Part shown: in pieces, positions 1-46,556 of the stretch
How positions within the stretch are numbered: position 1 is the first letter of the stretch
Layout of the letters: every line of letters begins with the position of its first letter
Assembly: GCF_001904655.1 (NCBI RefSeq)
Contig: NZ_MRCC01000025.1
Coordinates: 1 to 46,556, forward strand
Length of the DNA: 46,556 nucleotides
Source of the DNA: Chroogloeocystis siderophila 5.2 s.c.1
GTDB lineage: Bacteria > Cyanobacteriota > Cyanobacteriia > Cyanobacteriales > Chroococcidiopsidaceae
Direction of reading: 5' to 3'
Translations under genes and position numbers: made by a program
Notes under the pieces: model-generated
Told to the model about the DNA's origin: nothing
Databases searched by the model: none
What the model saw: the letters and a program-made list of their open reading frames with translations, nothing else

Positions 1-291
1 CAATGATGCGCTTTCGCGTCTTTGTAGAGTTGTTGTCATACTTTTATGATTGCTTGGTGTTATTTTTCAAACTCAAGTCAGGTAGATATACTACCCACTT
101 TTATAGCTTAAAGCCTGTATTGAGATTTGTAAATTATTTAAATATAATTTTTGCTTATAGAGCATATTTAATTTTCTTTTGTTTTAGCTTTGATTGGGGA
201 CACTTAACAAAGCACTGCATGGCTTTGGTTCAACCTGCGCACTTGAGCATAAATCACATTGAGCTAGAAGTCTGTAGTTTTTTTTGACACA
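1..291. other. Intergenic, no recognisable gene
   Basis: AT-rich leading stretch downstream of the HIT gene. A short open frame at 3-287 has a composition like non-coding DNA and resembles no family I know, so I do not call it a gene. No clear terminator or promoter is visible. Confidence 0.5.
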
Positions 292-648
<357 letters not shown>

Positions 649-699
649 TTATATGTGATTCTGCTAGAGATTCTAAAGGGTTATTGTTCGGGAATAAAG

Positions 700-2223
700 A
701 TGTTAGCGCGGGTTTGGAGTGCATCAATTGTCGGTATTGATGCTTTAAAAGTGGGTGTAGAAATCGATGTATCTGGTGGTTTACCAGGAATTGTGGTTGT
801 CGGACTTCCTGATGCAGCAGTACAAGAATCGCGGGAAAGGGTGAAAACAGCACTCAAGAATGCTGGATATGCTTTCCCGATGCGCAAAATTGTGATTAAT
901 TTAACGCCTGCTGATGTGCGGAAAGAAGGTCCAAGCTTTGATTTACCAATTAGTGTTGGTATATTAGCGGCATCTGAGCAAATCAGCGCTCAACTTTTAG
1001 GAGACTATCTTTTTTTGGGTGAAGTCTCGCTTGATGGTTCGCTGCGTTCAATTGCAGGAGTTTTACCGATCGCAGCTGCTGCCCAGAAACTTGGTATTGT
1101 CGGTTTAGTAGTACCTGTTGATAATGCCGAAGAAGCTGCACTTATTCAAGATGTATCAGTTTACGGTTTTAAGCATTTGTCTGAGGTGGCTGATTTTCTC
1201 AATAACCCGCAGCGCTATCAGCCAGTCAAGAGTGATATACAACACTTAGGAAAGACCCGCTCATACAGTGGAGACTTGAAAGATGTAAAAGGTCAAGCAC
1301 ACGCACGCAGGGCGCTAGAAATTGCCGCTGCGGGAGGACATAACTTAATTTTCGTAGGACCACCAGGAAGTGGCAAAACAATGCTTGCGCGTCGCCTACC
1401 AGGAATTCTACCACCGTTGAGTTTTGCTGAAGCTTTGGAAGCAACGCAGATTTACTCGGTTGCTGGGTTGTTGAAAAATCGCGGTTCTTTAGTGCGCGAT
1501 CGCCCGTTTCGCAGTCCTCATCATTCGGCTTCTGGTCCGTCGCTGGTTGGTGGAGGTAGTTTTCCGCGTCCTGGAGAAATTTCCCTGGCACACCACGGTG
1601 TATTATTTTTGGACGAACTGACAGAATTTAAACGCGATGTTTTAGAATTCTTACGCCAGCCACTAGAAGATGGCTATGTTACCGTATCGCGTACGCGGCA
1701 ATCTGTTGTTTTTCCAGCGCAGTTTACCTTGGTTGCAAGTACGAATCCTTGTCCTTGCGGTTATTATGGAGATTCAATTCAACCGTGTACTTGTTCGCCA
1801 CGCCAAAGAGAGCAATACTGGGCAAAACTATCGGGTCCATTGATGGATCGAATTGATTTACAAGTTGCGGTGAATCGTCTGAAGCCAGAAGAAATTACGC
1901 AACAGCCCAACGGAGAACCATCAAGTAGTGTGCGACACCGAGTCGAAGCCGCACGCGATCGCGCACTCAAGCGCTTCAATGATGCAAAAATTCGCTGTAA
2001 TGCGGCTATGCAAAGTAGTGACTTAAGGACTTGGTGTCAATTAGATACTGCTGCAACGACTTTACTTGAAGGCGCAATTAGAAAATTAGGCTTATCTGCA
2101 CGAGCAAGCGATCGCATCCTCAAAGTAGCGCGGACGGTTGCTGATTTAGCTGGCGATGAAGATTTGCAAGTTCATCATGTTGCTGAAGCGATTCAGTATC
2201 GTACCATCGACAGAATGCAGTAA
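700..2223 (+). CDS. yifB: YifB/ComM family Mg-chelatase-like AAA+ ATPase
   Basis: 507 residues from the ATG at 700. The frame stays open upstream to 520, but that extension overlaps the divergent HIT gene, and the family begins with MLARVWSASIVGIDA as seen here. The N-terminal ChlI/Lon-like fold (about residues 20-140) is followed by a AAA+ module with Walker A GPPGSGKT at residues 220-227 and Walker B VLFLDEL, then the C-terminal Mg_chelatase_C region. A cysteine-rich insert (NPCPCGYYGD...CTC) typical of the family is present. In naturally transformable bacteria the ComM members act as branch-migration helicases during transformation; that role here is inference. It is not the chlorophyll Mg-chelatase subunit itself. 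Confidence 0.93.
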   Translation: MLARVWSASIVGIDALKVGVEIDVSGGLPGIVVVGLPDAAVQESRERVKTALKNAGYAFPMRKIVINLTPADVRKEGPSFDLPISVGILAASEQISAQLLGDYLFLGEVSLDGSLRSIAGVLPIAAAAQKLGIVGLVVPVDNAEEAALIQDVSVYGFKHLSEVADFLNNPQRYQPVKSDIQHLGKTRSYSGDLKDVKGQAHARRALEIAAAGGHNLIFVGPPGSGKTMLARRLPGILPPLSFAEALEATQIYSVAGLLKNRGSLVRDRPFRSPHHSASGPSLVGGGSFPRPGEISLAHHGVLFLDELTEFKRDVLEFLRQPLEDGYVTVSRTRQSVVFPAQFTLVASTNPCPCGYYGDSIQPCTCSPRQREQYWAKLSGPLMDRIDLQVAVNRLKPEEITQQPNGEPSSSVRHRVEAARDRALKRFNDAKIRCNAAMQSSDLRTWCQLDTAATTLLEGAIRKLGLSARASDRILKVARTVADLAGDEDLQVHHVAEAIQYRTIDRMQ

Positions 2224-2501
2224 ATTTTTATTAAAAGTAATACTTGTTTTCATTTTAACAAAATTGCTATTTTAATTTAAATATTATTTATATTGTTTGA
2301 TAAAACTAAACTTACTTAAATATCCCGCTCAAGCATTCATTACAACAGATAATTAATGCATTTCGGCTATCCATCTTGCGGGGGTAGTTATTGCACTGCA
2401 TTGTTTTGTAGAATTTCCAAGGTTTCTCTCATTGCATAAAGCTCACACTTGAGATTGCAATCAAACATTTTATTGTGAGGCTCTAAATAGGAAAAAATCA
2501 A

Positions 2502-3842
2502 ATGCAACCTTGGCTGATTATACTTTTACTAATTTCGGTCGCTTTTATTGTTTTTTCTACCACAAAGCTCAAGCTTCATCCATTTCTGGCTTTAATTTTT
2601 GCTGCTTTAGGTTTCGGCATTCTAGCAGGAATGCCATTAGATGAAGTTGTTGAATCAGTCTCTGATGGGTTTGGGAGAACACTGGGTTCAATCGGGATTG
2701 TGATTGTTGCTGGTATCATTCTGGGAACTTTCTTAGAAAAATCAGGTGGGGCGTTTACCTTAGCAGATAGCGTACTGAAGCTAACAAAAAGAAAGAATGT
2801 ACCGCTAGCAATGGCAATTATTGGTTACATTGTGGCAATTCCAGTATTTTGTGATTCGGGATTTGTGATTTTATCACCGTTAAATAAGGCATTGACCAAA
2901 AAAGCAGGAATGTCTTTAGCCGTGAGTGCGATCGCCCTAAGTCTAGGATTGTATGCAACACACACGATGGTACCACCAACCCCAGGACCAATCGCCGCTG
3001 CTGGATTACTCGAAGCTGATTTAGGACTAGTCATTGTTTGGGGATTAGCCGTTTCGATACCTGCTTTATTAATCGGTTGGCTATTTGCCTTAAGATTTGG
3101 TAGCCGTACGTATATTGATCCAGAACCAGAATTTAGCGAAGCAGAAATTAATCAAATTATGCAGGAAGGTCCTTCGGCAATCCAGGCTTTCTTACCAATT
3201 GCGATTCCAATTGTGCTGATCTTAGCTAAATCGATAGCCGATTACCCAACGAACCCGTTAGGTGAAGGGTTCTTACAAACTTTTGTGAGTTTTGTTGGCA
3301 CCCCTTTAATTGCTTTACTTATTGGCGTCCTCATTTCCTGGAGTTTGCCCAAAAAGTTTAATTGAGAACTGCTTTCGGATCGCGGTTGGGTAGGAAAAGC
3401 ATTACTCGACTCCGCAGCAATTATCTTGATTACAGGTGCTGGTGGTGCGTTTGGGAGAGTTTTGCAAAATTCTGGGATTGCTGAAGTGATTGGTAAGAAC
3501 TTAGCCGGAGGAAATTTAGGCATCTTTTTACCGTTTATCATTTCCTCTGGAATTAAAACTGCGCAAGGTTCTTCGACAGTTGCGATTGTGACAACAGCAA
3601 CATTGCTAGCACCGTTAGTCGGAGTTCTCAATCTCGATGCACCGATTGATCGAGCACTAACTGTAGTTGCGATCGGGGCTGGGGCGATGGTTGTATCGCA
3701 CGCTAATGACAGCTATTTTTGGGTGGTTTCGCAGTTTTCTCGGATGACGACTGAACAAGCATTCAAGCTGCAAACTTTGGGGACTTTGACTGAAGGCGTT
3801 GCCGCAGGAATTATTGTTTGGATTATTAGTCTTGTAACTTAA
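2502..3842 (+). pseudogene. GntP-family gluconate/organic acid permease interrupted by an in-frame TGA
   Basis: A multi-membrane-spanning protein of the GntP family (gluconate and related sugar-acid or hydroxy-acid:H+ symport). Residues 1-287 and 309-446 lie in the same frame and together give 446 residues, the normal length. They are separated only by a TGA at 3363-3365, between SWSLPKKFN and ELLSDRGWVGK. Nothing is missing on either side, so one substitution (for example CGA to TGA, arginine to stop) explains the break. An internal start at 3426 could make only the C-terminal third, which should not work alone. It may be a recent pseudogene, a sequencing error, or a readthrough case. The start at 2502 follows an AGGA-like element. 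The stretch at 2224-2501 upstream is AT-rich with no gene. Confidence 0.85.
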
Positions 3843-3853
3843 TCCTAGAGTTT

Positions 3854-4028
3854 CATAGCAGAGGTCAGGATTAAAAGTAAGTTGGGGTGGAAGTTCTGAG
3901 CCTTTATTCTAACTGGCTTTTATAGCCCTAGTTAATAGAGTTAGGACATTATCGAAGCTTGTATTGACTTCTCTAAGGGGAGTTTAACCCTGATCCCTGA
4001 CCTCTGACCCCTACTATCGCTAGCCATA
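3854..4028 (-). repeat. Dispersed intergenic repeat, copy A, with inverted ends
   Basis: A non-coding element whose two ends are imperfect inverted repeats: AGCAGAGGTCAGGATTA near 3858 and the complementary TTAACCCTGATCCCTGACCTCTG-like end near 3983-4005. Its inner 90 bases, read on the minus strand, match copies at 11742-11830 and 12535-12610 through shared blocks such as AATGTCCTAACTCTATT and GGCTATAAAA. No transposase is present, so a small non-autonomous (MITE-like) element is possible. Confidence 0.6.
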
Positions 4029-4079
4029 GCGCAGTTGTTGGGGCTTTGGACTCATCAAGTTTATTGAGCTAGCCTTAAA

Positions 4080-5453
4080 TTAGTCACTGCACATCGACGA
4101 TCCATCCTCGCGGTGACGACGCATAGAAGTGGGTGCAATTCCTGCGGCTTTACGGTATTTGGCAACTGTTCTACGAGCGATGGAAAGATGATAGCGAAGC
4201 TTTAAAAGTTGGACAAGTTGTTCGTCAGTGTAAGGCTGATCGGCAGATTCTTCCGCGACAGCTTGTAGGAGGAGTTGTTGAATTTGTTGGGGTGTACGTC
4301 CGCCTACAGACACTGGAACGCACAACGATGCTAAGGGAATTGTGCGATCGCGCGTTCCACACACGCGCAAATACCTACCACGTACAATTCTACTGACGGT
4401 GGCGTTACTCAATCCCACCGATTGCGCGACAATTTGTTGCGGTGTGGGAATTAAATCTAACGCATCTTGGCTATGTAAAAAAGCTTTTTGGCGTTCGACT
4501 AGAAACTGTCCGACTTTGAGCAAATTTTCTTGCCATTGATCGAGCGCTGTGAGTAAACTTTGCGCTTTTTGTAGCAGATTTTCTAAACGTTGTTTGTTTT
4601 GTGCTTTTGCTTGCGGTTGCTGTAACAAATGAATTGCTTCTTGATTAAGACAAAATCGCTGACGCGGTTGCGCGATTAAAGAAACTTGCCAAGTTTGATG
4701 GACTGTCAGTTCTGCTTGTAAATCAGGTGTGATAATGGGTGTATTGCTGTAACCAAAGTTTCTTGCAGGGCGCGGTTCTAAAGTTTGAATTTGCGCGATC
4801 GCCACTTGCAAATCTTTGTAAGTTATTTTAGTAGACAGTTGCAATGAACTGTTCAGTTGTTGCCGTAGTCTTTCACAATTCTCAATCGCCGTCGAAGAAT
4901 TACCAACACAATCGGCTAATTCTTCTAAGTAGTCGCAAATCAAGATTTTAGCAAGATCCTCTGTACAATCTTGAAGTTGTAATAGCAAACATTCGCGTAA
5001 CGAACGCGCGCCAATTCCTGGTGGATCGAGACTTTGCAGGATTGGTACGCATCTTTCTAGTTCTTGAGGACTCCAAGAAGTCCCTTTTGTCCAAGTTTCG
5101 GGAGTTTGTTCTAAGTATCCTGCACTCGATAACCACTGGGTAAGATAAATTAGTGCTTCGCGTTGCTGAGTTGAAATTGACAACGCGGCGATCTGTCCGT
5201 ATAAATGCTCTTGTATTGTTGAACTTGCGGCTTGGACATCGTACCACTGTGGTAAAACGTCGCTAATAAGCGAGTCGCGTTCTTCTGTCGGTGTTTCCAG
5301 TAAAAACGGGTTTTCCTTTGCTTCCGCTTGCAGATGTTTAATCACTTGGTTGCGATCGCAAGACAGCAAGCGCACGAGTTGCCGTAATGTAGGATAAAGA
5401 ACAGTATCCGTTTGCAAGCGCGTTGTCAGTGACTGGGTAGAACCAATAACCAT
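4080..5453 (-). CDS. rpoN: RNA polymerase sigma-54 factor
   Basis: 457 residues, a normal length for sigma-54. Three regions are visible. Region I near the N-terminus is diverged (LYPTLRQLVRLL where most members have MTPQLQQAIRLL) but ends in the usual NPFLLE. The core-binding domain has LDPPGIGARSLRECLLLQL and LEPRPARNF. The C-terminal DNA-binding domain has a helix-turn-helix (TPQQIVAQSVGLSNATVSRI) and an RpoN box ARRTVAKYR at residues 426-434, which reads the -24 element. Sigma-54 recruits core polymerase to -24/-12 promoters and needs an ATP-hydrolysing activator to melt DNA; such an activator is encoded 3 bases upstream. Three GCGATCGC octamers (4344, 4795, 5352) suggest long residence in a cyanobacterial genome. 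It is the last gene of the kinase-activator-rpoN operon. Confidence 0.95.
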   Translation of the reverse strand: MVIGSTQSLTTRLQTDTVLYPTLRQLVRLLSCDRNQVIKHLQAEAKENPFLLETPTEERDSLISDVLPQWYDVQAASSTIQEHLYGQIAALSISTQQREALIYLTQWLSSAGYLEQTPETWTKGTSWSPQELERCVPILQSLDPPGIGARSLRECLLLQLQDCTEDLAKILICDYLEELADCVGNSSTAIENCERLRQQLNSSLQLSTKITYKDLQVAIAQIQTLEPRPARNFGYSNTPIITPDLQAELTVHQTWQVSLIAQPRQRFCLNQEAIHLLQQPQAKAQNKQRLENLLQKAQSLLTALDQWQENLLKVGQFLVERQKAFLHSQDALDLIPTPQQIVAQSVGLSNATVSRIVRGRYLRVCGTRDRTIPLASLCVPVSVGGRTPQQIQQLLLQAVAEESADQPYTDEQLVQLLKLRYHLSIARRTVAKYRKAAGIAPTSMRRHREDGSSMCSD

Positions 5454-5456
5454 ACG

Positions 5457-6779
5457 CTATAAATTCCACTGCTGGCGTTTCTGAATAAACGTTTGCTGAT
5501 CCAAACCTAACGCTTTATGTGGTTCTTGCGGATCGAGGAGTAACGCGCGACGAATCAAATCTTGTTCGAGTTGCGCTACAGCTTGCGCTAAGTTGAGTTG
5601 AGGTTGCTCGTTTTGCGTAAAAATAAGATGTTCGGGTAAAATGGGTCGTCCGCCGGAAAGAACAGCGGCGCGTTCGAGAATGTTTTGTAACTCGCGGACG
5701 TTTCCTGGAAACGGATAACTTTGGAGTTTTTTCATTGCTGTTTCGGCAATCGCTAAACTCGGATACCCTTGCTTCAAGGCAATTCGACTTAAAAAATGTT
5801 GCGTGAGAAGATTGATATCTTCTATGCGATCGCGCAACGCAGGTAATTCTACTCGTACAACATTCAAGCGATAATACAAATCTTCACGAAATTGGTTACT
5901 ACGTACCATTTCTTCTAAGTTACGATTCGTTGCTGCTAAAATGCGCACATCTACTGTACGTGTTTGGTTACTTCCTAAGCGTTCAAATGAGCGATCTTGT
6001 AAAACACGCAATAATTTACTTTGAATCACTGGCGTTAGTTCGCCAATTTCATCTAAAAATAGAGTTCCGCCATTCGCTTGCTCAAAACGACCGATGCGCA
6101 GGTGATCTGCACCCGTAAACGCGCCTTTTTCGTGTCCAAACAATTCGGCTTCTAATAAATGTTCTGGAAGCGCTGCGCAATTAACTTTGACTAATGGTCC
6201 TTTACTACGCGAACTCGTCGTGTGAAGCATCGACGCGACCAATTCTTTACCTGTACCCGATTCGCCTAAAAGGATTACCGTAGAATCACCTTGAGCGATT
6301 CGACCAATGAGTTTAAAGACATTTTGCATCAACGGCGATCGCCCTAGCATTTCGTCGGCGTTTTGACTGAGCGTTTCAGCACTGATGCGGTAAACTGATG
6401 CTTGATGATGCGAAAGTGCTTTTTTGGTAAGCTCGACTAAAGTATCTAAATCAAATGGTTTGGTTAAATAATCGTAGGCACCTAACTGCATAGCTTCAAT
6501 CGCAGTCCGGCTTGTACCATACGCAGTCATTACAATTACAGGTAGCTCAAAGAGTATTTTGCCTAAGTTTTTTAATACGGTCATTCCCTGCGTGCGTGGC
6601 ATTTTTAAGTCGAGAAACACTAAGTCAAGGCGATCGCCTAGCGCAATACTATCTTTAATAATTTTTAATCCTTGGCTACCGTCTTTTGCTTCAATAATGG
6701 TGTGACCTTCATCTTGCAGTATTTGTGCCATCGCCTGACGCAACGGTTTTTCATCATCAATAATGAAAATTTTTGCCAT
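5457..6779 (-). CDS. NtrC-type sigma-54-dependent response regulator
   Basis: 440 residues from MAKIFIIDDE; an ATG six codons earlier exists, but this start fits the receiver fold. A CheY-like receiver (1-120, acidic pocket D8/D9, phospho-acceptor D57, K107) is followed by a AAA+ sigma-54 activation domain with Walker A GESGTGKE (172-179), the sigma-54-contacting loop GAFTGA (219-224) and Walker B GTLFLDEIGE. The C-terminus keeps a Fis-like segment (LEQDLIRRALLL...LGLDQQTFIQKRQQWNL), but the stretch between its two parts is shorter than in typical NtrC proteins, so DNA binding may be weak or altered. It overlaps the end of the kinase gene by 23 bases and stops 3 bases before rpoN, implying one transcript and coupled translation. 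The presumed role is to melt sigma-54 promoters when phosphorylated. Confidence 0.95.
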   Translation of the reverse strand: MAKIFIIDDEKPLRQAMAQILQDEGHTIIEAKDGSQGLKIIKDSIALGDRLDLVFLDLKMPRTQGMTVLKNLGKILFELPVIVMTAYGTSRTAIEAMQLGAYDYLTKPFDLDTLVELTKKALSHHQASVYRISAETLSQNADEMLGRSPLMQNVFKLIGRIAQGDSTVILLGESGTGKELVASMLHTTSSRSKGPLVKVNCAALPEHLLEAELFGHEKGAFTGADHLRIGRFEQANGGTLFLDEIGELTPVIQSKLLRVLQDRSFERLGSNQTRTVDVRILAATNRNLEEMVRSNQFREDLYYRLNVVRVELPALRDRIEDINLLTQHFLSRIALKQGYPSLAIAETAMKKLQSYPFPGNVRELQNILERAAVLSGGRPILPEHLIFTQNEQPQLNLAQAVAQLEQDLIRRALLLDPQEPHKALGLDQQTFIQKRQQWNL

Positions 6780-8259
6780 ATTGTGAATTAGTAACAAGTG
6801 CTACTTGGTCTAATGGTAAATACACACTAAACTTTGTCCAGCCAGGGCGCGACTGTAAATCGATATATCCTCCGTGATGCGTCACAATTTCATGGCTGAT
6901 TGCTAGTCCTAATCCAGTTCCATCAGCTTTAGTCGAGTAAAACGGGTCAAAAATTCGTTCTTGTTGTTCTGGCAGAATTCCGACACCGCGATCTTCTACC
7001 CATACAATTAAATATTTATCTTGTTGTTCTACTCCCACTTTGACTTCTCCAGACAGAAAACTCGCTTGAATCGCATTGAGAATTAAATTTAAGACAACTT
7101 GTTCAATGCCGCGACGTTGTAGTGAAATTTCTGGTAGTGGTTCGGGTGCGGGGAAATACGTTAAATCAATATTTTGTTGTTCCGCTTGGGGGCGCAGTAA
7201 GGAAACAGATTCAATCGCGATCGCTTCTAAGGAAACATTGACAAATTCTTCTTCTTGTTGGGTTTTATCGAAGTAAAGTAACCTTTTGACTAATGTTTCC
7301 AAGCGATCTACTTGCTCTAGTAAACTAGGAATTGGTAAATTGATAATATCTTGCTTGTGTAGCTGCCGCTTAACATATTGTAAATTGAGGCGCATACTGG
7401 CTAAAGGATTACGCACTTCATGCGCGACACCCGCAACAAGCTGTCCTAACGAAGCTAAGCGATCCATCCGTCGCAATCGCTGTTCTAACTCTTTACGACG
7501 CTGTTGCATTGTATTAATTGATGCTCCTACTTGTCCCATTTCAGCAGGAAGTGGCGGAATGAGATTGGCTTTACCTTGTTCAATTGCTTTAATACCTTGT
7601 TGTAATTGCAGTACCCCAGTGCGTAATTGTACTGTGATATAAACAGTCCACCCGACAACGCACAAGACCATCACGATCACCAGTGTCGTGAGGAGTTGCG
7701 ATCGCGCATCCGTCGATCGTGGAATCCGCTTCATCGTCCACACTGCGCCATCAAACGGCAAAGGATCGGCACGTAGGACAACAATATCGAGTTGCGGATA
7801 AAGTACCATTTCCTGTGGTAAGTGCTGCCGACTTGCACTTGCAACTAATTCCAAAATTTTGCCTTTTTCCGCAGGGGGAATATCGCGTTTAGGAACAGGT
7901 CCGCCGTGCGTAGGATATGCATAACCTAAGAGTTGATTCTCACTATAGATGTAAAAACCGCCTTCGACTCGCGGAAAGTCACTCAACGCTGCATATGATA
8001 ACTTCCAAAGATAGTTATCCCACTTCTTGCCGACAAGGATAGGGCTGCGACTGGGATTTCCTTCCCAAAAGTGTTGCATCAAGCGCGCATTCGCACGCGC
8101 TAACTCGCCTTGCGTTCGGGCTGCGATCGCACTTTCCCGACTATGAAATAACTCTGCTAATAGCCACAACGCCGCTCCACCCAAGCATAAAAATAGCGCG
8201 ATGAGAATTGTTAATTGTTGCTGAAGTGTCCAACGTTGCGGGACAATATTCTTTGTCAT
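6757..8259 (-). CDS. NtrB/AtoS-like membrane sensor histidine kinase
   Basis: 500 residues. One membrane helix near residues 15-35 and another near 187-210 flank a periplasmic sensor of about 150 residues with no family I recognise. A HAMP-like linker follows, then HisKA with phospho-acceptor H280 in AHEVRNPLASMRLNLQY, and HATPase_c with N box (LNLILNAIQAS), G1 (VEDRGVGI), F box (FDPFYSTK) and G2 (GTGLGLAIS). The H-box form and FYSTK are those of kinases that partner NtrC-type regulators, which agrees with the next gene. It heads the operon. The 198-base leader has no strong Shine-Dalgarno sequence and no -24/-12 promoter that I can find, so the operon is probably not sigma-54 autoregulated. 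Confidence 0.93.
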   Translation of the reverse strand: MTKNIVPQRWTLQQQLTILIALFLCLGGAALWLLAELFHSRESAIAARTQGELARANARLMQHFWEGNPSRSPILVGKKWDNYLWKLSYAALSDFPRVEGGFYIYSENQLLGYAYPTHGGPVPKRDIPPAEKGKILELVASASRQHLPQEMVLYPQLDIVVLRADPLPFDGAVWTMKRIPRSTDARSQLLTTLVIVMVLCVVGWTVYITVQLRTGVLQLQQGIKAIEQGKANLIPPLPAEMGQVGASINTMQQRRKELEQRLRRMDRLASLGQLVAGVAHEVRNPLASMRLNLQYVKRQLHKQDIINLPIPSLLEQVDRLETLVKRLLYFDKTQQEEEFVNVSLEAIAIESVSLLRPQAEQQNIDLTYFPAPEPLPEISLQRRGIEQVVLNLILNAIQASFLSGEVKVGVEQQDKYLIVWVEDRGVGILPEQQERIFDPFYSTKADGTGLGLAISHEIVTHHGGYIDLQSRPGWTKFSVYLPLDQVALVTNSQYGKNFHY

Positions 8260-8457
8260 TTACGTTGTGATGTATAGCACTTGGTTGGAATGACTACTAC
8301 GCATATTTTCCTTAATTACTAATATGACTTATTATCTCTAAGCAAGATGATACAAACTTTGTGAAATAAGTAGGTTAATGGTGCAAGTTCAGCTATTAGT
8401 TTCCTCTACGCTAAAGAGAATTGTGGTTGCTTTTTTGTCCTACTTTGCCTAAATCAT

Positions 8458-10284
8458 CTACCATCGGATGCGGTAGGTTAGGCTAACAGTTCTACCTCTA
8501 GCAGGTAGATTGAGCGTTTCATCAGTAAAGCCGTCGAGTTGTGAATTTACGGTTTGATACTGCTCGTTTAAGAGATTCTGAATGTCCAAAGTTAACTCAC
8601 CCTGCCCCATATTGAGCGTGCTGGAAAAATTCACAACAGTGTAGCCGTCAATCGATAATGGGTCAGATCCAGCTTGAAATCCGGCGTGACGATTGTTAAC
8701 CTGTGATAGCTGCAAGCGGTTGCGCCAGTTTGGCAGCGTTTGATTTTCGATATACGCACTCAACGTTACAGGAAAAATCTCGTAGCTACTCAGCGCCAAA
8801 TAGTTTCCATCTTGGTCCGCGTCATTTTCGCCGAAACTGTAGCTCAGAGTGCCTCCAAGTTGCCAGTTGGTAGATGGCTGCCAGTCGATTGCGGCTTCAA
8901 TGCCATAGTTGCGCTGTGGCGCGCGCACAAGCTCAACACCACCACTGGGTAACGTCGTGTAAGCGGCTCCTAGATTGGACTCGTTGTAGAATGCAGACAG
9001 CGACGCTTGGACTTGTTGCCAATTGCCTTGAAGCCCGATTTGATAATAATTCACTTTCTGCGGCTGAAACAGTGTCAATTCAGGATCGATGCTAAAGTCT
9101 CTGGGCGAATAGCTGAGAATACTAAAGCCATAATCAGCAATAAAGAAATCTTGAGAAAACTGGGTATAAAGCTGGAGCGTTGGTGTTAGTTTGTAAACAA
9201 GGCTCACATTGAACAATAGATCGTTAAATTGAAGGACACTGCCAGCGATCGCCGTACCGTTGTAACGGTTGAAGTCACTGTCGTATAACGGAATGTAGTC
9301 GTCGATTTGCAGCTGAAGCCAGTTGTGCCGAATTCCACCACTTAGCTGTATGCGATCGTTGATCTGCCAATCTACTGAGGCAAACACGCCGAGGCTTTCT
9401 AACTCGTATGGCGGTACATAAGTCGCTTCACTTGTCTTTTGGGCAACCTGTCCGTTACTGAGGTCGTAAATTTGTTCATTAAAAAACTCCAGCTGAAGCG
9501 CATTTTTGGCTTGATGCTCGTAGTCGGCTCCCCAGCGTAAACGGACGCGATTCAACAGCGGCGTTTCTACTTGCAGTTGTCCCCCAATCAACTCGCTGCC
9601 CGATCCCGTGCGGATAATGCCATCAAAAAAGCCGTTGCGATCATCTAACAAGCTGCGTTCAACATAGCGCGATTGACTGTAGTAGCTAGAAAGCGACACA
9701 ACACTGCCTGCAACATTATCATTTGTATAGCCGACGCTGAGGTCGGTAGACGCTGTTCCAGGAGGATCGGTATTTCTTATCGTGACGCGGCGGCGAATTC
9801 CCTGCGCCTGCTGTCGTTCAGGCGTTTGTAAAAGATCTTCATCGGGGACAACATTGACACGATCAAACTGTTGGACAGTGCGGAATGTGAACTGCAAGCG
9901 CTCAGTTTTACTGAGATAAATATTGGCGCTGCCAAACGCATCGAGTTGCGTTGAGTCGTCGCTACCAAAGCTACCGTTGGGCAGCAAATTCCCTTGTGCA
10001 TCAAAAATGCTGTTGTTGAAGCGAGTAGAGATATCAAAGCGGTAGTTCAGATTTTTTGCTGTGCCTGCAAAGTATTGTCGCAATGAATAGTCAAATCCCT
10101 CTGCTTCCAAAACAGTACGACCACTGATCGGTGCAGTCACGCCGATTTCGGTAATCGCGGTGAAATTGTTCTGTGACTGAGCTTGGGTAGTAGGGGCTGC
10201 TTGATTTGCTTGAGCCATATGCATTGCGACTGGAAGTGCCGTTGCTGTTACCAGTGCAGCCACAGGAGTTGCTATCAATAGCAT
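8458..10284 (-). CDS. TonB-dependent receptor-like outer-membrane barrel without a plug domain
   Basis: 608 residues. The bulk is an alternating beta-strand pattern typical of the 22-strand barrel of TonB-dependent receptors, with the family's LDIQNLLNEQYQT signature close to the C-terminus and a terminal aromatic (YRIRW). The N-terminal plug (about 120-150 residues, with TonB box and LRGP..YG-type motif) and the AMIN region common in cyanobacterial receptors are absent; a hydrophobic leader of about 28 residues joins almost directly to the first barrel strands (ITEIGVTAPISGR). The leader has no basic residues, and a stop codon lies 12 bases upstream of the ATG, so no longer protein is possible. 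It may be an internally deleted or truncated receptor, or a plugless porin-like barrel. It lies 16 bases after the methyltransferase gene and is probably co-transcribed with it. Confidence 0.85.
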   Translation of the reverse strand: MLLIATPVAALVTATALPVAMHMAQANQAAPTTQAQSQNNFTAITEIGVTAPISGRTVLEAEGFDYSLRQYFAGTAKNLNYRFDISTRFNNSIFDAQGNLLPNGSFGSDDSTQLDAFGSANIYLSKTERLQFTFRTVQQFDRVNVVPDEDLLQTPERQQAQGIRRRVTIRNTDPPGTASTDLSVGYTNDNVAGSVVSLSSYYSQSRYVERSLLDDRNGFFDGIIRTGSGSELIGGQLQVETPLLNRVRLRWGADYEHQAKNALQLEFFNEQIYDLSNGQVAQKTSEATYVPPYELESLGVFASVDWQINDRIQLSGGIRHNWLQLQIDDYIPLYDSDFNRYNGTAIAGSVLQFNDLLFNVSLVYKLTPTLQLYTQFSQDFFIADYGFSILSYSPRDFSIDPELTLFQPQKVNYYQIGLQGNWQQVQASLSAFYNESNLGAAYTTLPSGGVELVRAPQRNYGIEAAIDWQPSTNWQLGGTLSYSFGENDADQDGNYLALSSYEIFPVTLSAYIENQTLPNWRNRLQLSQVNNRHAGFQAGSDPLSIDGYTVVNFSSTLNMGQGELTLDIQNLLNEQYQTVNSQLDGFTDETLNLPARGRTVSLTYRIRW

Positions 10285-10300
10285 GACAGCGATTTATGAT

Positions 10301-11629
10301 TCAAGGTTTTTCAACCATCACATACAAATCAGTCAAGAGCGTCGCTAACAAATCTGTTACTTGTTTTAGTGCTTGCTCGTCAGAAACAGGCTTAAGCGTA
10401 CAAGGATCTAAAGGTCTAATTTGCTGCCAGCGTTTGGCAATTGTTGCAACAGATTGTGGTGCTTCCCATAGTGGTAGCAAACAAGCCGCGATGTTACCGT
10501 CTACAGTAATTGTCTTTGCGCCTAAAATCGACAGGCATTGATTGATCGCTATGGGACGATTGTGCTGAGCAGATTCCCGAATCGCATCGCGAACCGCAGG
10601 CGTTTTTAATTGAGGATGCAGGTGAACGCGATCGCTACTGTGGAGCGCTGGCAAATTTTTATGAAAAGGCATCGGTGCAGCCAAACCCGTCTCTACATGA
10701 GTACACCAAAAGTCAAGCAGACGATGAATCGGATGAATTAGCTCAAAAAGCTCAAGCTGTTGCCGGTAGGAAAGCATCGGCAAGCTTAAGCCGATAAACG
10801 CGGGCATTTGCTCGATTGAACCAAAAAGCGGTGTGAGATCCCATTGCTGCCAATTCACCATTTCAATTAAGCTGAGTCCTGCGGCTGCAAGCATATCGAA
10901 TAGATTCGGAATGGTATAGCCTTTGTCTCCTTGCAGCAAATAGTTCATCCGAATCACTTGATTCGTCACTTCACCATCGGTACCAGGGGTCCAAGTTTTT
11001 GCTTTGAGATCAACCCAGCTTGGCATCGCGTTCATTGTTTCTCGTACCAATGCTTCTTCGGTTTCACCTACATTTTCGTGAAACAATCCCATCAGTTCAA
11101 ACATCTTTTGCGCGCGGTAAAAATGCTGTCGTTGAATTATGCTGTGCAGATTGGCACGAATAATGCCATCAGGCTTTAACACTACTTTCATCGTTTGCAG
11201 CCCTTCAACCGGATCGGGTAGTAAATACAGCACTTCATCACAGTTGATGTAGTCAAACTCTACTCCCAAGCGCGGTAGTTCTTCCGCCGACAGCACCTGA
11301 AACTCAAGTTGCACCCCGTTCAAGTGTGACACTCGCTTTTGTGCCATAGCGATGGAAGCAGGTGAGACATCAACGCCAATTACGCGTGCGCCTGGATTGG
11401 CGATCGCGAGAACGAGCGAAGTTAAACCACTACCGCAACCAACGTCAAGAATCACTTTATCCTGCGGATTCACGACGCGACGATGTTGTAAATAGTAGGG
11501 CGTAGCGATCGTCTGCTGATAAAGCTTACTCGGATCTGGCTGAATCGGCTGATCAATTGGAGTTGCTGGATAGGGAGCCGTTTCGTATTGGTGAAAAATA
11601 GCGTTGAGGCGATCAATTGAAAGACTCAT
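10301..11629 (-). CDS. Class I SAM-dependent methyltransferase with C-terminal extension
   Basis: 442 residues. SAM-binding motif I is clear (VILDVGCGSG, about residues 59-68), followed by the acidic end of strand 2 (VIGVDVS) and post-I motifs (FDYINCDEVLYLL). After the Rossmann-like domain (about 40-190) come some 230 residues with no family I recognise. The acceptor cannot be named: it could be a small molecule, a protein or a lipid. It precedes the TonB-receptor gene by 16 bases on the same strand, so a product, or a ligand such as a metallophore or cobalamin-like compound, handled by the barrel is conceivable but unproven. The spacer upstream shows no -24/-12 motif. Confidence 0.88.
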   Translation of the reverse strand: MSLSIDRLNAIFHQYETAPYPATPIDQPIQPDPSKLYQQTIATPYYLQHRRVVNPQDKVILDVGCGSGLTSLVLAIANPGARVIGVDVSPASIAMAQKRVSHLNGVQLEFQVLSAEELPRLGVEFDYINCDEVLYLLPDPVEGLQTMKVVLKPDGIIRANLHSIIQRQHFYRAQKMFELMGLFHENVGETEEALVRETMNAMPSWVDLKAKTWTPGTDGEVTNQVIRMNYLLQGDKGYTIPNLFDMLAAAGLSLIEMVNWQQWDLTPLFGSIEQMPAFIGLSLPMLSYRQQLELFELIHPIHRLLDFWCTHVETGLAAPMPFHKNLPALHSSDRVHLHPQLKTPAVRDAIRESAQHNRPIAINQCLSILGAKTITVDGNIAACLLPLWEAPQSVATIAKRWQQIRPLDPCTLKPVSDEQALKQVTDLLATLLTDLYVMVEKP

Positions 11630-12010
11630 AGGAATAAAAAGTCGATAGATGTGTTATCAAATTATTGAGCAGAGGAAAAAGGTTATTCGGCTTTTTATAC
11701 GGATTCAGGAACTAAAACCAATTAGTCGAACTAGATATGTAACAGAGGTCAGAGTTAAACTTCTCTCAGAGAAATCACTATGAGCTTTGATCATGTCCTA
11801 ACTCTATTGACTATGGCTATAAAAAGAATCTTCAAGGAGTGTGAAAACAAAACCGCTGAGTGCGGAGTTGATCAGTCTCACACACTCAGCACCGTTTAAT
11901 TAGTACTGCCTGGTCAAATTTTAGTGGCTTTCACGAATAGTGCTATCTCATCGATGCTCTGTGTGAAAGCGACAAAACGAGAAGGAAAGACTTATGCTGC
12001 TAGTTCCAAG
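11630..12010. other. Intergenic spacer with repeat copy B and an inverted repeat
   Basis: No gene. It holds copy B of the dispersed repeat (listed separately) and a long-looped inverted repeat, GCTGAGTG at 11855-11862 with CACTCAGC at 11883-11890, without a clean T-run. It lies between the end of the repeat-protein gene and the start of the methyltransferase gene. Confidence 0.5.
11742..11830 (+). repeat. Dispersed intergenic repeat, copy B
   Basis: Shares ordered blocks with copy A (minus strand) and copy C: AGAGGTCAG, GTTAAACTTCTC, GAGAAATCA, GCTTTGATCATGTCCTAAC and TATTGACTATGGCTATAAAA. Divergence by point changes with conserved order indicates a common ancestor. Confidence 0.65.
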
Positions 12011-12370
12011 TTATAAGGTTGGAGGCAGTGGCGGTGGTTCAACACCTTTGGGTGGCGGTGGTTCAACACCTTTGGGTGGCGGTGGTTCAACACCTTTGGG
12101 TGGCGGTGGTTCAACACCTTTGGGTGGCGGTGGTTCAACACCTTTGGGTGGCGGTGGTTCAACACCTTTGGGTGGTATAGTTGGTTGTCCCTTAACGCCT
12201 TTAGCTCCTTTTTGCTGAGCATAGAGCACTTCCGAGTTTGCCAAACCAAGTTCCGGCGTGGAGGTACGCACTGTTGCCGCAGCAGTTTCAGCAAGGAGAG
12301 GTGCAAGCGCAAGCGCGAAGAGCGCACCTGCTCCCCAACGGAGAATCAAAGTATGAGTAAATCGACTCAT
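12011..12370 (-). CDS. Small secreted proline-rich PPPPKGVE repeat protein
   Basis: 119 residues, no family recognised. The N-terminus is a good signal peptide: basic n-region MSRFTHTLILR, hydrophobic core GALFALALAPLLA and a cleavage region around AETAAA (residues 25-32). The mature part has a short linker (LYAQQKGAKGVKGQ), then six near-perfect copies of an 8-residue unit, PPPPKGVE, ending PPPLPPTL. A polyproline-II rod, one lysine and one glutamate per unit, is likely in the periplasm or at the surface. A clear Shine-Dalgarno (AAGGA, 9 bases before ATG) supports this frame and strand. Upstream lies a near-consensus sigma-54 promoter, making it the best candidate target of the rpoN operon. 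Function unknown; a wall spacer, adhesin or ligand-binding rod are guesses. Confidence 0.8.
   Translation of the reverse strand: MSRFTHTLILRWGAGALFALALAPLLAETAAATVRTSTPELGLANSEVLYAQQKGAKGVKGQPTIPPKGVEPPPPKGVEPPPPKGVEPPPPKGVEPPPPKGVEPPPPKGVEPPPLPPTL
12031..12174. repeat. 24-bp tandem repeat, six units
   Basis: Six essentially identical 24-base units begin at 12031, 12055, 12079, 12103, 12127 and 12151 (plus-strand unit GCGGTGGTTCAACACCTTTG followed by GGTG). The length is a multiple of 3, so copy-number change adds or removes whole PPPPKGVE units without shifting the frame. The near-identity of the units points to recent expansion or homogenisation. Confidence 0.95.
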
Positions 12371-12461
12371 GATGGGAGTCCTTCATTTGTCGTAAAGTAC
12401 AAATCCCTTTAGAACAAGCAAACTATCAGTTATGTAGTTTGGCTCTTTCTAGGGTTATGTG

Positions 12462-12485
12462 CGCAATTTAATTGCGATACGCAAT
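12462..12485 (-). promoter_or_regulatory. Three alternating CGCAAT half-sites at the predicted start of transcription
   Basis: Two overlapping perfect palindromes share a central arm: CGCAATT-T-AATTGCG at 12462-12476 and ATTGCG-ATA-CGCAAT at 12471-12485. They fall where transcription from the -24/-12 element would begin (about 12482), so a repressor or activator operator is a reasonable reading. The factor is unknown. Confidence 0.5.
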
Positions 12486-12492
12486 CTCTATG

Positions 12493-12508
12493 TGCAAAAA
12501 AGATGCCA
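12493..12508 (-). promoter_or_regulatory. Sigma-54 type -24/-12 promoter
   Basis: Read on the minus strand the sequence is TGGCATCTTTTTTGCA. GG and GC are separated by exactly 10 bases; the -24 part matches TGGCA(C/T), and the -12 part TTGCA is perfect. The predicted start is near 12482, giving a leader of about 110 bases to the repeat-protein ATG at 12370. It is in a non-coding spacer and correctly oriented, with an rpoN gene in the same block. A 6-bp inverted repeat (AAAATG-TTGAC-CATTTT) abuts its upstream side. Confidence 0.7.
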
Positions 12509-12534
12509 AAAATGTTGACCATTTTGCATAACTA

Positions 12535-12610
12535 TAGCAGGAGTCAGGGAAATCATGATGCGCTTTGATAATGTTCTAACTCTACTGACTAAGACTATAA
12601 AAGCAGTCCC
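12535..12610 (+). repeat. Dispersed intergenic repeat, copy C
   Basis: Shorter copy sharing GGAGTCAGGGA, GAAATCATGATGCGCTTTGA-like, AATGTTCTAACTCTACTGAC and GACTATAAAAGC blocks with copies A and B. It lies upstream of the -24/-12 promoter, where an activator would normally bind. Confidence 0.6.
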
Positions 12611-12663
12611 TTGTAACTAAACTAGGTTAAAACATGAACAAGTTTTTGAGCGCCAATACGAGA

Positions 12664-12685
12664 AGCTACAGCCATGACTGTAGCT
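12664..12685 (-). terminator. Hairpin downstream of the orphan receiver gene
   Basis: A perfect 8-bp stem, AGCTACAG / CTGTAGCT, with a 6-base loop lies about 50 bases after the stop of the CheY-like gene. There is no T-run, so intrinsic termination is uncertain; it could instead protect the 3' end of the transcript. Confidence 0.4.
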
Positions 12686-12732
12686 CATATGCATATAACT
12701 TGTTTAAAGTCAATAGCTTTAATCGTTTAGGG

Positions 12733-13284
12733 CTAGCTAGCACGATGATGCAGCCAAGTTATAAGTTGTGCTATTTGTTTTTTTAATTGGTTTATTTCAG
12801 TTTGCATCTTTGTAACTTTTTCAGTTAATAGTTGTACTTCATTCAGATTTGCATCTTCTAGAGGAACCTGGATCGCAGTAGGATTAATAATACCTTCTGT
12901 GCGGGGTAGTTTTGCCTTTTGCATGGCTGACTTAATTGCAGCAACTAATTCTCTTTGTTCAAACGGTTTTGAAATAAATTCAAAATACTCAAACGGCTCC
13001 TGAATTTTTTCTAAGACTTCTTCCTTGCGTCCAGACATCAAGACTAAAGGAATTTTTTGCCAATTATTATTTTGTTGAATTTGCTGAAAGACTTCCCATC
13101 CACTAAGCTTAGGCAGAAGAAAATCTAGCATAATTAAACTTAGTGATTCTTGCGATATTAGTTTTAGACCTTCTACACCATCTTTTGCTTCTAAAACGAC
13201 AAAATTACCAGGCGGTAACATTTCCTTAACGCGTGCTCGAATTACGCGACTATCGTCAATAACGAGAATTTTATTACTTCTCAC
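12733..13284 (-). CDS. Stand-alone CheY-like response regulator with C-terminal coiled coil
   Basis: 183 residues starting at a GTG preceded by GAGGGAG. The receiver occupies residues 4-125 (acidic pair D10/D11, phospho-acceptor D54 in IMLDFLLPKLSG, K near 108 in ISKPFEQRE). After a linker, residues 145-178 form a heptad-like coiled coil (LLTEKVTKMQTEINQLKKQI), which could mediate dimerisation or partner docking. There is no DNA-binding output domain. No kinase is adjacent. It is the first of seven consecutive minus-strand genes leading to the sigma-54 operon, but its functional link to them is only positional. Confidence 0.9.
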   Translation of the reverse strand: MRSNKILVIDDSRVIRARVKEMLPPGNFVVLEAKDGVEGLKLISQESLSLIMLDFLLPKLSGWEVFQQIQQNNNWQKIPLVLMSGRKEEVLEKIQEPFEYFEFISKPFEQRELVAAIKSAMQKAKLPRTEGIINPTAIQVPLEDANLNEVQLLTEKVTKMQTEINQLKKQIAQLITWLHHRAS

Positions 13285-13830
13285 AGCGATGGCTCCCTCA
13301 AATAAGATAAAAATAATAAATAGTAAATTTTTAAGTAGTTTTCGTTACTAAGTGTTTAGAAAAAAATAGGAAAGAAAGCAGTTTTAGCTTAGTAGTAGGG
13401 AAAAAGTGACGCAATTTTATGACCTATTCCCATAACCTGCCGAGTGCGCATAACATTGGCAGTATTTTAAATATCGCCGAAGTTGCCAGTGTGGCATTTT
13501 TACCTATAGTTTGTAACAATAACGCTATAGGATAAACTTAACGCTGCTGCTGATCTCAGTCCAAGAGAAATTTTACTGATACTAAACTCAGGCAATTTTA
13601 AGTATGCTAATGATTTAAGTAAATCTACGGTAGTTGCGCTTGAGCTTCATTAAGAGCGTACAACTGGGATTACTAAAAAATCAGCCGTGCTGCGTAAGTC
13701 ATGAATTGTTTACTGTGACTATTAGGCTGATTCAGATCTCTATTGAGTAGATAGCCTATAGTTTATAGAGAAGATTACTTAAGTATTAACAGGTTTTTAT
13801 CTGCTGCTGCTGCAATTTTACTAAGTGTTT
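13285..13830. other. Intergenic region between orphan regulator and lipA
   Basis: About 545 bases with no gene that I can support. It contains an 8-bp inverted repeat AATCAGCC (13679-13686) / GGCTGATT (13725-13732) around a 38-base loop in the lipA leader; no known riboswitch or RNA is recognised. It also has a weak minus-strand GG-N10-GC match at 13411-13424 (TTGC good, -24 poor). Confidence 0.45.
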
Positions 13831-14724
13831 ATGAATAAATCGCCTGCTTCCGAACTCAAGTTAGAACCAGTACCTGCATGGTTGCGTCGTCCGATTGGAA
13901 AAGCTAGCGAACTATCTACAGTTCAAAGAATTATTAAGCAGCGTCAAATTCATACTATCTGTGAAGAAGGTCGCTGTCCTAACCGTGGTGAGTGTTACGC
14001 GCAAAAAACAGCATCATTTTTACTAATGGGGCCTACTTGCACTAGGTCTTGTGCATTTTGTCAAGTTGATAAAGGTCACGCACCCATGCCATTAGATCCT
14101 GACGAACCGCGCAAGGTAGCAGAAGCTGTGCAGTTATTGGGGTTACGCTATGTGGTTTTGACTTCGGTAGCGCGGGACGATCTACCGGATCAAGGTGCGA
14201 GTTGGTTTGTGAAAACGATGGAAGCGATCCGCGAAGATAACCCAGAGATACAAATTGAGGTTCTCACAGCAGATTTTTGGGGTGGTACTTCTAAAGAAAC
14301 AGGACAACGCGATCGCATCGCGACAGTCGTCCAAGCAAAACCAGCGTGTTATAACCACAATATTGAAACAGTACGCCGCTTACAAGGATCTGTACGCCGT
14401 GGGGCTAAATACGATCGCTCGCTACACGTTCTCCAAATTGTCAAAGAACTGAATGCAAGTATTCCAACAAAATCTGGGTTAATGCTAGGACACGGCGAAA
14501 GCGAAGCTGAAATTGTGGAAACAATGGCAGACTTGCGGGCAGTAGGGTGCGATCGCATTACGATTGGTCAATATATGCGCCCTTCGCTTGCACACCTTCC
14601 AGTGCAAAAATACTGGACACCCGAAGAATTTGAACATTTAGGCGCGATCGCCCGCGATATCGGCTTTGCGCACGTTCGTTCGGGTCCATTGGTGCGGAGT
14701 TCTTATCATGCTGGAGAGGGCTAG
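13831..14724 (+). CDS. lipA: Lipoyl synthase
   Basis: 297 residues from ATG 13831; a GTG two codons upstream is also possible. This radical-SAM enzyme inserts two sulfur atoms into octanoyl groups on lipoyl carrier proteins (pyruvate dehydrogenase E2, glycine cleavage H). The auxiliary-cluster motif C-x4-C-x5-C ([12 protein letters not shown], about residues 44-55) and the radical-SAM motif C-x3-C-x2-C (CTRSCAFC, about 70-77) are both intact. The C-terminus carries the conserved RSSYHAG whose serine helps bind the auxiliary cluster. Length is standard. Cyanobacteria often keep two lipA paralogues; which one this is cannot be told here. Confidence 0.96.
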
Positions 14725-14891
14725 GAAAGTCGATTAGAGGTCAGGGTTTGGAGGTCAAAGGTCAGTAGCTGACACTAACTGACTTTAGCCGCTCGCTTGT
14801 TGCTCCTTTGAAAATATTTCTAGAGAAATGTACTCAAAGAAACCAATGTTTGGTATTTCTTAATAAGTTACAACATTAGGAGTTGGTTCTG

Positions 14892-15029
14892 ATGACTTCT
14901 CAAGCTACAAAAGATGCCACGATTAAAACAGGTAATCCTCCCTATCCTTATCGGACGATCATTTCGCTCATCTTGCTAGCAGGTAACTTCTTAGTCGCTG
15001 CGATTTATTTCCGCATTATTAATCCTTAA
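14892..15029 (+). CDS. psb34: Photosystem II assembly protein Psb34-like small membrane protein
   Basis: 45 residues starting MTSQATKDATIKTGNPPYPY. A cytosolic N-terminal arm with the conserved NPPYPYRT is followed by one membrane helix (ISLILLAGNFLVAAIYF) and a short RIINP tail. This pattern matches the cyanobacterial one-helix Psb34 family, which binds a CP47-containing PSII assembly intermediate in the thylakoid. Shine-Dalgarno AGGAG at 14878-14882 is 9 bases before the ATG. The gene is easily missed because of its size. It follows lipA by 167 bases and is probably independent. Confidence 0.85.
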   Translation: MTSQATKDATIKTGNPPYPYRTIISLILLAGNFLVAAIYFRIINP

Positions 15030-15180
15030 GTTAAAGCATATGTGCGTTAGGCATGATTTGAGTGTTAGGGAGCTATGTCTGTCATAAGGTGCTGATGATA
15101 GCTGCATAGCGTCTTGTTGGGTGTTGGAGGTAAGGTAGCCACCAAGCCACTAACACTTAACTCCTAAGCTCAAATCGTCC

Positions 15181-16050
15181 TTAGATTGTTCCTTTAAACA
15201 GTCCTTTAGGACGAATCAGAAGTACTAAAATCATAATGAATAGCGCTACACCTTGTTTGTATTGCGAACCAAGAAAAGGTGTACTCACTTCCTGTGATAT
15301 CCCAATAATTAAAGCAGCAGCGATCGCGCCGTAAGGATTGCCAATTCCGCCAAGAATGACTGAAGCAAACATTGGCAAAATCAGAAACCAACCCATATTA
15401 GGACGGACTGCGGTAACTAAGCCATACATACTACCGCCTAAAGCAGTTAAACTCCCTGCGATCGTCCAAGTCCAAATGATTACTTGGTCAACATTAATCC
15501 CAGAAACGCGAGCAAGATCGATATCGTCTGCAACCGCACGCATTGCTTTACCAACTTTTGTATTCTGTAATAGATAGTGCAAACTCAGAATTGCTAGTAC
15601 GGCTAAAGCGAGAACAATGATTTGATTTTGGGGGATTTTTAGCCCGAAAATGTTTCTCGCTGGAGAAATGGGCAGATTGTAAGCTTGATTGCTACCACCC
15701 CAAACAAAAACAATCGCATAGCGGATGAAAAGCGCAAGTCCAATCGAAAGGATAATCAATGTTGTAGAAGTCGCGCGGTTGGCACGCATTCGCGACCACA
15801 GTAATTTTTCTGATAGTAGCATCGCAACTACTGTACCAAGCGCCCCAAGAACCATCGATAGCCAGATATTAATATTTCCTACAGTATTAGCAACGAGCGT
15901 CAGATAAGCGCCTAACGTCATAAAGTCGCCATGCGCAAAGTTTGCTAGACGCAATATTCCATATGTTAGTGTTAACCCCACCGCAGCTAAAGCAATGATG
16001 CTACCGACTGCAATTCCATTAACGATGAGTTGAGCTTGTTGTACGTCCAT
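15181..16050 (-). CDS. Branched-chain/neutral amino acid ABC transporter permease (LivH/NatD-type)
   Basis: 289 residues and about eight membrane helices. The N-terminal LTLTYGILRLANFAHGDFM and the internal GKAMRAVADDIDLARVSGIN loop, which contacts the ATPase, are hallmarks of LivH permeases. In cyanobacteria the N-I neutral amino acid system (NatA-E) and urea transporters (UrtB) use such subunits; the length and lack of extra N-terminal domain favour a Nat/Liv member over UrtB. No binding protein, second permease or ATPase gene is adjacent, so its partners must be encoded elsewhere, as is usual for scattered nat genes. Confidence 0.92.
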   Translation of the reverse strand: MDVQQAQLIVNGIAVGSIIALAAVGLTLTYGILRLANFAHGDFMTLGAYLTLVANTVGNINIWLSMVLGALGTVVAMLLSEKLLWSRMRANRATSTTLIILSIGLALFIRYAIVFVWGGSNQAYNLPISPARNIFGLKIPQNQIIVLALAVLAILSLHYLLQNTKVGKAMRAVADDIDLARVSGINVDQVIIWTWTIAGSLTALGGSMYGLVTAVRPNMGWFLILPMFASVILGGIGNPYGAIAAALIIGISQEVSTPFLGSQYKQGVALFIMILVLLIRPKGLFKGTI

Positions 16051-16558
16051 CTAAGTTAATCTGCGTGTTGAGATGTGTGAATTGCACTCAAAAGGCAACA
16101 ATTATCTATGGTTGTACCATGACGCTTCAGACAAGAGAAAACTACTGGTGTAAAACTAGCATTCAGCGAGTAGTAACTTGATGAAAATTAATTATCTTTG
16201 CGGTTTCTCGTTTCGTTGTTACTGACTGCTGCTATTCTCTCAGACCGCAAATGAGGTCTAGCAGCGCGTGTTTTATATCACAACTGTCGTGTAGAAAACA
16301 GATTAACAATAAAGAATGCTTTTTACTGAACTCACTCAAGTGAATAGCGACATTACTATCTATTGGCGATCGCGCTCGTCTAGTCATTATCGAAAAATGA
16401 CTGTGCGTCAGTTAAAAAAATATTTAGATGATTAACTTAGACAAATTTAGGGAATACATAATGATGACGGGTTGGCTTTGCTGAGAGTTGAGTTTAATCT
16501 ATTTTGTCTCAATGCTGATGCATCCTCAATTATTAAGCATTTAACGGTCTGGATTTTC
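16051..16558. other. Intergenic region before the histidine-kinase cluster
   Basis: About 500 bases between divergent genes. No coding frame, RNA or clear operator recognised apart from one GCGATCGC octamer near 16366. An in-frame TTG at 16472 could extend the kinase by 29 residues, but the ATG at 16559 is a better start. Confidence 0.45.
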
Positions 16559-18403
16559 ATGCAGCAGTCTAGTACACCAGAAGAGATCCGAGTGGATGCA
16601 ACCCATCCAGAACAAAAGGTTGCTAATACAGAAGTGCTGCAATTCCAGCAAGTCATTGCTGATTTGTGGCTAGAACGTAGCTTGAATGAGTTGCAAAATC
16701 AAATTAATCAGTGCTTAGCCCGTGCGTACCATACTCAACAATCTTTACAAGAGTTAGAAGCCGAAGTCTTTCAAGCGCTGATCCAGCAGTTAAGCGTTTC
16801 ACTCAAAACCGACAAAGTTGCGATCGCATTTTTGCAAGGTTGGTCACCACTTGCTATGAGCGATCCAACGCTAGATTGCGTGTTGCGACCTGAACTAAAT
16901 TACGAAGTTCGCTATAGCGCATTATCTACAAGCGCCGCGTCAACAGAAAAATCCCCAGCTTGGCAACTGCAACAAATCATATCGCATCAAGAATTACAGG
17001 CGCTGCAAAACCAGAACCCAAAAGCGGCGTGGGCGTTACAAGACGATTGCAAAGTTGTTGGCTGGTTAATTATCGCCACTTGTGCATTACCAAAAAGTGC
17101 AACTGGAGAAAGATTAAAATTCCAACTGCAACCGCAGTTCATCGAGCGATCGCTTAACGTTACGATGCACGCAATCACCCAACTTCAGCACCTACAAGCA
17201 CTTACGCTCAAATGTCAGCAGTTAGAAGTGCAAAATTGCGATCTATTGCGTACCAATAAGTTAAAAAGTGAATTTCTAGCGAATACGAGTCATGAAATTC
17301 GGACTCCTTTAAGTTCTATCCTGGGCTTTACACATTTGTTAAAAGCGCAAGGCTACAATCCAGAAAACCACAGACATCAAGAATATCTCAATATTATTCT
17401 CACCAGTGGGCAACACCTATTAGCACTGCTTAACGATATCTTAGATTTATCGAAAATTGAGGCAAATCAGCTCGAAATTAACAAAGAAACCGTTAATATT
17501 CCTGAAGTTTGCCGAAGTGCGATTAGTTTAGTCAAAGAAAAAGCCAGCGATAAACACTTGCAACTTCAACTTGATATTGATGCTAATGCGACTGCCTTAG
17601 TCGCCGATTCGCTGCGCTTGAAGCAGATGCTGTTCAACTTGCTTTCCAATGCGCTCAAGTTTACCAATAAAGGTGCAGTCGGCTTACAAGTCAAACAAAA
17701 AGGCGTATTTGTCCACTTTACAGTATGGGATACGGGTACAGGAATTGCTAAAGAAAAGCAGCCACAATTATTTCAGCCGTATGTGCAAATTTCTAACGTT
17801 GTTGCAGGGCGTCAAGAGGGAACAGGTCTAGGGTTAGCGTTAACACAAAAACTTGCCCAACTCCACGGAGGTTGGGTAGAAGTACAATCCAAAGTCAATC
17901 GCGGTTCGCAATTTACGATTGTTCTTCCACTAACAACAGCAGCGACAAGTAAAACTAAGGTACTATCACAACGCTCTAGTGTAACTACAGATATCCGCCT
18001 CAGCCTCAATTCGCAAGCCGCTGCGCCCAAAACTGTAATGGTGATGTTGGTAGAAGATAATTTTCACAATGCGAAGTTGATGACGACATACTTACGCAAA
18101 TTAGGCTATCAAGTCACTTGGGTAAATAGCGCGGCGCAGATGTGGGAGGAATTACCAAAAGCCAAACCAGCAGTGATTTTAATGGATGTTCACCTTCCTG
18201 ATGTTGATGGACTTACCTTAGTACAACAACTACAAGCCAACGCTGAGTATCGTCATATACCTGTTATCGTGCAAACTGCGATGGCAATGAAAGGCGATCG
18301 CGAAACTTGTCTAGCAGCTGGTGCGATCGACTATATTTCTAAACCAATTGATTTACAAGCGTTGGCAAATATGGTGTCGAAGTACAGTGATTTAGATCAC
18401 TGA
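16559..18403 (+). CDS. Hybrid histidine kinase with C-terminal receiver
   Basis: 614 residues from ATG 16559. The N-terminal 210 residues look like a degenerate GAF-type sensor flanked by helical linkers (LEAEVFQALIQQLSVSLKTD), with no membrane helix, so the kinase is probably soluble. HisKA follows with H245 (NTSHEIRTPLSSILGF), then HATPase_c (N box LFNLLSNALKFT, G1 DTGTGIA, G2 GTGLGLALT) and a receiver (about 495-610) with D543 in LMDVHLPDVDG. It is the first of four kinases on the plus strand, 58 bases before the next. Input signal unknown. The built-in receiver suggests a phosphorelay. Confidence 0.92.
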   Translation: MQQSSTPEEIRVDATHPEQKVANTEVLQFQQVIADLWLERSLNELQNQINQCLARAYHTQQSLQELEAEVFQALIQQLSVSLKTDKVAIAFLQGWSPLAMSDPTLDCVLRPELNYEVRYSALSTSAASTEKSPAWQLQQIISHQELQALQNQNPKAAWALQDDCKVVGWLIIATCALPKSATGERLKFQLQPQFIERSLNVTMHAITQLQHLQALTLKCQQLEVQNCDLLRTNKLKSEFLANTSHEIRTPLSSILGFTHLLKAQGYNPENHRHQEYLNIILTSGQHLLALLNDILDLSKIEANQLEINKETVNIPEVCRSAISLVKEKASDKHLQLQLDIDANATALVADSLRLKQMLFNLLSNALKFTNKGAVGLQVKQKGVFVHFTVWDTGTGIAKEKQPQLFQPYVQISNVVAGRQEGTGLGLALTQKLAQLHGGWVEVQSKVNRGSQFTIVLPLTTAATSKTKVLSQRSSVTTDIRLSLNSQAAAPKTVMVMLVEDNFHNAKLMTTYLRKLGYQVTWVNSAAQMWEELPKAKPAVILMDVHLPDVDGLTLVQQLQANAEYRHIPVIVQTAMAMKGDRETCLAAGAIDYISKPIDLQALANMVSKYSDLDH

Positions 18404-18461
18404 AATACCAAGAAGAAAGCAGAACGCTGGTGTGGGGGGCTTCTCAATTTGAACTAAATCC

Positions 18462-20699
18462 ATGCCACGTTATTTTAATAGTCTTCGTACTCGCCTTAAT
18501 TGTCTTGTCCTCCTGGCTGTTTTACCAGGGTTAGGACTGATGCTTTATGCTTATATGAAAGAATTGCAAGCGCGCAAAGCTTATATCCGCGAACAAGCAG
18601 TGTTGCTTACACAAGTTGTCAGCGCGCACCATCAACAATTGATAGCGGAAACACGGCAATTGCTAGCTGTTTTGGCGCAGCTACCTCAAATTCAGGATAG
18701 TTATCCTACACCTTGCAACGCACTCTTGAAAAATTTACAACAGCAATACCTGCGATTTGCCACGTTGGGAGTCGTTCAGCGTAATGGTAATGTCGTGTGT
18801 AGTTCATCACCTAACCAAAGCGTTAACCTTGCGGATTGCGTGTGGATCGCCAACGCGCTTCAAAAGCGCGAATTAACGGTGAGTGATTACCAGATGGGGC
18901 GGATGAACGGTAAGCCAGTTATCGTATTCGCCTATCCGCTATTCAATGCTCAAAATCAAGCAAATTCAGTTGTGTTTGCGTCGCTCGATTTAACATGGCT
19001 CAATCAACTCCTTGCACAAATCAATTTACCTCCCAATACTTCGCTACTTGTTGTTGATGCTAAAGGTGTTGTTCTCGCGCACCATCCCCACTCACAATGG
19101 GTAGGAAAAAGACCCGATTTACCGATCGTGCAGAAAATATTAGCACAGGGCAACGGTGTAGCAGAGGTTAATGATGTCGATGGGATTTCGCGTTTATATG
19201 CTTTCACTTTACTGAGTAGCAGCTTACCGCAAGCAAATGTGTACATGGGAATTGGACTTTCGGAAGAAGCATCTTTTGCAGTTGCTGAGCGTAATTTGCA
19301 ACGCAATTTATTTGGTTTAGCGATGATTGCGATGGGTGCGATCGCGGTTTTGTGGATTGGTAGTGATTTATTTATTTGGCACTGGGTGCGACGGTTTATG
19401 CAGGGGATTAACCGCTTAGCGGCGGAAGATTTCACCGCGCGGATCGGCTTAAAAGATTCGCCGCAAGAAATGCAGCAACTTGTTGATAACTTTGACCGCA
19501 TGGCTGCATCCTTGGCAAGTCAAATTGCACGGTGCAATGCTACTGAAATCGAGTTAAAGAAAGCAAACGAACGCTTTCAACTGGCGACAGCCGCAGTCAA
19601 TGCGATTATCTACGACTGGGATATTCGTGCCAGGACAATTACTCGCACGCAAGGGCTATTCGATGTGCTTGGCTATACGACAACCGAAGCCGATCCTAGT
19701 GATGATTGGTGGCTTGAACGCATTCACCCTGATGAGCAAAAGTACGTGCGTAACTACATCGTCACAATGCTGAAAAGTTCTACTTCAAACAATTTCGCGT
19801 TGGAATATCGCATTCGCAATCGCGACGATCGCTACGTCTATATTTGGGATAAAGGCTTGATTATTCGCGATGCTGATGGCGGTGCAGTGCGGGTTGTTGG
19901 TAGTGTTTTAGATATTAGCGAACGCAAGCAAGCTGAAGCCGCAGTAAATCAGATGAATGCGACTTTAGAGCAACAAGTACAAGAACGCACCGCCCAACTC
20001 GCCGCGACAAACCAAGAACTCGAATCATTTTGCTATTCTGTTTCGCACGACTTACGCGCACCTTTACGATATATTGCAGGCTTCGCCGAGGCGCTTGCAG
20101 AACAACTCAAACGCAATAACGCGATTGTCGATCCTAAGGTTCATCGTTACATCGAAGTTATTCAAAGTAGTAGCGATCGCATGACGATGCTGATTGATGG
20201 ATTATTGACGCTTTCGCGTGTTGGGAGAAAACAATTAATTTATCAACCTGTGGATCTTTATCCTTTGGTGGAAAGCGCCATTTCGCTAGCGACGAGTCAA
20301 GCTGAAGCTATTGACAGCCGTAAGATCAAGTTTCAAATTGGTAGCTTACCTAAAGTTATGGGCGATCCAACGTTATTACAACAAGTTTTTACAAATTTGA
20401 TTGATAATGCTGTTAAATTCAGCCAACATTCACATTCTACAATTATCCAAATTAATTCTCTACCAGATCGTACTTTATTTATTAAAGACAATGGAATCGG
20501 ATTTCAAATGGACTATGCAGACCAATTATTCGGTGCTTTTCAACGTCTTCATTCACAAAGAGAGTTTAAGGGAACAGGTATTGGTTTAGCAATTGTCCAA
20601 CGCATTATTCATCGACACAAAGGTACAATTTGGGTTGAGAGTAAACCTAATCAAGGAACGACTTTTTATTTCAAACTTGGGCAAGTGGTTGAGGATTAA
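18462..20699 (+). CDS. Membrane histidine kinase with extracytoplasmic Cache-like sensor, HAMP and PAS
   Basis: 745 residues. Membrane helices near residues 12-30 and 285-308 enclose a roughly 250-residue dCache-like extracytoplasmic sensor (SLDLTWLNQLL and LLVVDAKGVVLAHHP are typical). A HAMP domain follows, then a PAS_3-type PAS domain (about 375-485, with LEYRIRNRDDRYVYIWDKG), a coiled linker and a phytochrome-type HisKA with H529 (SVSHDLRAPLRYIAGF) and HATPase_c (FTNLIDNAVKF, GTGIGLAIV). This kinase class usually partners a small Rcp1-like receiver encoded just downstream; here that gene is present only as a broken copy. Confidence 0.92.
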   Translation: MPRYFNSLRTRLNCLVLLAVLPGLGLMLYAYMKELQARKAYIREQAVLLTQVVSAHHQQLIAETRQLLAVLAQLPQIQDSYPTPCNALLKNLQQQYLRFATLGVVQRNGNVVCSSSPNQSVNLADCVWIANALQKRELTVSDYQMGRMNGKPVIVFAYPLFNAQNQANSVVFASLDLTWLNQLLAQINLPPNTSLLVVDAKGVVLAHHPHSQWVGKRPDLPIVQKILAQGNGVAEVNDVDGISRLYAFTLLSSSLPQANVYMGIGLSEEASFAVAERNLQRNLFGLAMIAMGAIAVLWIGSDLFIWHWVRRFMQGINRLAAEDFTARIGLKDSPQEMQQLVDNFDRMAASLASQIARCNATEIELKKANERFQLATAAVNAIIYDWDIRARTITRTQGLFDVLGYTTTEADPSDDWWLERIHPDEQKYVRNYIVTMLKSSTSNNFALEYRIRNRDDRYVYIWDKGLIIRDADGGAVRVVGSVLDISERKQAEAAVNQMNATLEQQVQERTAQLAATNQELESFCYSVSHDLRAPLRYIAGFAEALAEQLKRNNAIVDPKVHRYIEVIQSSSDRMTMLIDGLLTLSRVGRKQLIYQPVDLYPLVESAISLATSQAEAIDSRKIKFQIGSLPKVMGDPTLLQQVFTNLIDNAVKFSQHSHSTIIQINSLPDRTLFIKDNGIGFQMDYADQLFGAFQRLHSQREFKGTGIGLAIVQRIIHRHKGTIWVESKPNQGTTFYFKLGQVVED

Positions 20700-20750
20700 A
20701 ATTACTGTGAAAAGTGAACTATCTTGCATTTTTCTTGTAATTGAACCTTT

Positions 20751-21113
20751 AAAACTAGCTTTGGAAGGTTTTTGGAGGACGGCGAACAAGCACTACAATA
20801 TTTATTAGGCAAGGAAGGTAGTCCGCCTCATTTCCCCTTACCAGACCTTGTATTGTTAGACCTAAAATTACCTAAAATTAATGGAGTTCAAGTTTTACAG
20901 GCGATTTGATCGCGTCCTCGGACTCGCGATCTCATGGTAGTTATTTTGGCTTCTTCTCCAGATGACAAAGATTTAAATGCTTGTTACGCTCTAGGAGTTA
21001 TTCAATGTGTCACTAAACCTCTTGATTTTCAAAGATTTATCACGATAGTTCGCCGAGTCGGTTTTTACTGGGTGTTACTCAAAAAGCCGCCCTTGCTACC
21101 ACCTGAATCTTAA
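20751..21113 (+). pseudogene. Rcp1-like response regulator, N-terminally truncated with in-frame TGA
   Basis: One frame reads LEDGEQALQYLLG, then LPDLVLLDLKLPKINGVQV with the phospho-acceptor aspartate, stops at TGA 20907-20909, and continues in the same frame with SRPRTRDLMVVILASSPDDK, CVTKPLDFQRF and a final FYWVLLKKPP, the typical end of Rcp1-type receivers. The first 50 or so residues, including the acidic pair, are lost: an upstream stop at 20742 and out-of-frame LKLALEG suggest a frameshift or deletion. The TGA sits where an arginine would be expected. It lies between the second and third kinases and probably served the former. Confidence 0.8.
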
Positions 21114-21117
21114 AGCC

Positions 21118-23343
21118 ATGATAAATATTTTAAATTGCGCTCAATCTCAGCCTGTGCAAAAGCAAAATAGTGACTTGATTTTAAAGCTGCTGATTGTAGA
21201 GGATGTGTTAGCAGATGTAGAGTTAATGGTACTCGCTCTAGAAACGGCAGAAATCAAATTTACTTACAATGCAGTTGATAACTTAAAGAATTGCGAACAA
21301 CTGCTACATTCAAAATCTTATGATGCGGTGCTAGCAGATTATCGTTTACCACAATTTACTGCTTATCAAGTATTAGAGTTATTGCAACAATCAGCACAAG
21401 AAATTCCGTTAATTTTGGTGACTGGTAGTTTGGGAGAAGAAGCAGCCGTTGATTGTATCAAGGCAGGAATGACAGATTATGTCTTGAAAGAACGATTGTT
21501 TCGCTTACCGATAGTTTTAAGGCGATCGCTTGAAGAATTTGCTTTACGTCGTCAACAAAAAGCCGCCATTGTTCGCATTCAAAAACAAGCACAACAGCAA
21601 GCAATTATCAACCGTATTGTGCAAGCAATGCGCGAAACTTTGATACTCGATGATGTCCTCAAATCTAGTGTTGATGCGCTACACGAAGCTTTAAAACCTA
21701 GCCGATGCTTCATTTCACAGCCGGATACTCAAAAAGAAATGTGGGTAAATCATGTCAGTACGGCAACAATAAATCGCGAAGATTGTATTGGTGTTAAATG
21801 TTTCGTTTACCCGTACTACAAAGAAGCATTTCAGCAAGGAAAAATTATCATTATTAATCGTAACGATCCTAGTGTACCGCTGGCATTACACGAATTATTC
21901 AATCAATGGAATTTAAATTCTGTTTTAATTGCACCTTTAGTGTATCAACAAACACTTCTCGGTGGAATTATTTTACAACAGTGCGATCGCGATCGCATTT
22001 GGAATGAAGACGAAATTTCTCTACTCCAAGCAATCAGCGGACAATGTGCGATCGCAATTCATCAAGCGGGTATATTTCATCAACTACAGCAACAAACGCA
22101 ACGGGAAAAAACACTCAATCAAATTTCGCGATCATTAAATTCTAGCCTCGATCCTAAATATATATTACAAGAAATCGTGCGCCTTACAGGCGAATGTTTC
22201 GCTGTTGATCATGTCATGATTTATGCTTTAGAACACGACCAAATTAAAATTATGCGCGAATGGCATTCTTCCGAAGAAATTGCTTCTTCGATTGGTTGCA
22301 CAACGCCTTTATCCGAGTGGATGACAAGTTTCGAATTCTCGCCGTATCAAGTTTTTTATGCGCCGCACTTGGAAAAAATATGTCTGCCATCAAAAGCAGT
22401 AGAAATCGTCAAAACTGTTCCGCATCTAACAGTATTAAGCGTACCTATTTTTATTAGAGATAAGTTTTTTGGTGGCTTGGTGTTACATACAATTACGCGC
22501 GTTCAAGTATTTAGCGATGAGGAGATTAATTTAGTTCAAAGAATTGCAGATAAAGCAGCGATCGCCTTGTATAATGCCCAAAGCTATGAACTTCTCGAAG
22601 AGTTGGTAAAAAAACGAACTCAAGAGCTAGAAGCAGAAAAATTACTTTCTGATGCTGCCAATCGAGCCAAAAGTGAATTTTTAAGCAATATGAGTCATGA
22701 GTTACGCACGCCACTTACAGGAATTTTAGGTTTTTCTAATATTTTAATTGAAGAAATTTTTGGCGAGTTAAATGCTAAACAGAAACAATATATTCAAGGT
22801 ATCCAAACTTGTGGTAAGCATCTACTCGAACTAATTAATGACCTTCTCGATTTAACCAAGATTGAAGCAGGTAAAGAAGAATTAATTTTAGAAGATATAC
22901 AAGTTATAACAGTTTGTCAAGAATGTTTAGCTTTATTTGATAAAAACCAATCATCAAAACTACAACTCAAGTTTGCGATCGCATCAGATGTCACAACTTG
23001 CGTAGCCGATCACCGACGCCTCAAACAAATTTTAGTAAACTTATTATCCAATGCTTTTAAATTCACAGAAATAGGTTCAGTGACGCTCAAAATTGAACAG
23101 ACGGAAGCAACAATTTTGTTTTCTGTGATTGATACAGGAATTGGAATTTCTGCGGCGGATCAAGCAATTTTGTTTCAGCCGTTTCAACAGCTAGATAGCG
23201 GGCTTGATCGTAAATATGAAGGTACAGGTTTAGGTTTAGCACTCTCACGTAAGTTAGCACGGCTGCATGGTGGAGATATTATTGTGAAGTCGCAGCTTGG
23301 AAGCGGTAGTTGCTTTACCTTAATTTTGCCACGCTCCCTATAG
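21118..23343 (+). CDS. Receiver-GAF-GAF histidine kinase
   Basis: 741 residues, soluble. An N-terminal receiver (about 22-145; LLIVEDVLADVELM, acceptor aspartate in VLADYRLPQFTAY) leads through a coiled region to two GAF domains (about 165-325 and 340-495), then HisKA with H527 (NMSHELRTPLTGILGF) and HATPase_c (LVNLLSNAFKFT, DTGIGIS, GTGLGLALS). GAF1 lacks the conserved cysteine context I would need to call a bilin-binding domain. The second GAF-HisKA-HATPase part is strongly similar to the next gene's, indicating tandem duplication with different N-terminal modules. ATG 21118 is 4 bases after the broken receiver gene. Confidence 0.92.
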   Translation: MINILNCAQSQPVQKQNSDLILKLLIVEDVLADVELMVLALETAEIKFTYNAVDNLKNCEQLLHSKSYDAVLADYRLPQFTAYQVLELLQQSAQEIPLILVTGSLGEEAAVDCIKAGMTDYVLKERLFRLPIVLRRSLEEFALRRQQKAAIVRIQKQAQQQAIINRIVQAMRETLILDDVLKSSVDALHEALKPSRCFISQPDTQKEMWVNHVSTATINREDCIGVKCFVYPYYKEAFQQGKIIIINRNDPSVPLALHELFNQWNLNSVLIAPLVYQQTLLGGIILQQCDRDRIWNEDEISLLQAISGQCAIAIHQAGIFHQLQQQTQREKTLNQISRSLNSSLDPKYILQEIVRLTGECFAVDHVMIYALEHDQIKIMREWHSSEEIASSIGCTTPLSEWMTSFEFSPYQVFYAPHLEKICLPSKAVEIVKTVPHLTVLSVPIFIRDKFFGGLVLHTITRVQVFSDEEINLVQRIADKAAIALYNAQSYELLEELVKKRTQELEAEKLLSDAANRAKSEFLSNMSHELRTPLTGILGFSNILIEEIFGELNAKQKQYIQGIQTCGKHLLELINDLLDLTKIEAGKEELILEDIQVITVCQECLALFDKNQSSKLQLKFAIASDVTTCVADHRRLKQILVNLLSNAFKFTEIGSVTLKIEQTEATILFSVIDTGIGISAADQAILFQPFQQLDSGLDRKYEGTGLGLALSRKLARLHGGDIIVKSQLGSGSCFTLILPRSL

Positions 23344-23380
23344 ACAAACAAATTAAGGTGAAATCGCCGCCTAGGGAGCA

Positions 23381-26155
23381 ATGGAGATCATGACTACAAC
23401 AAATCACCGTGGTTCGAGTATTTCTAGAGCGCTCTTGAGATCGCATCAACGCATACCAAAGCCGCTGCGCTATTTAGGGCTGCTCGAAGCCTACTTGATT
23501 GTCTGGGCGATACTCGATCAAGTCGCATTGCTGTTTGCCACCGCACCTGAAACTTTTGTGTGGTATCCACCTGTAGGGCTAGACGTAACGCTACTTTTCG
23601 TATTTGGGTTGCGCTATGTTCCTGCATTATTTCTCAATACATTCGTACACGAATATCTCATCACTAACTCTGATTTAGGCTTAACTTCACTGCTCATTTT
23701 TGGCTTGATCTCGACGGTTGGTTACGGTGGAGTGTCTGCATTATTGCTACGCAAAATTAAAATCAATCCGCGCTTACGCACATTACGTGATGTGATGTGG
23801 TTTGTTGTCGTGATGACACTATTCACGCCTTTACTCGTCGCCGCCTTACAAACATTCATCATTGTTTTACAAGGAATGATTCCTTTATCAACTTGGTTAG
23901 TATATACATTACACTCGTGGGCGGGAGCCGCAACGGGAATTGCGATGCTTGCACCTTTTTTGTTAGTTTTGCTCCGCCAACTACCTTGGGTTTGGGCTTA
24001 CAAAGAGCAAGAAGTACCAGTATCCGAGCCACCATTAATTCCTTTAGTAGCAAAACAACGCCCAGAACTTATTTTAGAAATTACCGCTTTATGCGTTGCC
24101 ATTTGGGCAGCGTATGGAGCGCAGCGTGGAGAAAGTTTAAATTACAGCTATTTTGTTTTTTTACCATTGATTTGGATTGCAATTCAGCATGGTTTTGAAA
24201 GAGCAACAGCAGCAGTATTGTTTATCAATATTGGCGTGGCAATTTTTGTGCAAGCAAAGCTGGGGGGTTCTAATGTCTTTGCATTGCAGTTTGGCATGAT
24301 GGCAATTTCACTAACCGGTATTTTATTAGGTGGCTTTGCAACACAAAGGAAGCAAGCAGAAACAGAACTCAATTATTTGGCGCAACGATTGAAAATTTTG
24401 CACGAACTTGATCGCGCAATTTTGATGACGCGATCGCTCAGTGAAATTGCCGCAGCAGTCGTCACACAAGTTGCTCAAATGATACCTTGCACGTGGATTA
24501 GTCTTGTGATTTTTGACTTGGAAAAAAGCGAGTTTATCCTTTTAGCTATCCATACTGGGCGAGAAACTCAAGCGCCAGGAATCCGCTTACCGCTGACAGC
24601 TTTTGGAGACATTGAACCGTTACAGCGCGGTGAGGTGATTGTCATTCAAGAAACTCGCACGACACAAATGCCTGCCGGTGCAGAACTTTTGCTCGGAAAT
24701 CAGGTACGCGCGTATATTAATATTCCTTTGATTGCGCAAGGAGAATTAATCGGTTCGCTCAATATTGCCAAAGACACTTTAGGCGCTTTTCCTCGTCAAT
24801 TGAGAACAGTCGCCGAACAAGTTGCGCGTACAGTCGCGATTGCTATCCAACAAGCCCGACTTTTCGAGCAAATTGAACGCCAAGCACTGCACGAGCGATC
24901 GCTCAATCAAATCAGTCGTATCCTCAATTCAAGCCTCGATCCGCAAGCGGTTTTGTGTCAAATTGTGCAACTAACAGGAGAATGTTTTGCAGTCGATCGC
25001 GTTGTAATTTTCGCTTTTAATAACAGACAAATTCAAGTACTCAATGAGTGGCGATCGCACGCAGAAGTTGTCTCTATGCAAGATTTTACCGCACCAATTG
25101 CCGATTGGCCTGACTTACTCGACCCTGATTCCGATTTTTTTTGCCATCATTTTTTTCATGCGCCAGATTATGCTCAAGTTCCCATGACGCCAACACGTCT
25201 ACGGCAAATCGAATATGCGCAAACGCTTTCTGTACTAAGTGTGCCAATTTTTGTCCGCGATCAGTTATTTGGGGGTTTATCGCTACAGACAACGACAACG
25301 TACCGTACTTTTACCGCCGAAGAAATTAGCTTATTACAGCGAATTTCTGAACAAGCAGCGATCGCACTTTACAATGCCCGTAGCTATGAATCTTTAGAAG
25401 AAATTGTGCAGCAGCGTACCCAAGAACTAGAACAGGAAAAACAACTATCAGAAGCCGCTAACCGCGCTAAGACTGAATTTTTAAGTAACATAAGTCACGA
25501 ATTGCGTACACCGCTGACAGGAATTCTCGGTTTTTCTAGCATTTTGCTCGAACAAGTTTTTGGGACATTAAATGCTAAACAAACACAGTATCTAGAATTA
25601 ATTTTATCGGCGGGCAAGCATTTACTCGATCTTATTAATGATTTATTAGATTTAACTAAAATTGAAGCCGCAAAAGAAGAATTATTAATTGAACCAGTTG
25701 TCGTGGTAGAAATAGCAAATGCTTGTATATCGCTGTTGCAAGAACGTGCTCAAGTAAAAGGATTACACCTCGAATTACAAATTGCACCAAATGTTACTGA
25801 ATGTATGGCAGATAAGCGTCGGTTAAAGCAAATTTTAGTCAATCTTTTAGCAAATGCAATCAAATTTACTGAATCAGGTTCAGTCACTTTAGACATTACA
25901 CAAACATCAACCAAAATTCAATTTTCTGTGATTGATACAGGTATTGGAATTTCTCAAAAAGATTTAGCCAAATTATTTCAACCTTTTCAGCAGTTAGATA
26001 GTGGCTTAGATCGTAAGTATGAAGGTACAGGCTTAGGTTTAGCTTTATCACGTAAACTTGCACAACTTCATGGCGGCGATCTTACCGTAGAGTCAGAATT
26101 AGGGCGCGGTAGTCGCTTTACACTGCATTTACCCTTGAGAGTGGGTAATTGGTAA
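23381..26155 (+). CDS. MASE1 membrane-sensor GAF-GAF histidine kinase
   Basis: 924 residues; ATG 23381, with an alternative ATG at 23390 closer to a GGAG. The N-terminal 330 residues contain about eight hydrophobic helices with the MASE1 pattern (VWYPPVGLDVTLLFVFG, WAGAATGIAMLAPFL, FVFLPLIWIAIQHG). Two GAF domains (about 340-490 and 515-670) follow, then HisKA with H706 (NISHELRTPLTGILGF) and HATPase_c (DTGIGIS, GTGLGLALSRKLAQLHGGD). From GAF2 onward it is a close paralogue of the preceding kinase (shared NRAK-EFLSN, LINDLLDLTKIEA, FQQLDSGLDRKYEGTG). Only 37 bases separate them, so they are probably co-transcribed. Ligand unknown. Confidence 0.92.
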   Translation: MEIMTTTNHRGSSISRALLRSHQRIPKPLRYLGLLEAYLIVWAILDQVALLFATAPETFVWYPPVGLDVTLLFVFGLRYVPALFLNTFVHEYLITNSDLGLTSLLIFGLISTVGYGGVSALLLRKIKINPRLRTLRDVMWFVVVMTLFTPLLVAALQTFIIVLQGMIPLSTWLVYTLHSWAGAATGIAMLAPFLLVLLRQLPWVWAYKEQEVPVSEPPLIPLVAKQRPELILEITALCVAIWAAYGAQRGESLNYSYFVFLPLIWIAIQHGFERATAAVLFINIGVAIFVQAKLGGSNVFALQFGMMAISLTGILLGGFATQRKQAETELNYLAQRLKILHELDRAILMTRSLSEIAAAVVTQVAQMIPCTWISLVIFDLEKSEFILLAIHTGRETQAPGIRLPLTAFGDIEPLQRGEVIVIQETRTTQMPAGAELLLGNQVRAYINIPLIAQGELIGSLNIAKDTLGAFPRQLRTVAEQVARTVAIAIQQARLFEQIERQALHERSLNQISRILNSSLDPQAVLCQIVQLTGECFAVDRVVIFAFNNRQIQVLNEWRSHAEVVSMQDFTAPIADWPDLLDPDSDFFCHHFFHAPDYAQVPMTPTRLRQIEYAQTLSVLSVPIFVRDQLFGGLSLQTTTTYRTFTAEEISLLQRISEQAAIALYNARSYESLEEIVQQRTQELEQEKQLSEAANRAKTEFLSNISHELRTPLTGILGFSSILLEQVFGTLNAKQTQYLELILSAGKHLLDLINDLLDLTKIEAAKEELLIEPVVVVEIANACISLLQERAQVKGLHLELQIAPNVTECMADKRRLKQILVNLLANAIKFTESGSVTLDITQTSTKIQFSVIDTGIGISQKDLAKLFQPFQQLDSGLDRKYEGTGLGLALSRKLAQLHGGDLTVESELGRGSRFTLHLPLRVGNW

Positions 26156-26293
26156 TTGTTGTGTCTAGCCACGTGTCACTCTTGATTGCAGTTATCTCAT
26201 AAAACTTATATTACTCTTATCTTTTCTAGCCACTAGTCATTAGCTACTCTCTCTACAATAGATCTAAGAATACATTAAGAGTGATGAACACAA

Positions 26294-27112
26294 ATGTTGG
26301 AGAAACTAGCGCAACTACAAGCGTTATTTAGAGATATGGAACAGGCTTTGATTGCCTATTCTGGGGGAGTTGATAGTACACTAGTGGCAAAGATTGCTTT
26401 TGATGTTTTAGGCGATCGCGCTTTGGCAATGACAGCAGTGTCGCCATCGCTACTACCCGAAGAATTAGAAGATGCCAAAATTCAAGCCGCCCAAATTGGG
26501 ATTGCGCATCAAGTGATTCAAACGCATGAGATGGATAATCCTAACTACACTGCTAACCCAGTAAACCGTTGCTATTTCTGCAAAAGCGAATTACACGACA
26601 CGCTCAAACCCTTAGCACAGCAAATGGGTTATCCCTATATCGTTGATGGTGTGAATGCGGATGACTTGCGCGATTATCGCCCAGGAATTCAAGCTGCAAA
26701 AGAACGTGGGGTGCGATCGCCATTAGCTGAAGTTGGCGTGACGAAAGCTGAAGTTCGCCAAATGTCACAACAGTTAGGCTTACCCTGGTGGGATAAACCC
26801 GCGCAGCCTTGTCTCAGTTCGCGTTTTCCTTACGGTGAAGAAATTACGGTGGCTAAGTTGCAGCGCGTTGGAAGGGCGGAGATATATTTGCGCAAATTAG
26901 GTTTCCAAAATCTCCGCGTGCGTTCTGAGGGCGATACCGCACGTATTGAGTTACCACTAGAGCAAATTAAGGAATTTGTCTTAACAACCGATTTACAGAC
27001 GCTTGTTGCGGCGTTTCAGGAGTTTGGCTTTGTGTATGTCACAGTAGATTTAGAGGGCTATCGTAGCGGTAAGCTAAATCAAGTTTTGCCGCAAGTGATG
27101 AGTTCTGTATAA
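26294..27112 (+). CDS. larE: LarE-like ATP-dependent sacrificial/catalytic sulfur transferase
   Basis: 272 residues of the PP-loop ATPase superfamily. SGGVDSTLVAK (residues 23-33) binds ATP. Conserved cysteines appear as NRCYFCKSEL (about 91-100) and KPAQPCLSSRFPYG (about 170-183). In LarE the latter cysteine donates sulfur to the nickel-pincer nucleotide precursor, and in cluster-containing members extra cysteines hold an Fe-S cluster that makes the enzyme catalytic; the CxxC plus a third Cys fits that type. No larB, larC or racemase is nearby, so the product may be a different thiolated nucleotide. Starts 139 bases after the kinase gene and ends 2 bases before the methyltransferase. Confidence 0.85.
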   Translation: MLEKLAQLQALFRDMEQALIAYSGGVDSTLVAKIAFDVLGDRALAMTAVSPSLLPEELEDAKIQAAQIGIAHQVIQTHEMDNPNYTANPVNRCYFCKSELHDTLKPLAQQMGYPYIVDGVNADDLRDYRPGIQAAKERGVRSPLAEVGVTKAEVRQMSQQLGLPWWDKPAQPCLSSRFPYGEEITVAKLQRVGRAEIYLRKLGFQNLRVRSEGDTARIELPLEQIKEFVLTTDLQTLVAAFQEFGFVYVTVDLEGYRSGKLNQVLPQVMSSV

Positions 27113-27114
27113 GT

Positions 27115-27828
27115 TTGAATTACTCAAAACACAGAGGAATTGTGGGTTTTCAACTAGAAAATGTTGTTCCTTGGGGACGCTCTTTATCAGAATATATCAA
27201 GATGTTTGATTTGACTTCTGATGATTTTGAATTAAGCATTCTTGATTGTGCTGGCGGTCCTGCAAGTTTTAATGCAGAAATGACAAAAAGGGGTTACAGT
27301 GTCGTTTCTTGTGACCCAATTTATCAGTTTACTGATGCAGAAATTGCCCAACGTATCCAAGACACTTATCCCATAATTCTTAAGGGTGTTCAGGAAACTC
27401 GCGATCATTTGGTGTGGCGAGATATCGCATCGCCCGAACAATTAGGAAAAATTAGAATGGCGGCGATGCATGAGTTTCTTGATGACTTTCCTTCAGGAGT
27501 TGCCACAGGGCGATATATCACTGCTGAATTGCCAAATCTACCTTTTGATTTGGGTGAATTTGATTTAGCTTTATGCGCGCATTTACTATTTACTTATTCT
27601 GAGCAACTTTCATTAGATTTTCATTTCCAATCAGTTTTAGAACTGTGCCGAGTGGCGAAAGAAGTTCGTATTTTTCCCCTACTTGTGAACTTTTCAAATG
27701 ATATATCTCCTTGGTTAGAACCGGTGATGAATCATCTCCAAAATCGAGGTTATACAACAGAAATCAAGCAAGTTGCCTACGAGTTTCAAAAAGGTGGAAA
27801 TCAGTTATTACGCATTTATAGTGAGTAA
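27115..27828 (+). CDS. SAM-dependent methyltransferase-like protein
   Basis: 237 residues if begun at TTG 27115, 2 bases after the larE stop; the next in-frame Met is residue 30, inside the conserved region, so the TTG start is preferred. A Rossmann-type SAM site is visible (LSILDCAGGPASFNAEM, then VVSCDPIYQF as the acidic loop). The central part ends with FDLALCAHLLFTYSEQL, a post-I motif. The acceptor is unknown. It is probably translated together with larE, which suggests but does not prove work on the same thiolated metabolite. The start has only a weak Shine-Dalgarno. Confidence 0.78.
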   Translation: MNYSKHRGIVGFQLENVVPWGRSLSEYIKMFDLTSDDFELSILDCAGGPASFNAEMTKRGYSVVSCDPIYQFTDAEIAQRIQDTYPIILKGVQETRDHLVWRDIASPEQLGKIRMAAMHEFLDDFPSGVATGRYITAELPNLPFDLGEFDLALCAHLLFTYSEQLSLDFHFQSVLELCRVAKEVRIFPLLVNFSNDISPWLEPVMNHLQNRGYTTEIKQVAYEFQKGGNQLLRIYSE

Positions 27829-27894
27829 AAAATATGTCAATGTCATGGCAAGAAATACGTAAGAAAACTTATTAATTATCAGCGATCGCCTATT

Positions 27895-28197
27895 ATTAGT
27901 TGAAGCGCTCGTGCTGATATTTTTTACATTGCCAGAAAAACTAAAGGCATTGCCGTAGCAAGGCAAGATGTCGCTGAATTACTATTACTTATGCAAGTTT
28001 GTAGCGTTGACCGAAGTATTTTAGAAACCGCTATATTTTTCCTAATAGCAGATTTTGAGGATGCAATTCAGATCGCGCGTCCGCTATCAGAGAATCTAGA
28101 TACGATTGTTAATCGCGATATTCAAGACTTTGTTGCTAGTATTTTACCAATTTTGTCAGCAGGAACACTCCTAGCGCGCTTGTCTTCGCTACAGTAA
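27895..28197 (+). pseudogene. VapC-type PIN-domain toxin, N-terminal part missing
   Basis: A single frame gives SARADIFYIARKTKG, VAELLLLMQVCSVDR and DFEDAIQIARPLSENLD followed by TIVNRDIQDF, the middle and C-terminal half of a PIN-domain ribonuclease. The first 45 or so residues, with the first catalytic aspartate, are absent and no good start or antitoxin gene is adjacent. Likely a decayed toxin-antitoxin locus. An internal ATG at 27991 could express 68 residues, which would lack catalytic residues. Confidence 0.7.
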
Positions 28198-28226
28198 CGA
28201 GTGGAGCATATGAGAGATTTTGTTGC

Positions 28227-28874
28227 ATGAGTCAAATTGTCTGGATTGCGCGACATGGAAACCGCATTGACTTTGTTAACCCCGAATGGTTCAATACCGC
28301 CGAAAGACGCTTCGATCCGCCGCTTTCGGATGATGGAGTGGTACAAGCTTATCAACTAGGACAACGTTTGAAAGCGGAAAACATCGCGCATATTTTTGCT
28401 TCTCCGTTTTTGCGCACAGTGCAAACAGCAAACCAAATCGCTGAAGCTTTAGATTTACCAATCAAACTAGAGGCGGGCTTGAGTGAGTGGTTAAATCCGG
28501 CTTGGTTTCCAGAAATGCCTGAAAAACTGTCAATTGAGGCATTAACTAAACTTTATCAGCGAATTGATTCTAGCTATACTTCGCGCCTTGTCCCGCAATA
28601 TCCTGAAACACACGCCGAAATGTTAATCCGTGCAGGTAAAACGGCAACGCTGCTAGCCGATGAGTTCTTCTCAGAAGATATTTTATTAGTAGGACATGGT
28701 GCATCCGTCTTGGGTGGTGCTGTGGGTCTTGTTGGTGCAAGTGCGAAAGATCAAGTAAAAGCATCTTTGTGCTGCTTAGTCAAAGTTGCGCGTCAAGAAG
28801 CAGACTGGTTACTTGAATTAACAGGAGATACGTCTCACTTGAGTGCAGTTGAAGAAGTTATTCGGTTTAACTAG
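28227..28874 (+). CDS. Histidine phosphatase family protein
   Basis: 215 residues of the phosphoglycerate-mutase-like superfamily. The catalytic histidine is in IARHGNRID (residues 7-15), a second motif FASPFLRTVQTA (about 57-68) supplies an arginine, and the second histidine is in LLVGHGASV (about 150-158). Members dephosphorylate sugars, proteins or small molecules; the substrate cannot be assigned. It starts 29 bases after the PIN-toxin remnant. Length and motifs are intact. Confidence 0.88.
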   Translation: MSQIVWIARHGNRIDFVNPEWFNTAERRFDPPLSDDGVVQAYQLGQRLKAENIAHIFASPFLRTVQTANQIAEALDLPIKLEAGLSEWLNPAWFPEMPEKLSIEALTKLYQRIDSSYTSRLVPQYPETHAEMLIRAGKTATLLADEFFSEDILLVGHGASVLGGAVGLVGASAKDQVKASLCCLVKVARQEADWLLELTGDTSHLSAVEEVIRFN

Positions 28875-28992
28875 GGGTCTAGTGACTAGTGAAGTCAGGC
28901 ATCTTGCCTGCACGACGGTAAGGGGTAAGATAAATTTTTTTGGGCTACTCTAGAATCCCTTGCGGTTTATTAGGAGTCAGTGGAGGGTATTT

Positions 28993-30030
28993 ATGACGTT
29001 GCTATTAGCAGGTGATATTGGTGGAACTAAAACGATTTTGCGCTTGGTGAGTCAGCCAGAAATAGGCGAAATTCAAACGCTATATGAAGAACGCTACAGT
29101 AGCCGCAATTATCCAGATTTAGTACCAATTGTCCGGCAGTTTCTCGCCACCGCAGCCGAGAAAACAGGTAAACACACAACGCCACAAAAAGCGTGTTTTG
29201 CGATCGCAGGTCCGGTTGTCAATAATACGGTAAAACTGACAAATCTGGCGTGGTTTCTTGATTCGCAACGTTTAGAACAAGAATTAAAAATCGCACCTAT
29301 TTCACTCATTAATGATTTTGCCGCAGTTAGCTACGGCGTTTTGGGGTTAAAGGAAGAAGATTTATATACGCTGCAAGCGGGTAAACCGCAACCATTAGCC
29401 CCAGTTGCAGTTATCGGCGCGGGAACTGGATTAGGACAAGGATTTTTGATTAAAAAAGGACAAGAGTTTGATGTGTTTGCGTCAGAAGGCGGACACGCCG
29501 ATTTTGCACCGCGTTCTGAGTTAGAATTTTTGCTGCTAAAGTATCTGCTTGATAAACACGATATTCAAAGAGTTTCAGTTGAAAGGGTTGTTTCAGGTTT
29601 AGGAATTATTGCAATTTATCAGTTTTTGCGCGATCGCTCGTATGCAACGGAATCGCCTGAAATTGCGCAAATCGTAAGGACTTGGGAAAAACAAGCAGGA
29701 AGTGAAAGAAGCGTTGATCCCGCAGCAGCGATTTCAACGGCTGCACTAGAAGGGCGCGATCGCCTCAGCGAACAAACGTTACGAATGTTTGTCGAGGCCT
29801 ATGGCGCAGAAGCAGGGAATCTTGCTTTGAAGCTTTTACCGTACAATGGACTTTATATTGCAGGTGGAATTGCGCCTAAAATTTTACCACTCATTCAAGA
29901 AGGTAATTTTCTTCGTGCTTTTTCTAGTAAAGGGCGAATGCGCTCGATTTTAGAAGATGTACCAGTCAATATTGTTCTAAATCCGCAAGTAGGATTAATT
30001 GGTGCGGCTTTGTATGCAGCTAAACTGTAA
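28993..30030 (+). CDS. glk: Glucokinase
   Basis: 345 residues from ATG 28993, which follows GGAGG by 6 bases; the open frame extends 11 codons upstream but the family starts at MTLLLAGDIGGTKT. The phosphate-binding motif AGDIGGTKT (residues 5-13), the sugar-binding segment (NDFAAVSYG) and the second phosphate loop GAGTGLGQG (about 140-148) are intact. It phosphorylates glucose to glucose-6-phosphate in the cytoplasm. It converges on a sugar-binding lipoprotein gene with only 6 bases between the stops, fitting a sugar-uptake context. A short inverted repeat (CAGGC-ATCTT-GCCTG) lies at 28896-28910 upstream. Confidence 0.94.
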   Translation: MTLLLAGDIGGTKTILRLVSQPEIGEIQTLYEERYSSRNYPDLVPIVRQFLATAAEKTGKHTTPQKACFAIAGPVVNNTVKLTNLAWFLDSQRLEQELKIAPISLINDFAAVSYGVLGLKEEDLYTLQAGKPQPLAPVAVIGAGTGLGQGFLIKKGQEFDVFASEGGHADFAPRSELEFLLLKYLLDKHDIQRVSVERVVSGLGIIAIYQFLRDRSYATESPEIAQIVRTWEKQAGSERSVDPAAAISTAALEGRDRLSEQTLRMFVEAYGAEAGNLALKLLPYNGLYIAGGIAPKILPLIQEGNFLRAFSSKGRMRSILEDVPVNIVLNPQVGLIGAALYAAKL

Positions 30031-30036
30031 ACAAAG

Positions 30037-31350
30037 TTACTGAAAAATTAAGTTTAATCGCTGCTGGGCTGCTTGTAGTGCCTCAGCAGGTGAACTTTTA
30101 CGTAATAACACGGCTTCTAAAGCTCGACCAATGTTTTCTGATACGCGGCTGTAACCTGGAAAAATCGGACGCGATCGCCCATATTGTGCTTGATCTAAAA
30201 ATACTTGCACCGCTGGTAGTTCTTTAGCAAACGCTTTGTATTGAGCGTTTTCTCGCGCTTTGACGTTGACGGGTAAGTAACCTGTACCGATCGCCCATTG
30301 CGTTTGAAATTGTTCGCTTAAGACAAACTCGGTAAATTTTAGTGCAGCTTGTTCGCGTTGTGGTGTAGATTTGAATACGAATAAGTTTTCACCACCAATT
30401 CCGGTAGCACGGCGCTTGTCTGCTGGAATCGGAAACACGCCAAAATCAACGCCAGTACTTTTTAGTTGTCCTAAAGTCCAAGGTCCTGTAAGTTGCATGG
30501 CGACTTTACCCGCCAGAAAATCATCAATTTCAAAACCACGTTCGGGTAACGACAACACGGCGGAACCATCTGCAATGAGATTTTGCCAGAATTGTAACGC
30601 AGCGATCGCGCCAGAATTGTTAGCTAAATCAACGGCTGCGGCTTGTTGCGTATCTGTGACTAACTCGCCACCCGCACTCCACATAAACGGTAGCCACAAA
30701 AATACGGCAAATTCGCCTTTACCTAATGGTAAAAATATCCCGTGTTGATCAATGCGCTTGTCACCATCGGTATCGCGTGTTAACTGACGCGCAACTCGGC
30801 GCAATTCTTCCCAAGTTTCGGGTACTTTTGTAATTCCCGCAGCTTGAAATAAACTTGGACGATAAAATACTCCTGAATTATTTGTACCAAAAGGAACTGA
30901 CCAAATGTGTCCTTGATACTCCATCGATTCAAATAACGCTGGATCAAGTTGATTTTTGACAGGTAATGCTGTTAACCAGTTTTCGAGGGGGCAAATTGCA
31001 TCAAGTTCTACAAGTTGACCGGTTAGTGTTGCGTTGAACCATAATAAATCTGGTGGTGCATTGCCGACAACTGCTGCCAAAATTTTGGGTAGTTGCTGTT
31101 CGGCTTGTCCTATGTAAAGTGATTCTACTTGAATGTCTTGATGCTCTTGATTAAATTGATCGACTAATTTTTGTAATACATCTCGATTCGATGGCGGATT
31201 GACACCATGCCAGAATGTTATTTTAGTTACGTTGGATTGTTGATTGTTTGGTAGCGTTTGACATCCTGATATTGATATTGCTGACACAATAAGTATAATT
31301 ACTACTATCTGATGTACCTTTTTAAATACGTTTTTGGCTGGTTGCATCAT
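30037..31350 (-). CDS. Sugar ABC transporter substrate-binding lipoprotein (family 1)
   Basis: 437 residues. A type II signal with lipobox SISGC (lipidated Cys30, or 29 if the second Met starts) anchors it to the membrane. The mature part has MalE-like family-1 features: ITFWHGVNPP, PDLLWFNATLTGQL, TWEELRRVARQLT, VAMQLTGPWTLGQL and FTEFVLSEQFQTQWAIGTGYLPV. It likely binds an oligosaccharide, glucoside or polyol. No permease or ATPase genes adjoin it; a second binding protein diverges from it across 127 bases. In cyanobacteria such binders may share a common ATPase encoded elsewhere. Confidence 0.9.
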   Translation of the reverse strand: MMQPAKNVFKKVHQIVVIILIVSAISISGCQTLPNNQQSNVTKITFWHGVNPPSNRDVLQKLVDQFNQEHQDIQVESLYIGQAEQQLPKILAAVVGNAPPDLLWFNATLTGQLVELDAICPLENWLTALPVKNQLDPALFESMEYQGHIWSVPFGTNNSGVFYRPSLFQAAGITKVPETWEELRRVARQLTRDTDGDKRIDQHGIFLPLGKGEFAVFLWLPFMWSAGGELVTDTQQAAAVDLANNSGAIAALQFWQNLIADGSAVLSLPERGFEIDDFLAGKVAMQLTGPWTLGQLKSTGVDFGVFPIPADKRRATGIGGENLFVFKSTPQREQAALKFTEFVLSEQFQTQWAIGTGYLPVNVKARENAQYKAFAKELPAVQVFLDQAQYGRSRPIFPGYSRVSENIGRALEAVLLRKSSPAEALQAAQQRLNLIFQ

Positions 31351-31400
31351 TTTGTTGAGGGTTAAAAGTTAACAGGGTAACTGTAGAGAGATTTAATTGT

Positions 31401-31429
31401 TTTTGAAACAAACCAAAAAGGTTTCAAAA
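31401..31429. promoter_or_regulatory. Palindromic operator candidate between divergent sugar-binding protein genes
   Basis: A perfect 9-bp inverted repeat, TTTTGAAAC (31401-31409) and GTTTCAAAA (31421-31429), encloses a nested AAACC-N5-GGTTT. It lies in the 127-base divergent spacer, about 50 bases from each start, well placed to control both genes. The regulator is unknown. Confidence 0.5.
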
Positions 31430-31477
31430 GAATTTGAAATATAAAAATATACTATTGTTTAAAGTTAAAATTGCTTC

Positions 31478-32734
31478 ATGTTGAAAAGGTTTCGGTCTTT
31501 TGTTCTTCTTTTTTTATTCGGAATTATTATATCTACTGGGTGTATTGCAAGGCAAGATAATAGTGATATTGTGACTGTAACACTTAGTGGATGGAGTAAT
31601 TTGCAGGAAAAACAACTTCTACAACAAGTGTTAAATGAGTTTGAAGCGACGCATCCAAAAATTAAGGTTAAATACGATGCGATCGCTGACCAGTATATGG
31701 ATGTATTGAAAACTCGTTTAATTGGCGATACCGCAGCAGATGTTTTTTATCTTGATGCTTTTGAAGCACCAGGAATGATTGAACCTGGGGTTTTAGAACC
31801 ACTAGATGATTATGTCACGCCGGAATTTGATATCGCAGATTTTCAACCTTCACTGCTTGCGGCTTTTCAAGAAAATGGCAAAACTTATGGTTTTCCTAAA
31901 GACTTTTCCACGCTTGTTTTGTTTTACAATAAACAAGCCTTTGCTGAAGCTGATTTGCCGCAACCACCGCAAACTTGGGAACAATTAAGAGAATACGCTA
32001 AAAAACTTACTGTTGACCGCAATAATGATGGCAGAATTGACCGTTACGGGTTGGGAATTATTCCAGAACTTGCGCGACTGTACTTTGTCATTAAAGCTTT
32101 TGGTGGTGAGTTAATTAATACACTAGAACAAGCTACGTTTGCTTCACCAGAAAGTCTGCGAGGTTTACAATTAATCATCGACCAATATCGTCAAGAGCGA
32201 TCGTCGGCTCAACCTTCTGATGCTGGAACAACGTCAGGTGGGGAAATCTTTGGTCAAGGTAAAGCGGCAATGGTGATTGAAGGACCGTGGTTAATTCCTT
32301 ATTTAGATGATACGTTTCCAGCGCTTGAATATGCAACAGCCGAAGTCCCAACGATTGCCGGAAAAAAAGGCACAATGGCGTATACTGTTGCTTATGTAAT
32401 GAATAAGAAATCACAGCATAAACCGGAAGCATGGCAGTTGATTTCTTACTTAACCGGAAAAGAAGGAATGACACTATGGACGCGCACAGGAGTTGCGTTA
32501 CCAACGCGTAAATCTGTCACACAAAAGCTTGGTTACGATCAAAAACCTCTGTACGCACCGTTTATCGCAGGTGCAGAATATGCTACGGTATGGCAGGCTG
32601 GTAAAAATTTACCAACGATTATGAATAATTTTAATAATCAATTTATTAGTGCAATGTTAGGCGAACAACCACTCAAAATTGCCATGCAAAAAGCTCAAGC
32701 TACAGCCAATCGAGAAATTGAATTAATGCAGTAA
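31478..32734 (+). CDS. Sugar ABC transporter substrate-binding lipoprotein (family 1), second copy
   Basis: 418 residues with lipobox IISTGC (lipidated Cys22). Family-1 features include VTVTLSGWSNLQEKQLLQQV, ADVFYLDAFEAPGMIEPG, LVLFYNKQAFAEADLPQPP, GKAAMVIEGPWLIPYL and ALPTRKSV. It is only distantly related to its divergent neighbour, so this is not a recent duplication; the two may bind different sugars or polyols. No other transporter subunits are nearby. Confidence 0.9.
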   Translation: MLKRFRSFVLLFLFGIIISTGCIARQDNSDIVTVTLSGWSNLQEKQLLQQVLNEFEATHPKIKVKYDAIADQYMDVLKTRLIGDTAADVFYLDAFEAPGMIEPGVLEPLDDYVTPEFDIADFQPSLLAAFQENGKTYGFPKDFSTLVLFYNKQAFAEADLPQPPQTWEQLREYAKKLTVDRNNDGRIDRYGLGIIPELARLYFVIKAFGGELINTLEQATFASPESLRGLQLIIDQYRQERSSAQPSDAGTTSGGEIFGQGKAAMVIEGPWLIPYLDDTFPALEYATAEVPTIAGKKGTMAYTVAYVMNKKSQHKPEAWQLISYLTGKEGMTLWTRTGVALPTRKSVTQKLGYDQKPLYAPFIAGAEYATVWQAGKNLPTIMNNFNNQFISAMLGEQPLKIAMQKAQATANREIELMQ

Positions 32735-32972
32735 TTTAATGAAAATATTTAATCACAGTTATTAATGAAAAAATGAATTCAAACCACAATTCTTCATGAC
32801 TATAATTTATGACTAACTCTATTTCCATTACCTATTACTAATTACCCGCATCCATAACAGTAATTATATTTCAATTCACTAATCTAAAATCTAAAATTTC
32901 CAATAGGTATTTTTAGCAATTGCTCAACGATAAGCTAGGATCTATATCTATCCTCGTGTGCGTTGATCGCTT

Positions 32973-33362
32973 ATGAATCGTTCTCATCAATTAGCAGAAG
33001 ATAAATTGCCTGTCGCTAGGGAGGAACATTCCCACAGCCACGATACTTCTAACGTGGGCGATCGTTTTGGGGATTCGTCAACGCATCCTCACGTCCACAG
33101 TGAGGAGTCACTTAGAAGCATTGTCAATCGCTTATCGCGTATTGAAGGGCATATTCGCGGTGTGAAAACTATGGTACAGGAAAGCCGCCCGTGTCCAGAG
33201 GTGCTTGTCCAAATTGCTGCGGTACGCGGTGCCTTAGATCGAGTTGCCCGCATGATTTTAGACGCGCATCTGACTGAGTGTATCACAAGAGCCGCTCAAG
33301 AAGGAAACATCGAAGTAGAAATGGCAGAGTTAAAAGCGGCTTTAGATCGATTTTTACCTTAA
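32973..33362 (+). CDS. CsoR/RcnR-family metal-sensing repressor, InrS-like
   Basis: 129 residues. The four-helix CsoR-type core (about 47-128; IVNRLSRIEGHIRGVKTMV, PEVLVQIAAVRGALDRVA) follows a histidine-rich arm (EEHSHSHD, HPHVH). Metal-ligand candidates are H42, C74, H99 and C103. Their spacing (32, 25 and 4 residues) equals that of the reported Ni(II) ligands H21, C53, H78 and C82 of the cyanobacterial nickel sensor InrS, so nickel sensing is the best guess. Family members repress efflux genes and release DNA when metal binds. No efflux gene is adjacent; the next gene is a transglycosylase. Confidence 0.88.
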   Translation: MNRSHQLAEDKLPVAREEHSHSHDTSNVGDRFGDSSTHPHVHSEESLRSIVNRLSRIEGHIRGVKTMVQESRPCPEVLVQIAAVRGALDRVARMILDAHLTECITRAAQEGNIEVEMAELKAALDRFLP

Positions 33363-33444
33363 AAATAACTGCGAAAGCAGCTGTCAGTTAGCAAGGAGTA
33401 ATGTTACAGTTTCTGGAAATCAGGCGTGACTTCTAGAAACCATT

Positions 33445-35628
33445 ATGTTAGAACGATGGAAAAATCAAGTCCCCTTAGCTGTGAGTGTAGGATTATGCGC
33501 TGTGCTGGTTGGGGTAGCAGTGTTAGCCGCAAAGTCTAACGATTGGTTGCAGTCACCACAAGACAACTCACTGCACGCGATCGATTATCCAAAATCGTCG
33601 GTTCTGCCATTAATACCGCTATCGCCCACAGCACGAATGGTACAACTCAGTGCGATCGCCCAGTTACCCCCCTCGCAAGATCGCGATCGCGCGCGCTATG
33701 TGTTAGCAAATGACTATCTGCATCAGCAAGCCGAACAAGCGCTACAACTTCTCGAGGGTTTAGACCAAAGTTACCCTGTACTAGCCGCACCAATTCTCTC
33801 CAAACGCGCCCAGGCTTACGAAATTTTGGGTGATACCACGAACGCACAAGCAACGTATCAAGAATTACTGAAACGATATCCTTCGCATCCGGTTGCCGTT
33901 GAAGCATTGTATGCATTAGGAAAAACAACACCGCAGTATTGGCTGCGGGCGATCGCGCAGTTTCCTTCGCATCCTCGCACGCTAGAAATCGCCCGTTTGT
34001 TACTACAACAAAATCCGAATCAACCACAGTTAATGCTACTGCTTGCAAGACATGGTTATGAACAGCCAGGCGTTGTTGCAGTATTAAATCGACTTGTTAG
34101 TGACTATTCAGAACAATTACAGCCGCAAGATTGGCAAGCGATCGCGATCGCCTACTGGGAAAACCAAGTTTACTCTAAAGCTGCGACAGCTTATCGACAA
34201 GCACCACGTACAGCGTTAAATGTCTATCGCATTGGTCGAAGTCTGCAATTGAGTAACAAACGACCTGAAGCGGTCGCTGCTTATCAACAACTTATCCGCG
34301 AGTTTCCAACTGCATCTGAAAGCGGTACAGCGTTGCTAAACTTGGCACAAATTACCCAAAATGATTACCAAAAACTATCATACCTCGATCAGGTTGTCAA
34401 GCAATTTCCTCAACGCGCCGGCGAAGCCTTAGCGCAAAAAGCAGCAATTCTCGACAACTTGGGGAATAAAACATCTGCTGCGCAAACGCGACAATTGCTA
34501 TTAGACAAGTACGGTGATTCTGATGCTGCGGTTGAGTACCGCTGGAGAATGGCACTTCAAAAGGCTGCAAATCAAGACTACCGAGCCGCATGGCAATGGG
34601 CACATCCGATTCCTACAAGTAACCCGAACAATATTTTGGCTCCTCGCGCTGGATTTTGGGTTGGTAAATGGGCGCAGCAATTAGAACGACAACAAGAAGC
34701 GAAAGCGGCATTTGAATATGTCTTAATTCAATTTCCGCAATCATATTATGCTTGGCGATCGGCAACGATGCTAGGGTTAGATGTTGGTAACTTTAACACT
34801 GTCCGCCAACTCAATTTTGAGATTACCCCCCCACAACGCGCAGTTTTACCCGCAGGCTCAGATACATTAAAAGAACTCTATCAATTAGGGCAAGATACTG
34901 ATGCTTGGGCACTGTGGCGCGCAGAATTTCAAAATTATCATCAACCGACTGTAGCCGAACAGTTTACTGATGGATTGCTAAGAACTGCTATAGGACAGCA
35001 TTTGAAAGGAATTAACTTAGTTTCAACTATAGAAGATCGCGAATCTCCTCAAGATCAAACTGAGTATCAAGCACTGCGCCAAGAGTTAACGTATTGGCAA
35101 GCGCGTTATCCGTTTCCCTTCTTTGAGGAAATTACAACTTGGTCGCAAAAGCGTCAACTCAATCCTTTTTTGGTGACAGCACTCATTCGCCAAGAGTCAC
35201 GCTTTGAACCAAAAATTCGTTCGGTTGCAGGTGCTGTGGGGTTAATGCAAGTGATGCCGAGTACAGGAGAATGGATTGCGCAGAAGATTGACTTGAAGGA
35301 GTACAACAAAGAGAACCCTCAAGATAATATGCGCTTGGGTACGTGGTACTTGGATCACACGCACGAACAGTACGATAATAATTCGATGCTGGCGATCGCC
35401 AGTTACAACGCAGGTCCAGGAAATGTCTCTAGATGGTTGAGAACTCTAAACACCAGAGATCCTGATGAATTTGTCGAAGCAATTCCTTTTGAAGAAACTA
35501 GAGGTTATGTCAGACAGGTATTCGGTAACTACTGGAATTACCTACGACTGTACAACCCAGAAGTGGCTCAGCTAGTCGCAAGATACACAACGCGTCAAAC
35601 GGCTTTTTTACCGCAGCCACCACAGTAA
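33445..35628 (+). CDS. Soluble lytic murein transglycosylase (Slt-like) with TPR repeats
   Basis: 727 residues. An N-terminal membrane anchor or signal (VPLAVSVGLCAVLVGVAVLAA, about 9-29) leads to a long helical region with repeated tetratricopeptide-like pairs (about 60-450) and a C-terminal SLT domain (about 560-690). Catalytic motifs are intact: the glutamate in ALIRQESRFEPKIRS, then GAVGLMQVMPSTG, and ASYNAGPGNVSRWL. It cleaves peptidoglycan glycan strands in the periplasm, forming 1,6-anhydro ends. Length is near that of Slt70-type enzymes. It is transcribed after the metal sensor with 82 bases between, probably independently. Confidence 0.92.
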   Translation: MLERWKNQVPLAVSVGLCAVLVGVAVLAAKSNDWLQSPQDNSLHAIDYPKSSVLPLIPLSPTARMVQLSAIAQLPPSQDRDRARYVLANDYLHQQAEQALQLLEGLDQSYPVLAAPILSKRAQAYEILGDTTNAQATYQELLKRYPSHPVAVEALYALGKTTPQYWLRAIAQFPSHPRTLEIARLLLQQNPNQPQLMLLLARHGYEQPGVVAVLNRLVSDYSEQLQPQDWQAIAIAYWENQVYSKAATAYRQAPRTALNVYRIGRSLQLSNKRPEAVAAYQQLIREFPTASESGTALLNLAQITQNDYQKLSYLDQVVKQFPQRAGEALAQKAAILDNLGNKTSAAQTRQLLLDKYGDSDAAVEYRWRMALQKAANQDYRAAWQWAHPIPTSNPNNILAPRAGFWVGKWAQQLERQQEAKAAFEYVLIQFPQSYYAWRSATMLGLDVGNFNTVRQLNFEITPPQRAVLPAGSDTLKELYQLGQDTDAWALWRAEFQNYHQPTVAEQFTDGLLRTAIGQHLKGINLVSTIEDRESPQDQTEYQALRQELTYWQARYPFPFFEEITTWSQKRQLNPFLVTALIRQESRFEPKIRSVAGAVGLMQVMPSTGEWIAQKIDLKEYNKENPQDNMRLGTWYLDHTHEQYDNNSMLAIASYNAGPGNVSRWLRTLNTRDPDEFVEAIPFEETRGYVRQVFGNYWNYLRLYNPEVAQLVARYTTRQTAFLPQPPQ

Positions 35629-35731
35629 ATTGTACTTATCTATACAATTATTTGCATTCGTCAGCATTGCCTTGAAGCAAAGTAGATACTGAGTAAAGTT
35701 TCTGTCTGAAGTTTTACAATACATTAAATAA

Positions 35732-35932
35732 TTTTACTTAGCCACTACGTCGATTTTTGTAGGTAGCAATTTTTACGGTGCTAACCCTGGTTATTGTGTC
35801 ATCGTTCCCCAAGGCAAAACGAGTCAAACATTTAGTATCTTTACTTACAGGCAATCAACGACTTCCAGGGGCAATATTTTTGCAAGTTACGGCAATACCT
35901 TTTTGGAAGCCGAGTTGACAGTAACACCGTAA
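35732..35932 (+). pseudogene. Relic of a secreted beta-sandwich (Ig-like repeat) domain
   Basis: An open stretch without a start codon reads SNFYGANPGYCVIVPQGKTS, then TFSIFTYRQSTTS, and ends NIFASYGNTFLEAELTVTP before TAA. This matches the last strands of the VPAGSTSATFTVTT...ASYGGTTKTATLTVTP repeats found in secreted cyanobacterial proteins. Only one truncated repeat remains. The rest of 35629-36041 has no recognisable feature. Confidence 0.5.
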
Positions 35933-36041
35933 TTGAGGAGTCAGAGGTTAGACTTTTTAGGGCATAATATTGCAGGCTTTTAGCTGCGAACTCTTGTCTA
36001 CCAGATAAAATAGATTGCAGATCTTGCAATAAAGCTAACTC

Positions 36042-36860
36042 ATGACGCCGCCCTCAGATTTAGATAGTGCAACTATGCCCGCTTCAACGACTGACTTGGA
36101 ACAAGAAACCAAGACTGAAGGCAACCAGGATTGGGAAAATAACTACTTAAATGAGTTACCTGGCGAAGTAGAAATGTCGCTGTTCGATCACTTGGAAGAG
36201 TTGCGACAGCGAATTTTTTATTCCTTAATTGCGGTATTGATAAGTGTTGTTGGCTGTTTTATCGCAGTTAAACCGATTGTTCAGTTACTCGAAGTTCCTG
36301 CTCAAGGAGTCAAGTTTCTACAGCTAGCGCCAGGAGAGTACTTTTTTGTTTCGCTCAAAGTCGCAGGCTATAGTGGTCTGCTCTTAGCTAGCCCGTTTAT
36401 CCTTTACCAAATTATTCAGTTTGTCTTACCAGGGCTAACACGCCGCGAACGCCGCTTAGTCGCACCAATTGTTTTAGGTTCAACTGTATTATTTGCGGCT
36501 GGATTGGTGTTTGCTTATCTTGCCTTGATTCCAGCTGCGTTAAAGTTTTTCATTAATTATGGTGCTGATGTCGTCGAACAACTGTGGTCGATTGATCGCT
36601 ACTTTGAGTTTGTGCTACTGCTGTTGTTTAGCACAGGTTTAGCTTTTCAGATTCCCGTCATTCAACTGCTGCTTGGGGCTTTGGGAATTGTTTCTTCTAA
36701 GCAAATGCTGGCGGGTTGGCGCTATGTCATTCTTGGTGGAGTTGTCTTGGGTGCAGTCTTAACACCTTCAACTGATCCTTTGACACAAAGCCTTTTGGCG
36801 GGTGCTGTATTAGGACTTTACTTTGGTGGAATTGCTGCGGTTAAATTGATAGGTAAATGA
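36042..36860 (+). CDS. tatC: Twin-arginine translocase subunit TatC
   Basis: 272 residues with six membrane helices and the family signature [17 protein letters not shown] (about residues 46-62), the binding site for twin-arginine signal peptides. The 45-residue acidic N-terminal tail is longer than in E. coli but usual in cyanobacteria. TatC exports folded proteins into thylakoid lumen and periplasm. The Rieske protein encoded by petC 0.9 kb downstream is a Tat substrate with an RR motif, so the conserved neighbourhood makes functional sense. Its stop overlaps the next start by ATGA. Confidence 0.96.
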
Positions 36861-37189
36861 CAAAAATTACGTACAGCAATTTTCAGAAAGTAGAAATTCG
36901 CGTCGGTAAGGTCGTCAAAGTTGAAGATTTTCCCAAAGCAAGAAAACCGGCATATAAACTGTGGATTGATTTTGGCGCGTTAGGAATTAAAAAATCGAGT
37001 GCGCAAATTACGAAGTATCGCCACGAAGAGTTGACAGGTAGGCAAATTCTCGCTGTTACCAACTTTCCCCCGCGCCAAGTTGCGGATTTTATGTCTGAGG
37101 TACTTGTCTTAGGTGTCGTACTCGACAATAAAGAAGTCGTACTTGTTAAACCTGATCGCGATGTCCCTCTTGGCAAAAGAATTCTATAA
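36857..37189 (+). CDS. CsaA-like tRNA-binding domain protein
   Basis: 110 residues forming an EMAP-II/CsaA OB-fold. Diagnostic pieces are [20 protein letters not shown] near the N-terminus, [12 protein letters not shown] and the C-terminal DVPLGKRI. Family members bind tRNA or act as export-related chaperones; CsaA is linked with protein secretion in bacteria without SecB. The 4-base overlap with tatC indicates translational coupling, in keeping with an export-related role, although this remains inference. Confidence 0.88.
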
Positions 37190-37206
37190 CTCTTTGCTCA
37201 CTTCTT

Positions 37207-37521
37207 CTAGATCAGCCATTCCGAAGCACGTTCGCCGAAGTCTAAATCGAGTGGAATACTTACGGCTTTACCGAGTCGGGGACGTTCGCGGGTTTGGGCA
37301 ATAAATTGCTGTACTTGCTGCGTTCCACCCAAGGCGTGAAGATAATTGGCGATCGCATCTAAATGCTCTTGGTATTCGGTTTCGGTAAGCGGAAAAGACG
37401 CTTGCTCTAAGTACTTCCACATCACCTGAAGAAAAACTTTGCCTTGGACGCGCCGTAGCTGAACATCGTAAGATCGCCCCCACTTATTTAACAATATCTG
37501 ACGTAACTCCTTTCCTGTCAT
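37207..37521 (-). CDS. DUF3067 family protein
   Basis: 104 residues, a family restricted mainly to cyanobacteria and plastid-bearing eukaryotes. MTGKELRQILLNKWGRSYDV at the N-terminus and IPLDLDFGERASEWL at the C-terminus are typical. Biochemical function unknown to me. It is divergent from petC, a recurrent arrangement consistent with a role linked to photosynthetic electron transport or cytochrome b6f. No membrane segment or signal peptide. Confidence 0.9.
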   Translation of the reverse strand: MTGKELRQILLNKWGRSYDVQLRRVQGKVFLQVMWKYLEQASFPLTETEYQEHLDAIANYLHALGGTQQVQQFIAQTRERPRLGKAVSIPLDLDFGERASEWLI

Positions 37522-37525
37522 TTCG

Positions 37526-37555
37526 TTGCAATTGCCTTTTACATTTCGTTATAAA
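37526..37555 (+). promoter_or_regulatory. petC: Candidate sigma-70-type promoter for petCA
   Basis: TTGCAA at 37526-37531 and TATAAA at 37550-37555 are spaced by 18 bases. The predicted start leaves a petC leader of about 190 bases. Other AT-rich boxes nearby (around 37577-37592) are alternatives. Confidence 0.4.
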
Positions 37556-37751
37556 GTAAAGCTGCGTAACTCAGGTATGATAACAATATAAAGAAATGTA
37601 ATGGTCCTCTGAAAAAGGCTGGAAACACTCTTAAAAGAGGGATTTGAAAGTTGTTGCGAGTCGTGGTAGACCGACTCCAACAGAGGATAAGTGAGGTTCT
37701 GGGAGCAAATCTCAGCGTTGTTAACAAAGATACAAGCAAAGAGCAGAAATT

Positions 37752-38291
37752 ATGGCTCAAATGTCTAAATCCATGGACGTACCCGATATGGGGCGTCGTC
37801 AATTCATGAACTTGCTCACCTTTGGTACGATTACCGGAACTGCTCTGGGAGCATTGTATCCGGTAGTGAAATTCTTTATTCCGCCGAGTAGTGGTGGTGC
37901 TGGTGGTGGCGTAAAAGCCAAAGACGCATTGGGCAATGATATCAGCGTCAGTAACTTTTTAGAAACGCACAATCCAGGCGATCGCGTCCTCGCGCAAGGA
38001 CTCAAAGGCGATCCGACTTATATTATCGTCGAAAGCAAAGAAGCCATTGGCGATTATGGTCTAAACGCGGTATGCACCCACCTCGGTTGTGTTGTGCCTT
38101 GGAATGCCGCTGAAAACAAGTTTAAGTGTCCGTGTCATGGTTCGCAGTACGACGAAACGGGCAAAGTTGTCCGAGGTCCCGCACCACTGTCGTTAGCCCT
38201 CGTACACGTCAGCACAGAAGACGATAAAATTTCCATCACTCCCTGGACGGAAACTGATTTCCGGACTGGGGAACCACCTTGGTGGACTTAA
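37752..38291 (+). CDS. petC: Cytochrome b6f complex Rieske iron-sulfur protein
   Basis: 179 residues. An N-terminal uncleaved Tat-type anchor ([10 protein letters not shown] then the helix [18 protein letters not shown]) is followed by a glycine-rich hinge (SSGGAGGG) and the soluble domain. The two [2Fe-2S] boxes are intact: CTHLGC (about 108-113) and CPCHGS (about 126-131), each giving Cys and His ligands. It transfers electrons from plastoquinol to cytochrome f in the thylakoid membrane. It is followed by petA after 74 bases, the standard cyanobacterial operon. Confidence 0.98.
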
Positions 38292-38365
38292 GATAATCAA
38301 GTGGCTAGCCCTTAGTCTTTTGCCCTTACATTTGACCTTCGTCACAAATAAGTGTTTGGTTACTG

Positions 38366-39349
38366 ATGAAAAAAGCTTTGTTATCAACAAAAGCGATTGT
38401 TAATACGGTAATTATAGCGATCGCTACTGTTAGTTTCTTTCTCGCGAGCGACTTGGTGTTACCCCAGGCTGCTGCTGCTTATCCTTTTTGGGCGCAACAA
38501 ACTTATCCGGAAACTCCTCGCGAACCTACAGGGAGAATTGTGTGCGCTAACTGTCACCTCGCTGCTAAACCCACCGAACTCGAAATTCCGCAATCGGTGC
38601 TTCCCGACACGGTATTTGAAGCAGTTATAAAAATTCCTTATGATACCAATGTACAGCAGGTACTCAGCGATGGTTCCTTAGGTGGATTAAATGTAGGTGC
38701 TGTATTAATGTTGCCGGAAGGCTTTAAGATTGCCCCTCCTGAACGACTGTCAGAGGAGATGAAAGAAAAAGTCGGCGATCTTTACTTCCAGCCCTATAGT
38801 GAAGATAAAGAAAACATCGTACTTGTTGGACCTTTACCAGGCGAACAGTATCAAGAAATCGTTTTTCCTGTACTGTCCCCCGATCCGAGAACAGACAAAA
38901 ATATCCACTTTGGTAAATATCCGGTTCATGTAGGTGGTAATCGCGGACGAGGTCAGGTTTACCCTACGGGTGAGAAAAGCAATAACTCGGTTTATAATGC
39001 CTCTACCGCCGGTACAATTACCAAAATTGACCAAACTACCGATGAAAACGGGACAACTCAGTACCAAGTCACCATCAATACTAATGCAGGTGAAACGGTT
39101 GTTGAGACAATTCCCCTAGGACCAAAACTAATTGTCTCAGAAGGGCAAACAGTTGCTGCTGGTGATGCTTTGACCGATAACCCCAACGTTGGTGGATTTG
39201 GTCAAGACGACGGTGAAATCGTGCTTCAAAGTTCGGCTAGAATTCAATGGTTGATGGCGTTCTTAGCCGCAATTATGTTGTGTCAAGTTCTGTTAGTACT
39301 CAAGAAGAAGCAAGTCGAGAAAGTACAAGCAGCGGAAATGAATTTCTAA
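38366..39349 (+). CDS. petA: Cytochrome f
   Basis: 327 residues: a signal peptide (about 1-38, cleaved before YPFWAQQ so the tyrosine amine becomes a heme ligand), the c-type heme site CANCH, a lumenal beta-rich domain with a small lipoyl-like domain, and one C-terminal helix ([18 protein letters not shown]) with a basic stromal tail. It accepts electrons from the Rieske centre and passes them to plastocyanin or cytochrome c6. All expected features are present. It is co-transcribed with petC and ends before a strong terminator. Confidence 0.98.
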
Positions 39350-39372
39350 ACTCAAATCCTTTGAATTCTTTG

Positions 39373-39402
39373 GGACAGGTTTATCGCCTGTCCTTTTTAT
39401 TT
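39373..39402 (+). terminator. Rho-independent terminator of petCA
   Basis: A perfect 7-bp stem GGACAGG / CCTGTCC with a 7-base loop is followed immediately by TTTTTATTT, 24 bases after the petA stop. Confidence 0.9.
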
Positions 39403-39418
39403 ACGAACTTGTTAAAAG

Positions 39419-39690
39419 TTATTGTACGATTTGTAAACCTGTTAGTAATTGCCAACTAAAGAATGCTACAAGACAAAGATTTATACCAGTATGAATATAT
39501 CGCGCCCAGTTACTCCCATGCTGTATGACAGGAGCCAAAGCTGCAGAAATTGCAATTAACGCTGTCATTGCTAAACCAACAAATAAATGAGCATTGACTG
39601 AAATTTCACCCGCGCTCAAATAGGTAATAACAACACCTCCGATGGCACCAGTTACCATCACCGCCAGCGCGATCGCTACCCTAACTATTG
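39419..39690 (-). pseudogene. DUF4079 family protein, C-terminal remnant
   Basis: The frame reads VAIALAVMVTGAIGG, then AHLFVGLAMTALIAISAALA and NWARYIHTGINLCLVAFFSW, the last three membrane helices of DUF4079 proteins, which are normally 150 or more residues. The N-terminal part, with its first helices, is absent: the frame runs back into the broken MATE gene. It could start at an internal ATG (39661, 80 residues), but a truncated product is unlikely to work. Probably a deletion joined two genes. Confidence 0.65.
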
Positions 39691-40560
39691 CCCAACGCGC
39701 ACTGTGGTTGCGTAAGAACTTCCCAATGGCACCATAAACAGGACAATGATCGTTTGAAAGACAACCTGATGTGCTGCTAATACTTCTGTGCCTAATGTTC
39801 CCGTCCAGAAAGTAATCACCAGAAAAATCCGATTTCTCAACCAGAAAATAATCCGAGTTAATTCCCAGAGAATGCGCAGTCTCACGCGGTGAAGTTCTTG
39901 AAAAATGCGATATTTCCTCAAATTTTGATTTTTAAAGACATACAGCGCTATGACTCTCGCGACTCCCAATCCAGCAAGCCCCAGTTGAGGAAAACCAAAT
40001 TTACCAAATCCTAAGACATAATTCCCGATAATATTAAAAGTCGTTCCAGTCACCACAATCATCATCACTGGACGCGCCTACGAAAGCGCGGAAACTGTAG
40101 CACGTAACGCCGCAAATCCTACTGCGGGAAATAAACCCCGCAGCATAATGTCTAAAGAGGTATTGACAAGTTGCATAGTTTTTGATGTTTGTCCGCTATG
40201 GCTGAGCCAGGTATAAAGATGTGCAGTAAAGATCATCAACGGTAGTGCAACCAACAGCGCTAACCACAGCCCTTGATGCGCTACTTGCTCGATGCGGAAT
40301 TTTTGCCCTGCCCCAAAGGCTTCTGCAATGAGTGGACTTACGCCCATCATAACGCCACTCGCCGTGGTCATAATCGAGAGAAAGATAATTGCTGCGAGTC
40401 CCACTGCTGCCAAAACTTCGGCTCCCATTCTGCCCATCATGATCGTATCAGCAAAGCCTGTCGCAGATTGGACAACTTGGGCACTAGCAAGGGGAATCGC
40501 TAACTTCAGGAACTCTCGCACTTCAGTATGTATATGCTTTGGCATCTGCATGACAGTCAT
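39685..40560 (-). pseudogene. MATE-family efflux transporter, broken
   Basis: The first 160 residues are a good MATE N-terminal half (KLAIPLASAQVVQSATGFAD, MGRMGAEVLAAVGL). A TAG at 40080-40078 interrupts the frame where a glutamine is expected; the same frame continues ARPVMMMIVVTGTTFNIIGN and GTLGTEVLAAHQVVFQTIIV. A block around the middle helices is missing, and after TTVRVGQ two more stops appear and the C-terminal third is lost, replaced by the DUF4079 remnant. Non-functional. Confidence 0.85.
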
Positions 40561-40673
40561 TGTGAAATTCTCTAGAGGACTTGCTACACTGTTACTTTAG
40601 AAAAACAAGCAACGTGAAATCTTTCTATTTTTTGCTGTTTTGTCAAAATCTTGCGGGTAATTTCTTGTTGTTA

Positions 40674-41384
40674 TTAAATCGCCGCAGACCGCGCTTCATC
40701 GACTTTCAATGTTGTTCCAGTGATAAATTTGGCATCATCGGAAATGAGAAAAGCGACTATTTTTGCCAGTTCGGCATAAGTAGCTAGACGACTCCACATC
40801 AGATCGTGAGGAACATTCCAGTCTGCGAGTTCTTCGAGGTTATCTGCTACAAAGAATGGAGCCACTGAGTTCATGCGAATGCGATCGCTACGATACCGCT
40901 TAGCATATAGTTTTGTGAATCCTTCCATTGTTGCTCGAAGCGTACCACTAAACGGAGTTCCCAAATCTGGTTCTTGAGAATCACACGCAGAAATATTGAC
41001 GATCGCCCCGCCTCCTTGTTGACGCATCGGTTCTGTAACGAGTCGTGCTAACCGCACCACGCTGAGAAACAGCATCTCAAAGTTCTCTAACCACATCTCG
41101 TCGGAAATTTCTAATAAATCAGTTCGAGGCGGATCGCCAAAGCTATTAACTACAGCATCAATGCGCCCAAATTTATTTGACGTAGTTTGTACCAAATGTT
41201 CTAAATCCTGTGCGTTGGACATCGATCCTTGCATGGCAATTCCGCCAAGTTCCTGCGCCAAATCATGAATACTTGGCGATCGCGCCAACAGTGAAACTGT
41301 ATATCCCTGTGCTGCCAACTCACGCGCACATCCTGCCCCAATACCGCGACTTGCGGCTGTTACGATCGCAACCTTTTGACTCAT
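40674..41384 (-). CDS. SDR-family oxidoreductase with atypical active site
   Basis: 236 residues. The NAD(P)-binding glycine motif TAASRGIGAG (residues 9-18) and NSFG replacing NNAG (about 85-88) are visible. The catalytic tetrad is unusual: where classical members have YxxxK, this protein has S-G-T-L-R-A (PFSGTLRATMEGFTKL), so Tyr and Lys are replaced. A subgroup of annotated SDR proteins has a similar SxxLRA pattern, which suggests a true subfamily rather than damage, though dehydrogenase activity is in doubt. It is divergent from a broken LysR gene that may once have regulated it. Confidence 0.85.
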   Translation of the reverse strand: MSQKVAIVTAASRGIGAGCARELAAQGYTVSLLARSPSIHDLAQELGGIAMQGSMSNAQDLEHLVQTTSNKFGRIDAVVNSFGDPPRTDLLEISDEMWLENFEMLFLSVVRLARLVTEPMRQQGGGAIVNISACDSQEPDLGTPFSGTLRATMEGFTKLYAKRYRSDRIRMNSVAPFFVADNLEELADWNVPHDLMWSRLATYAELAKIVAFLISDDAKFITGTTLKVDEARSAAI

Positions 41385-41481
41385 TGTTTGACCTCTATTA
41401 ATTTATTCTTTTAAGTTAAACTTTGCTGTAATAGAACAGAAAACTTGATATTGGCAAAACATCTGTGCTGAAAAAGAACAA

Positions 41482-41817
41482 ATGCTGAGTGTTTTTAACC
41501 AACTATCAGAATTAATCGCCTTCGTGGAAAGTGTCGAGTGTCATAGTTTCAGTGCAGCCGCGCGATCGCTAAATACAACTTTTTCTGCAATTAGTAAACG
41601 AGTTGCAAGATGAGAAGATTGCCTAGGAATACGGCTATTACAACGCACAACGCGAGCAATAAATTTAATTTTAGAAAAGGAACCGCTGATTACGAGTACG
41701 TGTCGTGCTTACTACGAGAACTCAATGAAGCAAACTGAATCGCTACATAACTTTGGTAGAGGAAAAACAAAGACGACAGCGGAAAAGACTCTCGCTCAAA
41801 AAATACGTTTTGGTTAA
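41482..41817 (+). pseudogene. LysR-type transcriptional regulator, broken and truncated
   Basis: The frame from ATG 41482 gives the LysR helix-turn-helix (LSELIAFVESVECHSFSAAA, then RSLNTTFSAISKRVAR), hits TGA at 41611-41613 where leucine is expected (R-L-E-D), and continues in frame as EDCLGIRLLQRTTRAINLIL. The effector-binding domain is unrecognisable and the frame ends at 41815. The rest to 42030 has no feature that I recognise. Divergent from the SDR gene, the classical LysR-target layout. Confidence 0.8.
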
Positions 41818-42030
41818 AGGAAATTCAATTTCATGACTCTTACCTCTAGCCAAGATAGTCTAGAAGTTATCTTGATAAATTTGTTGCGTAATTAGTTCTA
41901 AACATTGGTATTAGTATTGTAGTATTACATATCAATTCAATACATAGTGCTTCTTAAGTTTTTGGCAATACAACTTTGGTAAGTAGCAGAAATTGTGCCG
42001 CACTCGCCACTAAGTTATAATCAACGAAGC

Positions 42031-43312
42031 TCAAGAAGATTGTGCAACTAATACCGTTAGACCGTGAGGCATACACTCTACCTCAACTTGTTTTGCGCCA
42101 ATGATTTCCCCATCAACTACAACTTTCTGCGGCGGATTTGTAGTTACTTTTAAGCGGCGAGTTCGACCGTGAATGACATGCTGTTGATTTACCTCAGTTT
42201 TCGTAATTGCGCTTCCTAATAGTCGAAGCATGGTTGTCACTGCATGAAGTTTGTTTTCTGCGGTGGCGATCGTGACATCAATCTGTCGATCATCTACGAG
42301 GACTTGCCCTGTGCCTTGGGCGAGGATAGATGTAGGTGGAGCAGCATTCGCAATTGTAATCGCACCTGCTTCAGATTTGTAGGTAGTTCCCTCAGCCTCA
42401 ATTTCTGTCTCGAACGGTTATTGTTTGTCCATTGATTACCAACCTACCATTAGATAAGCAAGCGTACCCCATTGATCTTTTAACTCGCGATTCGCGGCTT
42501 CCACGACATTCGCTTCTTAGCCGATGCCTGCTAACAAAGTCATTGAAAAACCATTACAGTAGGCAGCATCGACCGTTTGAGCGTGTTCGGCAAGAATAAT
42601 TTGGCAAGCATTGCGCACAGATAACAATCCAGAAATACCCAACGCAACGGCAAAGGCATTTGCTGTACCTCTGGGAATAATACCTAACGGAATTGCCGTG
42701 CCAATTAAAGCACCCGCAACAGCAAAAACAGTTCCATGCCCATCAGATGCAATAACTAAATCGGCATGATTTGCGATCGCCGCACGCGCCAGTTGCATGA
42801 GATTTATTTCTCGCGTTGTTTGGTGAATTCTTAAACTAAAATGCGGCTCTAGTAATTCCCGAATTAATAAATCTTGCTCGGCATCGCGCTGACCTGAAAC
42901 TGGATTGAAAATGAGGTGGGCAACGCGCGTTTTGGCTAATCGAGTTGCGATCGCTTCGGCAGTTGCTAGATTTGTCGCTACTGCAACATTATGAATATTA
43001 CAAAGATGCAACAAGGCATCTAAACTTGGTTCGAAGCCAATCAGCGGATCGACTAAAAAAAATGACAGCCAAAACATTGCCACTCGCAACTTCAGCCGCG
43101 ATCTGAACAACTCCACCGCGAGAACCTGTTAATTTCTGCTCCACAGGTAATTCGGTTGCCGCTTGAATTTGTGCGCTTGTCTTTACGCTTGCAATCAGGT
43201 GGTAGCGCGACAAAATAGAGGCATGAGCTAATGCAAACTGTACAATGTCTTCTTTGCGACTGTCATGAGTAATGAGTGCGATCGTATTAGCCATAATCAA
43301 AAGCGGTAACAT
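42031..43312 (-). pseudogene. Methylglyoxal synthase-lipid kinase (DAGK-type) fusion, decayed
   Basis: The N-terminal third is methylglyoxal synthase (MANTIALITHDSRKEDIVQF; HLIASVKTS), joined without a gap through TNLATAEAIATRLAKTRVAH to a diacylglycerol-kinase-like domain (LIFNPVSGQRD, PLGIIPRGTANAFA) and its C-terminal beta domain (LKVTTNPPQKVVVDGEIIGA). A run of eight A (43055-43062, plus strand) causes a +1 frameshift in VIF-LVDP. In-frame stops interrupt the kinase C-terminal half, the first at 42517. Key residues are also gone: the synthase motif GPxGGDxQ reads GSRGGVVQ (catalytic Asp to Val), and the kinase motif GGDGT reads DGHGT. A dead but nearly full-length gene. Confidence 0.88.
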
Positions 43313-43789
43313 ACAGTATTACCAATCATGAAACACTTTCTTTAATTACAGCCTGTTGCAATCAGTATAATTTCTGGTGAAGATGCAAAAGAAGTAGAAG
43401 CTCAATTCTATGACTATAGCTTGCTTGTAACTCTAACCTCTGCTATGGCATTACAAAGAAATTGACGTACCTGTTTACTATCAAATTTGCTACAAGGTGC
43501 TGTGCGATGTGCGGATTGAAAATATGTGAAAATGAATAATGCAATTATGAGGAATTTCTTTTCAATTGGGCAACAGATTGTAGGGAAAAACGAGACCTGC
43601 GGATTGACAACATCAAAGCTTAGAGACCTCATTTGAGCAACTACGTCGCGAGTACCAGCAATATTGAGGTTGGGTAAGAAATCCTGGTTTCAAAAAACAA
43701 AATCGCTGCTCTCAACCTCAAGAAATTGTAACCTCAACAACTGACACAGCAATTCTCAAATGCCGCAGTAGATCAGCCGCACAATTCAT
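43313..43789. other. Intergenic, no recognisable gene
   Basis: About 475 bases between two pseudogenes. The segment near 43425-43450 (complement CATAGCAGAGGTTAGAGTTA) resembles one end of the dispersed repeat family. The minus-strand open frame at 43414-43632 has no family resemblance and is not called. Confidence 0.4.
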
Positions 43790-44730
43790 AGATTAAGTGG
43801 GACAACATTTAGGCTTATCCTTTTGGTGGTTGGAGTCTTAATGCTTTTGGGGATGCTGGCACCGCTGAGTACAATAGTCTAGTGGCTTAACCAAACCGCT
43901 GAGGTTTAGGCTTGGAAGAAATGCTTGAAGTTCTAGGGCGTCAAGCTGCTATTTGATCCCACATCAGCTATCAATTGCTATATTGTGTTTTTGCCTAGTG
44001 TTGGGAACTTTTCCCCTGAAGAAATTACGCCTGGTGAAAAGTATTTTATTCATCAGCTTGCAGAACGCCATCCTCAGTGTGTTGTTGTACGAAATGTGTT
44101 TCCTTACTCAGTCATTAACTGATTTCTCGGCAGTCAAGAGTTCTTAACTCCATTGTGGGAAGCCTCAAAACAAAGCGATGGAATACTGCGTAATGTTTTA
44201 GTTCAAGTTCGCAATTTATGGCGGTTTGCAATTTCCGGTGACGAGCGTTATGGTTCAGTTTACAACTTAAGTATTGCTCATTACGATTGTCGAGCGCATG
44301 AATGTTGCACATCTGATCGCTCAATCTGATAGACCAAATTAACTTAATTTTGATCAGTACAAGTGGTGTAACTCAAGTTGCTTTGGGGGCGACGACGGCA
44401 CACCTAAATGAATGGATCAACGCCCGCTTAACGGTATTGTCGATCAGCGGTACATTTGAAGGCAGCGCCGGATTTAACGCCGCAGATCGTGTTTATCATT
44501 TGCAAGGCGATCGCAACTGGGTTGCCGATACGCTGGAGGTGGACGTAGGTTCTCCAGTGAATCAAGCCCGACGGCAAGGGCGCTATACTGTTTGCATTAT
44601 CGGTTCTTACGAACACACTGGAGCCGAGGTGATTTCGGTAACGCCATTTTACCCAATGGCATACCTCACGTTAAGCAGACTATTGAGCAAGTCGATCAAC
44701 TGCCGATCTGGTCTATCGACCAACCTCTAA
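43790..44730 (+). pseudogene. Membrane-anchored hydrolase-like cyanobacterial protein, decayed
   Basis: Three frames must be spliced to read it. They give an N-terminal membrane helix (LILLVVGVLMLLGMLAPLST), then YIVFLPSVGNFSPEEITPGE, HQLAERHPQCVVVRNVFPYS, WEASKQSDGILRNVLVQVRN, and LILISTSGVTQVALGATTAH with HLNEWINARLTVLSI. A TGA at 44120-44122 and at least two frameshifts (near 44280 and 44338) plus stops in the N-terminal part break it. The layout, with one anchor and an alpha/beta core carrying a STSG-type turn, suggests an alpha/beta-hydrolase-like family, but I cannot name it. Confidence 0.65.
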
Positions 44731-44813
44731 CTTCGCAATGCCCAGTTCAGAAAATCGCTGAAAAATGAACAGCGAGTATTTATGCTTGAATGAAAAGCAG
44801 GATTTTCGAGCAA

Positions 44814-45176
44814 TTAAATTGCAACCAAGCCTGTTTGGCGCAGAATGAAAAAGAGAATTGAGTTAACAATGCTAAGAGCGATCGCTCCCAAAATTGCACT
44901 GCCAATTCCCCATCGCAAGCGAAATCCCTCAACCAACCAAGCTGCTAGACCAAATACAATAATACTACCGATTAAGGGAATCAATCCTAAACTTAAAAGA
45001 GCATTCGCCGTTCTAAACCAGCCAGGAAACAAACCCCAAATACCATTAAATGCACCAATAATCGCTCCAGCAATTAAGGCAACCCAAGGATTATCCACCT
45101 CAACACCCAAAGGTAGTTTTGAGATAATCAATAAACTAATCGCAATGACGACGACAGAAATTAAAAATCCAAGCAT
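44814..45176 (-). CDS. Holin-superfamily-IV-like (phage holin family) membrane protein
   Basis: 120 residues with four hydrophobic helices (MLGFLISVVVIAISLLII; NPWVALIAGAIIGAFNGIWG; ALLSLGLIPLIGSIIVFGLA; IGSAILGAIALSIVNSILFF). This is the four-helix pattern annotated as phage holin family 4, common as chromosomal genes in cyanobacteria and not by itself evidence of prophage; no phage genes are nearby. Function in these hosts unknown. Intact despite its decayed surroundings. Confidence 0.8.
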   Translation of the reverse strand: MLGFLISVVVIAISLLIISKLPLGVEVDNPWVALIAGAIIGAFNGIWGLFPGWFRTANALLSLGLIPLIGSIIVFGLAAWLVEGFRLRWGIGSAILGAIALSIVNSILFFILRQTGLVAI

Positions 45177-45385
45177 TTATCCACTCCTGGGATACAACTG
45201 TGAACGTTTTTCTATGTACAAAGCATACAACCTGCAACGGAATGTTGATTCGTGATGATAAAAATGGTAAAAGGTGAAGAGTAACTAGTAACTAACCACA
45301 AAGAAAGGAAAGGTTATTTAACAGTAGATGATATCAAGACTAAGTAGCGCGCGGCAATGATGATAAGATAATCATCCAGATACCA

Positions 45386-45405
45386 TTAAATAAAATTAAA
45401 TAAAA
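45386..45405. repeat. 10-bp tandem duplication
   Basis: Two adjacent perfect copies of TTAAATAAAA. The second copy shifts the reading frame of the HdeD-family gene and creates its premature stop. Confidence 0.9.
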
Positions 45406-45901
45406 GGGTAATTCCAACAAAAATTCCGAGTATCCAATCTGCGTTGAAAGGCCATTCAGACCAAATAAGGATACCTAATATAATTCCTAAAATTCCACTG
45501 AATAATACCCAACCCCAGTTGCGAGCAGGACGCAAATCAAAGGCAATAAAAACTTGCAACGCACCTTGAACAAAGATCGTAATTCCGAGTATGAGTGTTA
45601 GGGTGATCGCTCCTGAAAGGATATTGGTTAAAACAACAAGCCCAGCCACAAAATAGAAGATGCTCAACAGCAGTTTCCAGACAAACTGACCTGCTCCTCG
45701 CGATCCAAAAGCATATATAAACTGAGCAATTCCAGCGAAAATAACAATCCAGCCAAATGCGATTGTCGAAGCAATGGTTGCATAAACAGGTCGAGCAATA
45801 GCGGCTAGCCCGATAATGACTAATAAGATCCCAACTACTATACCGATTCCTGAGCCAGCATTACGTTCTCTATCACTCACTTCAGGATCTGTAGTTCTCA
45901 T
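45386..45901 (-). CDS. HdeD-family (DUF308) membrane protein with altered C-terminus
   Basis: 171 residues and about six helices arranged as paired DUF308 repeats (GIGIVVGILLVIIGLAAIAR; VQGALQVFIAFDLRPARNWG; GILGIILGILIWSEWPF). HdeD members are linked to acid or stress resistance in the inner membrane. The frame ends LLFNFI. A 10-bp tandem duplication (TTAAATAAAA at 45386-45395 and 45396-45405) lies at that point; removing one copy restores LLFNGIWMIILSSLPRAT and a stop at 45342-45340, the normal family ending. So the last helix is shortened by about 13 residues; function may or may not persist. Confidence 0.85.
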   Translation of the reverse strand: MRTTDPEVSDRERNAGSGIGIVVGILLVIIGLAAIARPVYATIASTIAFGWIVIFAGIAQFIYAFGSRGAGQFVWKLLLSIFYFVAGLVVLTNILSGAITLTLILGITIFVQGALQVFIAFDLRPARNWGWVLFSGILGIILGILIWSEWPFNADWILGIFVGITLLFNFI

Positions 45902-46097
45902 TCAAATCTCCTTCTGTTTAATTTAAGCCTCTTTAGCCAGTAGATTTTTACTCATCTTTGCTAGCGTTTGGGTAAAAACATCTTTGGATTTTCGAGCGTA
46001 GTGTAGGTGTTAATGCATTCCCCCTTACCGATTGCAATTAGACACTCTACCTTTAACTTACCATTTTGGTATTATCGAGTTCGGGAACTTCTGACCC

Positions 46098-46412
46098 TTA
46101 CGACAACTTGCAAGTAGAACTCTCAACTTCCTCCGCAAAACTCAGTAAATCAACGTGTTTGGGGTTTGCCATTACCTCTTTTGCCGCTAGCAAGCCGGCG
46201 ATCATCCAAGTTTGATAAATTCTTGCTTCTTTATCAATTAAGCGCCCCTGCTTACCATCGTAGTCTTCAGGAAATCCATCCTCGATTAACCGAGTTTCAG
46301 CAAGCGCGATCGCGCGATAAGCTAATTCTTGCCGTTCTGTTTTTTTGTGCAGCGGTAGCAAATAGCCAAAGTAAAACAAGCCAGTCGAGCCACACCATCA
46401 ACCTTGTTACCT
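46098..46412 (-). pseudogene. GH100 alkaline/neutral invertase, C-terminal fragment
   Basis: The frame [60 protein letters not shown] matches the end of glycoside hydrolase family 100 invertases, which hydrolyse sucrose in cyanobacterial cytoplasm and are normally about 460-480 residues. Upstream, a run of seven T (46340-46346, plus strand) shifts the frame; the preceding frame reads [14 protein letters not shown], the expected helix. About 30 bases further up homology ends, so the N-terminal three-quarters, including the catalytic residues, is missing. Confidence 0.8.
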
Positions 46413-46429
46413 TGAAGCTAGCCTCCGCC

Positions 46430-46556
46430 ATGTCGGATATGAAAGTCTTTGGCGAACTGCCCCCAATCTTAGGGGACTTCCGAGCCGGCTCGCTTCAAAG
46501 TCCCCCTGGGATTATGCAGGGCTGATACATTGACAGAAGGAAAAAAGCCTTTGGAG
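46430..46556. other. Unrelated sequence joined to the invertase fragment
   Basis: After the homology to invertase ends, the sequence contains GC-rich blocks of the kind CCCCAATCTTAGGGGACTT (near 46465) and AGTCCCCCTGGG (near 46500), which look like imperfect inverted arms of an intergenic repeat. No coding frame is convincing. It may mark a rearrangement junction. Confidence 0.4.

Follow-up and report, generated by a model that had tools for sequence, protein, structure and literature searches.

The window analyzed here is the entire contig NZ_MRCC01000025.1 (46,556 nt) of Chroogloeocystis siderophila 5.2 s.c.1 (assembly GCF_001904655.1; genome of 5.0 Mb, 99.8% complete). Three genes lie together on its minus strand, coding for a membrane sensor histidine kinase (500 aa; 6757-8259), a sigma-54 activator composed of a receiver, an AAA+ domain, a lid and a tail of 40-odd residues (440 aa; 5457-6779), and the sigma-54 factor RpoN (457 aa; 4080-5453). 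The activator open reading frame (ORF) extends over 5457-6797 and would code for 446 aa from a TTG start; the 440-aa form begins at the ATG at 6779, which is the start common to most relatives. Given this ATG, the kinase and activator genes overlap by 23 bases and a 3-base gap separates the activator gene from rpoN, as the preliminary description of the locus had stated. The kinase exceeded the Pfam cut-offs for PF00512 and PF02518, and a motif search recovered its H-box (VAGVAHEVRNPL, 7402-7437, minus strand) together with the N and G boxes. Among NCBIfam models, those for AtoS and then ZraS scored best for the kinase, and those for AtoC and then NtrC for the activator, without any curated cut-off being reached; the earlier label "NtrB-like" for the kinase is therefore a loose one. 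Comparing genomes G000 and G012, we obtained dN/dS values of 0.185 (rpoN), 0.085 (activator) and 0.109 (kinase), alongside 0.071 for the neighboring yifB, which indicates that all three genes are maintained by selection, rpoN being held somewhat less tightly.

All three sigma-54 domains of the 457-aa protein (activator-interacting, core-binding, and DNA-binding) scored over their Pfam cut-offs, i.e., PF00309 at 31.0 bits (cut-off 23.8), PF04963 at 127.9 bits (22.9), and PF04552 at 101.9 bits (22.8), so that the absence of a profile match, which would have refuted the preliminary description, was not what we found. The protein remained below the curated score of NCBIfam model TIGR02395 (231.8 bits versus 277.35), though the alignment covers the full 434 positions and extends to 446. 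We read this shortfall as a mark of divergence, since membership in the sigma-54 family rests on the Pfam domains and on the RpoN box (ARRTVAKYR, aa 426-434; 4152-4178, minus strand), in which R427, R428, T429, K432, Y433, and R434 are invariant across a 24-row alignment. Identities between the window RpoN and 23 further sequences from cyanobacteria range from 52 to 96%, and its best plasmid match reaches only 30%, i.e., the protein has diverged; no other sigma-54 gene was found in the genome. A single-sequence AlphaFold2 model proved unusable (mean pLDDT 37.7). Thus, the protein meets the tests of the sigma-54 family by its three domains, its RpoN box, and the -24/-12 sites in the genome (see below); its binding to core RNA polymerase and its ATP-driven activation are inferred.

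The activator exceeded the Pfam cut-offs for PF00072 and PF00158, and motif searches located D57 within the receiver motif (6600-6623), the Walker A sequence GESGTGKE (6243-6266) and the GAFTGA loop that contacts sigma-54 (6108-6125), all on the minus strand. The same three motifs (receiver, Walker A, GAFTGA) are kept in 23 of 23 aligned activators, the window's included. The claims that this locus codes for a regulator with D57, Walker A and an intact GAFTGA loop, next to a 457-residue sigma-54 with an RpoN box, therefore held, and loss of the RpoN box and GAFTGA in all relatives, which would have counted against them, was not observed, both being kept in the aligned relatives. The C-terminal end of the activator is unusual. 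When aligned with six proteobacterial homologues, its tail (5460-5591, minus strand) corresponds to an eroded Fis-type helix-turn-helix lacking the NRTEAARRLGI stretch, such that the first helix is gone. Twelve of the 23 activators, including that of the window, carry such an eroded tail of ~40 residues, and in the remaining 11 the DNA-binding domain is absent, the protein ending just past the AAA+ lid or in a short unrelated tail (G753). Two of the tails gave no Pfam match even at E values up to 10, and the optional test for an HTH_8 domain was not met, so the protein fits type Ic rather than type Ia of the published classification (PMC3162934). Searching the window genome with PF00158 returned one strong activator (243.7 bits) and seven further matches of no more than 53 bits, located in long frames that resemble Clp-type AAA proteins. 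Because the helix-turn-helix is eroded or absent, and because no other good candidate for an activator emerged in the single genome that was searched, we consider it likely, judging from sequence alone, that the activator acts from solution without an enhancer. With one activator per cell, sequence-specific binding may possibly be unnecessary.

The clearest putative target in the window (12011-12508) lies outside the stretch covered by the preliminary description. A -24/-12 promoter-like site (TGGCATCTTTTTTGCA, 12493-12508, minus strand), one of two genome-wide matches to the pattern TGGCAYNNNTTTTGCW, is located 122 bases upstream of a gene for a 119-aa protein with a signal-like N terminus and PPPKGVE repeats (12011-12370, minus strand), which is secreted-looking and has no Pfam match. 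At the rate seen in sigma-54-free genomes, a stretch as long as this one should contain ~0.02 TGGCAYNNNTTTTGCW sites. The site deviates from the consensus by a C in place of R. Besides the window genome, G011, G012, and G708, the last of these a distant relative, retain it, so that four genomes share the site; a leader element of 18 bases, GTACTTTACGACAAATG(A), is conserved along with it in these three. In G708, a homologue of the secreted protein lies directly downstream of rpoN, behind a site of its own.

We scanned the cyanobacterial loci with a -24/-12 scoring matrix written from the general consensus before the scan, counting sites of ≥14 (maximum, 18.7). Across 28 loci, three neighbors recur: an OB-fold-like membrane protein gene divergent from the kinase gene (20 loci; the label reflects a match below the Pfam cut-off), an MFS transporter (21 loci), and a CitMHS/ArsB-type anion transporter, which often follows the MFS gene (16 loci). 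A matrix site preceded the OB-fold gene at every locus that has one (20 of 20). The corresponding counts were 15 of 21 for the MFS gene, 9 of 24 for the kinase gene, and 3 of 16 for the anion transporter gene, whereas among the remaining 276 ORFs of these regions 2 had such a site. A near-consensus site (typically TGGCACGATTTTTGCA) precedes a few recurrent genes in all 24 rpoN genomes; that of G708 had to be located by hand, because the ORF start assigned by the script lay upstream of the site. The tighter pattern TGGCAYNNNTTTTGCW occurred 110 times in 20 sigma-54 genomes (~160 Mb) and 64 times in 23 genomes taken as sigma-54-free (~163.5 Mb), an excess of two or three sites per genome that points to a small regulon. 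As TGGCAYNNNTTTTGCW was selected after sites had been seen, the gene-level comparison (OB-fold and MFS genes against other ORFs) is the better test. A backward-read control for the TGGCAYNNNTTTTGCW counts was discarded, as its CG content differs. The looser pattern TGGCAYRNNNNTTGCW showed no excess in the family's sigma-54 members (8, 12, 3, and 16 sites) over those without sigma-54 (9, 16, 11, 12, 6, and 14). We also inspected 112 sites in context, one of which (L192) duplicates a site of L069; this reading left out 10 of the 110 TGGCAYNNNTTTTGCW sites (six of G791, two of G641, and two of G802). Forty-six of the 112 fall within ORFs of ≥150 aa, and sites were also seen at YdcZ-type exporter genes (three genomes) and at a gene for a small secreted protein (three others). 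In the genus of the window, the MFS transporter was not found, and the OB-fold gene was represented by N-terminal matches only; the regulon there consequently rests on one site, and its wiring differs from that in Nostocaceae.

Full-length rpoN genes of this clade were encountered in 24 cyanobacterial genomes, the window genome included (G743 and Nostoc linckia z4 being counted once). More specifically, PF04552 exceeded its cut-off in 4 of 19 genomes of the window's GTDB family, again including the window genome. In the order sample (388 genomes), nine exceeded the PF04963 cut-off, eight of which we accepted as real, a truncated one (G654) among them; the ninth, G534, with 29 bits inside a 1212-residue frame, was set aside and left out of the counts. 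The family of G643 gave matches in 24 of 217 genomes, comprising 19 full-length genes, four decayed ones (G142, G654, G749, and G765), and a divergent one (G721; 30% identical, possibly a contaminant) that we excluded from the counts. The phylum (386 genomes) and class (388 genomes) samples yielded clear matches only in the window genome and G142, after weak, partial PF04552 matches close to the cut-off, from small genomes belonging to a different family and class, had been set aside. These samples overlap. In addition, G013 retains a 24-residue relic of the RpoN box, and the sigma-54-free genome G015 a consensus -24/-12 site beside an MFS fragment. Given the few matches per sample, the decayed genes, and these two remnants, the system is rare and patchily distributed and has been lost repeatedly, and within this sampling it is restricted to three families of one order. 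The order of the three genes is well conserved: in 21 of the 24 genomes, kinase, activator, and rpoN adjoin on the same strand. One ORF intervenes in G754, the kinase gene of G750 lies ~125 kb away next to the OB-fold gene, and G789 is represented by a 9-kb contig without kinase or activator. This gene order, together with dN/dS values well below 1, the conserved promoters, and the many genomes involved (some of chromosome scale), supports the earlier claim of an old, self-contained regulatory system. That the system is a working one is probable, but inferred from sequence and not shown in cells.

Homologous genes also occur outside the phylum. From 20 listed activator matches, in a search limited to 5000 records, we hand-picked six proteobacterial plasmid loci (L216-L221); these plasmids belong to Methylocystis, Caballeronia, Bradyrhizobium, and Paraburkholderia, with a partial cassette in Acidiphilium. 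Homologues of the kinase, activator, and OB-fold genes are present in six of six cassettes, the MFS and anion/arsenic transporter genes in five, and the YdcZ gene in four. In all six, a -24/-12 site like that of the cyanobacteria precedes the OB-fold homologue at a distance of 31-49 bases. Identities to the cassette proteins were 40-46% (activator), 26-32% (kinase), 25-39% (OB-fold), and 50-54% over full-length matches (YdcZ). The MFS and anion transporters are closer to the Methylocystis/Bradyrhizobium proteins (50-53% and 43-45%, respectively) than to those of Burkholderiales (34-39% and 24-27%). The window's own activator (40-42%) and kinase (27-29%) met the test of homology to the cassette; the test for OB-fold, MFS, and anion transporter genes with sites was met in the Nostocaceae loci but not in the genus of the window. 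Unlike the cyanobacterial activators, those of the cassettes keep a full Fis-type helix-turn-helix, and no rpoN was annotated within the stretches examined at the six loci. A seventh activator match that we inspected, in Aquisphaera, had no such cassette.

In trees of rpoN, activator, and kinase, the cyanobacterial sequences grouped together with 100/100 support and the topologies largely agreed. There are two exceptions to the family boundaries. G016, a member of the window's family, groups with the Nostocaceae lacking the DNA-binding domain in all three trees, and the Nostocaceae member G708 stands apart from the rest of that family; the activator tree puts it next to the genus of the window. 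These placements suggest transfer between cyanobacteria, or an old duplication followed by loss. The RpoN tree, which had been proposed as a check, did not reveal a donor of rpoN, because its outgroups comprise only four plasmid genes and the branch joining them is very long.

We considered several other explanations. Contamination or misassembly, by which the three genes would stem from another bacterium, draws on the usual description of sigma-54 as absent from the phylum (PMC3162934; PMC11119718), but it is all but excluded. The HIP1 octamer occurs 63 times in the window (0.78 expected in shuffles), with three copies inside rpoN (4344, 4795, and 5352), as the preliminary description had argued, and six more in the activator and kinase genes. 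The same module in the same gene context is present in G011 (on a 5.4-Mb contig) and G012, and the module lies on further chromosome-scale contigs in G684, G750, G753, G754, and G802; full-length relatives in 24 cyanobacterial genomes are not what assembly contamination would leave. An ordinary enhancer-dependent system, in which the genes are intact and the activator binds DNA via its altered tail, remains possible, though not likely. In its favor, the tail kept by 12 relatives is conserved and ends in an ALG..(S/T)F.QK..QWNL-like sequence, which would be odd for a functionless segment; against it stand the lack of a Pfam match for both tails tested, the missing first helix, and the 11 relatives that have no tail yet keep the same promoters.

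Alternatively, the module may be a fading acquisition that is selected in some strains and functionless in this genus, its usual targets being gone. The absence from the genus of the MFS transporter and of a full OB-fold gene agrees with this idea, as does the repeated loss seen in the four decayed rpoN genes, the G013 relic, and the G015 site. Nonetheless, we regard it as unlikely, since all three genes of the module have open frames, with dN/dS of 0.09-0.19 between G000 and G012, and the site and its secreted repeat protein target are conserved in all three species of the genus. It is less likely still that the main target in the genus is the neighboring gntP permease gene, via a weak site (GGGGGTAGTTATTGCA, ~2380-2395). 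The GG and GC of this site are correctly spaced, with G011 preserving them and G012 nearly doing so, but its matrix score is only 7.3 of 18.7, far from consensus, and gntP is split by a frameshift in the window genome.

Our preferred reading is thus a self-contained, conserved sigma-54 module, to which we assign a probability of ~0.82, its cellular activity being inferred in the absence of expression data. The genes, their adjacency, the promoter sites, the erosion of the DNA-binding domain, and the homology to the proteobacterial cassette are shown; the activity, the binding of RpoN to cyanobacterial RNA polymerase, the independence from an enhancer, the signal, and the direction of transfer are inferred from sequence alone. 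According to this reading, the membrane kinase would detect an unidentified envelope signal and, as inferred from the families, phosphorylate D57 of the activator, the AAA+ ring of which would contact sigma-54 through GAFTGA and drive open-complex formation at a few -24/-12 promoters, probably working from solution without an enhancer. Putative targets are the genes for the OB-fold-like membrane protein, the MFS transporter (often followed by the anion transporter), and, in the window's genus and G708, the secreted Pro-rich protein; in many cases the kinase operon is a putative target as well. The kinase, activator, OB-fold protein, MFS transporter, anion transporter, and YdcZ exporter would descend from a cassette also carried on proteobacterial plasmids, and the cyanobacterial line would have its own rpoN within the operon, making sigma-54 control possible in hosts otherwise without sigma-54. 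A bolder version, on which we would not bet either way, is that a portable sigma-54 regulon (cassette, own sigma factor, and enhancer-free activator) travels from lineage to lineage as a single unit and brings sigma-54 transcription to an otherwise sigma-70-only phylum, having repeatedly spread and been lost in cyanobacteria and having been rewired in this genus to a new secreted repeat protein.

The closest parallels come from distant bacteria. Chlamydia CtcB-CtcC-RpoN likewise combines a single activator without a DNA-binding domain and a single sigma-54 (PMC7482065; PMC3162934), and FlgR of Helicobacter is a second known activator lacking this domain (PMC3162934; PMC7482065); the three cyanobacterial genes lie together and are inferred to control transport and envelope genes. 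In E. coli ZraSR, a kinase-activator pair is also divergent from an envelope-protein gene, zraP, with RpoN binding in the spacer (PMC8743547), and the window activator is ~43% identical to ZraR. In E. coli, however, rpoN is separate, and within what we looked at the envelope proteins show no relationship. Regarding cyanobacteria, sigma-54 was found absent from all 29 genomes surveyed in 2011 (PMC3162934), only sigma-70 genes were found in those analyzed in 2024 (PMC11119718), and hydrogen-sensor work has treated the missing sigma-54 as a barrier (PMC10073562). The earlier statement that the phylum is generally described as using only sigma-70-family factors thus matches print, reviews included, but two exceptions had already been published: a single sentence names Gloeocapsa sp. 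PCC 7428 and Leptolyngbya sp. O-77 as having rpoN (PMC12316311, 2025), without a module, targets, distribution, or origin in the relevant passages. In PMC7261140, rpoN appears in the reference list only. In the open-access literature that we searched (subscription journals and preprints being mostly outside its scope), neither the module nor its targets nor enhancer independence of its activator were found described. New here are the recurrent target promoters, the eroded or absent DNA-binding domain of the activator, the match to a proteobacterial cassette, and the presence of an rpoN of its own in the cyanobacterial form.

Cyanobacterial RNA polymerase has a split beta-prime subunit. A native, compact module with identified promoter sites makes it testable whether this polymerase works with sigma-54. 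The module also bears on the way in which genomes gain a new class of sigma factor and on whether a sole activator can lose enhancer binding, and it may be of use as an orthogonal expression tool.

Immediately 5' of the gene for the secreted repeat protein (119 aa, 12011-12370, minus strand), within 12370-12420 on the same strand, lies a leader element, GTACTTTACGACAAATG, which is kept in four genomes, among them that of a distant Nostocaceae member (G708). The coding sequence contains a tandem repeat (12028-12171) whose 24-base unit encodes PPPKGVEP. ARAGORN placed two mutually overlapping tRNA-Pro predictions at 12040-12177 in this repeat; both are most likely false.

Target-type genes were also found away from rpoN. 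In G016, of the window's GTDB family, a second cluster (L144, contig C175), comprising two MFS genes, a CitMHS transporter gene and OB-fold genes, carries -24/-12 sites at a location distant from rpoN. Two sigma-54-free relatives retain relics, namely, an RpoN-box fragment of 24 residues (L207, G013) and a consensus -24/-12 site close to an MFS fragment (L205, G015). A Nostocaceae assembly (G721) holds a second, divergent rpoN (L086, ~30% identical), which could represent either a contaminant or a separate acquisition.

Near the module, the gntP permease gene (2502-3842, plus strand) is read as two frames (287 and 138 aa), whereas it forms a single 446-aa frame in both same-genus relatives (G011 and G012); either a genuine frameshift or an assembly error might account for the split. 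Elsewhere, two long neighboring genes (21118-26155, plus strand) have repeats of ~300 bases in common (71-73% identity) and are therefore probably tandem duplicates.

Other cyanobacterial proteins that lack the OB repeats (L222-L229) also contain the N-terminal region of the OB-fold protein, which suggests a domain acquired after the inferred transfer.
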